Source: Pleomorphomonas sp. PLEO (GTDB lineage: Bacteria > Pseudomonadota > Alphaproteobacteria > Rhizobiales > Pleomorphomonadaceae). Taken from it: a stretch of 64,000 nt of DNA. Both the position numbers and the translations under genes were made by a program. The stretch covers positions 372,001 to 436,000 of the forward strand of contig NZ_CP166625.1 in the NCBI RefSeq assembly GCF_041320595.1, written 5' to 3'. Shown in pieces: positions 1 to 64,000 of the stretch (its first letter is position 1; each line of letters begins with the position of its first letter). Below the pieces are notes generated by a model. The model did not search any database, was not told the DNA's origin, and saw only the letters and a list, made by a program, of their open reading frames with translations.

Positions 1-272
1 CGAGCCTGTTCCTGGCTGATGTCGCCGGTCATCATCTGCAGCTCAAGCTGCCAGCCAGGATGGTTGTTGATGAAATCGGTATAAAGCTTGGTATAGCCAG
101 CCGCCCAAGTCGGGTCGGTGCTGGACGGACCGTCGCCGGTCATCCGGAACACCATCTTCTTCGGCGCGTCTGACGGGCCGACGCGATCGCTGGTGATCAG
201 GCTCTCAGCGGCGACAGGCAGACAGCCGAGCGCCGTCGCGGCGGCAAGCGCCGCCAGCAGGGATTTCTTCAT
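1..272 (-). CDS. Extracellular solute-binding protein of an ABC transporter, N-terminal part only
   Basis: Only the first 90 codons are present; the gene runs off the left edge of the window. The start at 272 follows a good Shine-Dalgarno (GGGAGGAG). The product begins with a Sec signal peptide (charged MKKSLL, hydrophobic AALAAATALGCLPVAA, cleavage near AAES), followed by a mature start resembling family-1/5 periplasmic binding proteins of sugar ABC importers. It is transcribed away from the ATPase gene at 393, so it probably opens a second, divergent transport operon. The substrate cannot be told from this fragment; the surrounding genes suggest a sugar. Confidence 0.75.
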   Translation of the reverse strand, partial: MKKSLLAALAAATALGCLPVAAESLITSDRVGPSDAPKKMVFRMTGDGPSSTDPTWAAGYTKLYTDFINNHPGWQLELQMMTGDISQEQA

Positions 273-295
273 CGCTTTCTCCTCCCAGGATAAGC

Positions 296-327
296 GGAAG
301 CCGTTTGTTGCAAAAAATTCGGCTTCC
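296..327. repeat. Inverted repeat in the divergent promoter region
   Basis: GGAAGCCG (296-303) and CGGCTTCC (320-327) form an 8-bp perfect inverted repeat with a 16-bp spacer, midway between the divergent starts at 272 and 393. It could be an operator for both directions or the hairpin of a 5' leader. It does not resemble the GTAA-CG-TTAC operators found near lacI. Confidence 0.4.
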
Positions 328-392
328 CAAACCAACGCCAATTAGATTAAATCACTTTGTTTTGTTGTCAAGCCGGTGTCTGGGAGGTTCGT

Positions 393-1391
393 ATGGCCAC
401 CGTCGAAATCAAGAATCTGCGCAAGGCCTATGGCGCGCTCGACGTGCTGCACGGCATTTCCATCGACATCGCCGACGGTGAGTTCGTCGCCCTTGTCGGC
501 CCTTCCGGCTGCGGCAAATCGACGCTGTTGCGGTCTATCGCCGGCCTTGAGACCATTAATGGTGGCGATATCTACATCGACGGCAGGATCGTCAACGACC
601 TCGCCCCGAAGGATCGGGACATCGCTATGGTGTTCCAGAATTATGCGCTCTATCCGCATATGAATGTGGCCGCCAACATGGGCTTTGCCCTGAAGCTGTC
701 CGGGCGCTCCAAAGTCGAGATCGAAGATCGCGTCGGCAAGGCAGCCGCCATTCTCGATCTCACACGCCAGCTTGCCCGCAAGCCGGTGGCACTATCCGGC
801 GGCCAACGCCAGCGCGTCGCCATGGGGCGGGCCATCGTTCGCGATCCCAAGGTTTTCCTGTTCGACGAGCCGCTCTCCAACCTCGACGCCAAGCTGCGGG
901 TGCAGATGCGCGCCGAGATCCGCGAGCTGCAGCAACGGCTTGGCACGACGACCATTTACGTGACGCACGACCAGACCGAGGCCATGACCATGGCCGACAA
1001 GATCGCCGTGCTCAACGCCGGCCGCCTTGAGCAGGTCGGCGCACCACTGGACCTCTACCGCTCGCCGGCCAACCTGTTCGTCGCCGGCTTCATCGGCTCG
1101 CCACAGATGAATCTCATCACCGGCGATCTCGCCCGAAAGGTTGGCGCCGACACCATCGGCGTCCGTCCGGAGCATCTTGCCGTCAGCCGCGACGGCGACG
1201 GCTGGCACGGTCGGGTGATCTCCGCCGAGCATCTCGGCAGTGATACTTTCGTCCATGTCGAGGTCGCGGAGACCGGCCGTCTCACCGCCCGTACCGTCGG
1301 CGACATGCCGGTCGCAGCGGGCGACGACGTCGTATTGACGCCGGCCCAGGGACACTTGCATCGCTTCGGCGCCGACGGCAAAGCCCTCTGA
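393..1391 (+). CDS. Sugar ABC transporter ATP-binding protein (MalK/UgpC type)
   Basis: This 332-aa protein is the cytoplasmic ATPase of a carbohydrate ABC importer. Walker [10 protein letters not shown] lies at 36-44, the LSGGQRQR signature starts near 134, Walker B ends at D158-E159, and the switch histidine is H192 in THDQ. The C-terminal third is the TOBE-type regulatory domain usual for MalK/UgpC ATPases. The ATG at 393 was chosen because GGGAGG lies 5-10 bases upstream; the frame extends 36 bases further upstream without a better start. The fructokinase gene follows after 29 bp. A very similar ATPase closes the cluster at 8544, so this copy may serve the divergent transporter whose binding protein starts at 272, or both. 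Confidence 0.93.
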
Positions 1392-1420
1392 ACTCACCGG
1401 ACCGACGAGGAGACGGCAGG

Positions 1421-2365
1421 ATGTATATCGGGATCGACTGGGGCGGCACGAAGATGGAAGTGGTGGGGCTCGATGCCCTAGGCGTCGAACTCTGCTGCCA
1501 TCGCATACCGACGCCGCGCGAGGACTATGACGCCTCGATCCGGGCGGTCCTGGAACTGGTGGACCATGTCGAGACGGCGACCGGCGAGAGCGGCAGTGTC
1601 GGCATTGGCCTGCCCGGCAGCCCCAACCCGCTGACCGGCCTCATCCGCAACTCCAACGCCTTCTGGCTGAACGGCAAGCCGCTCGGCCGCGACCTTGAGG
1701 CTGCCCTCGGTCGGCCGGTCCGGCTCGCCAACGACGGCAACTGCCTCGCCGTTTCCGAGGCGGTCGATGGCGCCGGCGCCGGTCTCGACGTGGTGGTCGG
1801 CATCATCCTCGGCACCGGCCATGGCGGCGGTATCGCGCTCAAGGGCAAGAGCCACGCCGGCTTCCAGGGCCTCGCCGGCGAGATCGGCCATTATTCGCTG
1901 CCCTGGCCGAAAGAGGGTGAGTATCCCGGCCCCAAGTGCTGGTGTGGCCGGCATGGCTGCCTGGAGATGTTCTGCTCGGGCACTGGCTTCGAGCTCGACT
2001 ACCGGACGACGACCGGCGTTTCCCGCAAGGCGTCGGAGGTGATCGACCTCAAGCGATCCGGCGATCCGGTGGCCTCGGCGGTCTACGGCCGCTACGTCGA
2101 TCGCCTCGCCCGGTCGCTGGCGCTGATCATCGACCTCGTCGACCCCGACGTCTTCGTGCTGGGCGGTGGCATGAGCAATGTCGATGAACTCTATGACGAT
2201 GTGCCGAAGCACCTGTCGACGCGGACCAATCTTTGGGACGGCGAAGCGGCCGGATCGGGCGATGGTCGGCTGGTGTTCTCCGACTCCGTGGCGACGCCGA
2301 TCCGCAAGGCCAAACACGGTGACAGCTCCGGCGTCCGGGGCGCTGCCTTCCTCTGGAAAGAGTGA
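1421..2365 (+). CDS. mak: Fructokinase of the ROK family (Mak type)
   Basis: This 314-aa ROK kinase phosphorylates fructose to fructose 6-phosphate with ATP in the cytoplasm. The N-terminal phosphate-binding loop GIDWGGTK is at 4-11. The ROK zinc site CWCGRHGC is at 173-180. The C-terminal block RKAKHGDSSGVRGAA closely matches E. coli Mak as I remember it, which is why fructokinase is preferred over a generic sugar kinase. It sits between an ABC ATPase and lacI, and upstream of a GH32 beta-fructosidase that would release fructose, so the assignment fits the cluster. The start has AGACGGCAGG just upstream. Confidence 0.88.
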   Translation: MYIGIDWGGTKMEVVGLDALGVELCCHRIPTPREDYDASIRAVLELVDHVETATGESGSVGIGLPGSPNPLTGLIRNSNAFWLNGKPLGRDLEAALGRPVRLANDGNCLAVSEAVDGAGAGLDVVVGIILGTGHGGGIALKGKSHAGFQGLAGEIGHYSLPWPKEGEYPGPKCWCGRHGCLEMFCSGTGFELDYRTTTGVSRKASEVIDLKRSGDPVASAVYGRYVDRLARSLALIIDLVDPDVFVLGGGMSNVDELYDDVPKHLSTRTNLWDGEAAGSGDGRLVFSDSVATPIRKAKHGDSSGVRGAAFLWKE

Positions 2366-2418
2366 GCGACGCTGAAATCGTGCGACGCGCACACCTTCCA
2401 AGACACAGCATTAATGTC

Positions 2419-2459
2419 TTGACAAGAATTCGCAGCAATGGCACTGGGTAATCGATAAC
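2419..2459 (+). promoter_or_regulatory. lacI upstream region: -35-like TTGACA and LacI-type operator
   Basis: A consensus TTGACA lies at 2419-2424, but no convincing -10 is found 16-18 bp downstream, so it is only a possible promoter. At 2448-2459, GTAATCGATAAC is a near-palindrome with the central CG that LacI-family operators usually carry. A closely related site, GTAATCGTTTAC, lies at 3573-3584. Its position 74 bp before the lacI start suggests autoregulation. Confidence 0.5.
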
Positions 2460-2532
2460 TCACGGACGCAAGCTAAAGCGGTCGAGGAAGCCGTCTTTCG
2501 GAAAGCGTCCGGCCCTGGGAGGGGAACTGCTC

Positions 2533-3531
2533 GTGACCGTTTCGCTGCACGATATCGCCAGCATCGCCAAGGTGTCGGTCAAGACCGTCTCCGGTGCGCT
2601 GCATGGCGGCTCGGCGCGCATGGCCGACGAGACCCGCGACCGGATCCGCAAGATCGCAGAAGAGCTCGGCTATGTTACCAATTTCGCCGCCCGCAGCATG
2701 CGGCAAGGTTGGATGCCGCTGATCGCCATCATCGGCGACGAATTGCTCACCTCGCCATTTGCCACCGAAATCATCCGCGGCCTCGACAATTCCGCCCGCA
2801 AGGCCGACCTCTCGGTGTTCTTCACCACCATCGGCGGCGACCGCGATATCGCCAAGGTCTACGACGACGTCAGTCGCTTTCGGCCGCGCGCCATCGGTTA
2901 CGCGGCGATGTACCACAAGGAAGTTACCCTTCCTGCGGAACTCATCGACCGCATCGGGGTGATGATCAACTGCCGCGATTCCGCCGGGCGGGTGACGTCA
3001 CTGGTGCCCGACGAGGAGACGGCCGGACACACCATCGCCAGCCATTTGATCGACGCCGGCCGGCGCAGGATTGCCTTCATCAACCTGCCGGGTCTTCTGG
3101 CCGGCGAGTTGCGCGAACGCGGCTTTCGTACCGCGCTCGACGAGGCTGGGCTTGAACCGGTTGCCGTGCTGCCGGCGGTAAAACGCGCCCTCTATGCCGA
3201 CCGGGCTCGCAGCCTTGTGGTCCAACACGTTACCGATCTGATGGCCGGTCCCAACCGGCCGGATGCCATCCTCTGTGGCAACGATCGCGTTGCCATGGAG
3301 GTCTATGCGGCGCTCCGCAAGGTTGGCGCCGGCATTCCAGACGACGTCGCAGTGGCGGGCTTCGACAACCAGATCGATATTGCCACGCGACTCGACCCGC
3401 CGCTCACCACCATGGCCCTGCCTCACCGGGCAATGGGCCGAATGGCGGCGGAGATACTTCAGGCGGCTGAACCGCCGGAGAGGGGGCTGAAACTGCTCCC
3501 ATTCCAGCTCGTGGAGCGAGCTTCCGTCTGA
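2533..3531 (+). CDS. LacI-family transcriptional regulator of the fructoside cluster
   Basis: This 332-aa protein has the classic LacI layout: an N-terminal helix-turn-helix (SLHDIASIAKVSVKTVSGAL, about residues 4-23), a hinge helix, then a periplasmic-binding-protein-like effector domain ending in the FDN..IA..L.PPLTT segment typical of the family. The start codon is GTG, preceded by GGGAGGGG. It lies inside the sugar operon region, between fructokinase and the transporter, with matching candidate operators on both sides. The inferred role is a local repressor responding to a sucrose- or fructose-derived ligand; the ligand itself cannot be read from the sequence. Confidence 0.92.
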   Translation: MTVSLHDIASIAKVSVKTVSGALHGGSARMADETRDRIRKIAEELGYVTNFAARSMRQGWMPLIAIIGDELLTSPFATEIIRGLDNSARKADLSVFFTTIGGDRDIAKVYDDVSRFRPRAIGYAAMYHKEVTLPAELIDRIGVMINCRDSAGRVTSLVPDEETAGHTIASHLIDAGRRRIAFINLPGLLAGELRERGFRTALDEAGLEPVAVLPAVKRALYADRARSLVVQHVTDLMAGPNRPDAILCGNDRVAMEVYAALRKVGAGIPDDVAVAGFDNQIDIATRLDPPLTTMALPHRAMGRMAAEILQAAEPPERGLKLLPFQLVERASV

Positions 3532-3568
3532 GCTGGTGAGGAACCAACGAGTGGAGGAGATTTTCAAA

Positions 3569-4858
3569 ATGGGTAATCGTTTACTTAGGGCTCTTGTCGC
3601 CACTACCGCGCTGGTGGTGGTCGCCTCCGCCGCCGACGCCAAGACCGTCGTGCGCATGATGCATCAGGGCGATCCAGGTTGGGTGGCGCTCTATGGCAAG
3701 GTCGCCGAACGCTTCGAGGCAGCCAATCCGGATGTCGACATCGAGCTGATCTATGCGCCGCACGACGCCTATAACGAGAAATTCTCGTCGGCGGTGATGT
3801 CCAAGCAACTGCCTGATATCATGGAGCTCGATGCGCCCTTCCTCGCCAACTACGTCTGGTCGGGCTACCTCAAGCCGCTCAAGAGCTATGTCGATCAGGA
3901 TCTTTTGGACGACATGACGGCGTCCAACATCGCGCAAGGTACCTACCCGATCGACAAGGAGCTCTATGCCATCGGCCTGACCGACAGCTCGGTGGTGCTC
4001 TACGGCAACAAGAAGTACCTTGAGAAGATCGGTGCCCGCATTCCGAAGTCGGTGGATGATGCCTGGACGCGCGCCGAGTTCGAGGACTATCTCGGCAAAC
4101 TGGCCAAGGTGGACGGCGTCAAGTGGCCGATCGATACCTTCCGCGGCTACGGCATCAAGACCGAATGGGTGACCTATGCCTACCAGCCGATCCTCAATTC
4201 CTTCGGCTGCGACCTGATCGACCGCAAGACCTGGAAGGCCGAGGGCACGCTGGACAGCCAAGCATGCGTCGACGCCCTCACCATGATGCAGACGTGGGTG
4301 AAGAACGGCTGGGTCGTGCCGATGTCGTCGGGCACCAACCAGTTTTACGCGGAGGGAGAGCCGGCTGCGCTTGCCTGGGGCGGCCACTGGTTCTACGCCG
4401 AGGCCGCCGCCAAGATGAAGGACGACGTCGTGGTGATGCCGCTGCCGAAGTTCGGCGACAAGAGCGTCAGCCCCGACGGCACCTGGATCTGGGCAATCAC
4501 CAGCCAGTCCGAGCACCCCGATATCGCCGGCAAGTTCCTGAGCTTCCTGCTGAAGGACAAGGAGTACCGAGATTTCGCGGTGAGCCAGAGCGCCTACCCG
4601 GGCCTGAAGAGCTTTGCCGCTCAGTCGCCGCTTTATGCCGAGGGCGGGCCTATGGCCGTCGCCTTCGAGCAGGCGTCGAAGGTTGCCGTGCCACGCCCGC
4701 CGCATCCGGCTTACCCGACCATCACCTCCGCCTTCATGCAGGCCGTCGACCAGATCTTCAACGGCGAGGACACCAAGAAGACACTGACGGCCGCCGCTCA
4801 GAAGATCGACGAGGACATTGCCGACAACGACGGCTATCCGCCGTTCGGCGGCAACTGA
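3569..4858 (+). CDS. Sugar ABC transporter substrate-binding protein (family 1)
   Basis: This 429-aa periplasmic protein captures the sugar for the downstream MalF/MalG-type permeases. Residues 1-24 form a signal peptide ending in ASAADA before KTVVRMMHQG; there is no lipobox cysteine. The mature part has the pattern of family 1 extracellular solute-binding proteins, and the length is normal. The ATG at 3569 was chosen over an in-frame upstream start because GGAGGAGA lies about 10 bases before it and the signal peptide begins there. The candidate LacI operator GTAATCGTTTAC (3573-3584) overlaps codons 2-6, so repressor binding would block transcription just inside the gene. Confidence 0.92.
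   Translation: MGNRLLRALVATTALVVVASAADAKTVVRMMHQGDPGWVALYGKVAERFEAANPDVDIELIYAPHDAYNEKFSSAVMSKQLPDIMELDAPFLANYVWSGYLKPLKSYVDQDLLDDMTASNIAQGTYPIDKELYAIGLTDSSVVLYGNKKYLEKIGARIPKSVDDAWTRAEFEDYLGKLAKVDGVKWPIDTFRGYGIKTEWVTYAYQPILNSFGCDLIDRKTWKAEGTLDSQACVDALTMMQTWVKNGWVVPMSSGTNQFYAEGEPAALAWGGHWFYAEAAAKMKDDVVVMPLPKFGDKSVSPDGTWIWAITSQSEHPDIAGKFLSFLLKDKEYRDFAVSQSAYPGLKSFAAQSPLYAEGGPMAVAFEQASKVAVPRPPHPAYPTITSAFMQAVDQIFNGEDTKKTLTAAAQKIDEDIADNDGYPPFGGN
3573..3584. promoter_or_regulatory. LacI-type operator overlapping the start of the binding-protein gene
   Basis: GTAATCGTTTAC is palindromic at 10 of 12 positions (GTAA-N-CG-N-TTAC) and closely matches the site at 2448-2459 upstream of lacI. Two such sites so near a LacI-family gene are unlikely by chance, although binding is inferred. 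Both its position inside the coding start and its sequence suit a repressor operator. Confidence 0.55.
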
Positions 4859-4952
4859 TGTCTTCCCGTTAGGTTTCCCGTTTCCCCGGAAATGAGAAGC
4901 CTCCGGCCGGAATGCTGACAACGCTCCCCCGCGTTTGCCGGCACGGCCTGTC

Positions 4953-4985
4953 GGCGCGCGCCCGCCCTCCCTTCGGGTGCGCGCC
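4953..4985 (+). other. Hairpin between binding-protein and permease genes
   Basis: GGCGCGC (4953-4959) pairs with GCGCGCC (4979-4985), with further inner pairing of CCC and GGG around a CCTTC-containing loop. There is no T-run. Such intercistronic hairpins often stabilise the upstream mRNA so that the binding protein outnumbers the permease; that role is inferred. The rest of the 159-bp gap shows no gene. Confidence 0.45.
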
Positions 4986-5017
4986 CCTTCCGCCCTCCAT
5001 TGCCCGGCGAGGGGCCC

Positions 5018-5953
5018 ATGTCCGCACTCACAACCGTTCCCAAGCGGCGACGTCGTTCCGTCATTGCCCGTATCGGCTGGTCACGTTTCCTGCAGGAAAT
5101 CGGCATGCTGGCACCGGCGGTCCTGCTGATGACCGCCTTCCTGATCACGCCCTTTCTCCTATCGTTCTGGACGGCGATGACCAACCAGCCTTTGGTGCCC
5201 CGGCCGACGCCGGTGCGCTTCGTCGGCCTCAACAATTTCATGCGCATCCTCAGCGATGACCTGTTCTGGACATCGCTCTGGAATGTGACGCGCTTCACAA
5301 TCTGGATCCTGCCAGCGCAGTGCGGGCTAGCCTTTGTCACGGCATTGATCCTGAACCAGAAAATACCGTTCCGGAACGTCTTCCGCGGCATGTTCTTCCT
5401 GCCGGCCATCACATCGATGGTAGTGGTCTGCGTCATCTGGGGCACGCTGTTCCAGTATCCGACCGGCCCCCTCAACCAGATCGTGGTGTCGCTATCGGGC
5501 GGATACATCCAGCCGATCGACTGGCTGGGCGATCCGAACTGGGCGATGTTCTCGATCGTGTTGCTGTCGGCCTGGCAGGCCTACGGCTTCCAGATGATTA
5601 TCTACCTCGCCGGCATGCAGGGCATTGCCGACGAGCTTTACGACGCGGCCCGCATCGACGGCGCTGGTCCTTGGGGCCGCTTCTGGCATGTCACCATGCC
5701 TGGCCTCAGACCAACTCATGTCTTCGTGCTGGTCATCACCACCATCCAGGCCTTCAAGCTCTACACGCAGGTGGCGATCCTGACACAGGGTGGGCCGAAA
5801 TCGTCGACCGAGACCGTCGTCCACTACATGGTGCGCGCCGGCTTTGAGGAGCAGAAGCTTGGCTATGCCTCCGCGGTGTCGGTGATCCTTTTCCTGATCG
5901 TCCTGGTCATCGCGCTCATCCAGCGCAGGCTCATGAGGCGCTTCGATGTCTGA
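5018..5953 (+). CDS. Sugar ABC transporter permease (MalF type)
   Basis: This 311-aa inner-membrane protein has about six hydrophobic segments, and the EAA-like cytoplasmic loop DELYDAARIDGAGPWGRFW contacts the ATPase. The N-terminus has a basic patch KRRRR before the first membrane helix, as usual for this family. I chose the ATG at 5018, with GAGG close upstream, over the TTG at 5000. It overlaps the next permease gene by 8 bp, so the two are translationally coupled. It forms the membrane channel with the MalG-type partner. Confidence 0.92.
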   Translation: MSALTTVPKRRRRSVIARIGWSRFLQEIGMLAPAVLLMTAFLITPFLLSFWTAMTNQPLVPRPTPVRFVGLNNFMRILSDDLFWTSLWNVTRFTIWILPAQCGLAFVTALILNQKIPFRNVFRGMFFLPAITSMVVVCVIWGTLFQYPTGPLNQIVVSLSGGYIQPIDWLGDPNWAMFSIVLLSAWQAYGFQMIIYLAGMQGIADELYDAARIDGAGPWGRFWHVTMPGLRPTHVFVLVITTIQAFKLYTQVAILTQGGPKSSTETVVHYMVRAGFEEQKLGYASAVSVILFLIVLVIALIQRRLMRRFDV

Positions 5954-6824
5954 TCTCGCCCTTTCCCCCCGCAAGCCGACGACCTCGCTGAATGGCTACC
6001 GCGTCGTCCAGTCGATCTCGGTGTTCGTCATCGCGCTGGTAATCATCTCGCCGCTGTTCATGCTGTTCATCGCCTCGCTGAAGGACGATCGCTTTCAGAT
6101 CCTCGCGGACATGGGCTCGTTCCGGGCCTTCTGGGTGGACAATCCCACCCTCAATAACTTCCGCGAGGTCGGCAACTTCGCCGGCGAACTGGCCTTCGGC
6201 CGCTATCTCGGCAATTCGCTGTTGATCCTGTTCTCGACGGTCAGTTTCGGCCTGATCATCAACTCGATGGCCGGTTTCATCCTCGCCTGGGGCAGCCTGC
6301 CGGGGCGGGCGCTGATCCTGTCGCTGATCATCGCGCTCTATGTGATCCCGCAGGAGAGCATCATCATGCCGCTCCTGATCATCGTGTCGCGTGCCGGACT
6401 CTCCGATACCTTCACCGCCCAGATCCTGCCCTTCGTGGCGAGCCCCCTTTACACCTTCCTGTTCTACCAGTTCTTTGCGCAGTTGCCGAAAGAGCTCTAC
6501 GAGGCCGCTTCCATCGACGGCGCATCGATCTTCCGCACCTGGTGGTCGATCTTCATGCCACTCAGCCTGCCGGCGCTCGCCACCGTCTCCATCCTGATGG
6601 GTATCGAGGCCTGGAACCAATATCTCTGGCCGATCCTGATCACCCAGACCGACTATGCCCGGCCGATCTCGGTGGCGATCGCCACTTTCTTCGGTCAGGA
6701 CAGCATCTTCTGGGACCGGGCCATGGCCGCCTCGGTGCTGATGATGATCCCGATCCTGATTTTCTATCTCGCCTTCCAACGCTGGTTCATCAGCTCCTTT
6801 GTCGGCTCGGCGGTGAAAGGTTGA
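5946..6824 (+). CDS. Sugar ABC transporter permease (MalG type)
   Basis: This 292-aa inner-membrane permease is the second half of the transport channel. It has about six hydrophobic segments and the EAA motif KELYEAASIDGASIFRTWW, followed by the MPLSLPALATVSI segment typical of MalG-type proteins. It overlaps the MalF-type gene by 8 bp and ends 2 bp before the GH32 gene, so transporter and hydrolase are one transcript. Length is normal for the family. Confidence 0.93.
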   Translation: MSDLALSPRKPTTSLNGYRVVQSISVFVIALVIISPLFMLFIASLKDDRFQILADMGSFRAFWVDNPTLNNFREVGNFAGELAFGRYLGNSLLILFSTVSFGLIINSMAGFILAWGSLPGRALILSLIIALYVIPQESIIMPLLIIVSRAGLSDTFTAQILPFVASPLYTFLFYQFFAQLPKELYEAASIDGASIFRTWWSIFMPLSLPALATVSILMGIEAWNQYLWPILITQTDYARPISVAIATFFGQDSIFWDRAMAASVLMMIPILIFYLAFQRWFISSFVGSAVKG

Positions 6825-6826
6825 CC

Positions 6827-8521
6827 ATGTCCCAAGCCTTATCTTCGGCCGGTCAGTCGGGCCGGAAAACGATATCCTTTGCCCCGGTGGCCACCGGCGA
6901 GACCATCGAGCTGTTCCTGATGGCCAACGGCCCAGAGCCGGCCGTCGTCGCACTGCCTGGCGCTGGTGAGCTGACCACCCGGCGCACCGATTCATTCGAC
7001 CGGCACTGTCTTGTTGCTGCGGCACCGGTTGATCACCTTAGCTATGACCCCGCTGTCACGACCCTGTCAGCTGTCTACGCTTATGACCCAGCCACCGTGC
7101 TCGACACCGGCATCCGTGTGCTGCACGCCGGGCCTGCGCCGACACCGCCTGAGCTGACCGGGTACCATTTTCGGCCGCCGTTCGGCTGGATGAACGACCC
7201 CAATGGCTTCGGCCGCTTCGATGGCCGTGCTCACCTCTGCTACCAGCACTATCCGCACAGTCTTCGCTGGCACGCCATGCACTGGGGTCACGCCGTCTCC
7301 GACGACCTCCTGCGCTGGCGTCACCTGCCCGTCTTGCTCGAACCGGGGGATGCGGTGTTCGCGGCAAATGGTGCCGGCGGCATCTTCTCCGGCTCAGCGA
7401 TTTCCATACGGGGGGAAGCTGGCTTTCGTGCCTTCTTCACCGACCATATCGAAGGTCGTGAGCCGGAGATGGAAGTGCAATGCACGGCGAAAAGCACTGA
7501 CGGCTTCACGGTCGACGCCCCGAAGGTGGTGCTCGCGGGCAGGCCCGAAGGGTTCGGCCTCGGTGAGGACAACCGCGACCCCTACGTCTTCCGTGGGCCA
7601 GACGGGCGCCTGAAGATGCTGCTCGGTGGTCGCGATGCCGAGGGCGGCGTTGTCATGCTCAACGAGACGGACGACCCGACCGGGGTATCCGGTTGGCGCT
7701 TCGTCGGTCTTGTCCACCGCGAGCGTGAGTATGGCCGTACCGTCGGCGAATGCCCTGCCATGCTGCCGCTTGACGGTCCGGCGGAAGATCCCAATACCCG
7801 CTGGCTGCTGATTGTCGGTTTGCTGCTCAGCCGGGAACCGGCGACACGGCGGCGCAACCTTACCTTCGGCATCGTCGGCCGCTTCGATGGCCGGACGTTC
7901 ACGCCGGAATTTCGGCAGGAACTCGATTTCGGCACCGATGCCTACGGCTTCCAGGCTTTTGTGGATCAGAGTGGTCCGGTCGGCATCGCCTGGCTCGCCA
8001 ACTGGACGGACATCGTCAAGACCGTCGACTGGCCGACAGCGATGACGCTGCCGCGCCGGTTGCTCCTGAGGGACGGCGCGCTGCTGACGCCGCCGATCGA
8101 GGCGGCCACCACGCTCCGGCAAGCGCTCGTCGACGACCATCGCCTCGCCAGCGGCGAAACGGTCAGACTTGATAACGGTGCGGCTGAAATCATTATCGAG
8201 TTCGATGAGACAGGAGCTCCGTTTGAACTCACGCTGTCGCATCCGACGCTGAAGCTTGCCATCACCGCCGGTTCGGACGGTCTCGCGATTATCCATGAAA
8301 CCGGCAATGGCCCGTCGGCTTTGCCGCACTATCTCGCCGCCAGCGCGCAGGTACGTTCCATCCGCGTCTTCCTCGACCGGGGATCGATCGAAGTATTCGC
8401 CGACGACGGCCGTTACGCCGGCACCAAACGGCTCGCCGACCCCGCCCCGATTACCGCCATCCGCCTCGAAGCCCCGCAAGGACGCATCGCCTCCGCGCGC
8501 GTCTGGCGGCTCGGCCTCTGA
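6827..8521 (+). CDS. Cytoplasmic GH32 beta-fructosidase (sucrose / fructo-oligosaccharide hydrolase)
   Basis: This 564-aa glycoside hydrolase should release fructose from sucrose, levan or inulin-type oligosaccharides. All three GH32 signatures are visible: WMNDPNG with nucleophile D124, the RDP motif with D251, and GECP with acid/base E308. A beta-sandwich C-terminal domain containing DRGSIEVFADDG follows. About 110 residues precede the catalytic domain and I do not recognise them as a named domain. There is no signal peptide, so hydrolysis takes place after import. The ATG at 6827 lies 2 bp after the permease stop. Fructose would then go to the Mak-type kinase at 1421. Whether the natural substrate is sucrose or longer fructans is not decidable here. 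Confidence 0.93.
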   Translation: MSQALSSAGQSGRKTISFAPVATGETIELFLMANGPEPAVVALPGAGELTTRRTDSFDRHCLVAAAPVDHLSYDPAVTTLSAVYAYDPATVLDTGIRVLHAGPAPTPPELTGYHFRPPFGWMNDPNGFGRFDGRAHLCYQHYPHSLRWHAMHWGHAVSDDLLRWRHLPVLLEPGDAVFAANGAGGIFSGSAISIRGEAGFRAFFTDHIEGREPEMEVQCTAKSTDGFTVDAPKVVLAGRPEGFGLGEDNRDPYVFRGPDGRLKMLLGGRDAEGGVVMLNETDDPTGVSGWRFVGLVHREREYGRTVGECPAMLPLDGPAEDPNTRWLLIVGLLLSREPATRRRNLTFGIVGRFDGRTFTPEFRQELDFGTDAYGFQAFVDQSGPVGIAWLANWTDIVKTVDWPTAMTLPRRLLLRDGALLTPPIEAATTLRQALVDDHRLASGETVRLDNGAAEIIIEFDETGAPFELTLSHPTLKLAITAGSDGLAIIHETGNGPSALPHYLAASAQVRSIRVFLDRGSIEVFADDGRYAGTKRLADPAPITAIRLEAPQGRIASARVWRLGL

Positions 8522-8543
8522 ACTCGATCAAGGGAGGAACACC

Positions 8544-9584
8544 ATGGCAAGCGTTTCCATCGACAACGTCGCCAAGTTCTATGGCGGTCACCAGGTCATC
8601 CACGGCATCGATATCGACATCGCCGACGGCGAGTTCGTGACGCTGGTTGGTCCGTCGGGCTGCGGCAAATCGACGCTGCTCAGGATGATCGCCGGCCTTG
8701 AGGAAATCTCGGACGGCGACATCCGCATCGGCGACCGTCTCGTCAACGACGTGCCACCGAAGGAGCGGGACATCGCCATGGTGTTCCAGAACTATGCGCT
8801 CTATCCGCATATGACCGTGGCGCAGAACATGGGCTTTGCCCTGAAGCTGAAAGGCGAAAGCCGCGCCGCCATCGACGCCCGCGTCAAGGAAGCGGCGGCC
8901 GTCCTGGCGCTTGAACCCTATCTCGACCGACTGCCCAAGCAGCTGTCGGGCGGCCAGCGCCAGCGCGTCGCCATGGGCCGGGCGATCGTGCGCAGTCCAC
9001 AGGTGTTCCTGTTCGACGAGCCGCTTTCCAATCTCGACGCCAAGCTGCGCGTGCAGATGCGCGCCGAGATCAAGGATCTGCATCAGCGCCTGGGCACCAC
9101 CACCGTCTATGTCACCCACGACCAGATCGAGGCGATGACCATGGCCGACCGCATCGTGGTGATGAAAAGCGGCGTGGTCGAACAGATCGGCCGGCCGCTC
9201 GAACTCTATGACCGACCTGTCAACCTGTTCGTCGCCACCTTCATCGGCTCGCCGGCCATGAACCTCATCAAGGGCAAGCCAGGAAACGGCGGCTTCGTCA
9301 CCGAAGGCGGCGTTGTGCTGCCTCTGCCCACCGAGGCCGTTGCCGGCGCTGTCACCTATGGCGTCCGCCCCGAACATCTGACGCTCGACGAAGCCGGCTT
9401 CCGCGCCGAGGTGGTGGTGGTCGAACCCACCGGCGCCGAAACGCAGGTACTCGCCCGTTGCGGCGGGCAGACGCTGGTCGCCGTATTGCGCGAGCGGGTC
9501 GAACTCAACCCCGGCGACAACATTGGCCTCAAGCCGACCCTCTCAGCCGTCCATCTGTTCGGTGAGGACGGCCGGCGGCTCTAG
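8544..9584 (+). CDS. Sugar ABC transporter ATP-binding protein (MalK/UgpC type), second copy
   Basis: This 346-aa ATPase has Walker [10 protein letters not shown] at 36-44, the [14 protein letters not shown] signature, Walker [14 protein letters not shown] and the switch THDQIEAMTMAD, plus a C-terminal TOBE-type domain. AGGGAGGAAC supports the ATG at 8544, 22 bp after the hydrolase stop; the frame runs further upstream inside the hydrolase but has no comparable start. It is strongly similar over its nucleotide-binding domain to the copy at 393. As last gene of the operon it is the natural energiser for the permeases at 5018 and 5946. Confidence 0.94.
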   Translation: MASVSIDNVAKFYGGHQVIHGIDIDIADGEFVTLVGPSGCGKSTLLRMIAGLEEISDGDIRIGDRLVNDVPPKERDIAMVFQNYALYPHMTVAQNMGFALKLKGESRAAIDARVKEAAAVLALEPYLDRLPKQLSGGQRQRVAMGRAIVRSPQVFLFDEPLSNLDAKLRVQMRAEIKDLHQRLGTTTVYVTHDQIEAMTMADRIVVMKSGVVEQIGRPLELYDRPVNLFVATFIGSPAMNLIKGKPGNGGFVTEGGVVLPLPTEAVAGAVTYGVRPEHLTLDEAGFRAEVVVVEPTGAETQVLARCGGQTLVAVLRERVELNPGDNIGLKPTLSAVHLFGEDGRRL

Positions 9585-9597
9585 TCTCCGATGTGTT

Positions 9598-10500
9598 TCA
9601 AGCGGCGGCGCGCGTCTTGCCGCGTCCGCCCGCTCGTCGCTCGGCCCGGAAGGCGGAAGGCGTGCGACCAATCAAACGCAGGAAATTGCGGTTGAAGGTC
9701 GATAGCGTCTCATAGCCAACGTCCATGGCAATTGAGGTCACCATATCCTCGGTCTCCGTAAGCAGCTGGCAAGCCTTATAGATCCTGAGGTGGTTGATAT
9801 ACTCGGCACAGGAGCAGCGCAGGTGCCGCTCGAAGAGGCGCGAAAAGGCCGGCAAGCCCATCCCTTCGGTTGCCGCCACCTCGCCACAGGTAAGGCCAGG
9901 CCGGTTGAAATTGGCAGCGATATAGGCGAGCATCCGCTCCAGTCGGCGCGGCTGGGCGCATTGGTGTTCCATACCCTTCAGTGATAGCGACCGGCGCTCG
10001 GCATCCTGCTCCAATACGCGCATCAGCTTGAAGAACAGGGCTATCCGCTCGAATCCATCGGCGCCGAGCAGGCCTTCCATAAGGCTGGCGGCCTCGGCCG
10101 CGGCGGAGGGGGAAAATTCGATGCCCGCCCGCGTCGCGTCCAACAAAGAGGAAAGGTTGGCGCAGTCGGAAAACTCGGCCATGCAGCGCTCGGCGAAGCC
10201 GGCGCCCATTTGAAGCACCAGATCACGGTCTCGAATGCGGCCATCCCCATCGCGGTCGATACCGTCCGACACCCACATATGGGGCAGGTTGGGGCCGGTC
10301 ATGACGAGATTGCCGGGGCCGAACTCGCCGGCATAGGTGCCGACATAGAACTGACCTGAACTTCGACGGATCAAATGCAACTCGTATTCCGGGTGGTGAT
10401 GCCAGCCCGAATAAGCGAAGGGGTAGTCGTGCGAGTAGACGCGGAACGTGCGCTCGAGCGGCGCCTCGATCACTTCCAAAACGGGCTTTGTCTGACCCAC
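9598..10500 (-). CDS. AraC-family transcriptional regulator
   Basis: This 300-aa protein has an N-terminal cupin-like sensor domain (SGWHHHPEYELHLI and the GPNLPHMW pattern) and a C-terminal double helix-turn-helix of about 100 residues (CGEVAATEGMGLPAFSRLF, then VTSIAMDVGYETLSTFNRNF), the standard AraC/XylS layout. It converges with the ABC ATPase gene, ending 14 bp away. The dehydrogenase gene lies upstream on the same strand, behind a strong hairpin. It probably controls sugar or polyol genes nearby, but no target site was identified. Confidence 0.9.
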   Translation of the reverse strand: MGQTKPVLEVIEAPLERTFRVYSHDYPFAYSGWHHHPEYELHLIRRSSGQFYVGTYAGEFGPGNLVMTGPNLPHMWVSDGIDRDGDGRIRDRDLVLQMGAGFAERCMAEFSDCANLSSLLDATRAGIEFSPSAAAEAASLMEGLLGADGFERIALFFKLMRVLEQDAERRSLSLKGMEHQCAQPRRLERMLAYIAANFNRPGLTCGEVAATEGMGLPAFSRLFERHLRCSCAEYINHLRIYKACQLLTETEDMVTSIAMDVGYETLSTFNRNFLRLIGRTPSAFRAERRAGGRGKTRAAA

Positions 10501-10598
10501 CTTCGCCTCCCTTTGGTGGATAGCGGGACCGCTCGTAGCCAGCCAACCTTACCAGACCTGGCCGGAAACACCGAGATTGGTTTTCCCAGGCCTCAGGC

Positions 10599-10627
10599 GC
10601 TGGAAGCCGCTCAGAGCGGCTTCCAGC
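10599..10627 (-). terminator. 13-bp stem-loop after the dehydrogenase gene
   Basis: GCTGGAAGCCGCT (10599-10611) and AGCGGCTTCCAGC (10615-10627) form a perfect 13-bp stem with a 3-base loop, 12 bases past the dehydrogenase stop. No strong T-run follows on the minus strand, so it may terminate weakly or protect the 3' end. Confidence 0.6.
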
Positions 10628-10639
10628 ATGGTCCTGTCC

Positions 10640-11683
10640 TCAGAACGTGATTTGAACCTTGACGTCCGAGGGGTTCTGCTGGGAGGCTCGTTCGAAAGCC
10701 TCGATCGACTTGTCGAACGGGTAGCTTGCCGAGATCAGCGGCTTCAGATCGATCTTGCCCGAGCCCAGGAGCGCCAGCGTGCGATCCCAGACATTGGCGT
10801 AGCGGAAGATGCCGGTGAGGCTGATCTCTTTGACTTCCAGCGCCACAACGTCGAGCGGGACCCGATCCTGCGGCATGCCGACCAGAACCACACGGCCACC
10901 CTGGGTGACCACGTCCAGCATGTCGTCGAATGCCTTGGGGCTGCCGCTCGCCTCGAAGAACAGGTCGACGCCCTTGCCGGCCGTCCGCGCCGCCACGACG
11001 TCGGCGAGCTTCTGCTTCGTCAGATCGACGGCGATGACGCCGGGCACATTGGCGATGATGTCGAGCTTGGCCTTGGCGACGTCGCTGACGATCACTTCCG
11101 AGCAGCCGGAGGCCAATGCTGCGAAGGCGACCATCATGCCGATGGTGCCGGCACCGGCTACCACGGCGATGTCACCGGGGCGGATAGCGCCCTTGGCGGC
11201 GGCGTAGACGCCGATCGCCAGCGGCTCGACCATAGCGCCTTCGGCAAACGATACGCTGTCGGGCAGCTTGTAGGTCAGCGCCGCCGGATGCACCACCTCT
11301 GGCGTCAGGCAGCCGTGGATCGGCGGCGTCGCCCAGAAGCGCACGGCCGGATCGAGGTTATAGTGGCCTTCCAGCGTCTGGCGCGAACCGAAATCGGGAA
11401 TGCCGGGCTCCATGCAGACGCGATCGCCGACCTTGAGGTGGACCACCTTGGCACCGATCGCCGTCACCACGCCCGACGCCTCGTGGCCGAGCACCATTGG
11501 TTCATTGACGATGAAATCGCCGATGCGGCCGTGCTTGTAATAGTGGACATCGCTGCCGCAGATGCCGACCGCCTTGATGGCGACCCGAACCTCATCGGCC
11601 GCCGGCTTCAAAGTGCCGGGAACCTCGATATCGCGAAGCGCGATGTTGTTGACGCTTTCCAGAACGACTGCTTTGATTTTCAT
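10640..11683 (-). CDS. Zinc-dependent polyol dehydrogenase (xylitol/sorbitol dehydrogenase family)
   Basis: This 347-aa medium-chain dehydrogenase/reductase oxidises a sugar alcohol to a ketose with NAD(P). The catalytic-zinc region CGSDVHYY and GHEASG motif are present. The four-cysteine structural zinc site is absent, and the segment [19 protein letters not shown] is characteristic of xylitol dehydrogenases. A Rossmann motif GAGTIGMM follows. The ATG at 11683 was chosen because GGAGGAG lies just upstream and the family begins this way (MKIKAVVLE). The product, a ketose such as xylulose or fructose, would fit the neighbouring sugar genes. The exact substrate is uncertain. Confidence 0.88.
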
Positions 11684-11878
11684 GCTTTTCCTCCTCCACG
11701 CCGGCTTGGCGCGGGTCGACCGGATCTCCCATCCGGTAGTGCCCGAAAGCATGCCTGCTCCCACCGTCCGGGACAAAGCACAGGAGGCCAATGTTTATGC
11801 ATAATTTTACATCGGTCTATACGGCCACACTGTCGGCAGCCATTCTCACCCGTCTTTCGGCAAGCATATTGCCTTCAT

Positions 11879-11906
11879 CATGATATAAGGATCTCTTTAT
11901 GTCGTG
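11879..11906. promoter_or_regulatory. Imperfect palindrome upstream of ahcY, candidate methionine-cycle operator
   Basis: The 28-bp element reads CATGATATAAGGAT on the left and CTCTTTATGTCGTG on the right. The halves match as inverted repeats at 10 of 14 positions, with ATAA/TTAT cores. Similar AT-rich ATATAAAGA-type palindromes precede methionine-cycle genes in alphaproteobacteria, attributed to ArsR-family regulators; that comparison is from memory. It ends just before the -35 of the ahcY promoter. The remainder of the 335-bp gap (11684-12018) holds no gene that I can support. Confidence 0.45.
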
Positions 11907-11907
11907 A

Positions 11908-11936
11908 TTGCACCGAAAGCCGACTTCTCCTATAAG
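11908..11936 (+). promoter_or_regulatory. Probable sigma-70 promoter of ahcY
   Basis: TTGCAC (11908-11913) and TATAAG (11931-11936) are separated by 17 bp, predicting a start near 11943 and a 75-base leader. It is the best promoter-like pair in the gap and lies directly after the palindrome at 11879-11906. Confidence 0.5.
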
Positions 11937-12018
11937 GCGCTCACCGGCGGCCGTTTGCCGTCCTCTGTTGGCTTTCAAAACCAGCGTACCCTCATCCCCC
12001 GCACCCGGAGATCCGCAA

Positions 12019-13416
12019 ATGGTCGCCAAGGAATACATCGTCAAGGACATCTCGCTCGCCGACTGGGGCCGCACCGAACTCGACATGGCCGAGATCGAGA
12101 TGCCCGGCCTGATGTCGGTGCGCGCCGAATATGCCGCTGCCCAGCCGCTCAAGGGCGCCCGCATCGCCGGCTCGCTGCACATGACCATCCAGACCGCGGT
12201 GCTGATCGAGACGCTGAAGGCACTCGGCGCCGACGTGCGTTGGGCCTCCTGCAACATCTTCTCGACGCAGGATCACGCCGCCGCCGCCATTGCCGCCGCC
12301 GGCATTCCTGTATTCGCGGTGAAGGGCGAGACCCTCAAGGACTACTGGACCTATACCGATCGCATCCTCGACTGGGGCAACGGTGAGACGGCCAACATGA
12401 TCCTCGACGATGGTGGCGACGCGACGCTCTTGGTGACGCTCGGCGCCACGGCCGAGAAGGATCCTTCGGTGCTCGCCGATCCCAAGTCCGAGGAAGAGGA
12501 AGAGCTCTACGCCACCATCAAGGCGCGCCTTGCCAAGGACGCGACCTTCTATTCGCGCGCCAAGGCCAACATCCGCGGTGTCTCCGAGGAGACGACGACG
12601 GGCGTGATGCGCCTCTACCAGATGGAAACGCGCGGCGAACTCCCGTGGCCGGCCTTCAACGTCAACGACAGCGTCACCAAGTCGAAGTTCGACAACAAGT
12701 ACGGCTGCCGTGAAAGCCTGGTCGACGCCATCCGTCGCGGCACCGACGTGATGATGGCCGGCAAGGTGGCCATCGTCTGCGGTTACGGCGACGTCGGCAA
12801 GGGTTCGGCCCAGTCGCTGCACGGCGCTGGCGCCCGCGTTCTGGTCACCGAAGTCGATCCGATCTGCGCCCTGCAAGCCGCTATGGACGGCTTTGAGGTG
12901 GTCACGCTGGAGGACGACATCCATCGCGCAGACATCATCGTCACGTGCACTGGCAACCTTCACGTCGTCACCGTCGACGATCTGCGCAAACTCAAGAACA
13001 TGGCCATCGTCTGCAACATCGGCCATTTCGACAATGAGATCGACGTCGCCGGGCTCCGGAACTTCAAGTGGAAGAACGTCAAGCCACAGGTCGACCTCGT
13101 CGAGTTCCCCGACGGCAAGAAGATCGTCCTCCTCTCCGAAGGCCGGCTCGTCAACCTCGGCAACGCAACGGGGCACCCGAGCTTCGTGATGAGCGCCTCC
13201 TTCTCCAACCAGACGCTGGCCCAGATCGAACTTTGGACTCGCGGCGACAAGTACGAGAAGAAGGTGCACGTGCTGCCCAAGCATCTCGACGAGAAGGTGG
13301 CCCAGCTGCATCTTGCCAAGCTCGGCGCCAAGCTCTCCAAGCTGACGCCTGAGCAGGCCGACTATATCGGCGTTAAGTCGAACGGCCCGTTCAAGTCGGC
13401 GATGTATCGCTACTGA
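12019..13416 (+). CDS. ahcY: Adenosylhomocysteinase (S-adenosylhomocysteine hydrolase)
   Basis: This 465-aa cytoplasmic enzyme splits S-adenosylhomocysteine into adenosine and homocysteine, recycling the by-product of methylation. The whole protein matches the family: the N-terminal [16 protein letters not shown] block, the substrate-binding region with [13 protein letters not shown], the NAD-binding [12 protein letters not shown] motif, and the C-terminal [13 protein letters not shown]. The length is that of the bacterial form with the roughly 40-residue insertion. ATG 12019 has GGAG nearby; 37 codons of open frame upstream do not look coding. Its position beside divL is usual in this order. 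Confidence 0.97.
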
Positions 13417-13479
13417 CCCGTTTCGGTCTTCGGCTTCCGCCGTGCTTTGCGTCGGAAGTCGCCCACGGCGTTTTCGGAA

Positions 13480-13516
13480 CCGCCCACGCTCCAAGCTGAG
13501 CGCGGGCGGTTTTTTC
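13480..13516 (+). terminator. Rho-independent terminator of ahcY
   Basis: CCGCCC-A-CGCTC pairs with GAGCG-C-GGGCGG around a 6-base loop, followed by TTTTTT. It lies 64 bases after the ahcY stop. Confidence 0.88.
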
Positions 13517-13911
13517 TTGCCGGCAAAGCCTTATCCACAGGTGTTCCACATATGCGGATTTTTCCGGGGAACATTGCTGCTCTGTGCGAGGGAGCGGGAA
13601 AGGGAAGGCGGCCGAACCGCATAAGACGAGTCCGGTCAACCCTCTGGCCACCCCCTGCCGATAGTTATCGACTCCGCCCACAGGATACCTCGGTCACTCC
13701 GGATCACTGAACGTTCCGTGAACATGACGACTGACGGGGCACGCTTATCTCAGATGAGCCGAAGGAGGCTGCCTCGACTCTTTTTGCACCCCCTGAAAGG
13801 CAGTATTTTGGGGTGATTCGGAACGGCGGTGGGGCACGCGTCGGTCCGGGGCGAACCTCTCCTCAAGGAAGCGGTCGCCATTTCTGAATGCGGCCGAAAG
13901 GGGACAAATAC
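13517..13911. other. Non-coding region before divL with a consensus DnaA box
   Basis: No gene is supported in this stretch between the ahcY terminator and divL. A perfect DnaA box TTATCCACA lies at 13531-13539, with the weaker TGTTCCACA at 13541-13549 and TTATCGACT further on. The gap may hold the divL promoter; no clear -35/-10 pair was recognised. One good box is not enough to call an origin. Confidence 0.4.
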
Positions 13912-16404
13912 ATGCCGGGGTTGAACCGGACACGATTGCCGTTTGCTGGGCACGTCGGGAAGATCGCCCTGCTCTCGACCATCCTGTCACCGGTCGGTGT
14001 CAGCCCGGCGTTTGCCCAGGCCATCAAGTTCGGCTCTGACGGTTCGGTCTATTTCGAGCCGCTTCAGGTCGCCGCGCTGTCCGCCTTCATATCGGCCATC
14101 TGCATCGCCGTCGTGTCGGCCGCCGCTCTGATCCGGGCGCGCCGCATGGCCGAGGATGACCGCGAACGCTTGCTGCGCGAAAATGCCGACCTGAAGCTTG
14201 CCGCCGATCGCACCGAAGCCGCTCTCAATGCCGATGATCAGCGTACCGTCATCTGGGGCTCTCGTGACGAAGCGCCGAAGGTGATGGGATCGCTGCCGGA
14301 AGCTTCGGGCGTACCGCGCAGCCAGGTCGGATTCCTTGCCTTCGGCCAATGGCTGGAGCCGGCATCGGCCCAGCTTCTGGAGGCCCGCACCCGCGCCTTG
14401 CGCGCCGAGGGCGAGGCTTTCCTCGACGTCCTGACCACCACCAGCGGCGTCCACATCGAGGCGGCTGGCCGGGTCAACGGCTCGCGATGCTTCATCCGCT
14501 TCCGCAACCTGACGCGAGAGCGGCAGCAGTATGCCGAACTCGCCGAGCGCTTCGAACGGCAACGCACCCTGGTTGAGACCTTCGAGGTGCTGATCGACAA
14601 AGCGCCAATGCCAGCCTGGACGCGCGACAAGACCGGCCGGCTCGTGTGGGTCAATGCGGCCTATGCGCGCGCCGTAGAGGTGGCAAGTGCCACACAGGCT
14701 GTCGCCGTCGGCGTCGAGTTTCTCGATACCGCCGCTCGCAAGGCGATTGCCGACAGCCGGCAGCAGGCGCCTGTGTTCGAAGGACGCCTGTCGCTGGTGG
14801 TGGGCGGCGCCCGTCGGGTTTTCGATGTTATCGATGTCGAGACGGCCTCCGGCAGCGCCGGCATTGCCACCGACGTTTCTGAACTCGAGCAGGCCCAGGT
14901 GGAATTGCGCCGCACCATCGAAAGCCACGCCCGCACACTCGACCAGCTTGCCACCGCCGTCGCCATTTTCGGCGCCGACAAGCGGCTCAAGTTTTACAAC
15001 GCCGCCTATCGCGCCCTGTTCGACCTCGATACCGCTTTCCTCGAGACCAGTCCGGACGACGCCGGCATCCTCGATCAGCTGCGCGTTTCCCGCAAGCTGC
15101 CCGAGCAGGCCGACTTCCGCAGCTGGAAACAGGAGCAGCTTGCCGCCTATCAGGCGATGGAGGCCCGTGAAAGCTGGTGGCACCTGCCCACCGGACAGAC
15201 GCTACGCGTCATCGCCAACCCACATCCTCAGGGGGGCGTCACCTACGTCTACGAGAACGTCACCGAGCAGATCGAACTCAAGAGCCGCTACAATGCGTTG
15301 ACACGCGTGCAGGGTGAGACGCTCGACCATCTCTCCGAAGGCGTCGCGGTGTTTGGCTCCGACGGCCGGCTCCGCCTCTTCAACCCGGCTTTCGGCAGCC
15401 TGTGGAAACTGTCCGAAGATACGCTGGCCAGCCGGCCGCATATCAACGAGGTCGTTAGCCATTGCATGGCCGCCCATGGCAACAGAGATGCCTGGGATCA
15501 GGTCCGCCTTGCCGTCGCCGGTCTCGCCGACAGCCGCAACCGGCTTACCGGCCGGCTCGACCGCCGCGATGGGGGCGTCATCGACTTCACCACCGTGCCG
15601 CTGCCGGACGGCGCGACCCTGATTACCTTCGTCAACGTCACCGACTCGGTGAATGTCGAACGAGCGCTCACGGAGAAAAACGAGGCGCTCGAAGAAGCCG
15701 ATCAGCTGAAGAACGCCTTCATCCAGCATGTTTCCTACGAGCTGCGCTCGCCACTGACCAACATCCTCGGCTTTGCGCAACTGCTCGCCGACGACAACGC
15801 CGGCCCGCTCAATATCAAGCAGCGGGAATACACCGGCTACATCATGGATTCGTCGACGGCGCTGCTCGCCATCATCAACGATATTCTCGATCTCGCCACC
15901 GTCGATGCCGGCATCATGGAACTCGACCTCGGCGAAGTGGATATTCCATCGACAGTAGGGGCGGCGACCACTGGCCTTCGCGATCGCATCGCCGAGGCGC
16001 ACATCAACCTGAAGCTCGATGTGCCCAGCGATATCGGCTCCTTCGTCGCCGACGAGAAGCGCATTCGTCAGGTGCTGTTCAATCTCCTGTCCAACGCGAT
16101 CGCCTTCTCGGACGACGGGAGCATCGTGTCGCTTTCCTGTCGGCGAACGGACGAGGAAATCTCGTTTACCGTTGAGGATCACGGGCGCGGCATCCCCGAC
16201 GAATATCTCCAGGCGGTCTTCGAGCGCTTCGAAAGCCGCACCAACGGCGCCCGCCGACGTGGCCCAGGTCTCGGCCTTTCCATCGTCAAGAGCTTCGTCG
16301 AGCTGCACAAGGGCAGCGTCGAAATCACCTCCGAGATCGGCGTCGGTACGCGGGTCGTCTGCAGGCTGCCGATAAACCCTAGCATCGCTCAAGCGGCCGA
16401 GTGA
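13912..16404 (+). CDS. divL: DivL-type PAS sensor kinase with tyrosine in place of the phospho-acceptor histidine
   Basis: This 830-aa membrane protein has an N-terminal hydrophobic segment, a second one near residues 50-70, then a long coiled and PAS-rich middle, a HisKA-type dimerisation helix and a HATPase domain with DHGRGIP and GPGLGLSIVKSF. The H-box reads HVSYELRSPL: the position normally occupied by histidine (SHELR) is Y609. That substitution is the hallmark of Caulobacter DivL, which steers CckA-CtrA cell-cycle signalling. Synteny with tsaE, addB and addA supports orthology. The start at 13912 has AAGGGGA upstream; an ATG 24 bases earlier is less likely. The stop overlaps the next gene by 4 bp (GTGA). 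Confidence 0.85.
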   Translation: MPGLNRTRLPFAGHVGKIALLSTILSPVGVSPAFAQAIKFGSDGSVYFEPLQVAALSAFISAICIAVVSAAALIRARRMAEDDRERLLRENADLKLAADRTEAALNADDQRTVIWGSRDEAPKVMGSLPEASGVPRSQVGFLAFGQWLEPASAQLLEARTRALRAEGEAFLDVLTTTSGVHIEAAGRVNGSRCFIRFRNLTRERQQYAELAERFERQRTLVETFEVLIDKAPMPAWTRDKTGRLVWVNAAYARAVEVASATQAVAVGVEFLDTAARKAIADSRQQAPVFEGRLSLVVGGARRVFDVIDVETASGSAGIATDVSELEQAQVELRRTIESHARTLDQLATAVAIFGADKRLKFYNAAYRALFDLDTAFLETSPDDAGILDQLRVSRKLPEQADFRSWKQEQLAAYQAMEARESWWHLPTGQTLRVIANPHPQGGVTYVYENVTEQIELKSRYNALTRVQGETLDHLSEGVAVFGSDGRLRLFNPAFGSLWKLSEDTLASRPHINEVVSHCMAAHGNRDAWDQVRLAVAGLADSRNRLTGRLDRRDGGVIDFTTVPLPDGATLITFVNVTDSVNVERALTEKNEALEEADQLKNAFIQHVSYELRSPLTNILGFAQLLADDNAGPLNIKQREYTGYIMDSSTALLAIINDILDLATVDAGIMELDLGEVDIPSTVGAATTGLRDRIAEAHINLKLDVPSDIGSFVADEKRIRQVLFNLLSNAIAFSDDGSIVSLSCRRTDEEISFTVEDHGRGIPDEYLQAVFERFESRTNGARRRGPGLGLSIVKSFVELHKGSVEITSEIGVGTRVVCRLPINPSIAQAAE

Positions 16405-17927
16405 GCGGCACCGCGATGAGCCTCCCCTTCCGCCGCACGGTCAGCGTTGCCGACGAAGCCGGCACGTTCCGTCTCGCCGACGACATCGCCGCCATCGCTC
16501 GGGCGGGTGACGTCATCGCCCTTCACGGCGATCTCGGCATGGGCAAGAGCGCTTTTGCGCGAGCCGTCGTCCGGCGCCTTGCCGGCAATCCGGATCTCGA
16601 AGTGCCGAGCCCCACCTTCACGCTGCTGCAAAGCTACGAAACAGCTCGCTTTCCCGTCCATCATTTTGATCTCTATCGCCTCGCCGACCCGGACGAACTG
16701 ATCGAGATCGGCTTCGCCGAGGCCGTCGGCGAAGGCCTCTCGTTGATCGAGTGGCCCGATCGGGCGGGCAACGAGCTGCCGGCCGAGCGGCTTGACCTCG
16801 TCATCTGCGAAGGCGACGGCCTCAACGGTCGCCGCTTCTTGCTGGAGGCCCGCGGAGACGGCTGGGCCGAGCGGCTCGATGAAACCTTTGCGGCCCGCGA
16901 CGTTCTGAAGCGGGCCGGCCTTGCCGATGCGACCCGTGCCCATGTTCAGGGTGACGCCTCGACCCGTCGTTTCGAACGGGCGACAGGCGCGAGCGGCAGC
17001 GTCATTCTGATGCACTGGCCATCGTTCGGCACGCTGCCGGTTCACGCCGACGGCCTCTCCTACGAGGCGCTGGTGCATGCCACCGATCGTCTCGATGCGT
17101 TTCTCGCCATCGGCGACACGCTCCGCCAGCGCGGCTTCCGAACGCCTCGCCTCATCGCCATCGACGAACCACGCCGGCTGATGCTGATCGAGGATCTCGG
17201 TGCCGGAAGCATTGCGCCGGGCGGCATCGCGGATTCCGAACGCTATCTTGCCGCCGCCCGCCGGCTCGCCGACATGGCAGCCATCGCCTGGCCCGAGGTG
17301 GCGACTGCCGACGATGGTCGCACCTTCCCGTTGCCCGCCTACGACCGGCGAGCGCTGCTGACCGAGGTGGAACTGTTCGCGAGCTGGTATGCACCAGACA
17401 TTATTGGTCGGCCGCTCAGTGAGACCGAGGCGGCCGAATGGCTGGCTCTGTGGGATGGCTTGCTCGCCCGCTTCGATGACGACCGCTCAGCCTGGGTGCT
17501 GAAGGACTATCACTCGCCCAACATCCTCTGGCAGGAGAGCGGCGACCCGATCGGTCTCATCGACTATCAGGATGCCCTTCTCGGCCCCGCCGCCTACGAC
17601 CTCGCCTCGCTCATCACTGACGCGCGTGTCGATATTGCCGATGATCTCGCCGTGGCGATGCTCGACGCTTATTGCCTTCATCGGCGCAAGGTGGCCGGAC
17701 CGTTCGACGAGGCGAGCTTCCGTGAAGCGGTCGTCGTCATCGGTGCCCAGCGCAACGCCAAGATTCTCGGCCGCTTCGTGCGCTATGCCAAGCTCACCGG
17801 CCGCACTCATCATCTCCGCTTCTTGCCGCGCATTCGTCGCAACTTCGAAAAAGCGCTGGACGACAAGGTTTTCGCCGGGGTCAAGCTCTGGTATGAACGG
17901 CTCGCGCCGCCGGCCTCCCGGCCGTGA
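16401..17927 (+). CDS. tsaE/amgK: Fusion of TsaE (tRNA t6A ATPase) and AmgK-type sugar kinase
   Basis: This 508-aa protein joins two enzymes. Residues 1-150 are TsaE, the ATPase of the tRNA threonylcarbamoyl-adenosine complex, with Walker A GDLGMGKS at 43-50 and the family motif SPTFTLLQSYE. Residues 170-508 are an aminoglycoside-phosphotransferase-fold kinase with the catalytic loop DYHSPNILW (H371) and metal-binding IDYQDA. The second half resembles AmgK, which phosphorylates N-acetylmuramate or GlcNAc at the anomeric position during peptidoglycan recycling. The downstream nucleotidyltransferase is the matching MurU partner. Such fusions are common in this order. GTG 16401 overlaps the divL stop; ATG 16416 is an alternative. 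Confidence 0.88.
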   Translation: MSGTAMSLPFRRTVSVADEAGTFRLADDIAAIARAGDVIALHGDLGMGKSAFARAVVRRLAGNPDLEVPSPTFTLLQSYETARFPVHHFDLYRLADPDELIEIGFAEAVGEGLSLIEWPDRAGNELPAERLDLVICEGDGLNGRRFLLEARGDGWAERLDETFAARDVLKRAGLADATRAHVQGDASTRRFERATGASGSVILMHWPSFGTLPVHADGLSYEALVHATDRLDAFLAIGDTLRQRGFRTPRLIAIDEPRRLMLIEDLGAGSIAPGGIADSERYLAAARRLADMAAIAWPEVATADDGRTFPLPAYDRRALLTEVELFASWYAPDIIGRPLSETEAAEWLALWDGLLARFDDDRSAWVLKDYHSPNILWQESGDPIGLIDYQDALLGPAAYDLASLITDARVDIADDLAVAMLDAYCLHRRKVAGPFDEASFREAVVVIGAQRNAKILGRFVRYAKLTGRTHHLRFLPRIRRNFEKALDDKVFAGVKLWYERLAPPASRP

Positions 17928-17964
17928 ACCCTTTTCCGACCGCCGAGATCCCGATCGTTCCAAG

Positions 17965-18708
17965 ATGACTGATGCTGCTTTTCTCTCCGCCTTTCGCCCT
18001 CGCCGGGCCATGGTGCTGGCCGCCGGTCGCGGCAAGCGTATGCGCCCGATCACGGCAACCACGCCGAAGCCGCTGGTGGAAGTGCTTGGTCGCAGTCTGA
18101 TCGACCGGGTGTTCGACCGCCTGGCCGAGGCCAGTGTCGAGACGGCGATCGTCAACGTTCACTACCTCGCCGATCTCGTCGAGGTGCATGTCAGCAAGCG
18201 GCGCGATCTTTCGGTCATCGTTTCCGACGAACGCGACAAGTTGCTCGATACCGGAGGCGGCGTCGTCAAGGCGCTGCCGCATCTCGGCAGCGATCCGTTC
18301 TATCACCTCAACTCCGATTCCATCTGGATCGAGGGTGTCTCTGCCAACCTGCCGTCGCTGGCCCGGACCTGGGATGGCGAACGCATGGATGGCCTGCTGC
18401 TGCTTGCCCCCACGGTCGGCTCGGTTGGCTATTCGGGCGTCGGCGACTTCGAAATGGCCGGCGACGGCCGCCTGATCCGGCGGCGTGAACGCACCGTCGC
18501 TCCCTTCGTCTATGCCGGCGTCGCCATCTTCAAGCCGGACATCTTTGCCGACCGCCCGCTTGCGCCTTTTTCCCTCAACCGCATCTTCGATGAACTGATC
18601 GGCAAGGGCCGCCTACACGGTGTTCGGCTCGAGGGCACCTGGCTGCATGTTGGTACGCCCGAAGCGATCGGACAGGCGGAGCGGACCATCCGGTTATCGG
18701 CGGAGTAG
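17965..18708 (+). CDS. murU: MurU-type nucleotidyltransferase (N-acetylmuramate 1-phosphate uridylyltransferase)
   Basis: This 247-aa protein has the NTP-transferase signature AMVLAAGRGKRMRPIT near the N-terminus, then PKPLVEV and a metal-binding NSDSIW. MurU makes UDP-MurNAc from UTP and MurNAc 1-phosphate, returning cell-wall sugars to synthesis without de novo steps. It lies 37 bp after the kinase domain that would supply its substrate. It is short for a glucose-1-phosphate transferase and has no left-handed beta-helix, as expected for MurU. The ATG at 17965 begins the conserved domain; upstream frame lies within the kinase gene. Confidence 0.85.
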   Translation: MTDAAFLSAFRPRRAMVLAAGRGKRMRPITATTPKPLVEVLGRSLIDRVFDRLAEASVETAIVNVHYLADLVEVHVSKRRDLSVIVSDERDKLLDTGGGVVKALPHLGSDPFYHLNSDSIWIEGVSANLPSLARTWDGERMDGLLLLAPTVGSVGYSGVGDFEMAGDGRLIRRRERTVAPFVYAGVAIFKPDIFADRPLAPFSLNRIFDELIGKGRLHGVRLEGTWLHVGTPEAIGQAERTIRLSAE

Positions 18709-18711
18709 GCA

Positions 18712-21700
18712 ATGACCGGGCGCGTCTTTACCATCCATCCCGGAGCGCCCTTCCTTGCCACGCTGGCCGAAGCCTTGCTCGACGGTCGCCTGATCGCCGG
18801 CAGCGGCTATCGCGATCAGCCGCTCGACCTTGCGGACGTCAGCATCTACCTGCCGACCCGTCGAGCTGGCGCGTCCCTAAGACGGGCCTTTCGTGACGCT
18901 TTCGGCGGCGGGGCGGCGATGCTGCCGCGCATCCTCGCCATATCCGACGTTTTGGAAGCCCAAGACGACTTGCTGGCACCGGAAGCGCTCGATCTGCCGC
19001 CGGTAATCGCCGCCGCTGAGCGGCGGCTGATGCTGGCACGCCTCGTCAGCCGCTGGCGCGAACGCGTGACGAGCGACCGGCTGCTGACACCCTCCGGCCA
19101 ACCGGTGGCCGTACCGGGCTCGCCGGCCGAAGCACTCAATCTTTCCGCCGACCTGCTGGCTCTCCTTGACCAGGCCGAACTCGAAAGCGTCGACTGGAAG
19201 AAACTCGACGCCCTGGTGCCCGACGACTATGCCGCCTGGTGGCAGCTGTCGCTCAATTTCCTCAGGATCGCCACCGAGGCGCTTCCGGCCGCCATTGCCG
19301 AGCGCGGTCAGATCGGCGCCGGGGCCTTCCACCGGGCGATGGTCGAGGCCACCATTGCCCGCTGGCAGACCCGTCCGCCGCCAGGACCGGTCATCATCGC
19401 CGGCTCGACGGGCTCGGTTCCAAGTACCGCCGATCTGATGGCGGCCGTGTTAGCCCTGCCCGAGGGCGCCGTGGTGCTGCCGGGCCTCGACATAACCGCG
19501 CCGGGCGATACGATCGCCGCGAGTGTTTTCGATTGCGCGCACCCCGAGCACACCATGAACCGCCTTGTGGAGCGGCTTGGCGTCGAACGGGAAGAGATCG
19601 AAGAGCTGGGGGCGCCAAAGCCGGCACTGGCCACTCGTGCCGACATCGTCCGACGGGCGCTGGTGCCGGCCGCCGTCACCGATCAATGGCCCCAACATGC
19701 CGCCGTCCTTGATGCCGATACCGCCGCTACGGAGGCGGCGCTTGCCGGCGTTTCCCTCACCGTCGCCGCCAGCGAGGCTGAGGAGGCGCTCGCCGCCGCC
19801 ATCGCCCTCCGAGAGTGCCTGGAAAACTCCGAGGCGAGGGCGATCCTCGTCACGCCCGACCGAACCATCATTCGCCGCGTCGTCGCCGAACTCGATCGTT
19901 TCGGCATCGAGGTGGAAGATACCGCCGGCCAGCCGCTGCCGCAAACACCCTACGGTCAGCTCGCTCTGCTCCTCGTCGAAGCGGCGACTGAGGATTTTCC
20001 TCCGGTAAAAGTAGCGGCCATCCTCGGACATCCCGAGACGCGTTTTGGCTGGAGTCCGGCGCGTGTCCGGCCAGCCGGCCGGTTGATTTCCCGCAAGGTC
20101 CTGCGCGGGCCACGCCTTGCCGGCGGCGTCGCCGCGATCTCGGACGCCTTGCGTGCTCTGAAAAGGCAGACCGAGACGAGGGACGACGGTGCGGACGCCA
20201 TCCTTTCGGACGCGGAGGCTCTGGCGAATGCCTTCGGCGAGGCCATGGCGCCGCTCGTCGTAGCGGCGGCCTTGCCGACACCGACGCTTGCCGATTTTCT
20301 CGGCGCGTTGCGCGAGACTCTGAGCCACGTCACCCGCCGCTCCCAGGAGGACGAGGACGAGCCGACCCAGGCGGAGCGGCAGCTTTTATCGATTCTTGAC
20401 GACCACACCGCTGCGCCCGATGCCGGTTTTTCCCTCACTGGCGGCGATTTCGCCCCGGTGCTGAGGGCGCTGATCGGCAACGTGCTGGTGTTGACGCCAA
20501 GCCGCCAAGCCCGTGTCATGGCCACCGGCCCGATCGAAGCGCGCCTTCTGCCAACCGATCGCCTGGTACTGGTCGGCCTTGATGAGACCGTCTTTCCGCC
20601 GGTTACCGACACCGGCGCCTGGCTATCGCGACCGATGCGTGCCGGCCTTGGCCTCAGCCCGCCCGAGGTGCGCATCGGCCTTTCCGCGCATGACTTTTCC
20701 GCCGCCCTCTGCGCTCCTGATACGGTGCTGATCCGCGCGGCGCGCCGCGGCGGCGCGCCGACCGTGCCGACCCGCTTTCTGCAGCGCCTGACAAGCCTAA
20801 TCGGCCCGACCCGAACGGAAGCGATGGAGGCGCGCGGCGGCCGCTTCCTCGACTGGGCGCGCCGGCTCGACGACCGACCGGCCTTGCCGCGCGTCGCCCG
20901 CCCCAATCCGGCGCCACCGCTGTCGGCGCGGCCACGCATGCTGCCGGTCACCGATATCGAAACGCTGATCCGCGATCCCTACGCCATCTACGCCAAGCGC
21001 GTTCTGAGGCTGAGGCCACTCGACAGCTTCGGCGAGACACCCGACTTCGGCACGCGGGGCACACTCGTTCATGACGTCCTTGCCAATTTCGCGGCGACCT
21101 GGACCGGACCTTGGGACGAGACGGCCGTCGTTGCGTTGACCGAATTCGGCCGGGGGCGCTTTTCCGAGGCACTCGCCGCCCATCCGGAAGTGCACGCGCT
21201 CTGGTGGCCGCGCTTTCAGGCGCTCGCCCGTTTCATCGTGCTCGAGTTCGAGGCCAAACGCGCGCCGCTTGCCCGGCATACGGAAATCGAAGGCAGCCTC
21301 GAGTTGACGGATCGCTTCACACTGACCGGCCGCGCCGACCGCATCGACGTCGAAAAAGACGGCCGCGTCACGGTCATCGACTTCAAGACGGGGCGGGCAC
21401 CGACGGCGGCGCAGATCGCCGCCCAGCTGACGCCACAGTTACCGCTCGAGGCGGTGATCGCCCGTCACGGTGGTTTTTCGCGCCTGTCGGGGCCGCGGGA
21501 GGCGGCCGAGCTGGTGCATGTGGTGCTGCGCGGCCTGGAAGGCCGCGACGAGATCGAGAGCTATACCGGCCACGAGCCGCGCGGCAGCGATCCGGTGACG
21601 CTGGAGCAGACGATCGCCGAGGCGGAAGCCCGCCTGCGCGGCTTGGTGCGGGCCTACGCCGATCCAAATCGCGGCTACCTTTCGCGCGCGCGGCCTTTCC

Positions 21701-21780
21701 GTAAGATCGACCACGGCGACTACGATCACCTTGCACGGGTGAGCGAGTGGAGCATCGAGGACGATGGAGGTGAGGAATGA
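18712..21780 (+). CDS. addB: Double-strand break repair protein AddB (alphaproteobacterial type)
   Basis: This 1022-aa subunit partners AddA in the helicase-nuclease that processes DNA ends for RecA and recognises Chi. It has an inactivated helicase-like body, and a C-terminal RecB-family nuclease domain with the catalytic VIDFKTGRAPTAAQ (D-x-K) motif near residue 890. A conserved start VFTIHPGAPFLATLAEALL is usual for alphaproteobacterial AddB. It begins 3 bp after murU and overlaps addA by 4 bp (ATGA), so the complex is co-translated. Confidence 0.94.
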   Translation: MTGRVFTIHPGAPFLATLAEALLDGRLIAGSGYRDQPLDLADVSIYLPTRRAGASLRRAFRDAFGGGAAMLPRILAISDVLEAQDDLLAPEALDLPPVIAAAERRLMLARLVSRWRERVTSDRLLTPSGQPVAVPGSPAEALNLSADLLALLDQAELESVDWKKLDALVPDDYAAWWQLSLNFLRIATEALPAAIAERGQIGAGAFHRAMVEATIARWQTRPPPGPVIIAGSTGSVPSTADLMAAVLALPEGAVVLPGLDITAPGDTIAASVFDCAHPEHTMNRLVERLGVEREEIEELGAPKPALATRADIVRRALVPAAVTDQWPQHAAVLDADTAATEAALAGVSLTVAASEAEEALAAAIALRECLENSEARAILVTPDRTIIRRVVAELDRFGIEVEDTAGQPLPQTPYGQLALLLVEAATEDFPPVKVAAILGHPETRFGWSPARVRPAGRLISRKVLRGPRLAGGVAAISDALRALKRQTETRDDGADAILSDAEALANAFGEAMAPLVVAAALPTPTLADFLGALRETLSHVTRRSQEDEDEPTQAERQLLSILDDHTAAPDAGFSLTGGDFAPVLRALIGNVLVLTPSRQARVMATGPIEARLLPTDRLVLVGLDETVFPPVTDTGAWLSRPMRAGLGLSPPEVRIGLSAHDFSAALCAPDTVLIRAARRGGAPTVPTRFLQRLTSLIGPTRTEAMEARGGRFLDWARRLDDRPALPRVARPNPAPPLSARPRMLPVTDIETLIRDPYAIYAKRVLRLRPLDSFGETPDFGTRGTLVHDVLANFAATWTGPWDETAVVALTEFGRGRFSEALAAHPEVHALWWPRFQALARFIVLEFEAKRAPLARHTEIEGSLELTDRFTLTGRADRIDVEKDGRVTVIDFKTGRAPTAAQIAAQLTPQLPLEAVIARHGGFSRLSGPREAAELVHVVLRGLEGRDEIESYTGHEPRGSDPVTLEQTIAEAEARLRGLVRAYADPNRGYLSRARPFRKIDHGDYDHLARVSEWSIEDDGGEE

Positions 21781-24700
21781 AGATTCCAGCCGCCACCCGC
21801 CAGACCCAGCTCCTCGCCACCGATCCCAGGGCTTCCGCCTTCGTTTCGGCCAATGCCGGCTCGGGCAAGACATGGGTATTGACGCGGCGGGTGATCCGCC
21901 TGCTGCTCGACGGCGTCGATCCCGGTCGCATCCTCTGCCTTACCTTCACCAAAGCGGCGGCGGCCGAAATGTCGGGTCGCATCTTCGACGAACTCGGCCG
22001 CTGGGCTGGACTGACCGATGAGGGACTGGCCCGCGTTCTCTCCGACCTCGAAGGAAAACCGGTGCCGTCCGACCGTCTGGCGCCGGCCCGACGGCTGTTC
22101 GCGCGCGCCATCGAGACACCGGGCGGCCTGAAGATCCAGACGATCCATGCCTTTGCCGAGGCGCTCTTGCAGCGCTTTCCACTTGAGGCCGGTCTCGATG
22201 GCCGCTTCCGGGTGCTCGACGATACCCGCGCCGCAGATCTCTATGCCGAGGCGCGGGCCGAACTTCTATCCGCCTGCGCGGCCCACCCCGACAGTCCGGA
22301 GGGACAAGCGCTTTCGGATCTGGTGGCGATTGCCGGTGATGAAGCCCTCGACCGGGCGCTTCGCGCCGTTGTCGCTGCCCGCGACGATCTCGCCGCTTTT
22401 TTCGCCGGCAGTCCATCGATCGATCTGGCGCTCGCTGCCCTGCCCCAAGCGCTCGGCGCGCCGGTTGGAACAAGCCGGGAAAGCCTTCTTGAGGAAATCG
22501 CTGCCTCACCCGATTTTTCAGGCCCGTTCCTGAGTCGGCTTATCGATAAGCTCGATACCTCGAAATCCAAGTCGATGCCGGTGCTCGCCGACGGCTTCCG
22601 CGCGGCGCTCGCCGCCTCCAGCGCCGAGATGCGCCGGCCACTGTGGCGTGGCCTGTTCCTGACAGGCAAGGGCGAACCGCGCAAGCGCCCCTTCACCAAG
22701 GATGTCATCGACGCGCTGCCGGAAGCGAATGAACGCTTCGAGCGGGAGGCTCAGCGGCTTCTCACCCTCGAGCGCGCGTTGTCGGCGACACTCTGGGGGA
22801 CGCGGAGCGCTGCTCTTCTTCGCCTCGCCGATCGGCTGATCGGCCTGATCGAGGCAAGGAAAGCCAGGCGCGGCCTCCTCGACTTCGATGACCTGATCGA
22901 ACGAGCCGCCGCGCTTCTGTCGCGTTCGGACGCCGCCGAGTGGGTACAATACAAACTCGACGAGGGCCTCGATCATGTGCTGGTCGACGAGGCGCAGGAC
23001 ACCTCGCCGCGTCAATGGCAGATCGTCGAGGCGCTGACCGGCGAGTTCTCAGCCGGCGAAGGGGCACGAGCCGGGCGTCGGCGGACCGTCTTCGCGGTGG
23101 GCGACGAGAAGCAGTCGATCTATTCGTTCCAGGGGGCGGCACCGCACCTGTTCGGCCTGACCCGTCAGACGCTGGGACGACGCCTCGCCGGGGCCGGCCT
23201 GCCGGTTCACGATCTCCGCCTTACCCTGTCCTTCCGCTCGACGGCGGCGGTTGTCGGCGCCGTCGATGCCGTATTCCGGAACCCGGCGGCCCATGCCGGC
23301 CTTTCCACCGACGCCGGCCCCACCGTGCACGAGACGGTACGCGGCCGCGAACCTGGTCATGTCGAGCTATGGCCGGCGGTCGAAAAACTGCCAGCACCGC
23401 CGCCTGGCAACTGGGAGGATCCGGTCGACGCCACCGCCATCGCCAGTCCGGCCGTTCGGCTTGCAGGCCGCCTTGCCGACGAGGTCGCCGGATGGTTGCG
23501 CTCGGGTGCGCGCATCGCCGCCACCGGAGCGCCGATCCGGCCCGGCAACGTGCTGGTGCTCGTTCGCAAGCGCGGCGCTTTCGTTGAGGCGGTCAACCGC
23601 GCCCTGAAGCAACGCGGCGTGGCCGTGGCCGGCGCCGACAGACTCGACGTGGTGGGCCATATCGTTACTCAGGATCTGCTGTCCGCCGCCCGCGTCGCGC
23701 TGTTGCCCGAGGATGACCTTGCGCTCGCCACCGTCGCCAAGTCTCCTCTCGTCGGTCTCTCGGAAGAGGCACTGTTCCGTCTCGCCCATGGCCGGCCGGG
23801 CCGCCTTTGGGATGCCGTCAAGCACCGGGCAGCCGAGGGTGACGGCGATGCCGAGACTCTGCGCGCCACCGTCGCGCTGTGGATGAGCCGCGCCGATCGA
23901 GGCGAGCCCTTTGCCTTCCTGTCGCACCTCATTGGACCGGACGGTGGGCGGGCCGCCTATCGCGCCCGCTTCGGCCGCGAAGCCGACGAAGTGATCGACG
24001 AACTTTTGACGCTGGCACTCACCTATGAGGGCGAAGAGACGGCTGGACTCAACGGCTTTATCGACCGGCTCGCCAAGGGCGGCGAACTGATCCGGCGCGA
24101 GCTCGACGCCGAGCGGGACGAAGTCCGGGTGATGACGGTCCATGGCTCGAAGGGCCTTGAGGCGCCGATCGTGTTCCTGATCGACCCCGGCGACAAGCCA
24201 GCCAGCGAGAAGAACCTGCCCGATCTGCTGGCGGTCGGCGACGGTCCGCATCCTCCGATCGTCTGGCGGCAGGGCGGCGCCTTCCGCCCGGCACCCGTCG
24301 AGACCGCGGCGGCGGCCTTTATCGCCGCGCAGGAAGAGGAATACCGGCGCCTGCTCTATGTCGGGCTGACGCGTGCCCGCGATCGGCTGATCGTCGCCGG
24401 CCTCAAGGGCGCCGATGAGGGGGCTGACCGCCGCTGGCATGGTCTCGTCGAGGCGGCGCTCGGCACCGATGCCGAGACGGTGAAGGATGCCGACGGCACC
24501 GTCGTCGCCTGGCGCTGGACCGCAAAGAACGAAGATCCGCCGGCGCCGGCGCTGCCAGGCCGCCTCCCCGCGGGCGAGGCGGAGCCGTTGCCCGACTGGC
24601 TGACTCGCAAGGTGGCCGGCACAGGCTCAGGGCCTGCCAGCGTGACACCATCGCGGGCTGCGACGTTCGATAAACCCGGTGCGCCGGCAACCGCGTTCGA

Positions 24701-25274
24701 CCAGGAAGCGGCGACCCAGGGCACCGTGCTGCACCGCCTCTTCGAACTATTGCCGGACTTGGAACCGGCAACCCGCGCTCTGGCAGCAAATAACTACCTG
24801 GCTCGCCTTCTTCCCAATCTTCCGGAGGGCGACAGGTTAGCCCTCTCCGACGACATCGTCGCCCTCATGGCCCGGCCGGACCAGGCGCTTCTGTTCTCCC
24901 CCGCCGCCCGTGCCGAAGCCGCGATTGCTGGCAGCGTCGTAACGCCCACCGGTCGGCTCATTGCCGTCACCGGCAGCGTCGACCGGCTGTTGGTCGAACC
25001 AGAATTGGTGACGATCGTCGATTACAAGACGGCGGCGCGCCCATCGCATGTGGTGCCGCGGAGATACGTTCTGCAGCTCGCCCTCTACCGGGCGGTGCTC
25101 GGTCGGCTCTGGCCGGACCGGCCAGTGCACGCGGCGATCCTGTGGACGGCGACGGCGAGGTTTGACGAGGTAAGTCCGGCGGCTCTGGATATGGCGCTCG
25201 CCGCCTACCTTGAGGCCGTGGATGCCGGCGCCATTTCGGCCGATCACGAAAGCGAAATCGACAATCGATCCTAA
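21777..25274 (+). CDS. addA: Double-strand break repair helicase-nuclease AddA
   Basis: This 1165-aa UvrD/Rep-family helicase carries Walker A NAGSGKT near residue 28, the Q-like start ATRQTQLLATDP, motif II VDEAQDTSPRQW, motif VI YVGLTRARDRLIV, and a C-terminal nuclease domain with IVDYKTAARP. Together with AddB it unwinds and degrades double-strand DNA ends in the cytoplasm before homologous recombination. It overlaps addB by 4 bp. Length is normal for the alphaproteobacterial type. Confidence 0.95.
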   Translation: MKIPAATRQTQLLATDPRASAFVSANAGSGKTWVLTRRVIRLLLDGVDPGRILCLTFTKAAAAEMSGRIFDELGRWAGLTDEGLARVLSDLEGKPVPSDRLAPARRLFARAIETPGGLKIQTIHAFAEALLQRFPLEAGLDGRFRVLDDTRAADLYAEARAELLSACAAHPDSPEGQALSDLVAIAGDEALDRALRAVVAARDDLAAFFAGSPSIDLALAALPQALGAPVGTSRESLLEEIAASPDFSGPFLSRLIDKLDTSKSKSMPVLADGFRAALAASSAEMRRPLWRGLFLTGKGEPRKRPFTKDVIDALPEANERFEREAQRLLTLERALSATLWGTRSAALLRLADRLIGLIEARKARRGLLDFDDLIERAAALLSRSDAAEWVQYKLDEGLDHVLVDEAQDTSPRQWQIVEALTGEFSAGEGARAGRRRTVFAVGDEKQSIYSFQGAAPHLFGLTRQTLGRRLAGAGLPVHDLRLTLSFRSTAAVVGAVDAVFRNPAAHAGLSTDAGPTVHETVRGREPGHVELWPAVEKLPAPPPGNWEDPVDATAIASPAVRLAGRLADEVAGWLRSGARIAATGAPIRPGNVLVLVRKRGAFVEAVNRALKQRGVAVAGADRLDVVGHIVTQDLLSAARVALLPEDDLALATVAKSPLVGLSEEALFRLAHGRPGRLWDAVKHRAAEGDGDAETLRATVALWMSRADRGEPFAFLSHLIGPDGGRAAYRARFGREADEVIDELLTLALTYEGEETAGLNGFIDRLAKGGELIRRELDAERDEVRVMTVHGSKGLEAPIVFLIDPGDKPASEKNLPDLLAVGDGPHPPIVWRQGGAFRPAPVETAAAAFIAAQEEEYRRLLYVGLTRARDRLIVAGLKGADEGADRRWHGLVEAALGTDAETVKDADGTVVAWRWTAKNEDPPAPALPGRLPAGEAEPLPDWLTRKVAGTGSGPASVTPSRAATFDKPGAPATAFDQEAATQGTVLHRLFELLPDLEPATRALAANNYLARLLPNLPEGDRLALSDDIVALMARPDQALLFSPAARAEAAIAGSVVTPTGRLIAVTGSVDRLLVEPELVTIVDYKTAARPSHVVPRRYVLQLALYRAVLGRLWPDRPVHAAILWTATARFDEVSPAALDMALAAYLEAVDAGAISADHESEIDNRS

Positions 25275-25466
25275 AGCAAAAATCCGTTGGAGCTTTTGAT
25301 CTAACCTATTGTTTTATCAATAACCGCCTATCGGCGAGGATCGATGGCACGCTGTGCCCATGCTTCAGCCATGCTTGACGCTGAAGGGTCCGCTCCTTAG
25401 CTTTCGGGCAACAGGCGCGGCCCGGCCATGAGTCGGTGCCGCGTTGCTCATCTCGAGAGGTCCGCC

Positions 25467-25787
25467 ATGTCGACCATGAAAGTCACCGACCAGTCGTTTC
25501 CCACCGACGTGCTTGCCTCGTCGACCCCCGTCCTCGTCGACTTCTGGGCCGAATGGTGCGGCCCCTGCCGCATGATCGCCCCGGCGCTTGACGAGATCGC
25601 CGGCGAGCTGAATGGCAAGATCACCATCGCCAAGCTCAATGTCGACGAGAACGGCAATACGGCCATGAAATACGGCGTTCGTTCGATTCCGACGCTGATC
25701 ATCTTCAAGGATGGCGAACCCGCCGCCATGAAGGTGGGCGCTGCCCCGAAGAGCGACCTCGCAGCCTGGATCAAGGCCGCTATCTGA
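25467..25787 (+). CDS. trxA: Thioredoxin
   Basis: This 106-aa protein has the redox motif WCGPC at residues 30-34, the preceding VLVDFWAE strand and the cis-proline segment [12 protein letters not shown]. It reduces protein disulphides in the cytoplasm and is kept reduced by thioredoxin reductase. The ATG at 25467 has AGAGG just upstream, and an open frame of 13 codons before it is not conserved in the family. It follows addA by 192 bp, so it probably has its own promoter. A strong terminator follows. Confidence 0.96.
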
Positions 25788-25807
25788 CAGATTTGCCTTC
25801 AGAAAAG

Positions 25808-25844
25808 AAAACCCCGGCTTCGCGTTGCGGAACCGGGGTTTTTT
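25808..25844. terminator. Bidirectional terminator between trxA and feoC
   Basis: AAACCCCGG on the left pairs with CCGGGGTTT on the right around a 15-base loop, with A-runs before and T-runs after. It can end trxA on the plus strand and feoC on the minus strand, whose stop lies at 25861. Confidence 0.92.
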
Positions 25845-25860
25845 GTATGGAAGGCACTCT

Positions 25861-26106
25861 TCAGCTCGCCAACTGTCTTTCTCCGACCCACTCGAAGATC
25901 TCCTCGACCTTGCACGCGCAGCCGCATGTGCCGGCCTTCGAGCAGCCGGCGCCGGCCGCTAAGGCACGCACCTTACCCTTGGCAATCCAGAGACCGAGAG
26001 CGGCGCGGACGGCATCCTCGCCGGCATCGAAGTGCAGCGCAACATCGGTCAGAGGAGCTCTGCCGCGTTCCCTCAGATAATCGCGAACGGTTGACGGCGT
26101 CATCAT
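25861..26106 (-). CDS. feoC: FeoC-like small protein of the ferrous iron uptake operon
   Basis: This 81-aa protein has a winged-helix fold pattern (MTPSTVRDYLRERGRAPLTDVALHFD) followed by a cysteine cluster GCSKAGTCGCAC, as in FeoC proteins that can bind an iron-sulfur cluster and tune FeoB stability. Three ATGs lie close together at 26112, 26106 and 26103. I chose 26106 because GGAG is 8 bases upstream; the first ATG overlaps the feoB stop. Third gene of the feoABC operon. Confidence 0.8.
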   Translation of the reverse strand: MMTPSTVRDYLRERGRAPLTDVALHFDAGEDAVRAALGLWIAKGKVRALAAGAGCSKAGTCGCACKVEEIFEWVGERQLAS

Positions 26107-26111
26107 GGGCA

Positions 26112-28460
26112 TTACTCCGCCGGCTGCGCGGCGAGCGAACGCCCCCGCGCCCGGCCGGCCATCCACATGGCGGCGATACCGCCTGCGAAAATAACAGCGG
26201 CTGTCACCAGCCAGCGAGTGGAGCTGGCCGGATGGGCCGCAAAGGTCGCTGCCTGATAGAACGAGACGGCGGCGAGATAGCCAATGACAGTCGTCCACAC
26301 GGCTGCGAACGCCGTCCACTTACCACCAATCTCATGGCGCATGGCGCCCAGAGCGGCGACGCAGGGCGTGTAGAGCAGGATCAGCAGCATGTAGGAGAAC
26401 GCCGCGGCGACCCCGCCGAAATGCGACTGCATAGCGCCGAACACCGAACCATCGACTTCCAGCTCCTGGGCGGCGGCGGTGCTGTCGTCGACATAGCCGA
26501 CATTGAGCCCCAAGGGATCAGCGAGGCTGCCGCCGATAGCGCTGAGGTTCTTCGGGATCGTGGCGAGCGCCCCAAGCAGCTTGCTGCCGAGGCCGACTTC
26601 CTCCTCGACAGGGCTGGCCGTTCCGACGGCTGGCGCCGTCGTGTCCTGGCTCACCTGCTCGTAGAGGGCATTGAGCGTGCCGATCACCGCCTCCTTGGCA
26701 AAGATACCGGTGAACAGGCCGACGGCGGCCGGCCAGTTGTCGTGGGTGACGCCCATCGGCTCGAACACCGGCACCAATTCCTGGCTCACCACCGCCAGCA
26801 CGCTGTCGCGGGTATTATCGCGGCCGATGCTGCCGTCGGTGCCGATGGCCGACAGGAAGGACAGCGCCATGACGATCGGCACGATCACCTGGCCGGCGCG
26901 CAGAATGAACTCGCGGAGGCGCTGCCAGGCTTGGACGACAACCGAACGGATGGTCGGAATGTGGTAGGGCGGCAGCTCCATGACGAAGCGCGTCGGCTCG
27001 CCATCGAGAAGCGTCGACTTCAGGACAAGACCGGTCAGCACGGCGAAGGCGAGACCGATAATATAAAGGCCGAAGATGATGTTCTGGCCACTCACCGGGA
27101 AAAAGGCGGCCGCGAACAGGGCAAACACCGGCAAGCGGGCACCGCAGGACATGAACGGCGCCATCAGCGAGGTCATGATGCGGTCGCGGCGGCTTTCGAG
27201 GGTGCGCGTCGCCATGATGGCCGGAACGTTGCAGCCGAAGCCGACGATCAGAGGCACGAAGGACTTGCCCGGTAGGCCGATCGCCCGCATGGCACGATCC
27301 ATAACGAAGGCGGCGCGGGCCATATAGCCGGAGTCCTCGAGGAAGGACAGGAACAGAAACAGGCAGGCGATGATCGGCACGAAGGTCGACACCGTCTGGA
27401 TGCCCGAGCCGAAGCCAACCACCGCCGCTTCGATGATCGGCGGTGTGCCGACGGCGGAGAGCACCTGTCCGAGACCATCGACGAAGACGGCGCCGAAAGC
27501 TTGATCGAAGAAATCGATGAAAGCCCCGCCCACCGAGATGGTGAACAGGAACATCAGGTACATGGCGAACAGAAAGATCGGCACGCCCAGCACTCGGTTG
27601 AGCACGACGCGGTCGATTATCTGCGACAGCGGCGCGGACAACCGTTTGGTCTGGTGGCAGATGCCGGCCATCAGCTCGCCGACGAAGATGTAGCGGCCAT
27701 CGGCGATGACGATGTCGGCTTCTTCACCGGCAGCTTCCTCGATTGCCCGGCGGGCAGAAATAACGTCGGCCACGAGCCCTGGACCGGCGAGGCTCTCGGC
27801 CATCGTATCGCCCTCGATCAGCTTCAGGGCAAGCCAGTTTGGATCGGCCTTGGCGGCACGGGCGGCGTCGGCAAGGTGGGGAGCCAGCTTGGCCACGGCG
27901 GCGGCAACTGCTGGGTGCTGCACGGGACGGGCAACAGGCGCCCGCTTCAGAGCGGCAGCTTCGAGGATCGCCGCTTTGACCGCCTCACGGCCGGAAGCAC
28001 GACTGGCTACCGTCGACACCACCGGGCAACCGAGGCGCTCAGACAGCGCCGTCACATCAATCTCGGTGCCGGCCACCTTTGCCATGTCCATCATGTTGAG
28101 GACGATCAGCATCGGCACGCCGAGCTCGATGAGCTGGGTGGTGAGGTAGAGGTTGCGCTCGAGGTTGGAGGCATCGACGATGTTGAGGACGAGGTCGGCC
28201 TCGCCGGACAAGGTAAAATCGCGGGCGACACGCTCATCTTGCGAGCCGGCGTCGGCGCTGCCGATCAGGTACACGCCGGGCAGATCGACGAGATCAACTG
28301 TCCGACCGGCATGCACGAAGCGGCCAACACGCTTTTCGACGGTGACGCCCGGCCAGTTGCCGACCCTTTGCGTCGCACCGGTCAACGCGTTGAACAGGGT
28401 GGATTTGCCACAGTTGGGATTGCCGACAACGGCGACGACGAGAGGCTGCTCAGCGGCCAT
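26112..28460 (-). CDS. feoB: Ferrous iron transporter FeoB
   Basis: This 782-aa inner-membrane protein imports Fe(II). The N-terminal G domain has G1 GNPNCGKST, G3 DLPG and G4 NMMD, followed by a helical GDI region. The C-terminal half has two Gate domains with membrane helices (GFGCNVPAIMATRTLESRRDR and FMSCGARLPVFALF hold conserved cysteines). It starts at an ATG sharing one base with the feoA stop (TAATG). A long open frame upstream of the ATG is non-coding. Length and motifs are complete, so the protein should be active. Confidence 0.96.
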   Translation of the reverse strand: MAAEQPLVVAVVGNPNCGKSTLFNALTGATQRVGNWPGVTVEKRVGRFVHAGRTVDLVDLPGVYLIGSADAGSQDERVARDFTLSGEADLVLNIVDASNLERNLYLTTQLIELGVPMLIVLNMMDMAKVAGTEIDVTALSERLGCPVVSTVASRASGREAVKAAILEAAALKRAPVARPVQHPAVAAAVAKLAPHLADAARAAKADPNWLALKLIEGDTMAESLAGPGLVADVISARRAIEEAAGEEADIVIADGRYIFVGELMAGICHQTKRLSAPLSQIIDRVVLNRVLGVPIFLFAMYLMFLFTISVGGAFIDFFDQAFGAVFVDGLGQVLSAVGTPPIIEAAVVGFGSGIQTVSTFVPIIACLFLFLSFLEDSGYMARAAFVMDRAMRAIGLPGKSFVPLIVGFGCNVPAIMATRTLESRRDRIMTSLMAPFMSCGARLPVFALFAAAFFPVSGQNIIFGLYIIGLAFAVLTGLVLKSTLLDGEPTRFVMELPPYHIPTIRSVVVQAWQRLREFILRAGQVIVPIVMALSFLSAIGTDGSIGRDNTRDSVLAVVSQELVPVFEPMGVTHDNWPAAVGLFTGIFAKEAVIGTLNALYEQVSQDTTAPAVGTASPVEEEVGLGSKLLGALATIPKNLSAIGGSLADPLGLNVGYVDDSTAAAQELEVDGSVFGAMQSHFGGVAAAFSYMLLILLYTPCVAALGAMRHEIGGKWTAFAAVWTTVIGYLAAVSFYQAATFAAHPASSTRWLVTAAVIFAGGIAAMWMAGRARGRSLAAQPAE

Positions 28461-28693
28461 TACACGGCCTCCAGCTCGAGAATGGCCGCTTCGGATTTGC
28501 GTAGGGTCAGTGTGAAGTTGCGAATGGAGATCTCGATCGGATCGCCAAGCGGTGCCTTGCGCCGCACTTGAAACACCGCCCCTGGGGTGAGCCCCATGGC
28601 AAGAAGACGCTGGCGGTAGCCCCGATCGCCGGCCACCAGGCCGATGACGCGGGCGCTGTCGCCCGGCTTCATCGTCTCGATCGAAAGACTCAT
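28460..28693 (-). CDS. feoA: FeoA, SH3-like accessory protein for ferrous iron uptake
   Basis: This 77-aa protein has the FeoA core (MKPGDSARVIGLVAGDRGYRQRLLAMGLTPGAVFQVRR). It interacts with FeoB on the cytoplasmic side and is needed for full Fe(II) uptake. ATG 28693 was chosen since GGAG lies upstream; an in-frame start at 28747 would add 18 residues that are not FeoA-like. First gene of the operon, 61 bp from the operator at 28754. Confidence 0.92.
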   Translation of the reverse strand: MSLSIETMKPGDSARVIGLVAGDRGYRQRLLAMGLTPGAVFQVRRKAPLGDPIEISIRNFTLTLRKSEAAILELEAV

Positions 28694-28753
28694 TCTCGCG
28701 CACTCCAGCAAGCGACACGCCCAGCCAGGCGGCCGGACCGGCTGCATCGAAAC

Positions 28754-28800
28754 TGCAACTCAGTCTCAACTGTATAGGCCCGACTGCAGATGCCTCTCAA
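28754..28800 (-). promoter_or_regulatory. feoABC promoter with Fur-like box
   Basis: On the minus strand, TTGAGA (28795-28800) and TATACA (28771-28776) are separated by 18 bp. Directly downstream of the -10, 28754-28768 reads TGAGACTGAGTTGCA, a 7-1-7 inverted repeat whose halves match at 5 of 7 positions, as in Fur boxes. A repressor there would cover the transcription start. The regulator (Fur, Irr or RirA) is inferred only from gene function. Confidence 0.5.
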
Positions 28801-29089
28801 TTCGTATTCGACCTTAGGCTTAATAAACGCCAATGAAAACGCTGGATAGCCGGCGGGAATTCTGCGGGTAAGCCATTAAAAAAGCAGCAGTACAAACCGT
28901 TCTCGATAGGCGGGGAGACTATCCGACGCCGCCATCGGAAGGCGGAACGATGTCGAATCCTCACTGGAAAACGCAAACCGACCGGATTAAACTTTCCCAG
29001 CGAGGTGGACTTTTATTTTCCAGGCCGAGGAACGCATCCCGGCTGAACAATACCGCATAGATAAACCGATTAATCTGTCGATGAATACT

Positions 29090-29127
29090 GTCTGGTGTAT
29101 GGCAACAAAAATTGCCGGACGCCAGAC
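29090..29127. repeat. 16-bp stem-loop in the gap upstream of nifJ
   Basis: GTCTGGTGTATGGCAA (29090-29105) pairs with TTGCCGGACGCCAGAC (29112-29127) around the loop CAAAAA. One mismatch and two G-U type pairs interrupt the stem. No T-run follows on either strand, so it is not a standard terminator. It may be part of a structured RNA. Confidence 0.55.
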
Positions 29128-29383
29128 CAGATCGACCGACAGAAGCCGCCCGCGATACCGGTTGGTCGGAATTCTCACATTAGGAGCAGCGGGTTGCACG
29201 AAATGGCAGCCGAAGAGAACAGCGATGCTTTGGGGACGGTGCCCTGCAAAAAACGCATAGCAGTAAAACCTTCGCAGTTCCACGTAGTCCCCGGTTGAGT
29301 ACTTACGACAAACTTCCGCCGTGCTTCTATAACGGCAGAAGGGTCCATCGGTAACAACACCGAAGCCCAAGTAAGTTTCGTAT

Positions 29384-29411
29384 AGTTTTGACTGAAATCA
29401 AGGTCAAAACT
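29384..29411 (+). promoter_or_regulatory. Inverted repeat with FNR/FixK-like box upstream of nifJ
   Basis: AGTTTTGAC (29384-29392) and GTCAAAACT (29403-29411) are a perfect 9-bp inverted repeat. Overlapping it, TTGAC-TGAA-ATCAA (29388-29401) differs by one base from the FNR/FixK consensus TTGAT-N4-ATCAA. It lies 114 bp before the nifJ start. Anaerobic activation of an oxygen-sensitive enzyme would make sense; binding is inferred. Confidence 0.5.
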
Positions 29412-29514
29412 CCATCGGCAGCTGAACATCGGCATATCATTGTCCAAACCTCCGCCAGTGACTGATCGGACGGGGCGGGCAGGAACACCAGATGCAGCAG
29501 GACGGATGCAGCAA

Positions 29515-32500
29515 ATGAGCGCGAAATATCCAGGTCTTTCCACGGTCATCAACGGTAACGGCGCCGTTGCCCATGTTATGGGTCACGTATGCGGCGGCGT
29601 CATCGGTTACCCGATCACGCCCTCGACCGAAATTTCCGAAATCTATGAGAGCTTCCGCGCTGGCGGTGGTTGCAACGTCTGGGGCCGCCACCCCTTCTTC
29701 TACGAGCCGGAAGGTGAGCATTCGGCCCAGTCGGGCGCCCTCGGCGCGGCGCTGACCGGTGGCAAGTTCATCTCCAACGCCTCGTCCTCGCAGGGCATCC
29801 TCTACGGTCTCGAGTCGCACTATGTGACCGTCGGCAAGAAGGCAGGCGGCTTCGTGCTGCAGGTTGCCGCCCGCGTGGTGTCCAAGCATTCGCTCAACGT
29901 CATGGCCGGCCATGACGACGTCTACTCGCTGCTGCCGACCGGCTACACCATCCTGTTCGGCGCCAACCCGCAGGAAGCAGCCGACCTCGCCGCCATCTCC
30001 TACAAGGTGTCCGCGCTGTCGCTCGTGCCGGTCGCCAACGCCATGGACGGCTTCGCTACCTCGCACATGCTGTCGGAAGCCAAGATTCCGGAGCCGGCTC
30101 TGCTGAAGGAATTCCTCGGCGATCCCACTGGCCGCATCAAGTGCCCGACCGTTGCCCAGGAAATCCTGTTCGGCGCCAAGGGCCGCTCCTATCAGCTGCG
30201 CCAGTGGCTGGTGCGCAAGAAGGACACCTTCACCGCCGCCGACGCGACCGCGCTCAAGGCCTACGTTGACGCCAACGAAGACGCGATCGAAGCCGACAAC
30301 GAAGGCAAGCTGATCGACGCCGCCGCCAAGTGGGTTCCGGCCGAACTCAAGGGTCAGTTCAAGCGCCAGTGGTTGAACGCCTGGGAGAAGGGCACCCGTC
30401 AGCTCGTCCCGGCGCTGGTCGACATTCACAATCCCGGCCTGACCGGTGGCGTGCAGAACCAGCCCGACTTCCAGTCCGGCGCTGCCGACCATCGCACCCA
30501 CTTCGTCGTGGACGTGCCGAAGTTCGTCAAGCAGGCGATGGACGAGTACGGCGAACTGACCGGCCGTCACTATTCGCCGGTGCAGTGCTACAAGACCGAG
30601 GATGCCGACTACGTCATGATCGGCCTGGGCTCGGTTACCGACGACGTCGAAGCTGTGGTCGACTACCTGCGCTCCACGGGCCGCAAGGTCGGCTCGATCG
30701 CCATCAAGCTGCTGCAGCCCTTCCCGGCCGCCGAACTGATCGCCGCCATCGCCGGCAAGAAAGCCGTCACGGTGCTCGAGCGCTCGGACGACACGGCGCT
30801 CACCAGCTTCGTCACGCAGGCGCTGTTCAAGGCCCGCGAGAACGCCGACGGCGGCCGTCACGAGGGCATCCCTGCCATCGACAAGCTGCCCAAGGTCACC
30901 ACGGCTATTTTCGGCCTCGGTGGTCATGACCTGCAGTCGCGCCATCTCGTCGCTGCGTTCGACAACATGGAAGCGACCCGGAACAACCCGTTCGTCTACC
31001 TCGGCTCGCAGTTCTTCTCGAAGAACCCGAATGCCCGCATGAGCGAAGTCCAGGCCAAGCTCAAGGCTGCCTATCCGCAGACCGAGTTCATGGCGCTCGA
31101 GACCGGCGAGAACCCGCGCCTGCTGCCGGAAGATGCTTTCCGCGTCCGCTTCCACTCAGTGGGCGGCTACGGCACCATCGCTACAGGCAAGCTCCTGACC
31201 GACATCCTGGCCGGCGCCCTCGGTCTCTATTCCAAGGCCGCCCCCAAGTACGGCTCTGAAAAGTCCGGCGCACCGACCAACTATTACATCACGTTGTCGC
31301 CGGAGCCGGTGAAGATCACCAATGCCGAGATCGAGGACGTCGAGATCGTCATCTCGCCGGACCACAAGGTCTTCGCGCATTCCAACCCGCTGCGCGGCCT
31401 CATCAAGGGCGGCACCTTCATCCTGCAGACCTCGATGTCGCCGATCAACGCCTGGCTCGACTTGCCGGCTTCGGCTCGCAAGACAATCCGCGACAAGGAG
31501 ATCAAGTTCCTGGTGATCGACGCTTTCGCCGTCGCCACCAAGCACGCCCCGTCGCCGGAACTGGCCACCCGCATGATGGGCATCGCCTTCATCGGCGCGC
31601 TCTGCGGCCACGAGAAGCGCATCACGGCCGGTGCCGATCGCGCCGCCATCCTGGAAAAGGTGCGTCAGCAGATCGCCAAGAAGTTCGGCGCCAAGGGTGA
31701 CGCCGTCGTTGCCGGCAACATGGCAGTGATTGCCGAGGGTGCCGAAGCGACCCACGCGATCTCCTATAACGACGAAGCCTTCAAGGCTGCCGAGGCCAAC
31801 GCCCCGGTGACCCAGGCCCGCTCGGTGTCTATCTCGGCTTCGATCTGCGGCCTCGACACCAGCTCGCCGTCCGGCATCTTCGACAACGAGTATTACGAGG
31901 ACGTGCTGGCTGGTCCGTTCAAAGACGGCACCATCGGCGAATCGCCGGTCCTGCCGGGCACCGGCATGTTCATGCCGGCCGGCTCCGCCGCCATGAAGGA
32001 CAAGGGCCTGTTCCGCCGGCAGGTGCCGATATTCGACGCCGAAAAGTGCACGGCCTGCCTTGAATGCACGCTGGTCTGCCCCGACGCCGCCATGCCATCG
32101 ACGGTGCACGAGATCGACGATCTCGTCGCCACCGCCGCTCGCCAGATCGATGTCTCGGAAGCCCGCCGCGCCGAGATCACCGGCAAGGTGCCGGCGATCG
32201 CCACTGCCATCCGCGAAGTCTACAAGGCTCAGCCGAAGGCCCGCGCCTTCCATGAGATCTTCGCCCAGGTAGCACCGGGCGTTGCGGCTGGCGACGCGTC
32301 GCTTGCCCTCGACTTCGGCAAGATGACGACGCTCCTCGCCAACTTCCCGGTGGCGCGTACCCGCCTGTTCTTCGATCAGGCCGAGAAGAAGGTGCCGGGT
32401 TCCGGTGCCCTCTACTCCGTCGGCCTCGACCCATGGAAGTGCTCGGGCTGTCTCGAGTGCACCACCGTCTGCGGCTCCGACGCCCTGGTTCAGACCGAGC

Positions 32501-34143
32501 AGGACGACGCGTTGCTCGAGACGCTTCAGGCTCGCTTCGAGTTCCTGACCAAGACGGCAAACACGCCGTCTCGCTTCACTGAGCAGCTCACTGGCGCCAA
32601 CGCCAAGCGCCTCATCCTCGACCGCGACAATTACTATGCCATGACCGGTGGTCACGGCGGTTGCCGTGGCTGTGGCGAGGTCACCGCTCTCCGCCTGATC
32701 ATGGCGGCGAACAATGCTCTCCAGGGCCGTGCTCGTAAGGAGCACATCGCCGAAGTGGACGCGCTGATCGGCAAGCTTGAAGCCAAGCTCGCCACAGTGA
32801 CCGACGAGGCGCGCACCACGCGCATCAAGTCGTCGCTCGAGACGATCAATCACCACCTCTTCCTGCTGGAGAGCGGTCCGACGGGCGAAGGCCCGGCCGC
32901 CGCGGTGGTTGCCAACTCGACCGGTTGCTCGAGCGTCTACTCGTCGACCTTCCCCTTCAACCCCTACCGTGATCCGTGGGTGAACAGCCTGTTCCAGGAT
33001 GCCCCCGCGCTCGCCAAGGGCATTTACGAAGGCATCGCAGCGGACGTGCTGGTGAACTTCAAGGCCATGCGTATCGCCGAGCTGGAACTCGACGACAAGT
33101 ATGACCCGGCGGTGCACGACAAGATGTTCCGCACCTTCGGTTGGGAGCAGTTCTCCGAGACCGAGCTCGGCCGTCTGCCGACCGTGTTCTCCATCGGTGG
33201 TGACGGCGCCACCTACGACATTGGCTTCGGCGCGCTGTCGCGGCTCCTGTCGACCAAGACGCCGATCAAGGTGGTCGTGGTTAACACCGGTGTTTACTCC
33301 AACACCGGCGGCCAGGCCTCGACCTCCTCGCTGATCGGTCAGGACTCCGACCTTGCCCGCTATGGCGCGGCGCATGCCGGCAAGACCGACAACCGCAAGG
33401 AACTCGGCCTGATCGCTGCCTTCCACCCGTCGGTGATGGTGGTGCAGACCGCCACTTCCATCCAGGGGCACTTCCTGAAAAACGTCCTCTCCGCCCTTTC
33501 GCGGACGACCTCGCCAGCCGTCATCGACGTCTATACGCCCTGTCAGGGCGAGCAGGGCATTGGTGACGACGTGTCGAGCGAGCATGCGCGCCTCGCCGTA
33601 GAGAGCCGCGTCAGCCCGGTCTACGTCCATAATCCGGACGGTGGGTCGGTGCTGAAGGAACGCTTCTCGGTGGATGGTAACCCCGACGTCGAGCAGGATT
33701 GGACGACCCTCGTCCTCACCTACAAGGACGCCGACGGCAACGAGCAGACGAAGGAAGTGCCGCTTACCCCGGCTCACTTCGCTCACCAGGAAGGCCGCTT
33801 CAAGAAGCAGTTCACCGGCAAGCCGCTTGCCGATGACGTCAACAACGCCGTGTCGATCGAGGACTACATCGACCTCAGCGACGAAGAGCGGGTCGGCAAG
33901 ATCCCGTTCATCTGGGAAGTCAAGAAGGGCAAGCTGATCCGCTTCCCGGTGCCGGCCCAGATCGTTCTCCTGGTCGAAGGGCGCCGCCGCTTCTGGCGCA
34001 CGCTGCAAAACCTCGCCGGTATCGACGCTGCCAAGCTCGACGAAGCCCATCAGGCCGAACTCGATACCCTGCAGAGCCGCTACGACGAAGCTCTCGCTGA
34101 GATCGAGACGCTGAAGGGCTCGGCCACCAGCGCTGCCGAGTAA
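29515..34143 (+). CDS. nifJ: Pyruvate:ferredoxin (flavodoxin) oxidoreductase, long form
   Basis: This 1542-aa thiamine-diphosphate and iron-sulfur enzyme converts pyruvate and CoA to acetyl-CoA and CO2, reducing ferredoxin or flavodoxin. The N-terminus is the pyrimidine-binding domain with GYPITPSTEISE. A ferredoxin-like part has two cysteine sets, C845/848/851/855 and C976/979/982/986. A third cluster is suggested by GGCRGCGE (C1050, C1053) and later cysteines. The TPP motif GGDGATYD lies at 1228-1235. Usual NifJ proteins have about 1170-1230 residues; here extra segments sit near residues 205-330, between the two cysteine sets, and around 1070-1110. ATG 29515 is favoured by GGACGGA. The neighbouring ferredoxin-NADP reductase could pass the electrons on to NADP. 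Confidence 0.92.
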   Translation: MSAKYPGLSTVINGNGAVAHVMGHVCGGVIGYPITPSTEISEIYESFRAGGGCNVWGRHPFFYEPEGEHSAQSGALGAALTGGKFISNASSSQGILYGLESHYVTVGKKAGGFVLQVAARVVSKHSLNVMAGHDDVYSLLPTGYTILFGANPQEAADLAAISYKVSALSLVPVANAMDGFATSHMLSEAKIPEPALLKEFLGDPTGRIKCPTVAQEILFGAKGRSYQLRQWLVRKKDTFTAADATALKAYVDANEDAIEADNEGKLIDAAAKWVPAELKGQFKRQWLNAWEKGTRQLVPALVDIHNPGLTGGVQNQPDFQSGAADHRTHFVVDVPKFVKQAMDEYGELTGRHYSPVQCYKTEDADYVMIGLGSVTDDVEAVVDYLRSTGRKVGSIAIKLLQPFPAAELIAAIAGKKAVTVLERSDDTALTSFVTQALFKARENADGGRHEGIPAIDKLPKVTTAIFGLGGHDLQSRHLVAAFDNMEATRNNPFVYLGSQFFSKNPNARMSEVQAKLKAAYPQTEFMALETGENPRLLPEDAFRVRFHSVGGYGTIATGKLLTDILAGALGLYSKAAPKYGSEKSGAPTNYYITLSPEPVKITNAEIEDVEIVISPDHKVFAHSNPLRGLIKGGTFILQTSMSPINAWLDLPASARKTIRDKEIKFLVIDAFAVATKHAPSPELATRMMGIAFIGALCGHEKRITAGADRAAILEKVRQQIAKKFGAKGDAVVAGNMAVIAEGAEATHAISYNDEAFKAAEANAPVTQARSVSISASICGLDTSSPSGIFDNEYYEDVLAGPFKDGTIGESPVLPGTGMFMPAGSAAMKDKGLFRRQVPIFDAEKCTACLECTLVCPDAAMPSTVHEIDDLVATAARQIDVSEARRAEITGKVPAIATAIREVYKAQPKARAFHEIFAQVAPGVAAGDASLALDFGKMTTLLANFPVARTRLFFDQAEKKVPGSGALYSVGLDPWKCSGCLECTTVCGSDALVQTEQDDALLETLQARFEFLTKTANTPSRFTEQLTGANAKRLILDRDNYYAMTGGHGGCRGCGEVTALRLIMAANNALQGRARKEHIAEVDALIGKLEAKLATVTDEARTTRIKSSLETINHHLFLLESGPTGEGPAAAVVANSTGCSSVYSSTFPFNPYRDPWVNSLFQDAPALAKGIYEGIAADVLVNFKAMRIAELELDDKYDPAVHDKMFRTFGWEQFSETELGRLPTVFSIGGDGATYDIGFGALSRLLSTKTPIKVVVVNTGVYSNTGGQASTSSLIGQDSDLARYGAAHAGKTDNRKELGLIAAFHPSVMVVQTATSIQGHFLKNVLSALSRTTSPAVIDVYTPCQGEQGIGDDVSSEHARLAVESRVSPVYVHNPDGGSVLKERFSVDGNPDVEQDWTTLVLTYKDADGNEQTKEVPLTPAHFAHQEGRFKKQFTGKPLADDVNNAVSIEDYIDLSDEERVGKIPFIWEVKKGKLIRFPVPAQIVLLVEGRRRFWRTLQNLAGIDAAKLDEAHQAELDTLQSRYDEALAEIETLKGSATSAAE

Positions 34144-34167
34144 TCGGCCTCTGGATCCAAGCTAATC

Positions 34168-34197
34168 GGGCCGCCGGGCAACCGGCGGCCCTTTTTT
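34168..34197 (+). terminator. Terminator of nifJ
   Basis: GGGCCGCCGG (34168-34177) pairs with CCGGCGGCCC (34182-34191), followed by TTTTTT, 24 bases after the nifJ stop. Confidence 0.92.
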
Positions 34198-34284
34198 ATT
34201 TCTGGGATGGTCTGTGGTTGAAGCAGAATGTCGCCGGCTTCATCGCCACGCTGAAGTCCGCCTAAGCCCTCAACATGACAAATG

Positions 34285-34315
34285 AAAAGGGCGCCCGCGA
34301 GGGACGCCCCTTTTT
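34285..34315 (-). terminator. Terminator of the ferredoxin-NADP reductase gene
   Basis: GGGCG (34289-34293) pairs with CGCCC (34305-34309). AAAA precedes and TTTTT follows, so it can work in both directions. It lies 28 bases past the stop of the minus-strand gene. Confidence 0.78.
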
Positions 34316-34342
34316 GTTACGCTTATTGCTCGAAGCCAACAC

Positions 34343-35173
34343 TCAACCGACGAAGGCACGCTCGACGACGAAGGTGTTGGGAGCGTTGTTGGCCCCTTCG
34401 ACAAGGCCGAAATGCTCCAGCCGGTCCTTGGTGTCCTTGATCATCGCCATCGAGCCGCAAATCATCGCGCGGTCGGTTGACGGATCGAAGGGGGTGACGC
34501 CGAGGTCGGAGAATAGCTTGCCGGAATCGATGAGATCGGTAATGCGACCTTCGCGCGGATACGGCTCGCGCGTCGCCGCATCATAGAGGCGGAGCTTGCC
34601 CGCGGCGAGTTCGCCAAGGAATTCGTGATTGACCACCTCGTCCTGGAGCTCACGCGCATAGGCGAGCTCGGCAACCTCGCGGCAAGTCTGGACGAGGATG
34701 ACCTCATCAAACTTCTCGTAGACCTCGGGATCACGGATGAGGCTGGCGAAGGGAGCAAGACCGGTGCCGGTCGACAGAAGATAGAGCCGTTTGCCGGGCA
34801 ACAGCGCATCGATCACCAGCGTTCCCGTCGGCTTCTTGCGCATCAGGATGGTGTCGCCAACCTTGATCTTCTGCAGATATTCGGTGAGCGGACCGCCCGG
34901 CACCTTGATGGAGAAAAACTCAAGCTCATCGTCCCAGGCGGGGCTGGCAACCGAATAGGCCCGAAATACCGGGCGTTCGGCATTTGGCAGGCCGATCATC
35001 ACGAACTCGCCGGAACGGAAGCGGAAACTGGCCGGGCGCGTCGTGCGGAACCGGAACAGCCGCTCAGTGTAATGGCGAACCTCTGTCACCGTTTCGGCAT
35101 AGACGTTGTCGGGAATTGGGAAGGCCTGCGCGCCTTCGGCGCCGGTCGCAACGGTGGAGGTATAGGCGTTCAA
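34343..35173 (-). CDS. fpr: Ferredoxin-NADP(+) reductase
   Basis: This 276-aa flavoprotein exchanges electrons between ferredoxin or flavodoxin and NADP(H). The FAD-binding block FRFRSGEFVMIGLPN with RAYSVASP and the NADP-binding block LLSTGTGLAPFASLIRDPE are clear. The C-terminus VERAFVG is typical for the family. I prefer the TTG start at 35173, because AGAGGAAG lies 6 bases upstream and the known proteins begin near this point; upstream ATGs lack such a site. It converges on nifJ, so the two may share electron carriers. Confidence 0.92.
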   Translation of the reverse strand: MNAYTSTVATGAEGAQAFPIPDNVYAETVTEVRHYTERLFRFRTTRPASFRFRSGEFVMIGLPNAERPVFRAYSVASPAWDDELEFFSIKVPGGPLTEYLQKIKVGDTILMRKKPTGTLVIDALLPGKRLYLLSTGTGLAPFASLIRDPEVYEKFDEVILVQTCREVAELAYARELQDEVVNHEFLGELAAGKLRLYDAATREPYPREGRITDLIDSGKLFSDLGVTPFDPSTDRAMICGSMAMIKDTKDRLEHFGLVEGANNAPNTFVVERAFVG

Positions 35174-35417
35174 AATCGGCTTCCTCTGCCAGTGCATATG
35201 CAGCCAACCGACACGAGTCCGCATCGATAGGCCTCACCGCGTGCAGGTGATAACACCCTCTGCCTTTCTAGATGAAGCAAACGAGTTGCAAATTCCAGTC
35301 ATTCCAAGGAAAAAACCGCCGAAAGCTGCCGACCGGACTGCATGGCAGGATTGCGTCCCAGGCGACTGAAGACTGGCAACGGGGCGTTACCCCCTTCCAA
35401 CTTAGCTCGCACGCCAC

Positions 35418-35720
35418 TCAGTGGGCGGCTGTTGCACCGGCCCGAGCCGGCCGAGCCGACTTGGCGCTCGCCTTTTGCGGCTCGGTGACGGAACGCGACA
35501 GGCCGACCCGTACCGACAAGGCGGCGAAAGCGGCAAGCTCGAATGCGGTTACGGCAAGCACGATCGAAAGAGCGATCTGCCATCCGGGCAACGCCAGCGT
35601 GGTGGCACCCACTGCTGCGCCACAGGCCACGACCGCTGCCAGGAAGATAAGTGGGACCAGGCGCACTCTCACACCGGCGACAAACCCTACCAAACCCGAC
35701 ATCGCGATAATGAACAGCAT
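35418..35720 (-). CDS. Small hydrophobic protein, three predicted membrane segments
   Basis: This 100-aa protein starts with three hydrophobic stretches (MLFIIAMSGLVGFVAG, LVPLIFLAAVVACGAAVGA, IALSIVLAVTAFELAAFAAL) and ends in a basic, alanine-rich tail. I do not recognise a family. ATG 35720 is supported by GGAG 8 bases upstream; TTG 35744 and ATG 35726 are less well placed. It occupies the place downstream of hisA where hisF is found in related genomes. It might be unrelated to histidine synthesis. The 244 bp between it and fpr hold no supported gene. Confidence 0.55.
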   Translation of the reverse strand: MLFIIAMSGLVGFVAGVRVRLVPLIFLAAVVACGAAVGATTLALPGWQIALSIVLAVTAFELAAFAALSVRVGLSRSVTEPQKASAKSARPARAGATAAH

Positions 35721-35850
35721 GGCCATACTCCGGACAAAGCCCAATACCCGGATTATGGCAGCTCGCGCTTAGGACCAGCTTACAACAATAGCTCAATTTT
35801 GATTGAATTTGCCGCGAGCTGTTGTCACGAAGCTATGATGTCACGGCAGA

Positions 35851-36585
35851 CTAAACTTCGGCCAGGCGTGCAAGAGCAGCGCGCGGGTCGAGGCGACCGT
35901 CATAAAGCGCTCGGCCGGTGATGGCACCGTTGAGGACCGCGGCCTCCGGCTGACAGAGCGCCTCGATGTCCGCCATCGAGGCGAGACCGCCTGAGGCGAT
36001 CACAGGAATCGACACGGCACGGGCGAGTGCCAGCGTCGCGGGAAGGTTGAGCCCTTTCAGCACGCCATCGCGATCGATGTCGGTGTAGACGATGGCGGCC
36101 ACCCCGGCATCCTCGAAGCGGCCGGCCAGTTCAACAGCGGTGAGCTCAGCACTTTCCGCCCACCCTTCCACAGCCACCTTGCCACCTCGGGCGTCGATGC
36201 CGACCACAACGCGGCCTGGAAAGGCTTTCGCGGCGGTCTTCACCAGCTCCGGATCGCGCAAGGCCACCGTTCCAAGAATGACGCGGGAAATGCCCTTGCT
36301 CAGCCATGTCTCGATGGCCGCCATATCACGAATGCCGCCACCAAGCTGGACGCGCATGCCGGATGCCACGGCCGCGAGAATGGCATCGACGGCCTCACCA
36401 TTGACCGAACGACCGGCAAAGGCGCCGTTGAGATCGACGACATGCAGCCACGGAAAGCCGATATCGCGGAAGGCACGAGCTTGGGCGGCCGGATCGGCGT
36501 TGTAGACGGTGGCGGCGTTCATATCGCCAAGCTTCAGCCGAACGCAGGCGCCGTCCTTGAGATCGATGGCGGGGTAAAGGATCAC
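35851..36585 (-). CDS. hisA: HisA, phosphoribosylformimino-AICAR phosphate isomerase
   Basis: This 244-aa (beta/alpha)8-barrel catalyses the fourth step of histidine synthesis, isomerising ProFAR to PRFAR. It begins [16 protein letters not shown] with the catalytic aspartate in the first strand, and ends with the second phosphate-binding motif IASGGLAS and [13 protein letters not shown] 36585 was chosen: it overlaps the hisH stop (GTGA), has GAGG 8 bases upstream and matches the usual N-terminus. GTG 36594 is the alternative. Confidence 0.95.
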
Positions 36586-37229
36586 GGGCGCCACCTCAGG
36601 AAGTTGGCAATAAGGCCGAGGCCGAGCGTCTGGCTCTTTTCGGGATGAAACTGAGTACCGACGATGTTGTCGCGACCAACCATGGCGGTAACCGGACCGC
36701 CGTAGTCGGCAACGGCAACCAGGGCGTCGGCTTCGCGCAACGTCATGTGGTAGCTGTGAACGAAATAGGCATGGAGGCCTTTCTCGCCGGTCGGCAGCCC
36801 CTCCAGCAGAGCATGGGGCCGAATGAGATCGATGGTGTTCCAGCCCATGTGCGGCACCTTGAGCGCCGGATCGGCCGGTCTAATAGGTTCAACGTCGCCA
36901 TCGATCCAGCCGAGACCCTCGGTCACCGTCTTCTCGAGGCCGCGTCGCGCCATCAGCTGCATGCCGACGCAAATGCCAAGGAACGGCCGCCCTTTTTCGA
37001 TGATCGTCTCGGTCAACGCTTCGATCATGCCTGGAACGGCGGCGAGACCTGCCTTGCAATCGGCAAAGGCCCCGACACCCGGCAACACGACGCGGTCGGC
37101 GGTGCGAACGGCATGAGGATCGGCCGTGACCACAATCGTCGCGTCATTGGCGTCACGGGCAGCCCGCTCGAAAGCCTTGGCAGCCGACCGCAAATTGCCT
37201 GACCCATAATCGATAATGGCAACACTCAT
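36582..37229 (-). CDS. hisH: HisH, glutaminase subunit of imidazole glycerol phosphate synthase
   Basis: This 215-aa class I glutamine amidotransferase supplies ammonia to HisF. The nucleophile motif GICVGMQLM and the histidine/glutamate pair in FHPEKSQ are present, as is the N-terminal [12 protein letters not shown] 37229 is the natural start. It overlaps the DUF2628 gene by 4 bp and hisA by 4 bp. Its partner hisF is not in the window. Confidence 0.95.
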
Positions 37230-37699
37230 GGCCGCGCTCCGCTTTCGGGGAAGAGGCCGAGGACGCCCGGTGGGACACTCCTCGCAGGATGAAGAACGGG
37301 CGGTACCGGCGGCGAAGTCGGACGAGGCTGGGCAAGCCAAGTATCGAAGAAGCGTCGTTCGGCCGCCTCACGGTTCGGCCCTTCGACAACGACGCTTTCC
37401 CGGAACCCGCGCAACGCCAGTGTCAGACGGCGGATGTCATTGGCGGCGACGCCGGTGGCAAGCGCCAGGATCAGCTCGAAACCACCGCTGGTCACCGGCC
37501 CGAGCCAGCGTTCGGAAACGGTAATCAGCGTGGCGAGCACCAGCCAGCCAACAAGGCCGAGCCATTCGCGATATCTGAGGAACCACAGAGGTCCAAGCAG
37601 CAGAGCCCAGAAGGCAAAGCCATCGCGCACGAAGATGGAGCGGTCGGCTGCGACGTCCGGCGCGGCGTTGCGCGGCAGGTGAACACTGTAGATGGCCAT
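37226..37699 (-). CDS. DUF2628 membrane protein of the his operon
   Basis: This 157-aa protein belongs to the DUF2628 type: a short N-terminal segment, two or three hydrophobic stretches ([43 protein letters not shown]), then a cytoplasmic proline-rich tail. Its function is unknown, yet it lies between hisB and hisH in many Rhizobiales. ATG 37699 has GGAGG upstream. It overlaps hisH by 4 bp. Confidence 0.85.
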
Positions 37700-37710
37700 C
37701 AATGCCTCCG

Positions 37711-38304
37711 TCAGGCTTCGAGCACACCCTTGGTGGACGGTACACGACCGCCCTGAGCCGGATCGACGGCAACGGCGAGGCGCAGAGCGCGGGCCAGTGC
37801 CTTGAAGCAGCTTTCAGCAATATGGTGATCGTTCGATCCGTAGAAGGTCTCGACGTGCAACGTCAGGCCAGCCTGCATGGCGAAGGCGCGAAACCATTCC
37901 TCGACGAGCTGTGTGTCGAAGCTGCCGATTTTCGGCGCGTGGAAGACAGTGCGGAAGACCAGATACGGTCGGCCGGAGATATCGACAACCACGCGGGACA
38001 ATGCTTCGTCGAGCGGCACCGTCACATCGGCATAGCGGCTGATGCCCGCCTTGTCGCCCAGTGCCTTGCGAAAACATTGGCCGAGTGCGATGCCGACATC
38101 CTCGACGGTGTGGTGATCATCGATGTGAAGGTCGCCCTTCGCCTTGATTTCAAGATCGATCAGACCATGGCGGGCGATCTGCGTCAGCATGTGGTCGAAG
38201 AAGCCGACACCGGTCGAGATGTCAGCCTCGCCGCGACCGTCAAGGTCGAGGCGGACGGAGATCTCGGTTTCGCGGGTCGAGCGGCTGAGGCTGGCCGTGC
38301 GCAT
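37711..38304 (-). CDS. hisB: HisB, imidazoleglycerol-phosphate dehydratase
   Basis: This 197-aa manganese enzyme dehydrates imidazole glycerol phosphate, the sixth step of histidine synthesis. The metal-binding motifs [14 protein letters not shown] and [11 protein letters not shown] and the C-terminal [18 protein letters not shown] are all present. It is the monofunctional form, without a phosphatase domain. It starts the cluster hisB-DUF2628-hisH-hisA on the minus strand. Confidence 0.96.
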
Positions 38305-38439
38305 GGCTCGCTGTCACTCCTGCGGCGGGAATAATGGGCTTCTATCAGGGGCAGGAAGAAATGAAAACGGGAAATGCCGCCCTTGGGGGACCGTGCCCTC
38401 CTAACAAGAGCCCAGGTTGCATTTCACCGAACAGTGAAT

Positions 38440-38468
38440 AGGACATGCCGGATCCGGCCTGTCCTTTT
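38440..38468 (+). terminator. Orphan plus-strand terminator upstream of the MFS gene
   Basis: AGGACA pairs with TGTCCT and GCCG pairs with CGGC around a GATC loop, followed by TTTT. No annotated plus-strand gene ends here. A 26-codon frame (38361-38441) with AGGAAGA just before its ATG ends beside the stem. The element may end a small RNA or a regulated leader of the transporter gene at 38582. Confidence 0.65.
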
Positions 38469-38581
38469 AGCACTCGATGCCGCATGAGAAGTGCCGATGC
38501 CGCTACGCGCGGCAACCGCCTGGACAGCGGACGTCCGGTGGCGGTTGGCTTCATCGTCCGCCTTTTCGTTTGCCCTTTCCG

Positions 38582-40006
38582 ATGACTGATACGCCTGTCC
38601 TTCCCGCTGTAGCTCTCACCCGTTATTCGCCGGCGATCGCGCTTACCATGGCGGCGATCGGCTTCATGCAGATCCTCGATAGCGCCATCATCAACACGTC
38701 ACTCCCGACGATGGCGCACGCCTTTGGCGTAACGACGATCGATTTATCGCTGGCGGTTACCGCTTACGTGCTGGCGGCAGCCGCCGCTTCGCCCCTCGCC
38801 AACTGGCTGTCGGACCGGTTTGGAGCGCGCGACGTACTGGTGGCGGCGCTGGTGGCCTTCACGCTGTCATCAGTGTGGTGCGCGCTCTGTCAAACATTGC
38901 CGGAACTGATCTTCGCACGGGTGGTGCAAGGGGTCGGCGGCGCCCTGTTGCTGCCAGTCGGCACGGCGGTGGTGATGCGTCGAGCCGCCAGGGCGGACTT
39001 CGTGCGCGCCACGGCACTGATGGTCTGGCCAGCCCTGATGGCGCCGATCGTGGGGCCGGTGCTCGGCGGCTTCATCACCGAGCATCTGAGCTGGCGTTGG
39101 AACTTCTGGCTCAATCTACCCCTTGGCGTCTGCGGGATGCTGGCAATTCTCCGTCTGGTACCGAACGAGCGCGAGACGAGCCCCCGGCGGCTCGATGTCG
39201 TCGGCTTCCTTCTGTGCGCTACTAGCCTGACGGCGCTGCTGTCCGGCTTCCAGCGCTCGGCAGAGACTGGAAGCGAGCGGACCATAGCGCTGACGATGAT
39301 CGGCGTCGGCGCTCTCCTCGGTATCGCTGCCATCCGCCATCTGAGGCGCCATCCGGAACCGCTGCTGTCGCTTGCCGCGCTGTCGCGGCCCAGCCTCAGC
39401 TATGCCTTTCATCCCGGTGGTCTTTATCGCGTACTGTTCTCGGCGGCACCGTTCCTGCTTCCCTTGTGGTTCCAGCTTGGCTTCGGACTATCGCCGGCAT
39501 CGGCCGGACTATGGGTGCTGGTTTATTTCGTCGGCAATCTCGGCATCAAGTTCATTACCACGCCGCTGATGCGGCGGTTCGGCTTCCGCCGATTGCTCAT
39601 CGGCGACGGCGTACTGGTGGCTCTGTCGATGGTGGCCTGCGCCCTGGTCGGCTCGCTTGACCAGCCTTTCTTGGTGGTGCTGATCCTGCTGTTTGCCGGC
39701 AGCGTTCGCTCGGTGCAACTGACCACGCTGACGGCATTGGCTTTCGCCGACGTACCCGGTGCCGAGCGCGGCAATGCCTCCAACCTGATCGCCATGATGC
39801 AACAGGCGACGCAAGCCGCCGGTGTCGCGGTTGCCGCGTTCAGCCTATCGGCCCTGCAAGCCGCCATGGGTAGTGAGGAAATAGGCCTCCGCGAACTTCA
39901 GGGCACGTTCTGGATCATGGCGGCGCTGGCGCTGGTCGGCACCCTCACAGCGCTTCGAGTACCCGACGCTTTCGGCCGAGAGGTCAGCGGAGCCGGCGAT
40001 CGCTAG
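38582..40006 (+). CDS. MFS transporter, DHA2 (EmrB/QacA) family
   Basis: This 474-aa inner-membrane protein has about 14 hydrophobic segments. The family signature near the first helix ([19 protein letters not shown]), the motif A-like [11 protein letters not shown] and motif C-like GPVLGGFI are visible. Such proteins expel drugs or organic cations with protons. ATG 38582 begins the conserved region, but no good ribosome-binding site precedes it, so the start is tentative. There is no periplasmic adaptor gene next to it. It overlaps queG by 23 bp at convergent 3' ends. Confidence 0.88.
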
Positions 40007-41027
40007 CGTCCAGCGGGAGAAGGCGATCCTGCGCCCATCTTGCAGCCTCAGCGACAATCGGATCGAGATCTTCGACAAGTGGCGCCAACGCCGGAATCAG
40101 CGCCGGGTCGCCGGAGTTGCCGATGGCGATCGCGACATTGCGGACGAAGCGATTCCGGCCGATGCGCTTTACCGGCGATCCGGCGAACAATGCACGGAAG
40201 GCCGCGTCATCCAGTGCCGCGAGAGCGGCGAGCGACGGCGCCGTCAGCTCCGGGCGCGGTCTCAGCTTCATCTCGGCAGCTTCGCTCGCAAACTTGTTCC
40301 AGGGACAGACGGCCAGGCAATCATCGCAGCCATAGATGCGATTCCCAATCAGCGGTCTCAACTCCTCCGGAATGGGGCCAGCGTGCTCGATGGTGAGATA
40401 GGAGACGCAGCGCCGCGCGTCGATCTGATAGGGCGCAGGCAGAGCACCCGTCGGACAGGCGTCAAGGCAGCGGCGGCAGGCGCCGCAATGGTCCGCGGAC
40501 GGCTCGTTCGGCGGCAGATCGGCGGCCGACAGGATCACCCCGAGAAACAGCCAGGAGCCAAAGTCGCGCGAGACGAGGTTGGTGTGCTTGCCCTGCCAGC
40601 CCATCCCCGCCAGCGCGGCAAGCGGCTTTTCCATCAAGGGCGCGGTATCAACGAAGACCTTGACGTCGGCGCTTGTATCGCGGGCGATGAGGCCCGCCAC
40701 TTCCTTGAGGCGCCCCTTCAGGACGTCATGATAGTCGCGATGGCGGGCATAGACGGAAATGTTGCCAACGCTGGGCCTTGCAAGATTGTCCAACGGATCG
40801 CCATCCGGGCCATAATTCATTGCAAGCACGACGGCTGATCGTGCCTCCGGCCATAGGACGCGCGGGTCAGACCGCCGTTCGATGGTCTCTTCCATCCAAG
40901 CCATCGAGCCATGGCGACCGAGGTCAACAAACGAGCGCAATCGGCGCGCGGCGTCTCCGAGCCGATCGACCGGCGCAACACCGATCGCCGAGAACCCGAG
41001 ATCGCGAGCGCGGGCTCGCCAGTTCAC
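39984..41027 (-). CDS. queG: QueG, epoxyqueuosine reductase
   Basis: This 347-aa cobalamin and iron-sulfur protein performs the last step of queuosine synthesis, reducing epoxyqueuosine in the wobble position of tRNA. Two [4Fe-4S] motifs, [14 protein letters not shown] and [10 protein letters not shown], are present, with the RYARHRDYH-like segment [14 protein letters not shown] before them. The C-terminal tail contains a HEAT-like repeat ([23 protein letters not shown]). GTG 41027 has GGGAG upstream; TTG 41045 is possible. The GST gene lies 24 bp upstream. Confidence 0.94.
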
Positions 41028-41051
41028 GAGAGCGCTCCCTGGCAAGCAGAC

Positions 41052-41744
41052 TCAGAAATCGAGATTGGTGTAGATCGGCGCGGCCGGCAAGCCAGCCAGG
41101 CGATCGGCCAGCAACGTCCGGAAGGTTGGGCGCGACTTGATCCGGGCATACCAATACTTGGCATTGAGATCCTCGTCCCAGGGAACGTCGCCGACGTAGT
41201 CCACCACCGAAAATTCGGCGGCGGCGGCGAGGTCGGCAAAGGTGAGCTGCTCGCCGGACAGCCAGTTGCGCGAACCGGACAGCCAGCCGATGTAGTGAAG
41301 GTGATGCTTGATGTTGACGCGGGCAACCCTCAGCACCTGATTGTCGGGCGAACCACCACCCAACTCCCGTGGCAGCTCCAGCTTCATGATCTTTTCGTGC
41401 TGGAAATACTGCACCGCTTCTTCGTGCGTCTTGTGCAGAAACCAGTCGACCAGGCGGCGCATTTCGGCGCGCGCCTCTGGATGGTTGGGCATCAGGCGAC
41501 GGTCACCAAGGGCATAGCCCCGCGTTTCGTCGACATATTCCATGATCGGGCCAGGACCGATGATCGGGGGGCCGTCGTTCTCGACCAGAACAGGCACGCC
41601 GCCGGCGGGATTGAGCTCAAGAAATTCCGGCCGCCGTTCCCACGTCTTCTCGACGACGAGTTCCACCTTGGCGTCGTGTTCGGCCAGCATCAGCCGCACA
41701 AAGCGCGAGGTGGTAGAAAATGGATGATGATAAAGCTTGAGCAT
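41052..41744 (-). CDS. Glutathione S-transferase family protein
   Basis: This 230-aa protein has the thioredoxin-like GST N-terminal domain (MLKLYHHPFSTTSRFVRLMLAEHDAKVELV with the NPAGGVPVLVENDG cis-proline region) and an alpha-helical C-terminal domain (LTFADLAAAAEFSVVDYVGDVPWD). The catalytic serine or tyrosine position is likely in STTSR. Substrate unknown. It is placed immediately upstream of queG, an arrangement often seen in this order. Confidence 0.9.
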   Translation of the reverse strand: MLKLYHHPFSTTSRFVRLMLAEHDAKVELVVEKTWERRPEFLELNPAGGVPVLVENDGPPIIGPGPIMEYVDETRGYALGDRRLMPNHPEARAEMRRLVDWFLHKTHEEAVQYFQHEKIMKLELPRELGGGSPDNQVLRVARVNIKHHLHYIGWLSGSRNWLSGEQLTFADLAAAAEFSVVDYVGDVPWDEDLNAKYWYARIKSRPTFRTLLADRLAGLPAAPIYTNLDF

Positions 41745-41949
41745 CGTGAACCCAGGTCGTCGGCGGTGCCGACGTCAAGACAGAGGGTGGTAATGGAGCG
41801 CCAGGGTTATCCAGCGTCGCCCCGCGCCTTTCCGATTCGGACCGGCAGCGGAGCCGCGAGGCTGGCCTATAGAACCGACGCCATGTATGAACAACTGGTT
41901 ATCAACTCAACCATTCGCTCCACCCATTTTTGACCGAAAGCTTCGCGAC

Positions 41950-42759
41950 ATGGATCTGACGGGCCTCATTCAAGCGCTTCTCCTCGGTATCATTGAAGGT
42001 ATCACCGAGTTCCTGCCGATTTCCAGCACCGGCCATCTCATTATCGCCGAACAATGGCTCGGCGCGCGTTCCGATATGTTCAACATCGTCATCCAGGCCG
42101 GTGCCATATTGGCGGTAACGGTGATCTACTGGCAGCGGCTCCTCGGGTTTCTGACCGGCTGGCGTGACCCAGAAACGAGGCTTTATCTCGGCAAACTGAT
42201 CGTCGCTTTTCTCGTCACGTCCGTGCTGGGTCTTATTGCCAAGAAACTCGGCTTCAAGCTGCCGGAAACCGTGGTGCCGATCGCCTGGGCGCTGGTGATT
42301 GGTGGCTTCTGGATGATACTCGCCGAGCATTATGCCGCCAAACGGCCGGAAAGCCGCCACATCAGCTGGACAACCGCCGTGGTGGTCGGCATCGCGCAGG
42401 TGGTGGCCGGCGTTTTTCCCGGCACGTCGCGCTCGGCTGCGACCATCTTCGCAGCCATGCTGCTCGGCACCGGCAACCGGGCAGCGGCCACCGAGTTCGC
42501 TTTCCTGGTCGGCATTCCCACCATGTACGCGGCGAGCGCTTTCGAGATCATCGCCACGCTGAAGGACGGCGCCGCGACGGCCGGTGAGAATTGGCTCGCT
42601 CTCGCCATTGCCTTTATCGCCTCGGCGATCACCGCCTTCGTCTCGGTGAAGTGGCTGCTGGGTTACATCCAGACCAACCGCTTCACCGCCTTTGCCGTCT
42701 ACCGCGTGTTGTTCGGTGGGCTGCTGTTCGCTCTGATCCTGACCGGCTGGGTCAACTGA
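41950..42759 (+). CDS. uppP: Undecaprenyl-diphosphatase
   Basis: This 269-aa inner-membrane enzyme regenerates undecaprenyl phosphate, the lipid carrier of cell-wall sugars, by removing one phosphate from the diphosphate. The two BacA/UppP signatures are clear: EGITEFLPISSTGHLI near the N-terminus and FPGTSRSAATI in the middle. About eight hydrophobic segments follow the expected pattern. ATG 41950 starts the conserved part; the ribosome-binding site is weak. Its 3' end nearly abuts the convergent gene at 42770. Confidence 0.95.
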   Translation: MDLTGLIQALLLGIIEGITEFLPISSTGHLIIAEQWLGARSDMFNIVIQAGAILAVTVIYWQRLLGFLTGWRDPETRLYLGKLIVAFLVTSVLGLIAKKLGFKLPETVVPIAWALVIGGFWMILAEHYAAKRPESRHISWTTAVVVGIAQVVAGVFPGTSRSAATIFAAMLLGTGNRAAATEFAFLVGIPTMYAASAFEIIATLKDGAATAGENWLALAIAFIASAITAFVSVKWLLGYIQTNRFTAFAVYRVLFGGLLFALILTGWVN

Positions 42760-42769
42760 CCCGCTGGCT

Positions 42770-43750
42770 TCAGGCCGGAAGACCATCTCGGTCGTATTGA
42801 CCGTGCGGGCGGAAACGAACGGCATATTCAGGCAATACGGCACCGAGCGATGTCGGTGCGATGCCTAAGGCTTCGAGTGTGCGGCCCTCGCCGATGGCGG
42901 CGGCCGACACCACGCTTCCCACCTTCAGGAGCTCGACCTGGTCCGGCGTCAAAGGTGCGCCGGGCAGCCAGGCCGAAAGACGGGCAGCCAGCGTCGCGAG
43001 ACCGAAGGGAATCGTCAGCAGATGCGGCTGGCGACCGGTTTCGGCGAGCAAACGTTCGATAATGGCGCGGAAGGTGAGCACCTCGGGTCCGCCCAATTCA
43101 TAAATGCGCCCCCCCGCTACATGTCCTTCGACAGCGCGCGCAACTGCCTCGGCCACGTCACCGACGAATACAGGCTGCAGGCGCGTCAAGCCGCCACCGA
43201 TCAGCGGCATCACCGGGCTCCGCGCGGAAAGCCCGCCGAACATATTGATGAAATGGTCCTCGGGTCCGAAGACTACCGACGGCCTCAACACCACCGCGTC
43301 CTTCACGACATCGAGCACCGCTGCTTCGCCGGCCGCCTTGGTCCGTGCATAGACCGAACGGGAGGCAGCATCGGCGCCGATGGCCGAAACATGGACGAGA
43401 CGGGTGATACCGGCGGCGGCCGACGCCTCGGCGACGGCGCGGGCGCCGAAGGCCTGCACGGCGGCGTAGGTTTGGCGGCCGGAAGCGGAAAGGATGCCAA
43501 CGAGGTTGACGACGGCGTCGGAGCCGCTGACCGCCCGGTCCACCGAGGCGCGGTAGCGCAGATTAGCCTGCATCGGCATGATCTGGCCGACACCGCCCAG
43601 TGGCTGCAGATGCGCGGCGAGGTCCGGCCGCCGACAGGCCGCGCGAATGCGCCAACCGCGCGCGGCCAGCGCCCGCACCACGTGACGGCCGATGAAGCCG
43701 GAGGCGCCGAAGACGGTAACGACCGGCGGTTCTTCTCGAACGAGGGGCAT
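42770..43750 (-). CDS. Complex I NDUFA9-like NAD-binding protein
   Basis: This 326-aa member of the atypical short-chain dehydrogenase/epimerase group has an N-terminal Rossmann motif VFGASGFIGRHVVRALAARG and the family pattern RLVHVSAIGAD followed by YARTKAAGE. Proteins of this type resemble the NDUFA9 accessory subunit of complex I and are widespread in alphaproteobacteria. ATG 43750 has GGAAGGGA upstream. The true substrate, if any, is unknown. Confidence 0.85.
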   Translation of the reverse strand: MPLVREEPPVVTVFGASGFIGRHVVRALAARGWRIRAACRRPDLAAHLQPLGGVGQIMPMQANLRYRASVDRAVSGSDAVVNLVGILSASGRQTYAAVQAFGARAVAEASAAAGITRLVHVSAIGADAASRSVYARTKAAGEAAVLDVVKDAVVLRPSVVFGPEDHFINMFGGLSARSPVMPLIGGGLTRLQPVFVGDVAEAVARAVEGHVAGGRIYELGGPEVLTFRAIIERLLAETGRQPHLLTIPFGLATLAARLSAWLPGAPLTPDQVELLKVGSVVSAAAIGEGRTLEALGIAPTSLGAVLPEYAVRFRPHGQYDRDGLPA

Positions 43751-43931
43751 GACGATCCCTTCCTGCGTATTGTTGCAACGGACGATCCCGGACCTCCGGG
43801 GTGCCGGCCGCGGCGCAGCGGGCCGAGCCAGTAAAACCAAGTTATTACGGCAGGATGCTGCGCCCTGTACAGACCGGACAGCGTAGCATTCCGTAACCGG
43901 CGCAATTTGTCGATGAGGATCGAAATGGCGG

Positions 43932-43960
43932 TTGACAACACGGCGTCGACCCCGTATTCA
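43932..43960 (+). promoter_or_regulatory. Sigma-70 promoter of tRNA-Leu
   Basis: A consensus TTGACA (43932-43937) and TATTCA (43955-43960) are separated by exactly 17 bp, placing the start about 16 bases before the tRNA. Confidence 0.8.
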
Positions 43961-43982
43961 GCCGCCAGCCGACGACCCCTGT

Positions 43983-44067
43983 GCCCAGGTGGCGGAATTG
44001 GTAGACGCGCACGGTTCAGGTCCGTGTGCCGCGAGGCGTGAAGGTTCGAGTCCTTTCCTGGGCACCA
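43983..44067 (+). tRNA. tRNA-Leu (anticodon CAG)
   Basis: The 85-base gene folds as a class II tRNA. Acceptor stem GCCCAGG (43983-43989) pairs with CCTGGGC (44057-44063); discriminator A and an encoded CCA end at 44067. The anticodon arm CACGG-TTCAGGT-CCGTG gives CAG. A variable arm (TGCCGCGAGGCGT region) precedes the T-loop GTTCGAGTC. It reads CUG codons. Confidence 0.98.
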
Positions 44068-44123
44068 TCGTCGATCTCTGAGATTGGCGAACGTCTGGTT
44101 TCTTATTTCTGGATCCAATGAGC

Positions 44124-44147
44124 AACCTGCCATCCGGCAGGTTTTTT
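44124..44147 (+). terminator. Terminator of tRNA-Leu
   Basis: AACCTGCC pairs with GGCAGGTT around ATCC and is followed by a T-run, 57 bases after the tRNA. Confidence 0.9.
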
Positions 44148-44307
44148 CATGTCTGCGCCCATCGCGGGACAGCCTTGCAGCGTATCGTTTTAGAACCGTT
44201 CCAGACTTGTCGAAAATCGTGAATTTGACTAGTCCCTTACGGGTAGATCGACAAGCGTCGGCGCGGTTTGGAGCCGCGACGAAGGCCTTACCCGAGGACA
44301 GTATTCA

Positions 44308-45495
44308 ATGATTGCCCAGCGCATTACCGACGACATCCATTCGCTTCGTGCCATCGATTGGGATCGCAAGCTGTTCGACGAGCTGGTGCCGCTGCCTGAG
44401 GGAACGACTTACAATTCCTACCTCGTCCGTGGCCGGGACAAGACTGCGCTGATCGATACCGTTTATCCGCCCAAGGCCGAGGAACTGATCGCCGCATTGA
44501 AGGCAACAGGCGTCGACCGACTGGATTATATCGTCGCCAACCACGCCGAGCAGGACCACACCGGCTCGATTCCGGCGCTCCTCGACCTCTTCCCCGAGGC
44601 GAAAGTCGTAACGAATGCCAAGTGCAAGCGCTTCATCCTCGACACGCTTCCAGTCGATCGCGACGCCTTCGTCACCGTGCGGGACGGCGACAGCCTCGAT
44701 CTCGGCGGCAAGACGCTCTCGTTCCATCTGACGCCTTGGGTGCATTGGCCGGACACCATGGTGACCTTCGCTGTCGAAGATCGAATCGCTTTCACCTGCG
44801 ACTTCCTCGGCGCCCACCTCGCCACCACCGAGCTGTTCGCCCATGACGAGGCCCAAGTCGCCATATCCGCCAAGCGCTATTACGCCGAGATCATGATGCC
44901 CTACCGCGGCTTCTCGGCCGAGGCGCTCCAAAAGGTCGAGGCGCTTGGTCCGTTGTTTGTGGCACCCAGCCATGGCCCGGTGCATGACCGCCCGGCTTTC
45001 ATCTTCGATCTCTATCGCGGCTGGACATGCGACAAGGTCAAGCCGCTGGTGGTCATTCCTTATGTGTCTATGTACGAGAGCACGGCAAAGATGGTGGCCC
45101 TGTTGGTCGACCGTCTCACGGAGCGTGGCGTCGCCGCGCAGCCGATCAGCGTCGTCGACCTCGACAGTGGCGCGCTTGCCATGAGCGTGATCGACGCCTC
45201 CACCATCGTCTTCGCGTCCCCGACCGTGCTATCCGGTCCGCATCCCAGTCTTGCCGCGGCGGCCATTCTGATCAATGCACTGGCTCCCAAGACGCGCAAG
45301 GTGGCGGTGATGGGCTCCTTCGGCTGGGAGGGCAACTTGCCTGATCAGGTGATTGCCCTGCTGCCTCGTCTCAAGGCGGAGGTTTTGGCGCCCGTCATGA
45401 CCAAAGGCTTGCCGCGCGAAGAAACACTCGAAGAAATCGCCCGACTCGCCGACGACATCGCGGGGCTCAGCATCGCTGAAGCGGCTGCGGCCTGA
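44308..45495 (+). CDS. Flavodiiron protein (FprA / A-type flavoprotein)
   Basis: This 395-aa enzyme reduces O2 to water or NO to N2O, protecting anaerobic metabolism. The metallo-beta-lactamase-like domain holds the diiron ligands H79-x-E81-x-D83 (NHAEQDHTGS), H near WVHWPD, D in FTCDFLGAH and H in APSHGP. The C-terminal flavodoxin domain binds FMN (YVSMYESTAKMV, ASPTVLSGPHPS). There is no rubredoxin domain, so an external donor is needed. The start codon ATG 44308 has CGAGGACAG upstream. A terminator follows at 45577. It may protect the oxygen-labile PFOR encoded upstream; that link is inferred. Confidence 0.92.
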   Translation: MIAQRITDDIHSLRAIDWDRKLFDELVPLPEGTTYNSYLVRGRDKTALIDTVYPPKAEELIAALKATGVDRLDYIVANHAEQDHTGSIPALLDLFPEAKVVTNAKCKRFILDTLPVDRDAFVTVRDGDSLDLGGKTLSFHLTPWVHWPDTMVTFAVEDRIAFTCDFLGAHLATTELFAHDEAQVAISAKRYYAEIMMPYRGFSAEALQKVEALGPLFVAPSHGPVHDRPAFIFDLYRGWTCDKVKPLVVIPYVSMYESTAKMVALLVDRLTERGVAAQPISVVDLDSGALAMSVIDASTIVFASPTVLSGPHPSLAAAAILINALAPKTRKVAVMGSFGWEGNLPDQVIALLPRLKAEVLAPVMTKGLPREETLEEIARLADDIAGLSIAEAAAA

Positions 45496-45576
45496 TCGCG
45501 CGAACGTTAGGCGGCCACGACATAATTTCCTTGCACTGTGTCGCCTGCCGTTCGCATATACGGCGGATGTTTCCTG

Positions 45577-45605
45577 GACCGGCGGCCGCGCCGCCGGTCT
45601 TTTTT
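45577..45605 (+). terminator. Terminator of the flavodiiron protein gene
   Basis: GACCGGCGGC (45577-45586) pairs with GCCGCCGGTC (45590-45599) around CGC, followed by TTTTTT. Confidence 0.93.
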
Positions 45606-45674
45606 GCGCGTATCCGTTCCTTCGGAAGGTCGAACACCTTTTCGGACGGACGTGCCAGCTTGCAGAGTTTCGCC

Positions 45675-46289
45675 ATGACCATCCGCCTCCATACCGGCGA
45701 TCTTCCCGACCTCGATGCTTACGGCGACGTCATCGCCATCGACACCGAGACTCTCGGCCTCAACCCGCATCGAGACCGGCTCTGCGTCGTGCAGCTGTCG
45801 CCGGGCGACGGCTCGGCGGACGTCGTGCAGATCGCCAAGGGCCAGACGGCCGCGCCCAATCTTGTCCGGCTGCTCACCGACCCCCGGCGCATCAAGGTTT
45901 TCCACTTTGCTCGCTTCGATATCGCCGTCTTGAAGCGGACTTTCGGCATAACCGTCACGCCCCTGTTCTGCACCAAGATCGCCTCGCGGCTCACCCGCAC
46001 CTATACCGACCGGCATGGCCTGAAAGACGTCACCAAGGAACTCCTGGGCATCGACATCTCCAAGGCGCAGCAGTCATCGGACTGGGGTGCCACGACGCTC
46101 AGCCATGCGCAGCTCGAATATGCCGCCTCCGACGTGCTCAATCTCCACGCTCTCCGTCAGCGGCTTCTGGCCATGCTCGAGCGCGAAGGTCGTCTGGATA
46201 TGGCCGAGGCCTGTTTCCGCTTCCTGCCGACACGCGCCGATCTTGATCTTGCCGGCTGGGGCGAAGAGGACATCTTCGCGCATAGCTGA
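45675..46289 (+). CDS. rnd: Ribonuclease D-like 3'-5' exonuclease, short form
   Basis: This 204-aa protein has the DEDDy exonuclease motifs: Exo I AIDTETLGL, Exo II HFARFDIAVL and Exo III YAASDVLNL. It trims the 3' ends of tRNAs and other stable RNAs. The HRDC domains found in E. coli RNase D are absent, as is common for the short alphaproteobacterial form. ATG 45675 starts the conserved region. An AAGCC/GGCTT hairpin after the stop may be a weak terminator. Confidence 0.92.
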   Translation: MTIRLHTGDLPDLDAYGDVIAIDTETLGLNPHRDRLCVVQLSPGDGSADVVQIAKGQTAAPNLVRLLTDPRRIKVFHFARFDIAVLKRTFGITVTPLFCTKIASRLTRTYTDRHGLKDVTKELLGIDISKAQQSSDWGATTLSHAQLEYAASDVLNLHALRQRLLAMLEREGRLDMAEACFRFLPTRADLDLAGWGEEDIFAHS

Positions 46290-46521
46290 TTTCAAGCCGC
46301 GGAGGTGGCTTTCTGTGCCAAGGGCACGGCGCGGGCAGAGAGATCGCCAGCGTTTGGAGTAAAAGAGAGCGGAACAAATGCCTTCCAGCGATTGCCTTAA
46401 TGTGATCGCAGCCCACTCGCGGCGCGGCAAGCGTTAGTTTATCTTTTGCGCCTAGAGTCTGCCTAGTAAAACAGGAAACTGGCTGCGCGCGAAGCAGCAC
46501 CGATAGGCTTCACTGAGTTGA

Positions 46522-46538
46522 AGACGGAGGTTCCGTCT
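46522..46538 (+). other. Small hairpin in the lptC leader
   Basis: AGACGGA and TCCGTCT form a perfect 7-bp stem with a GGT loop, ending 17 bases before the lptC start. It could influence translation. The rest of the 266-bp gap (46290-46555) shows no gene. Confidence 0.35.
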
Positions 46539-46555
46539 GCAAACGGGTACGAAAG

Positions 46556-47302
46556 ATGACTGGCATCGCGGCAAACCGTGCTTTCGGTAGCGGCGGCATG
46601 GAACCGTTTGACGGATCCGCCGTGCGTGTGCGGCTGTTTGCAACGGCGGCGCGAGAGAGTCGGCGGGTTCGTCGTCTACGCTTTTGGCTGCCAGCTCTCG
46701 GCGCGCTACTTTTTGCGTTGGTGGTTGGGGCAACGGTTATCACCCGCATCTCCATCAGCCTCAGCATTGGCGATCTGAAGATAACCACCGATGGGCTCGC
46801 TATGGACGCGCCCCATCTGTCAGGCAGCGATGGCAAAGGGCGGACCTACACGGTGAATGCGAAAAGCGCCGTGCAGGATCTTAAAGACACTCGGATAATC
46901 CGCCTCAAAGACATCGAAGCGAGCGTGATCCAGACCGATGGCAGCCGGGGCAAGCTCCTGGCCGACAGTGGCATCTATGATTCCGCGGCTCAGACGCTGG
47001 TGCTCAAGGAAAACATCCGGCTGGCCAATTCCGATGGCTCTGGCGGCACACTGAGCCGCGCCGCGATCGACCTCAACACCGGTTCTCTAACCTCGGACAG
47101 CCCCGTCGCGTTTTCCTCCAACCTCGGTAAGATCAACGCCGAGAAGATGGGTGTGGAGAAGAAGGCGGGAACCGTGACCTTCTCCGGCGGCGTCCACATG
47201 ACCGTCGATCCGACCGCTCGTCAGAGCGGCGCCAGCAAAACAACGCCCGGTCAGCCCAAACCGGCTGATCAAAAAGAAAAAACGCCAGTTTCAACCCCTT
47301 AA
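46556..47302 (+). CDS. lptC: LPS export protein LptC
   Basis: This 248-aa bitopic inner-membrane protein has one hydrophobic helix (FWLPALGALLFALVVGATVI) and a periplasmic beta-jellyroll domain. It connects the LptBFG extractor to LptA in the bridge that carries lipopolysaccharide to the outer membrane. The C-terminal tail is rich in lysine and proline, longer than in enterobacteria. It begins the block lptC-lptA-lptB-rpoN-hpf-ptsN that is conserved in Proteobacteria. Confidence 0.88.
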   Translation: MTGIAANRAFGSGGMEPFDGSAVRVRLFATAARESRRVRRLRFWLPALGALLFALVVGATVITRISISLSIGDLKITTDGLAMDAPHLSGSDGKGRTYTVNAKSAVQDLKDTRIIRLKDIEASVIQTDGSRGKLLADSGIYDSAAQTLVLKENIRLANSDGSGGTLSRAAIDLNTGSLTSDSPVAFSSNLGKINAEKMGVEKKAGTVTFSGGVHMTVDPTARQSGASKTTPGQPKPADQKEKTPVSTP

Positions 47303-47380
47303 GTATACCGGATGGCTCGGAGCGCACCGGCCCGAGCCAAACAGTTCTAGCCGCCTCGACGAGGCAGAAGGCAACTGAAG

Positions 47381-47947
47381 ATGACGGTCCGCATGCCCCG
47401 CTCCAGCCTCCTCCGCCGGGCCGCCGTAGCCGGCCTGCTCACCACGCTTGCTTTCGCCCCAGCATTTGCCGCGGAACAAACGGCCAAGCTGCCGGCAACG
47501 ACGTATCAAGGGCTAGGCATGTCCTCCGACCAACCGATCCAGTTCGAGTCGGAACAGCTTGAAGTGCACGATCAGGACAAGACGGCGGTGTTCACCGGCC
47601 ACGTCATCGTCCGGCAGGGGACGACCGTGCTGAAGACCGATCGCCTCACGGTATTCTACCAGGGGTCACCGGCTGGCGAAGGGCCGCAACAGGTCAGCCG
47701 CCTAGAAGCAAAGGGCAATGTGCTCGTCACTTCGCCCAACCAGACGGCAAGCGGCGACAATGGCACCTTCGATACCGCTGCCAACACGATCCTGCTCACC
47801 GACAACGTCGTGCTCACCCAAGGCGACAATGTCATTCGCGGCCCGAAGCTTCTGATCGACATCAACACCAGCCAGGCCAAAATGCTCGGCGGCAGCGGCC
47901 GGGTACAGATGCTGATCGCGCCGAAGTCGCTCGACACCAAGCGCTGA
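47381..47947 (+). CDS. lptA: LPS export protein LptA, periplasmic bridge
   Basis: This 188-aa OstA-like protein has a signal peptide (MPRSSLLRRAAVAGLLTTLAFAP then AFAAEQ) and a beta-jellyroll with repeats such as DKTAVFTGHVIVRQG and GDNGTFDTAANTILLTDNVVLTQGDN. It forms the periplasmic bridge for lipopolysaccharide. It lies 78 bp after lptC and 28 bp before lptB, so the genes are likely co-transcribed. Confidence 0.93.
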   Translation: MTVRMPRSSLLRRAAVAGLLTTLAFAPAFAAEQTAKLPATTYQGLGMSSDQPIQFESEQLEVHDQDKTAVFTGHVIVRQGTTVLKTDRLTVFYQGSPAGEGPQQVSRLEAKGNVLVTSPNQTASGDNGTFDTAANTILLTDNVVLTQGDNVIRGPKLLIDINTSQAKMLGGSGRVQMLIAPKSLDTKR

Positions 47948-47975
47948 CCCCTCTTATTCGCCGGATTGGATAGCC

Positions 47976-48752
47976 TTGCTGAAGCACTTCGCCCAGACCG
48001 AGAGCCTGCCGCCGCCCCAGGCTGCCGACACATCCGACCTCGCCGTCTTCAATCTCGTCAAGACCTTCGGCCAGCGGCCGGTGGTGCGTGGCGTGTCGAT
48101 GCAAGTGCGGCGTGGCGAGGCAGTCGGCCTCCTAGGCCCAAACGGTGCCGGCAAGACGACGCTGTTCTACATGATCACCGGGTTGATCCCGGCCAATGGT
48201 GGCAGCATTTTCCTCGATGGCCACGACATTACCGGATATCCGATGTTTCGCCGTGCTCGGCTCGGTATCGGCTATCTGCCACAGGAAGCTTCCATTTTTC
48301 GCGGCCTCACAGTCGAGAACAACATCCGCGCCGTGTTGGAACTGGTCGAGCCGAACCGTGATATACGCGAGGCCGAACTCGACGCGCTGCTCGACGAATT
48401 CCATCTTGCTCACTTGCGCCACCAGCCGGCGATCGCTCTTTCCGGCGGCGAGCGGCGCCGTGCCGAAATCGCACGAGCGCTGGCCAGCCGACCGATCTTC
48501 ATGTTGCTCGACGAGCCCTTCGCCGGCGTCGATCCGATTGCGGTCGGCGACATTCAGGCACTGGTGCGCCATCTCACCGCGCGCGGCATCGGCGTGTTGA
48601 TTACCGACCATAACGTGCGTGAGACGCTTGGCCTCATCGACCGCGCTTACATCCTGCATTCCGGCATGTTGCTGGTTGAGGGTACTCCCGACGACATCAT
48701 CTCCGACGCCGATGCACGGCGCGTTTACCTCGGCGAGCAATTTACCCTTTGA
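47976..48752 (+). CDS. lptB: LPS export ABC transporter ATP-binding protein LptB
   Basis: This 258-aa ATPase drives extraction of lipopolysaccharide from the inner membrane. Walker A GPNGAGKTT, Q-loop YLPQEASIFR, signature LSGGERRRAEIARALA, Walker B FMLLDEPFAGVDP and the switch ITDHNVRETL all match LptB. The start is a TTG at 47976 and is uncertain; the conserved region begins about 22 residues later. Its membrane partners LptF and LptG are not in the window. Confidence 0.95.
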   Translation: MLKHFAQTESLPPPQAADTSDLAVFNLVKTFGQRPVVRGVSMQVRRGEAVGLLGPNGAGKTTLFYMITGLIPANGGSIFLDGHDITGYPMFRRARLGIGYLPQEASIFRGLTVENNIRAVLELVEPNRDIREAELDALLDEFHLAHLRHQPAIALSGGERRRAEIARALASRPIFMLLDEPFAGVDPIAVGDIQALVRHLTARGIGVLITDHNVRETLGLIDRAYILHSGMLLVEGTPDDIISDADARRVYLGEQFTL

Positions 48753-48856
48753 TGCCGCCCCCCGCCTAGGTTATGAAGCAAGAAGCGGACCACCTTCGGC
48801 CGCCTCAATGACTTTCATGGCTTCCGCTTCGGCGCGGGATGGACGGGGGTTGCTCG

Positions 48857-50374
48857 ATGGCGCTGTCGGCGCGGCTCGAACTCAGGCACAGCCAGTCGCT
48901 GGTGATGACGCCGCAGCTGATGCAAGCCATCAAGCTGCTTCAGCTCTCCAACATGGATCTCATCACCTATGTGGAGCAGGAGCTCGAACGTAATCCGCTG
49001 CTCGAGCGCGCCGACGACGGCGAGGGTGACGCGCCGATCGCTGAACCGGTCGATGCCGACATACCGGAACGGGCCGATACGTCGGACTGGTTCGAGACCG
49101 AGGGCGCACCGAGTTCCGAGCAGGTGTCCAACGCGCTCGATACAGACATCGGCAATGTCTATCCGGACGATACCGGTCAGCCGGAACGGCCGGCGCTGGA
49201 CGTCGGCGCGCTTGCTGGCGGCGACTGGTCGTCGGTCGGCCGCGGCGGCACAGGCGAAGACTACAGCCTCGAGAGCTTCGTCGCCGGTGAGATCAGTCTT
49301 ACCGACCATCTCGCCGAGCAACTGGCCGTCACCATCACCGATCCAGCCTTGCGTCTCATCGGCCACGACCTCATCGATCAGGTGGACGAGGCGGGCTATC
49401 TCCGGGCCGACCTCGTAGCCACCGCTGAGCGGCTGGGCGCCTCGCTTTCCGACGTCGAGAAAGTGCTCGGCGTGCTCCAGACTTTCGAACCAACCGGGAT
49501 TTGTGCCCGCAATCTTGCAGAATGCTTGGCGTTGCAGCTTGCCGAGAAGGACCGACTCGACCCGGCGATGCAGAAGCTGATCGAGCACCTAGACCTTCTT
49601 GCCCGGCGTGACCTACCCTCTCTCAGGCGTCTCTGTGGCGTCGACGATGAAGATCTCGGCGACATGATCAAGGAAATCCTGGCCCTTGATCCTAAACCGG
49701 GTCACGCCTTTGGCTCGACACAAGTCCATACGGTCGTGCCGGATGTCATGGTCCAGCCGGCCGCCGATGGCGGTTGGACGGTTGAACTCAATACCGACAC
49801 TCTGCCGAAGGTTTTGGTCAATCAGACCTATTATGCGGAAGTGTCGAAGACGGCTCGCGAAGAGGAAAAGACCTATCTGGGTGAATGCTTCCAGTCGGCC
49901 AACTGGTTGACCAAGAGCCTCGACCAGCGCGCCAAAACCATCATGAAAGTGGCGACGGAGATCGTTCGCCAGCAAGATGGCTTCCTGACCAATGGCGTCG
50001 CGCATCTCAGGCCTCTGAATCTTCGCATGATCGCCGATGCCATCGGTATGCACGAGTCAACCGTGTCGCGCGTCACGTCGAACAAATACATGGCCACGAC
50101 ACGCGGTATTTTCGAACTCAAGTATTTCTTCACCTCATCGATCGCCTCGTCCGAGGGCGGCGACGCTCATTCAGCGGAATCGGTGCGCCATCGTATCCGG
50201 CAGTTGATCGACGCGGAAACCGCCGACGACGTGCTTTCGGACGACACACTCGTCAAAATGTTGCGCGACGACGGCATGGACATCGCCCGTCGTACGGTGG
50301 CCAAGTACCGGGAAGCGCTACGCATTCCCTCCTCGGTGCAGCGTCGGCGCCTCAAGCAGCTTGCCGGGGCGTGA
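48857..50374 (+). CDS. rpoN: RNA polymerase sigma-54 factor
   Basis: This 505-aa factor recognises GG-N10-GC promoters and needs an AAA+ activator. Region I (MALSARLELRHSQSLVMTPQLMQAIKLLQLS) interacts with the activator. A core-binding and a helix-turn-helix region follow. The RpoN box ARRTVAKYRE lies at 477-486 near the C-terminus. ATG 48857 has GGGGG upstream; an ATG 18 bases earlier is less likely. It controls nitrogen and carbon functions, and with ptsN nearby forms the usual nitrogen-PTS neighbourhood. Confidence 0.97.
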   Translation: MALSARLELRHSQSLVMTPQLMQAIKLLQLSNMDLITYVEQELERNPLLERADDGEGDAPIAEPVDADIPERADTSDWFETEGAPSSEQVSNALDTDIGNVYPDDTGQPERPALDVGALAGGDWSSVGRGGTGEDYSLESFVAGEISLTDHLAEQLAVTITDPALRLIGHDLIDQVDEAGYLRADLVATAERLGASLSDVEKVLGVLQTFEPTGICARNLAECLALQLAEKDRLDPAMQKLIEHLDLLARRDLPSLRRLCGVDDEDLGDMIKEILALDPKPGHAFGSTQVHTVVPDVMVQPAADGGWTVELNTDTLPKVLVNQTYYAEVSKTAREEEKTYLGECFQSANWLTKSLDQRAKTIMKVATEIVRQQDGFLTNGVAHLRPLNLRMIADAIGMHESTVSRVTSNKYMATTRGIFELKYFFTSSIASSEGGDAHSAESVRHRIRQLIDAETADDVLSDDTLVKMLRDDGMDIARRTVAKYREALRIPSSVQRRRLKQLAGA

Positions 50375-50719
50375 AATCACTGTAACCTTTCCTAAATCGG
50401 GGCTCATCCGGAAGGCGGATTGATATCGTCTCCGGTCGACGCCACATCTCAAGTAGGCGGGTGCGTCGCCCGGCAGCGCCAGCTCAGGGGAGGTTCTTCA
50501 GCTTTCCGCTTCACGACCCGATCGACGCCTGCCCAGCCGACAACGGCAGGGCAAAAGGGTGAAGCGACAACTCCATCCACCGGCGAGACGGAATGCCGCG
50601 CCCCCGTTCGCCGGCGCCGGCCAGTACCCGCCTAGGCGGGTAGCCGGAGACGCGGGTACCGAGCAGAGTTTTCTGCCAGTACCCAGCCTGTTCAAAAAGC
50701 GCGAGAAACGAGGACTCTG
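50375..50719 (+). other. Structured leader between rpoN and hpf
   Basis: This 345-bp gap holds no supported gene. It contains a perfect 18-bp palindrome TACCCGCCTAGGCGGGTA (50625-50642) and a second hairpin at 50654-50684, where GGGTAC pairs with GTACCC and GCAGA with TCTGC. GTACCC at 50624-50629 can also pair with GGGTAC at 50654-50659, so the two stems exclude each other in part. No sigma-54 consensus was recognised. A regulated 5' leader of hpf is possible. Confidence 0.5.
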
Positions 50720-51325
50720 ATGCCGCTTCGTATTACCGGAAAGAACGTCGACATCGGCCAGGCACTTCGCGAACACATCACCACCCGCACCACAGAGGAA
50801 CTCGGCAAATATTACGACGAGGCCTTCACCGGCCATGTGGTGGTTCAGAAGGAGGGCAAGGCCTATATCATCGACTGCTCGATCCAGCTTGCCTCCGGCA
50901 CGACGCTGCAATCGCGGGGCGAGGATTTCGAGGTCTATCCGGCGGCCGAGAAGGCAGTAGAGCGAATCGGCAAACGGATGCGGCGCCACAAGCGCAAGCT
51001 AAAGAACTTCAAGGGTGGCGAATCGGCGGCCGGCGATCAGACGCCGGGCGGCAGGTCCTGGGATGACATCGACGCCCAGTCAACGGTGTTCGCTGCCTTC
51101 GAGGACGAGGAACTCGGCGACGACTTCGCTCCGACCGTGGTGGCGGAAACCACCCAGAAAATACGCACCATGAGCGTCGGCACCGCCGTCAGTGAGCTCG
51201 ACTTCACCGGTGCGCCGCTGGTGATGTTCCGCAACGCCGGTAATGGCGGTGTAAACGTCGTCTACCGGCGCAATGACGGAAATATCGGCTGGATAGACCC
51301 CTCGCTCAACGAAATCGCCGGCTGA
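50720..51325 (+). CDS. hpf: Ribosome hibernation-promoting factor, long form
   Basis: This 201-aa protein has the N-terminal HPF/RaiA domain (MPLRITGKNVDIGQALREHITTR) that binds in the ribosomal decoding site and a C-terminal dimerisation domain (GTAVSELDFTGAPLVMFRNAG ... GWIDPS) that pairs ribosomes to 100S particles in stationary phase. It is the long form. A structured 5' region precedes it. It lies between rpoN and ptsN, as in most Proteobacteria. Confidence 0.95.
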   Translation: MPLRITGKNVDIGQALREHITTRTTEELGKYYDEAFTGHVVVQKEGKAYIIDCSIQLASGTTLQSRGEDFEVYPAAEKAVERIGKRMRRHKRKLKNFKGGESAAGDQTPGGRSWDDIDAQSTVFAAFEDEELGDDFAPTVVAETTQKIRTMSVGTAVSELDFTGAPLVMFRNAGNGGVNVVYRRNDGNIGWIDPSLNEIAG

Positions 51326-51418
51326 CGGGGCTCATCCCATCTGTCCTTTCGTCATCTAGACCTATATGAAGGCGAGGGTCGGGGTTACCCGGCCCTCTGA
51401 CAAACCTGGAACAAGACC

Positions 51419-51883
51419 ATGGATCTCAGCGACCTCCTGGTGATCGACGCAATCCTGCCGCGGCTCAAGTCCGCCAACAAGAAGCAGGCCCTTCAGGAGA
51501 TGGCCGCCAAGGCCGCGGCTCTCACCGGACGTGATGAGCGTGACATCTTCGAAACGCTGATGCAGCGTGAGAAGCTCGGTTCGACCGGCGTGGGCCACGG
51601 TGTGGCGATCCCGCACGGCAAGCTTGCCGGCCTTGATCGGTTGGTGGGAGTCTTCGCCCTGCTCGACCGGCCGATCGATTTCGATTCGCTGGATGGCGAG
51701 TCTGTCGACGTGATGTTCCTGTTGCTCGCACCGGAAAGCGCCGGCGCCGATCACCTCAAAGCACTTGCCCGCATTGCCCGTGTCCTGCGGGATGACGAGA
51801 CGGCGGCCAAACTCAGAGCGGCCGACGATGCGACGGCGATGTACGCGCTGCTCACCGAGAACGCTCGCTCCGACGCCGCCTGA
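51419..51883 (+). CDS. ptsN: PTS IIA-like nitrogen regulatory protein
   Basis: This 154-aa EIIA-Ntr accepts phosphate from the nitrogen PTS (PtsP, NPr) and regulates potassium, nitrogen and stress functions rather than transporting sugar. The phosphorylation site is H66 in VAIPHGKL. It comes 93 bp after hpf and probably shares its transcript. Confidence 0.95.
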   Translation: MDLSDLLVIDAILPRLKSANKKQALQEMAAKAAALTGRDERDIFETLMQREKLGSTGVGHGVAIPHGKLAGLDRLVGVFALLDRPIDFDSLDGESVDVMFLLLAPESAGADHLKALARIARVLRDDETAAKLRAADDATAMYALLTENARSDAA

Positions 51884-52033
51884 AGGCGTTCCACAGCGTC
51901 AACTCTTCTTCGCTCCGATTCATCGGCTACCTTCGGTCGTTTTCGCCAAGGCAGCTTTGAGTGGCGGCATGCGGTATTATGCGGTTGTTGATTTTTAGAA
52001 ACAAATCATGAACAATACGGGCGGAGACAGACA

Positions 52034-52534
52034 ATGCCCGTTCCGACCGCCGCCTTTTCTTCCCCGATTGAAAACTTCGTCAACGACGGCCGTCAATCGG
52101 AAAACGCACGCCTCGTGCAGCGCGGTGTCGGCCGCCTGCTGGCAGGGCACGGCTTCTCCATTCTTTACGAGCTGCCCCTCGCATCAGGCCGGCGGGCAGA
52201 CGTGGCCGCGCTCGGTACGAACGGAGACATCTTCATCGTCGAGATTAAATCGTCGGTCGAAGATTTCCGCGCCGACCGCAAGTGGCCCGACTATCGGCTC
52301 CATTGCGACCGTTTATTCTTCGCCACGCATGCCGGCGTGCCAGCTGAGATCTTCCCAGAAGACGCCGGCCTGATCGTTGCCGATGGCTACGGCGGCGCCA
52401 TTCTCAGGGAAGCGCCTGATCATCGGCTTGCCGCGGCGACCCGGCGGGCGATGACACTGCGCTTCGCCCACGTGGCAGCAAGACGGATTCAACAGCTGAT
52501 CGACCCGCAGTTACCGGACATGGGCGCCTTCTGA
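52034..52534 (+). CDS. mmcB: MmcB-family DNA repair protein
   Basis: This 166-aa protein matches the alphaproteobacterial MmcB group, with a restriction-endonuclease-like core RADVAALGTNGDIFIVEIKSS (D...E-x-K pattern). Caulobacter MmcB is SOS-induced and involved in tolerance to mitomycin C. No GAAC-N7-GTTC or GTTC-N7-GTTC SOS box was found in the 150 bp upstream. ATG 52034 is preceded by GGCGGAGACA. Confidence 0.85.
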   Translation: MPVPTAAFSSPIENFVNDGRQSENARLVQRGVGRLLAGHGFSILYELPLASGRRADVAALGTNGDIFIVEIKSSVEDFRADRKWPDYRLHCDRLFFATHAGVPAEIFPEDAGLIVADGYGGAILREAPDHRLAAATRRAMTLRFAHVAARRIQQLIDPQLPDMGAF

Positions 52535-52721
52535 GCGCCTTGTTCGAAAGGCGGACAGACGGAAGTCTATGCCGAAAAGACCTCTTAAACGGCTCAGCCG
52601 CGACTAAGAGCGGGGGTGTCGCCGCTTGCCGCCACACAGGCGCACGCTATCCTTTCCATGACCAACAATCAGGCGGCGGAGGAGGCCGGCGGGGAGCGAT
52701 ACTGACCGCTTGGAGGACGGC

Positions 52722-54149
52722 GTGCCGTATTATCATAGTTATTCCGGATCCCAATCGGCCAGAGCCCCACTGCTGCCCGCTCATCGGCCACCGGCGGCGT
52801 CGGGTTTTTCTGCCGACCTCTATGCCCGCGTTGCGCGCCGTTATTGTCATCCGACGTTCAATCTCGGTACCACTTTCGTATCGGGCGTCCGTGGTCCGGT
52901 CTTCGAACGCGTAGTGCGTGCCACACCGTTCTGGACGTTGACCGCCTTCGATCGCGCGTCAATCAATCCCGACGTCGACAGTCCTTCCGTCCTGGTGCTG
53001 CCGCCATATGCCGGACACTGCCCAACACTCGTGCGCGACACGATCGCAACCTTCATGCCCGGCCACGCCGTATACGTCGCCGGCTGGGCCGACGCCCGGC
53101 AGGTGCCGCTGTCGGCTGGCGCTTTCGGGCTCGACGAAGCGATAGAAGCGATCGCCGACATGGTCATCGAGATCGGCGGGAGGGTGCATCTGGTCGCCGT
53201 GACCGAGGCGGGTATCATCGGTGTCGCCGCGGCCGCTCTGCTCGCTGGGCGCGGCCGTCCGCCTGCCACGCTGACACTCATCGGAGGCCCGATCGACTGC
53301 CGCGCCGACAACGCCGGGCTTGCCGCCGGCGCCACCGCGCGCGGGGTCGACTGGTTCCTGCAGGCGATGATCGCGCCAGTGCCTCCGCCTTTCGAAGGTG
53401 CATATCGTGAAGTTTTTCCTGGGTTCTTTACCCTCACCGGGTTTCCGACGTATGGCTTCGATCGGTCACTCACCGACCCAAAAGAACTGTTTCTCAGCCT
53501 TATCACCGGCGATGGCGACGATGCTGATGGCCGCCGAGGCTTCTTCGATGAATTCCTGGCGGTGATGGATGTGCCGGCGGAGTTCATGCTGCAATGGATC
53601 GAGACGGTGCTGATCAACCGTCCCTTTACGGCAGCTGCCAGCCAAACCGGTCATCCGCACGCAACACCACCGCTAGCAGGCATACCGCTGATGACGGTGG
53701 AGGCGGGAATGGATGCCTTCGGCGGCGGCGGGCAGACCCATGCCGCCCACATGATGACCTCTACACCGAGCGAAGGTTGCCGACATACAGAGGAGGACGT
53801 CGGCCGTTTCGCCCTATTCAGCGGCGCCCGCTGGCGCGCCTCGGTGTTTCCGCGCGTCGCCGACTTCATTGCCAGCCACACTAGCCAGGAGGAGCCATCT
53901 TGCACGGCGCTGGCCGAGGATCTTCTGACACTTTCCGGCCTGACTCCGGCATTCGCCGCCCGGCTCAATCGCGAGGGCTTCTATTTCGTGCGCCAACTCG
54001 CAAGGCTCGACGAAGCCGCCGCCGTCCAGCTAGATCGGCGACTGGGGATCGCAACGCAGCCGATTGTCGCCCAAGTCAGCCACCAGGCACGCCGCCATCT
54101 GGCCGGGACTGGGGCGGTCTTGAACCGCAGAGATGGTAAGGCCATATAG
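52722..54149 (+). CDS. PHB-depolymerase-like protein with lost catalytic residues
   Basis: This 475-aa protein aligns along its length with intracellular polyhydroxybutyrate depolymerases (LVLPPYAGHCPTLVRDTIA, VYVAGWADARQVPLS, LTLIGGPIDCR). The catalytic cysteine of the usual VAVCQP is threonine (T161 in VAVTEA). The usual GHYG histidine is arginine (R362 in VGRFALF). Only the aspartate (D331) remains. About 80 extra C-terminal residues form a helix-hairpin-helix-like domain (LSGLTPAFAARLNREGFYFVRQLA). It is thus unlikely to hydrolyse PHB by the known mechanism. It may bind polymer or have a new role. GTG 52722 has GGAGGA upstream; TTG 52710 is an alternative. Confidence 0.8.
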   Translation: MPYYHSYSGSQSARAPLLPAHRPPAASGFSADLYARVARRYCHPTFNLGTTFVSGVRGPVFERVVRATPFWTLTAFDRASINPDVDSPSVLVLPPYAGHCPTLVRDTIATFMPGHAVYVAGWADARQVPLSAGAFGLDEAIEAIADMVIEIGGRVHLVAVTEAGIIGVAAAALLAGRGRPPATLTLIGGPIDCRADNAGLAAGATARGVDWFLQAMIAPVPPPFEGAYREVFPGFFTLTGFPTYGFDRSLTDPKELFLSLITGDGDDADGRRGFFDEFLAVMDVPAEFMLQWIETVLINRPFTAAASQTGHPHATPPLAGIPLMTVEAGMDAFGGGGQTHAAHMMTSTPSEGCRHTEEDVGRFALFSGARWRASVFPRVADFIASHTSQEEPSCTALAEDLLTLSGLTPAFAARLNREGFYFVRQLARLDEAAAVQLDRRLGIATQPIVAQVSHQARRHLAGTGAVLNRRDGKAI

Positions 54150-54187
54150 AACGCTGATCACCGGGTGCCTCAGGGGCCTGGTCAAGG

Positions 54188-54213
54188 TCGCTTCCTTGCG
54201 AGGACTTTGAAAG
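54188..54213 (+). promoter_or_regulatory. Possible RNA thermometer in the hsp20 leader
   Basis: The ribosome-binding site AGGA (54201-54204) can pair with TCCT (54193-54196) across the loop TGCG; alternatively TCGC (54188-54191) pairs with GCGA (54198-54201). Small heat-shock genes of rhizobia often carry ROSE-type thermometers in this position. The stem is short, so this is tentative. Confidence 0.35.
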
Positions 54214-54642
54214 ATGACGAGATTGGCAGGCTTCTCGAGCCCGTTCCTTTTGGGCTTTGACGAGATCGAGCGGGCGCTCGACCGTGTGTCTAAGGCCGCG
54301 AACGACGGCTACCCTCCGTATAACATCGAGCGTATCGAACGTGATGCCCCAGAGGGAGACGTGCTTCGCATCACGCTGGCCGTCGCCGGTTTCACGCGCG
54401 AACAGCTCGAGGTTTCCGTTGAGGAGAACCAGTTGGTGATCCGCGGCCGCCAGGCAGACGACAAGTCTCGCCTCTATCTTCACCGCGGCATCGCGGCACG
54501 GCAATTCCAGCGCACGTTCGTGTTAGCCGAGGGTATTGAAATCCTTGGCGCCGATCTCCGGAATGGCTTGCTATCAATCGACTTGGTGCGCCCACCGCTG
54601 GAGCGAGTGATCCGGCGGATCGAGATCAATGCCGAGGACTGA
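54214..54642 (+). CDS. Hsp20-family small heat-shock protein
   Basis: This 142-aa chaperone has an alpha-crystallin domain (YNIERIERD, LRITLAVAGFTREQLEVSVEENQLVIRG and FVLAEGIEILGADLRNGLLSIDLVRP), binding unfolded proteins without ATP. It resembles IbpA of E. coli. The leader can hide the ribosome-binding site. The DUF1150 gene follows after 120 bp, a pairing characteristic of Rhizobiales. Confidence 0.93.
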   Translation: MTRLAGFSSPFLLGFDEIERALDRVSKAANDGYPPYNIERIERDAPEGDVLRITLAVAGFTREQLEVSVEENQLVIRGRQADDKSRLYLHRGIAARQFQRTFVLAEGIEILGADLRNGLLSIDLVRPPLERVIRRIEINAED

Positions 54643-54762
54643 CGATAAACGCGCCGGTCATCTTTTCCTACTAGAGTGTGTTTCATGCCCGACCGCCATC
54701 GCAGGCGGGCGGCGTCTTCTCCCTGTTCGGCTCGGCCGGCGCGGGGGGAAAGGAGTAATGCG

Positions 54763-55038
54763 ATGGGTGCTTTCACCAAGAACACTTCCGCCGACGATGA
54801 CAAGATCATGCCCGAAGCCGCCTTCAGGCAGCTCGGTGGTGGCAGGGTGGCTTATCTGCGTCGCGTCTCGTCCGATGACGTGCTGGCAGCCCATCCTGGA
54901 TATCTCGACCTCAGACCGGGCATGAAGTTGTGGGCTCTGCATTCGGCTGACGGGCAGCCAATCATGCTGACGGACAGCCGTGAGGCAGCAATCGCCAATG
55001 CCGCCGAGGCCGACCTGACGCCGATGATGGTCCACTGA
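54763..55038 (+). CDS. DUF1150 protein downstream of hsp20
   Basis: This 91-aa protein carries the DUF1150 pattern (RQLGGGRVAYLRRVSSDDV and LWALHSADGQPIMLTDSREAAIANA). Its function is unknown, but it almost always follows hsp20 in Rhizobiales, suggesting a role in stress. AGGAG lies 7 bases before ATG 54763; a nearby ATG at 54758 is out of frame. Confidence 0.9.
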   Translation: MGAFTKNTSADDDKIMPEAAFRQLGGGRVAYLRRVSSDDVLAAHPGYLDLRPGMKLWALHSADGQPIMLTDSREAAIANAAEADLTPMMVH

Positions 55039-55044
55039 TCGAAC

Positions 55045-56115
55045 CTAATCCGGCCCCGCGGCGAGGGCGGCAAAACCCTCGTCTGTCGGAAAGCGCGCGG
55101 CGGCCTCGACCGCGACACGATGTGACGCGGCGACTTCCCCCGCGTCCTTGAGCAGTCGGATACGCCGGCGCGGAATGTCCTTCAGATACCGCTTGGCAAG
55201 ACCAGACAGGACGACGTCGCAAGCAATCGCCGCGTCGAGCTCAGCGAGCAGCGTCGCTGCTCGGTCGATGTCCCCCATCCGCTCTGCCACCTCCGCCGCG
55301 AGCACCACAAGGCCGGGATTGACGTCCGGCATCAGTCCGAGCAAAGCCTTGAGATCAAGGTTGGCGCCGTCATCGAAAGCGGCGCGGGCTTCGGAAAACC
55401 GTGCGTAGGCTGGCCAGTCGACCGATTGCACCAGCAGTCCGCGTGTCGCCGCTTCCACGGCGATGTCGCGGCGGAACGTCGCGGTGACCTTGCGGATGAT
55501 GTTGAGGCTGTAGAGGTGGTCATGCACCTCGTGGCTCGAGCGGAGTGGCACCAGCGTCAGCCCATCCGGCAATCGCCGATCGGCAAGACGGGCGCCAACG
55601 CCGGCGTCATAAGCATCGTAAAGTGGAATGACGATCCGCGCGGCGCCGTAGCGTGGCGAACCGAGCAAGCCATCGAGGCCGGCTTCGTCCGGTCGGGCAA
55701 CGAGGCTGGCCGCTGCCGACTGACTACCCGGCTCGCCGATCCGAAAGTCGGGCGCAAAGGCGTAAAGCTCAGCCTCCGGATGTCGAGCTGCCGCTGCGGC
55801 GGCGCCGAAAGCACCCATCGAACTGCCATAGAAAACGAGGCGGCTCGCTTTTGCCGCCACAGCCGCTGCGCCGATCACCCCATCTATGGCGGCCTCGCGA
55901 CCTCTATACCAATTGTTTGCCGGTTCGTTGAAAAGAAGCAGGCTGTGCGTCGTGCCAGCGAACAGGCGTTCGAGGCCAAACTTTCCAGCCGGAACTCGCA
56001 CTTGGCTGAAGACGACAACCAGCGTGTCGCTTCCCAATCGGAAACGGTGCACGAGGCCATCTGCCTCACCTTCGGAGAGGGAAGCTATCATTTTCGGAAA
56101 ACCGCCGGTTGCCAT
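55045..56115 (-). CDS. Alpha/beta hydrolase-like protein with helical C-terminus, unknown role
   Basis: This 356-aa protein has a nucleophile elbow YGSSMGAFGA (G-S-S-M-G), a possible acid in FAPDFRIG, and a candidate histidine in SSHEVHDH, so the N-terminal 220 residues look like an alpha/beta hydrolase. The C-terminal 130 residues are helical and reminiscent of TPR repeats (AAEVAERMGDIDRAATLLAEL). No signal peptide is present. I do not recognise the family by name. Similar serine-hydrolase-like proteins occur near polysaccharide genes. The start is uncertain: ATG 56115, ATG 56091 or GTG 56136 are possible and none has a good ribosome-binding site. Confidence 0.7.
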   Translation of the reverse strand: MATGGFPKMIASLSEGEADGLVHRFRLGSDTLVVVFSQVRVPAGKFGLERLFAGTTHSLLLFNEPANNWYRGREAAIDGVIGAAAVAAKASRLVFYGSSMGAFGAAAAAARHPEAELYAFAPDFRIGEPGSQSAAASLVARPDEAGLDGLLGSPRYGAARIVIPLYDAYDAGVGARLADRRLPDGLTLVPLRSSHEVHDHLYSLNIIRKVTATFRRDIAVEAATRGLLVQSVDWPAYARFSEARAAFDDGANLDLKALLGLMPDVNPGLVVLAAEVAERMGDIDRAATLLAELDAAIACDVVLSGLAKRYLKDIPRRRIRLLKDAGEVAASHRVAVEAAARFPTDEGFAALAAGPD

Positions 56116-56163
56116 GGCCGTGCCGCTGCCGCACACCCTTTGGCGATGGTGGAGAGACGGGAC

Positions 56164-57162
56164 ATGGCTGATTCGTTACCCCAGAGAGAGTGCGCCGGAG
56201 CCCGTCCGCGGCGCCTGCCGCTGATTGACCTGCTGCGCGGCATTCTGCTCCTGGCTATGGCCTCCTATCATTTTTCCTGGGACCTCGCCAACGTCCGACT
56301 GGTGAGCTGGGGCGTCGCCGTCGATCCACTGTGGCGCGGCTATGCGGTGGCGATCGCCGCTAGCTTCCTGCTGCTGTCCGGCCTTTCCTTTCGCCTTGCC
56401 GAGCGAGGTGGCTTCGACCTGTTCCGCTACGGTACTCGCCTTGTCCGCCTCGCCCTCGCCGCTGCTGCTGTGTCGATCGGCACCTATTTTGTCTTCCCCA
56501 ATGCCTGGATCTTTTTCGGCATCCTGCACATGATGCTGCTGGCTAGTCTTCTAGCGCCTTTACTCGTCCGGCTGCCCGGCGCAGTGCTGATCCTGTTTGC
56601 GGCGATAGCGCTCGTGTTGCCGCACGTGTGGCGATCATCTGCTTTCGATGGTATCGGCTGGGGCTTCCTCGGCCTCGCCGAGACACCTCCGGTCTCGAAC
56701 GACCTAGTGCCCTTGTTTCCGTGGATCGCACCCTACGTCATCGGCCTCGCCATCGGTGGCCCGCTGGCGCGCCTCACCGAGCGGCAGACAAGGCAGCTAC
56801 CGCGCGGCTCGCATTGGCTCGCCTGGATCGGTCGCCATTCCCTGGCCTTCTATCTCTTGCATCAGCCATTGCTCTATGGCTTTGCAGCCGGCCTCGCCGC
56901 GCTGATTCCCGTCGATCCGGCGGTGCAGCGGTCGAGCTTCGTCGCCGATTGTCGGGCCGAATATCAGCGCCATGGCGCTACGCCTGAGATGTCGGAGCGC
57001 TTCTGCGGCTGCGTTGCCACATCGGTGGACGAGACCGGCATCTGGGCGAACCGCGATGCCGACACAACCTTCGAGCCCCTGCTTGCGACCGCCGTCCAAG
57101 CCTGCCAGGCACTTCCGTCCGGCGATATTTCCGACCCGGAGGCCCCCGAGAGCGACGACTGA
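56164..57162 (+). CDS. DUF1624 / heparan-alpha-glucosaminide acetyltransferase-like membrane protein
   Basis: This 332-aa inner-membrane protein has about eight hydrophobic segments and the family start LPLIDLLRGILLLAMASYHFSWDL. The acyltransferase group it belongs to moves acetyl groups across membranes onto sugars; the bacterial substrate is unknown. A non-membrane C-terminal part of roughly 85 residues with three or four cysteines (FVADCRAEYQ, FCGCVA, VQACQAL) follows the last helix, which may be a periplasmic domain with disulphides. ATG 56164 has GGAGAGACGGG upstream. Confidence 0.82.
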   Translation: MADSLPQRECAGARPRRLPLIDLLRGILLLAMASYHFSWDLANVRLVSWGVAVDPLWRGYAVAIAASFLLLSGLSFRLAERGGFDLFRYGTRLVRLALAAAAVSIGTYFVFPNAWIFFGILHMMLLASLLAPLLVRLPGAVLILFAAIALVLPHVWRSSAFDGIGWGFLGLAETPPVSNDLVPLFPWIAPYVIGLAIGGPLARLTERQTRQLPRGSHWLAWIGRHSLAFYLLHQPLLYGFAAGLAALIPVDPAVQRSSFVADCRAEYQRHGATPEMSERFCGCVATSVDETGIWANRDADTTFEPLLATAVQACQALPSGDISDPEAPESDD

Positions 57163-57182
57163 CGGCGCTGTCTGGGATAACG

Positions 57183-57209
57183 AAAAAACCGGCAGACAAC
57201 GCCCGCCGG
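57183..57209 (-). terminator. Terminator of fabI
   Basis: On the minus strand, GCCGG and CCGGC flank an 11-base loop and are followed by TTTTTT, about 30 bases after the fabI stop. Confidence 0.75.
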
Positions 57210-57237
57210 CTTCAATCACTCTCGCTGGCGCTTCGGG

Positions 57238-58068
57238 TCAACCGGCCGGCTCTTCGGCGGATTCGCGGCGATCCTGTTCCTTCAGCTCCTCGATCCGCGG
57301 CATCGACATAATCGAATAGCCGGAATCGACGAAGTGGACTTCGCCAGTGACGCCCGACGACAGATCAGACAGCAGGTAGAGGGCCGAACGGCCGACCTCG
57401 TCGATCGAAACGGTACGCCTCAGCGGCGCGTTCTTCTTTTGGAAATTGAACATCAGGCGAGCGTCGGTCACGCCGGAGCCAGCCAGCGTCCGGACCGGAC
57501 CGGCCGAGATGGCATTGACGCGGATGCCGTCAGCGCCAAAATCAGCGGCAAGATAGCGCACCGAACTCTCAAGCGCCGCCTTGGCAACGCCCATGACGTT
57601 GTAGTTGGGCATGACGCGCGTCGAACCGCCGTAAGTCAGGGTCAGTAGAGCGCCGCCTTCGGTCATCAGCGCGGCGGCCTTGCGCGCCACTTCGGTGAAG
57701 GAAAACACCGAGATGACCATCGTCCGCGAGAAATTGGCGCGCGTGGTGTCCGCGTAGCGTCCCTTGAGCTCGTTCTTGTCGGAAAAGCCGATGGCGTGCA
57801 CCACGAAATCAAGCCGTCCCCACTCGGCCTTCAGGGCATCGAACACCGCGTCGACCGACGCCTCATCCTCGACGTCGCAAGGCAGGAGCAACTTCGCCCC
57901 GACCTCTTCGGCCAGCGGCCTGACACGCCGACCGAAGGCATCGCCCTGATAGGTGAAGGCCAGTTCGGCACCGGCGGCGGAAAGTGCCTTGGCGATACCC
58001 CAGGCAATGGAATGGTCGTTGGCGACGCCCATAATGAGGCCGCGCTTGCCGGCCATGAGTCCATTCAT
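57238..58068 (-). CDS. fabI: Enoyl-ACP reductase FabI
   Basis: This 276-aa NADH-dependent reductase completes each cycle of type II fatty-acid synthesis. It has the modified Rossmann motif GVANDHSIAWGIAKAL, the catalytic Y-x6-K pair in NYNVMGVAKAALE and the ISAGPVRTLAGSG loop that triclosan-sensitive FabI proteins have. The acidic C-terminal tail after MPRIEELKEQD is longer than usual. It lies 54 bp after fabB on the same strand. Confidence 0.95.
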   Translation of the reverse strand: MNGLMAGKRGLIMGVANDHSIAWGIAKALSAAGAELAFTYQGDAFGRRVRPLAEEVGAKLLLPCDVEDEASVDAVFDALKAEWGRLDFVVHAIGFSDKNELKGRYADTTRANFSRTMVISVFSFTEVARKAAALMTEGGALLTLTYGGSTRVMPNYNVMGVAKAALESSVRYLAADFGADGIRVNAISAGPVRTLAGSGVTDARLMFNFQKKNAPLRRTVSIDEVGRSALYLLSDLSSGVTGEVHFVDSGYSIMSMPRIEELKEQDRRESAEEPAG

Positions 58069-58093
58069 AATATGACGTCCCGTGAAGAAGAAA

Positions 58094-58117
58094 CCGCCCG
58101 GTCGGAGCGCCGGGCGG
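58094..58117 (-). terminator. Hairpin between fabB and fabI
   Basis: CCGCCCGG and CCGGGCGG form a perfect 8-bp stem with an 8-base loop. On the minus strand it is followed by TTTCTTCTTC. It may partly end the fabA-fabB transcript and lower expression of fabI. Confidence 0.6.
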
Positions 58118-58122
58118 ATGGA

Positions 58123-59349
58123 TCAGGCGGCATAGCGCTGGAACACCAGCGTAGCGTTGGTGCCGCCGAAGCCAAAGCTGTTGGAGAGCACGGTGTCGAT
58201 CTTGGCGTCGTCGATACGGTCGCGGACAATCGGCATGTCGGCGAAAGCCGGATCGATTTCCTGGATATGCGCGCTCTTGACGATGAAACGGTTGTTCATC
58301 ATCAGCAACGAATAGATCGCCTCCTGCACGCCGGTAGCGCCGAGAGAATGGCCGGTCAGCGACTTGGTGGCGGAAATCGGCGGGCAGTTGTCGGCGCCCC
58401 CGAACACCGTGCGGATCGCTTCGATCTCCGGCGCGTCGCCGGCCGGCGTCGAGGTGGCGTGCGGGTTGATGTAGTCGATCTTCTCTTTCACGGTGGAGAG
58501 CGCCTGACGCATGCAGCGCACCGCCCCCTCGCCCGACGGCGCAACCATATCGTAGCCGTCGGAGGTAGCACCGTAGCCGACGATCTCGCCATAGATCTTG
58601 GCGCCGCGCGCCTTGGCATGCTCCAGTTCCTCGAGAACGAGCACACCGGCGCCACCGGCGATGACGAAGCCATCGCGATTCCGGTCATAGGCGCGTGAAG
58701 CCGTGGCCGGCGTGTCGTTATACTTGGAGGCCATAGCCCCCATGGCGTCGAACAACACAGAAAGCGTCCAGTCGAGCTCTTCGCAGCCACCGGCAAACAT
58801 CATGTCCTGCTTGCCGTACTGGATCATCTCGTAGGCGTTGCCGATGCAATGGTTCGACGTAGCGCAAGCTGAAGAGATCGAATAGTTGACCCCCTTGATC
58901 TTGAACCAAGTGGCGAGCGTGGCCGAAGCCGTGGAACTCATCGCTTTGGGAACGGCGAAGGGGCCTACTTTCTTGGAGGAACCGCTCTCGATGGTCTTCA
59001 GAGCCGATTCGACAATGGTACGCGTCGAGGCGCCGCCTGAACCCATGATGATGCCGGTACGCTCGCTGGAAATGTCTCCAGCCTCGAGACCTGCGTCGAG
59101 AATAGCCTGATCCATGGCCACGTGGTTCCAAGCGGTACCGCCGCCGTGGAAGCGCATCGCCCGCCGGTCGACCACCGTCGCGGGGTCGAGAGTCGGCACG
59201 CCATAGACCTGGCAGCGGAAGCCGTGCTCGGCAAAGCTGGGGGCGGAAGTGATGCCCGAACGAGCATCATGCAAGGACGCCAGCACCTCCTGCGTATTGT
59301 TGCCGATTGAGGACACGATGCCCATGCCGGTGACGACGACACGTCTCAT
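58123..59349 (-). CDS. fabB: 3-oxoacyl-ACP synthase I FabB
   Basis: This 408-aa condensing enzyme elongates acyl chains, including the cis-unsaturated intermediates made by FabA. The catalytic cysteine is C162 in SSACATSN; the two histidines lie in [11 protein letters not shown] and [10 protein letters not shown]. The N-terminus [18 protein letters not shown] is standard. It follows fabA by 34 bp. The fabA-fabB-fabI order, divergent from irr, is typical of Rhizobiales. Confidence 0.96.
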
Positions 59350-59383
59350 GGCTGTCTTTCCTTGTTTTTGGTGCGGGCGGCGC

Positions 59384-59893
59384 TCAGGCAGCCTTGAACA
59401 GGCCGACGCGGAGATCCGTCGCCTTGTAAATGGTCTCGCCGTCGGCCTTTAGCCAGCCGTCGCCAATGCCGAGCACCAGCTTGCCGCGCAACACACGCTT
59501 GAGGTCGACGCCGTATTCGACCAGCTTGACGGCGGGGGTCACCATGCCGGAGAACTTTACTTCGCCGACCGAAAGCGCCCGCCCCTTGCCGGGCGAACCC
59601 GACCAGCCAAGGAAGAAGCCGAGCATCTGCCAAAGAGCATCAAGGCCGAGGCAGCCGGGCATCACCGGGTCGCCCTTGAAATGACAGGGAAAGAACCAGA
59701 GGTCAGGCCGGACAGCCAACGTGGCACGGATGAGGCCCTTGCCAAACTCGCCGCCCACCTCGGCAATCTCGGCGATGCGATCGAACATCAGCATCGGCGG
59801 CAAGGGCAACTGGGCATTGCCCGGCCCGAACAACTCCCCACGTCCGCAGGAAAGGAGATCCTCATACTCGTAGCTGTTCTTGCGAAGACTCAT
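59384..59893 (-). CDS. fabA: 3-hydroxydecanoyl-ACP dehydratase/isomerase FabA
   Basis: This 169-aa hot-dog fold enzyme dehydrates 3-hydroxydecanoyl-ACP and isomerises the product to the cis-3 form, the branch point to unsaturated fatty acids. The active-site H71 in [15 protein letters not shown] and D85 in GLDALWQ are present. ATG 59893 begins the conserved [14 protein letters not shown]; a longer open frame upstream covers irr on the other strand and is not coding. Confidence 0.95.
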
Positions 59894-60130
59894 GCTGTTG
59901 TCCGTACCTTGTCCCTTCGGGCGCGCTACAAGCAGCGCCAATCGCCGTCCGTCAGGACGGTGTTCACGTGATCGGTCGATCTCTAACACAGGCAAAGCGT
60001 CCTCGAAAGCCTTGCCGCAAACGCGACACTGGCCTTTTTGGCGCGTTCTTGCAGTCTGCACCCACTTTGCTAATATGTCGCAATCGAAAAAGCCGTCCGG
60101 CTGTCGCCGACCACCCAGGATAACAAGATC

Positions 60131-60628
60131 ATGGACCGCCCGCTTCCTTTCAGCCCGTCGATCGCCGCGACGGACACGGTACGCCGTACCGGCGCTCAGC
60201 CGACGCCCGGCGCGCCCATGATTGGCAAGACTCCGGTGCGGACTCGCCTCCGGGATTCGGGCCTCAGGCCCACCCGCCAGCGCGTCGCACTTGCCGAGAT
60301 CCTGTTCTCGCATGGCCATCGCCATGTCTCCGCCGAGGATTTGCACGCCGAGGCACTGACCGCCAAGGTGCCGGTGTCGCTCGCCACGGTCTACAACACG
60401 CTCAATCAGTTCACCGAAGCCGGTCTTCTGCGTGAAGTGGCCGTCGAGGGCACGCGTACCTATTTTGACACCAATACCGACGACCACCATCATTTCTACG
60501 TCGAGGACGAGAATCGGGTGTTCGATATTCCTGGTCCGCACGTGGAAATTGGCGACCTGCCGCCGGCGCCCGCCGGTATGGAGATCGTCCGCGTCGACGT
60601 GGTCGTTCGGCTGCGCACCAAGCGCTGA
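60131..60628 (+). CDS. irr: Irr, heme-responsive iron regulator of the Fur family
   Basis: This 165-aa regulator represses or activates iron and heme genes under iron limitation and is degraded or inactivated by heme. It has the Fur winged helix ([28 protein letters not shown]) and the histidine cluster TDDHHHFY that contributes to heme binding. The N-terminal heme regulatory motif with cysteine-proline of Bradyrhizobium Irr is absent. ATG 60131 gives a 29-residue extension; ATG 60218 is an alternative. It is divergent from fabA, as in many Rhizobiales. It could control feoABC. Confidence 0.92.
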
Positions 60629-60666
60629 CGTCAATTGCCAGACAGAGCCTCGGCTTTATCCGGGGC

Positions 60667-61452
60667 CTATTCGGCCGACAGCGCTGCCACTACCTCGTAG
60701 CCGTCGCCGCGGCAGAAGGCGCGGCTGATCTCTACCGCGCGGCCACCCGCGGTGTAGCTCACCCGCTCCACACGCATCGCAGGGGTTCCTTCCGGCAACT
60801 CCATGAGCCCCGCCTCGACCGCGCCGAGTGCCACCGCACGAAAACGCTCCACCGCGCGCGCTGCCGCCAGTCCCACGCCGGCGAGCGCCTCGGCTGGTGA
60901 CACAGTGGCCGCTTCGGCATCAATCGTTGCGGCCGGCAGCGTCGTCAGCTCCAGGATGCGCGGGCGGTCCGCTACGCAATGAAGGCGATAGAGCCTCAGC
61001 ACCCGCTCGCCAGGGCCGAGGCCAAGCGTCATCGCTTCCGGAGCCGACGGCGGTCCGGTCAACCGGTCGACGAGGCGAGTCTCCACCGGTTCGCCCTTTT
61101 CGGCCAGTTCATCGGCGTGCGAACGCAACAGGGTCCGTCGGCGGCTGACCGCTTCGGATGGCCGATCATCACTTGTCTGGGCAGATTTGGTGTCGGCCAC
61201 ACTAGAGCCGCCTCCCGGCCGTGTGGCCACCAGGCCATCGGCGACGAGCGGTGCCAGCGCCTGCCGCACCGTGATGCGTGAAATGGAAAGACCGGCGGCG
61301 ATCGCTCGTTCGGAGGGTAATGGCGCACCGGTTGAAAGTCGTCCATCAGCGATGGCGGCCCGCAGTGCGACTTCGAGGCGACGACAGAGCGGCGCGTCCC
61401 CGCCCCGTCCGCGCCAATCTTGGCCAACCACGCGGGTAAAGGGCTCCATCAT
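60667..61452 (-). CDS. GntR-family regulator, HutC/UTRA type
   Basis: This 261-aa protein has an N-terminal winged helix (LRAAIADGRLSTGAPLPSERAIAAGLSISRITVRQALAPLVADGLV) and a C-terminal UTRA ligand domain (VLRLYRLHCVADRPRILELTTLP). HutC-type regulators often bind sugars or amino sugars. The start overlaps the stop of the BadF-type kinase by 4 bp, so the two form one operon. The inferred role is control of that operon by an amino-sugar ligand. Confidence 0.92.
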   Translation of the reverse strand: MMEPFTRVVGQDWRGRGGDAPLCRRLEVALRAAIADGRLSTGAPLPSERAIAAGLSISRITVRQALAPLVADGLVATRPGGGSSVADTKSAQTSDDRPSEAVSRRRTLLRSHADELAEKGEPVETRLVDRLTGPPSAPEAMTLGLGPGERVLRLYRLHCVADRPRILELTTLPAATIDAEAATVSPAEALAGVGLAAARAVERFRAVALGAVEAGLMELPEGTPAMRVERVSYTAGGRAVEISRAFCRGDGYEVVAALSAE

Positions 61453-62318
61453 GGGGCAACGTCCTTCCTTGCTAGGCTGAGCGCGCCATCAAGGGCATCG
61501 CCAACGGGATCGGCAAGAAGGCCGGCGAAGCGGTGCCCTAGGCGCGGCCGGTAACTGGCCGCTAAGCCGCCCATCAGGGCCACACGTCCTATTCCCTCAG
61601 TGACGAGACGGCCGATCAATGCTTCGATCTCCGCCGTCCCAGCCATCACAATCGCCTTGGCCACCGGATCGTCGGCCTCGGCATGGCTGAATACGACTGG
61701 CGCCAGTGCCGCCCAGTCGGCCGGTCGTGCCGTCTTGCCGAAGGCTGACAGCGTTGCCGCCGACCCGCCCAATCGCTCAAAAATGGCAGCCGTCATCGGG
61801 GAGGAGGCTGCTAGCCCCTCATGCGCTTCGAGCGCCCGGCGCGCCGCGCGCCGGCCGATCACCGCGCCCGAACCGCCATCGGAAAGAGACGGTCCCCAGC
61901 CACCGACCCGAAAGCGCCGCTCGCCCACGCGCCCGTAACCTTGGCTGCCAGTCCCGATGATCAGGATGCCGCCGTCGCCACCGGCCAGAGCGCCCTCGAG
62001 AGCGATCTCGGCGTCGGTGACGACGCGGAGATCGCGGAAACCGAAAGGCGCGGCGGCAAGCTTAGCGGCCACTTTAGGGTCCCCCGCGCCAGCGGCGCCG
62101 ATGACCGCCACGATGTCGGCTCGGTCATGACGGGAAAGGCCGGCGACGGATAGCGCCATGTTCGTCGCCGCCTCGAGCGCTGCCGCGGCTCCCTCCAGAT
62201 CATTGCCAGCGTTTGCCGGGCCGCCAACGCCCTCGCCGAGCCAATGGCCGGAATAGTCGGCAAGACGGGCACGAGCACTGCTTCCGCCACCGTCCATGCC
62301 GAGAAAAAAACGCCCCAT
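61449..62318 (-). CDS. N-acetylglucosamine kinase-like protein (BadF/BadG/BcrA/BcrD family)
   Basis: This 289-aa actin-fold kinase has the phosphate 1 motif FLGMDGGGSSARARL, an adenosine-like GLIIGTGSQ-type segment (ILIIGTGSQGYGR) and GGWGPSLSDGGSGAVIGRRA. The closest known enzymes phosphorylate N-acetylglucosamine. With a HutC-type regulator in the same operon, a role in amino-sugar use or cell-wall recycling is likely. The substrate is inferred. The region upstream holds the GAGTC cluster. Confidence 0.85.
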   Translation of the reverse strand: MGRFFLGMDGGGSSARARLADYSGHWLGEGVGGPANAGNDLEGAAAALEAATNMALSVAGLSRHDRADIVAVIGAAGAGDPKVAAKLAAAPFGFRDLRVVTDAEIALEGALAGGDGGILIIGTGSQGYGRVGERRFRVGGWGPSLSDGGSGAVIGRRAARRALEAHEGLAASSPMTAAIFERLGGSAATLSAFGKTARPADWAALAPVVFSHAEADDPVAKAIVMAGTAEIEALIGRLVTEGIGRVALMGGLAASYRPRLGHRFAGLLADPVGDALDGALSLARKDVAP

Positions 62319-62630
62319 GATGTTCAGCTACCGCCTCACCCCAAGGCGTTCGCTCGCCTCGCAAATGAGCAAAGCTCGTCGCCGGCCCCCTGGCAACTGG
62401 CATCACGGCGGTATCAACGACTATCTCGGCGGGCTGCCCGAATAGACCGGTATTTCCGGCTGATTACCAGATGTTTTGGTCGGTCCAAGCCGGGCTCTGA
62501 GTCCAGGCCATGAGTCCGAATGAGAGTCCAAAACGGAGTCCGGATAGGAGTCCGGAGTCATGGCTGGGCTCTGTTGCGAGAGTCCGGCTAGGATTGCGTC
62601 GTCCCGCTAAACCCTCTCATGTCCGGCAGG
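62319..62630. other. Intergenic region between gabD and the kinase operon
   Basis: This 312-bp region has no gene that I can support. Its proximal part (62319-62498) would hold the kinase promoter; ACCA-N7-TGGT near 62466-62480 is a weak inverted repeat. Its distal part holds the GAGTC cluster. Confidence 0.5.
62499..62585. repeat. Cluster of seven GAGTC (GANTC) sites, five with 12-13 bp spacing
   Basis: GAGTC begins at 62499, 62512, 62524, 62536, 62548, 62555 and 62580; six of the seven are followed by C. The first five are spaced 13, 12, 12 and 12 bp. GANTC is the target of the cell-cycle methyltransferase CcrM in alphaproteobacteria. By base composition about one site per 300 bp would be expected, so seven in 87 bp is a strong excess. 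The sequences between the hexamers differ, so selection or expansion acted on the hexamer. Confidence 0.85.
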
Positions 62631-64000
62631 TTAGCGGTCGAGGCCGGCGATTAGTAGATATTTTTTCTCAACATATTCGTCGATGCCATGGTGCGATCCC
62701 TCGCGACCATTGCCACTTTCCTTGACGCCACCGAACGGCACCAGTTCGGAAGAGATGGCGCCGGAATTGATACCGACCATGCCGGCCTGGAGCCCTTCGG
62801 CAACGCGGAAGATGCGGCCGACGTCCCGGGCGTAGAAATAAGACGCGAGACCGAACTCCGTATCGTTGGCGAGCCGGATCGCTTCCTCCTCAGTCTCGAA
62901 ACGGAAAACTGGGGCGAGCGGACCGAAGGTCTCCTCGCGCGCGACCGTCATGGTAGCCGTCACGCCGGTCATTACCGTCGGCTCGAAGAAACTGCCGCCA
63001 AGCGGCGACCGGACACCGCCGGTCACAACCTTCGCCCCCTTGGCGAGCGCATCGGCGACGTGCGCCTCGACTTTCTCCACGGCCTTCGCATTGACAAGCG
63101 GCCCCTGCGTCACGCCCGGTGTCCGCCCGTCACCGAGTTTCAGCGCGTTGACCGCAGCGGTAAGCTTTTGCACAAAGGCATCGTGGATGCCGGACTGGGC
63201 GTAGATGCGATTGGCGCAAACGCAGGTCTGGCCCATGTTGCGGAACTTCGAGATCATCACCCCCTCGACGGCAGCGTCGAGGTCGGCGTCGTCGAAGACG
63301 ATGAAGGGGGCATTGCCGCCGAGTTCGGTGTAGATCTTCTTCACCGTGCCCGCGCACTGGACAATCAGCTTCTTGCCGACTTCGGTCGAGCCGGTAAAGG
63401 AGACGACACGCACAGCCGGGTGGCTCGTCAAGACGTCGCCCACCACCGACGACTTGCCGGTGACGACATTGAGAACGCCCTTCGGCAGCCCCGCGCGCAC
63501 CGCAAGACGGGCAAGCGCCAGGGCGGTGAGCGGCGTCTCAGATGCGGGCTTGACCACCGCCGTGCAGCCGGCGGCAAGCGCCGGCGCCACCTTGCGGGTG
63601 ATCATCGCGGCCGGGAAATTCCATGGCGTAATGGCGGCAACGACGCCGGCTGCCTCACGGGTCACCAGCACGCGGGCACCGTTCCTCGGCGAAGGCAGCG
63701 TTTCGCCCGCGATACGCTTGGCTTCCTCGGCGTAGAACTCGACGTAACCGGCGGCATAGTCGATCTCGCCCAAAGCCTCGGCAAGCGGCTTGCCCTGCTC
63801 GGCAGTCATGATGAGCGCGAGATCATCGCGGTTCTCGATCATCAGTTCGTACCAGCGGCGCAGAAGACGCGATCGCTCTTTGGCAAGAAGCCGCTTCCAG
63901 GCTGGCAAAGCGCGCTCGGCCGCCTCGACGGCCCGTGTCGTGCCATCCGCTTCTGTCAGCGGGACACGCCCAACGACGGCGCCCGTAGAGGGATCTGTCA
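62631..64000 (-). CDS. gabD: Succinate-semialdehyde dehydrogenase, N-terminus cut by window edge
   Basis: The visible 456 codons, including the stop at 62631, encode an NAD(P)-dependent aldehyde dehydrogenase of the GabD type that oxidises succinate semialdehyde to succinate, the last step of GABA degradation. The frame stays open to 64000, where the sequence TDPSTGAVVGRVP is a usual position near residue 30-45. The motif ITPWNFPAAMITRK, FTGSTEVGKK, the glutamate in YTELGGNAPFIVF and the catalytic cysteine in NMGQTCVCANR are all present. An internal start at 63908 is not the real start. Confidence 0.93.
   Translation of the reverse strand, partial: TDPSTGAVVGRVPLTEADGTTRAVEAAERALPAWKRLLAKERSRLLRRWYELMIENRDDLALIMTAEQGKPLAEALGEIDYAAGYVEFYAEEAKRIAGETLPSPRNGARVLVTREAAGVVAAITPWNFPAAMITRKVAPALAAGCTAVVKPASETPLTALALARLAVRAGLPKGVLNVVTGKSSVVGDVLTSHPAVRVVSFTGSTEVGKKLIVQCAGTVKKIYTELGGNAPFIVFDDADLDAAVEGVMISKFRNMGQTCVCANRIYAQSGIHDAFVQKLTAAVNALKLGDGRTPGVTQGPLVNAKAVEKVEAHVADALAKGAKVVTGGVRSPLGGSFFEPTVMTGVTATMTVAREETFGPLAPVFRFETEEEAIRLANDTEFGLASYFYARDVGRIFRVAEGLQAGMVGINSGAISSELVPFGGVKESGNGREGSHHGIDEYVEKKYLLIAGLDR

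Follow-up and report, generated by a model that had tools for sequence, protein, structure and literature searches.

CcrM methylation requires the sequence GANTC and nothing else. The RctB sites of Vibrio chromosome II form an iteron-type array with a methylation site in each unit. In a study of CcrM in Caulobacter, the 200 bp upstream of the start codon were taken as the promoter window for GANTC sites (PMC3973325). In PMC3667746, the probes used to test GcrA carried none to three GAnTC sites. The extended GcrA motif YGAKTCG has been doubted outside Caulobacter, since no preference for it was seen in Brevundimonas (PMC7987155). Among regulators of the HutC type, NagQ can use direct repeats of TGGTATT (PMC4494728). 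Rho-loading (rut) sites are searched for by RhoTermPredict as an excess of C over G with cytosines every 11 to 13 nt in 78 nt (PMC6407284).

The locus analyzed here is a noncoding gap (62319-62630) of the window, i.e., of the whole stretch of 64,000 nucleotides that was analyzed. As the open reading frame (ORF) positions confirmed, it lies where the preliminary description had placed it, namely, between the end of a gabD-type gene (62631) and the start of a kinase gene (62318), both on the minus strand. The gene names given there held in outline. The gabD-type succinate-semialdehyde dehydrogenase (62631..63998, minus strand, with its 5' end outside the window) scored over the cutoff of TIGR01780. 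The regulator gene (60667..61452, minus strand) encodes a GntR-UTRA (HutC-type) protein; its GntR and UTRA domains were over the Pfam cutoffs, and its best NCBIfam model, HutC, was below cutoff. The kinase (61449..62318, minus strand) is of the BadF/BadG type, and its nearest NCBIfam model, NagK, was likewise below cutoff (181.7 versus 370 bits). The sole tRNA gene found in the window was tRNA-Leu (cag) at 43983-44067.

Seven GAGTC pentamers in 87 bp, five of them spaced 12 to 13 bp, had been reported for this gap, and their positions were confirmed: they start at 62499, 62512, 62524, 62536, 62548, 62555, and 62580 (span, 62499-62584), with steps of 13, 12, 12, 12, 7, and 25 bp. Six of the seven are followed by C, the exception being the site at 62555 (GAGTCA; 62555..62559, plus strand), which has no counterpart in the other 11 genomes that carry the array. 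The first five sites are GAGTCC hexamers and constitute the core array (62499..62553, plus strand), whose steps are, except in L006 and L007 (see below), the same in relatives. The last GAGTCC (62580..62585, plus strand) is kept in 11 of 12 genomes and reads GAGTTC in L012. The sequence GGGCTC, a near-complement of GAGTCC, occurs twice on the plus strand. The copy at 62566..62571 may be an inverted half-site or the 5' arm of an RNA hairpin, and the copy at 62492..62497 is separated by one base from the first GAGTCC, with which it forms a near-palindrome. The conservation of the latter is weaker: GGGCTC or GGGCTT was found at position -7/-8 of the first site in 6 of 12 genomes and GGACTC in L007, and the remaining genomes differ.

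The GAGTC cluster is not a product of chance. GANTC, described beforehand as usually sparse, was found to be depleted, with 89 sites observed and 332.5 expected in the window (all 100 shuffles gave higher counts) and 587 sites in 20 evenly spaced stretches of the chromosome (400 kb), corresponding to 1.47 per kb compared to 3.43 per kb by base composition. Another 20 stretches, nine of them adjoining the window, contained 593 sites (1.48 per kb). Similar clusters at random positions, a possibility raised at the outset, were not observed in the 800 kb sampled by these 40 stretches, where the densest 100 bp contained 4 GANTC; the rest of the window reached 3. A Poisson estimate for at least seven GANTC in 87 bp is about 1e-10 per place. 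In the same genome, a pattern of three GAGTC at 12-bp steps (the triple motif) matched without mismatch solely at the array, and GAGTCC-N6-GAGTCC was found at the array locus only; with two mismatches, there were 3 further places for the triple motif and 7 for a control pattern. These data support an array that is single copy within the two patterns searched. A broad scan of contigs for the triple motif returned at least 116 matching stretches, which came from many unrelated phyla. Five stretches of unrelated bacteria (L117, L082, L098, L099, and L061) had three to thirteen GAGTCC triples at 12-bp steps each among the matches listed, and these are possibly coding repeats.

To determine the distribution of the array, DNA of the gap was searched in 60 relatives. 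Seventeen matched, the array being covered in 12 and the gabD end only in 5. The triple motif was present in 12 of 20 family genomes, and these 12 all belong to the genus of the window. The array is thus in place in 12 of the 14 genus genomes, rather than absent or out of alignment in close relatives, as had been considered; the two genus members lacking it are G007 and G008. A scan of 397 genomes of the order detected the triple motif in 13, namely, the same 12 and, by motif match alone, G040. Within the genomes searched, the array is confined to one clade and one locus. In a tree of gabD proteins (17 rows; 8 of the 14 inner branches were weakly supported), the 12 array genomes were on one side of one branch (100/100) and G007 and G008 on the other. 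The G007 protein fell together with the one from G014, a member of another genus (99/96), and a long stem led to the array clade; gabD may have been replaced or transferred in this history. In G007 and G008, which lack both the array and the conserved block described below, a gene for a GNAT acetyltransferase separates gabD from the kinase (L013 1595-2128, L017 1789-2364, and L224). Behind the kinase of G007 come GntR and ORFs that, judged by eye, resemble a SIS-domain sugar-phosphate enzyme and NagA.

Counted by position, the 12 arrays contain 71 main sites (six each, except for five in L006, which lost one unit), of which 69 are GAGTCC. The two exceptions, AAGCCC in L004 and the GAGTTC of L012, have lost GANTC entirely, and none of the 71 has changed at N alone. 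Counted by pattern, there are 71 GAGTC, including the extra GAGTCA of this genome and an extra site in L010; C is next in 70 of them, and every GANTC within the 12 arrays is GAGTC. Since nearly all main sites are exact, the two deviating ones lost GANTC, and none varied at N alone, the conserved unit is, as judged from these alignments, GAGTCC and not GANTC. Columns were compared in the nine genomes with the same layout, leaving aside L006 (lost unit), L007 (11-bp step), and L008 (31-bp last step). Invariant were 38 of 42 site columns (GGGCTC included) versus none of 45 spacer columns, and the mean pairwise difference was 2.1% for sites versus 58.1% for spacers; for reference, fourfold sites of gabD differed by 36.8% (11 genomes, without L007). 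The constraint coincides with the hexamer, whose positions 0 to 5 differed in 0 to 4% of the comparisons; position -1 differed in 56% and position +6 in 44%. The sequence before the last site is GGGCTC in 11 of 12 genomes and GGGCTT in the other, and is thus GGGCTY throughout, at a distance of 14 bp from the last site (13 bp in L008). Spacers 2 to 4 were 78% purine on the plus strand (158 of 203 positions; 53 to 94% among genomes), compared to 57 to 71% for the other spacers and the loop and 48% for the stretch before the array. Because letters and steps were kept while the letters in between changed, the array is apparently read in a sequence-specific manner by some putative factor. Among the proposals of the preliminary description, the hexamer constraint agrees best with its alternative of another factor that would bind GAGTCC.

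A second conserved noncoding block was found at 62368..62439. Its core, CGGTATCAACGACTATCTC, is located at 62409-62427, with AGCAAAG 41 bp before the core, a spacing observed in 12 of 12 genomes, and GGGC-N-GCCC after it. Ten array genomes carry the 19-bp core without a mismatch; in the remaining two, G001 and G004, it has one and two mismatches. Among the matches listed for the 397 order genomes, there was no exact match outside the array genomes; with two mismatches allowed, 93 genomes matched, mostly at single places in other genera, and these matches look like chance or coding sequence. The distance from core to array is 89 to 92 bp in 11 of 12 genomes (113 bp in L005), and the intervening stretch is 58 to 61 bp long in 11 of 12 and variable in sequence. 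The array-gabD distance, counted up to the gabD end from a point set 87 bp past the array start, ranges from 12 to 53 bp. Since the core-array distance is kept while the array-gabD distance varies, and AGCAAAG keeps its spacing to the core, block and array make up one unit that has a geometry of its own. Codon periodicity is absent from the block, with 36/38/38 changes by codon position in the first frame and similar numbers in the other frames, compared to 1/0/32 at the gabD end. A small ORF on the plus strand (62365-62445, 26 codons) was discarded on this ground and since its start codon is lost in relatives. A common fold between block and array was also discarded: arms paired by eye fail in some genomes, and RNAalifold returned no common fold for the stretch between them (in this alignment, the row of L007 was cut to 8 nt of a true length of 59). 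A 17-base piece of the block recurs in three viral contigs, where neither its surroundings nor an array accompany it.

The best explanation, which we hold tentatively and at somewhat less than an even chance, is that the gap regulates the kinase-gntR operon as a DNA region made of two parts, in which the array would serve as a tandem operator for a putative factor. The array would be the distal half, a tandem platform for sequence-specific binding on DNA. The conserved block would be the near half and probably acts as operator/promoter region for the operon's own HutC-type GntR regulator. A putative protein would assemble cooperatively on the row of GAGTCC half-sites, with the inverted half-sites at the row ends. 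Each GAGTCC holds a CcrM target, so that occupancy and methylation may affect each other, and selection would act on more than methylation alone. We infer the nature of the reader as a DNA-binding protein, the roles of the block and of methylation, and, from its position, the kinase operon as the target. In favor of this explanation are the exact hexamers, the inverted half-sites, the distance kept over a variable and foldless stretch, and the regulator gene in the adjoining operon; kinase-gntR and the array co-occur in the 12 array genomes. Several observations count against it: (i) no sigma-70-like promoter was found in 62150-62720, (ii) steps of 12 to 13 bp do not place the sites on one face of B-DNA, (iii) a DNA reader need not impose the purine bias of spacers 2 to 4, (iv) in all 12 genomes, the plus strand has a stronger fold than its shuffles, and (v) gntR is also present in G007 (42% identity), which is without the array. 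The block core contains GGTATC and TATC 10 bp apart, which is no more than a resemblance by eye to the NagQ repeat TGGTATT. When read against the HutC/GntR palindrome NyGTMTAKACNy, the block core did not fit, and GAGTCC did not fit either.

The main rival, unlikely but the strongest of the alternatives, is an RNA element on the gabD-sense strand, either a rut site or another protein-binding 3' region. In this reading, the element, with GGACUC at 12-nt steps amid pyrimidine-rich spacers, would stop gabD transcription ahead of the kinase operon. The array closely follows gabD, and the purine bias of spacers 2 to 4 corresponds to pyrimidine-rich spacers on this strand, on which the C/G ratio is 1.38 to 2.11 in all 12 arrays. 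A chain of six or more YC at 11 to 13 nt was found in 9 of 12 arrays versus 1.9% of background windows. The published rut pattern (C over G and cytosines every 11 to 13 nt over 78 nt) was seen in 12 of 12 but discriminates weakly, as 51% of the background windows on this strand have the C chain and 35% a C/G ratio over 1. On the other hand, Rho needs no exact hexamer, each unit contains GG, and in 11 of 12 genomes the gabD-sense strand shows more structure than its shuffles (mean z, -1.9), which is at odds with the criterion of unstructured RNA. In this genome, there is also a weak terminator-like stem inside the array, and a rut site leaves the tie between array and block unexplained. Should the array prove to be a rut element, an exact sequence constraint on a Rho site would likewise be unexpected.

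Methylation was the basis of the initial proposal of a CcrM-dependent epigenetic switch or protein-sequestering array. The genome, which might have lacked ccrM, contains a CcrM orthologue (best solved structure, 6pbd CcrM, E value of 1.5e-161; RAMA domain) as well as GcrA, and ccrM and gcrA were found in 20 of 20 family genomes, with or without the array (the CcrM match was in three pieces in G015). The array itself is real and aligned in relatives; what the data speak against is the CcrM site as the selected unit. Methylation alone as the object of selection is argued against by the N that never varies, the outside base C, and the bases flanking the hexamer, which differ in 44 to 56% of comparisons. 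Methylation may have a role on top of sequence-specific reading; few hexamers contain GANTC, but the finding was picked because GAGTCC does. It is improbable, in our view, that the array is gated by methylation such that a putative factor other than GcrA reads methylated (or unmethylated) GAGTCC cooperatively and the cell cycle timing of CcrM sets expression of the kinase/GntR operon. If true, this would be a lineage-specific epigenetic switch in which CcrM sites stand in an ordered row and have a reader of their own, and a dedicated multisite CcrM switch outside the GcrA model. The gcrA gene (G000:C1:462023-462547) is located outside the window, some 28 kb from the array (at about 434.5 kb). 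Both are on one contig, 27 to 31 kb apart, in seven other array genomes and on different contigs in the remaining four, a proximity that is probably plain synteny.

Also improbable is a small noncoding RNA on the plus strand that would extend from the block through the array, with the GAGUCC repeats as seeds for pairing or protein binding and a 3' hairpin, GGGCUC-N8-GAGUCC. The geometry shared by block and array agrees with it, as does folding of the plus strand, with z values between -1.0 and -7.3 and a mean of -3.0 in the 12 genomes (60 shuffles per genome). Nearly all genomes can form the 3' hairpin, in which one pair, a G-U, would be A-C on the opposite strand. However, covariation is nearly nil (covariation term, -0.66; 3 of the 37 pairs predicted), relatives do not share the strong fold of this genome, and neither an Rfam family nor, in 62150-62720, a promoter was seen. 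An Rfam search of 62319-62720 gave five matches up to an E value of 10, all under their gathering scores (the best with 25.4 bits versus 80). In this genome alone, 62480-62600 forms a very strong plus-strand hairpin (-67.5 kcal/mol; z, -7.6), and relatives fold differently. Jointly, the two RNA readings amount to a serious contender to the DNA operator, although the less probable one. Two further RNA candidates were rejected. There is no tRNA or tmRNA at the array locus, and a CsrA sponge, with a GGA per unit on the minus strand, was considered, but CsrA was found in 0 of 21 genomes (13 of the genus), in a search whose control matched in 3 of 14 known genomes.

More doubtful still is a plain cluster of CcrM methylation sites that would be read by GcrA or act via hemimethylation. 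Beyond the general presence of ccrM and gcrA, such a cluster is suggested by the retention of a scarce motif at this place in 12 genomes and by the enrichment of conserved promoter GANTC among genes misregulated without CcrM in Caulobacter (PMC3973325). Two of the seven sites (62499 and 62512) are within 200 bp upstream of the kinase start, and the other five are further away. Against it stand the fixed N and outside base, the presence of ccrM and gcrA in genomes without the array, and the equal conservation of GGGCTY, which contains no GANTC. The motif YGAKTCG fits none of the 71 sites on either strand, a weak argument given the Brevundimonas result (PMC7987155).

Neutral expansion of a 12-bp unit, raised in the preliminary description, is very improbable and contradicted by spacers that differ more than the gabD fourfold sites next to nearly invariant hexamers and GGGCTC, and by a spacer likeness of 38% between repeats within a genome versus 48% for the same repeat across genomes, although Tandem Repeats Finder reported a weak 12-bp repeat (62512-62554, 3.6 copies, 74% matches). 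A mobile element was rejected, as 62319-62640 had no match in plasmids or phages. So was a part of the replication origin: a change in GC skew pointed near the window (sign change at about 0.45 to 0.55 Mb), but parS-like sites are at 608 to 610 kb. These are two sites within 2 kb (G000:C1:608128-609730), and a further site with 2 mismatches is at 2.15 Mb; between 312 and 556 kb, no parS was found at up to 3 mismatches, and there was a single exact DnaA box. The parS-like sites and the skew place the origin region roughly 0.1 to 0.2 Mb from the array.

The preliminary description knew of no array of this type, and searches of open-license literature likewise gave no paper with such an array in its title or the beginning of its abstract; a search of PMC5172544 for five words on the subject had no hit. 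By their contrast with the spacers, the sites make up a clean footprint of the putative reader. Since this footprint was seen in one clade and at one locus among the genomes searched, the array offers a practical starting point in the search for a new factor that binds DNA or RNA.

Comparison with the systems introduced above reveals likenesses and differences. (i) As in CcrM/GcrA promoters of Alphaproteobacteria, GANTC sites precede a gene, and the genome has both ccrM and gcrA; unlike them, the array is an ordered row of exact GAGTCC with N and the outside base fixed. (ii) The operon encodes a GntR-UTRA regulator, and NagQ of this type uses direct repeats, but GAGTCC fits neither NyGTMTAKACNy nor TGGTATT. 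(iii) The array shares with rut sites the C over G and the 12-nt spacing on the gabD-sense strand past the gabD stop and differs from them in the exactly conserved hexamer and the GG in every unit. (iv) Like the RctB sites and other iteron or tandem-operator arrays, it repeats a short unit directly and at a fixed step, and every unit holds a methylation site; it is some 175 kb away from the parS sites. The array is best described as a real and conserved recognition array particular to this lineage, a variant of tandem operator or iteron-like sites.
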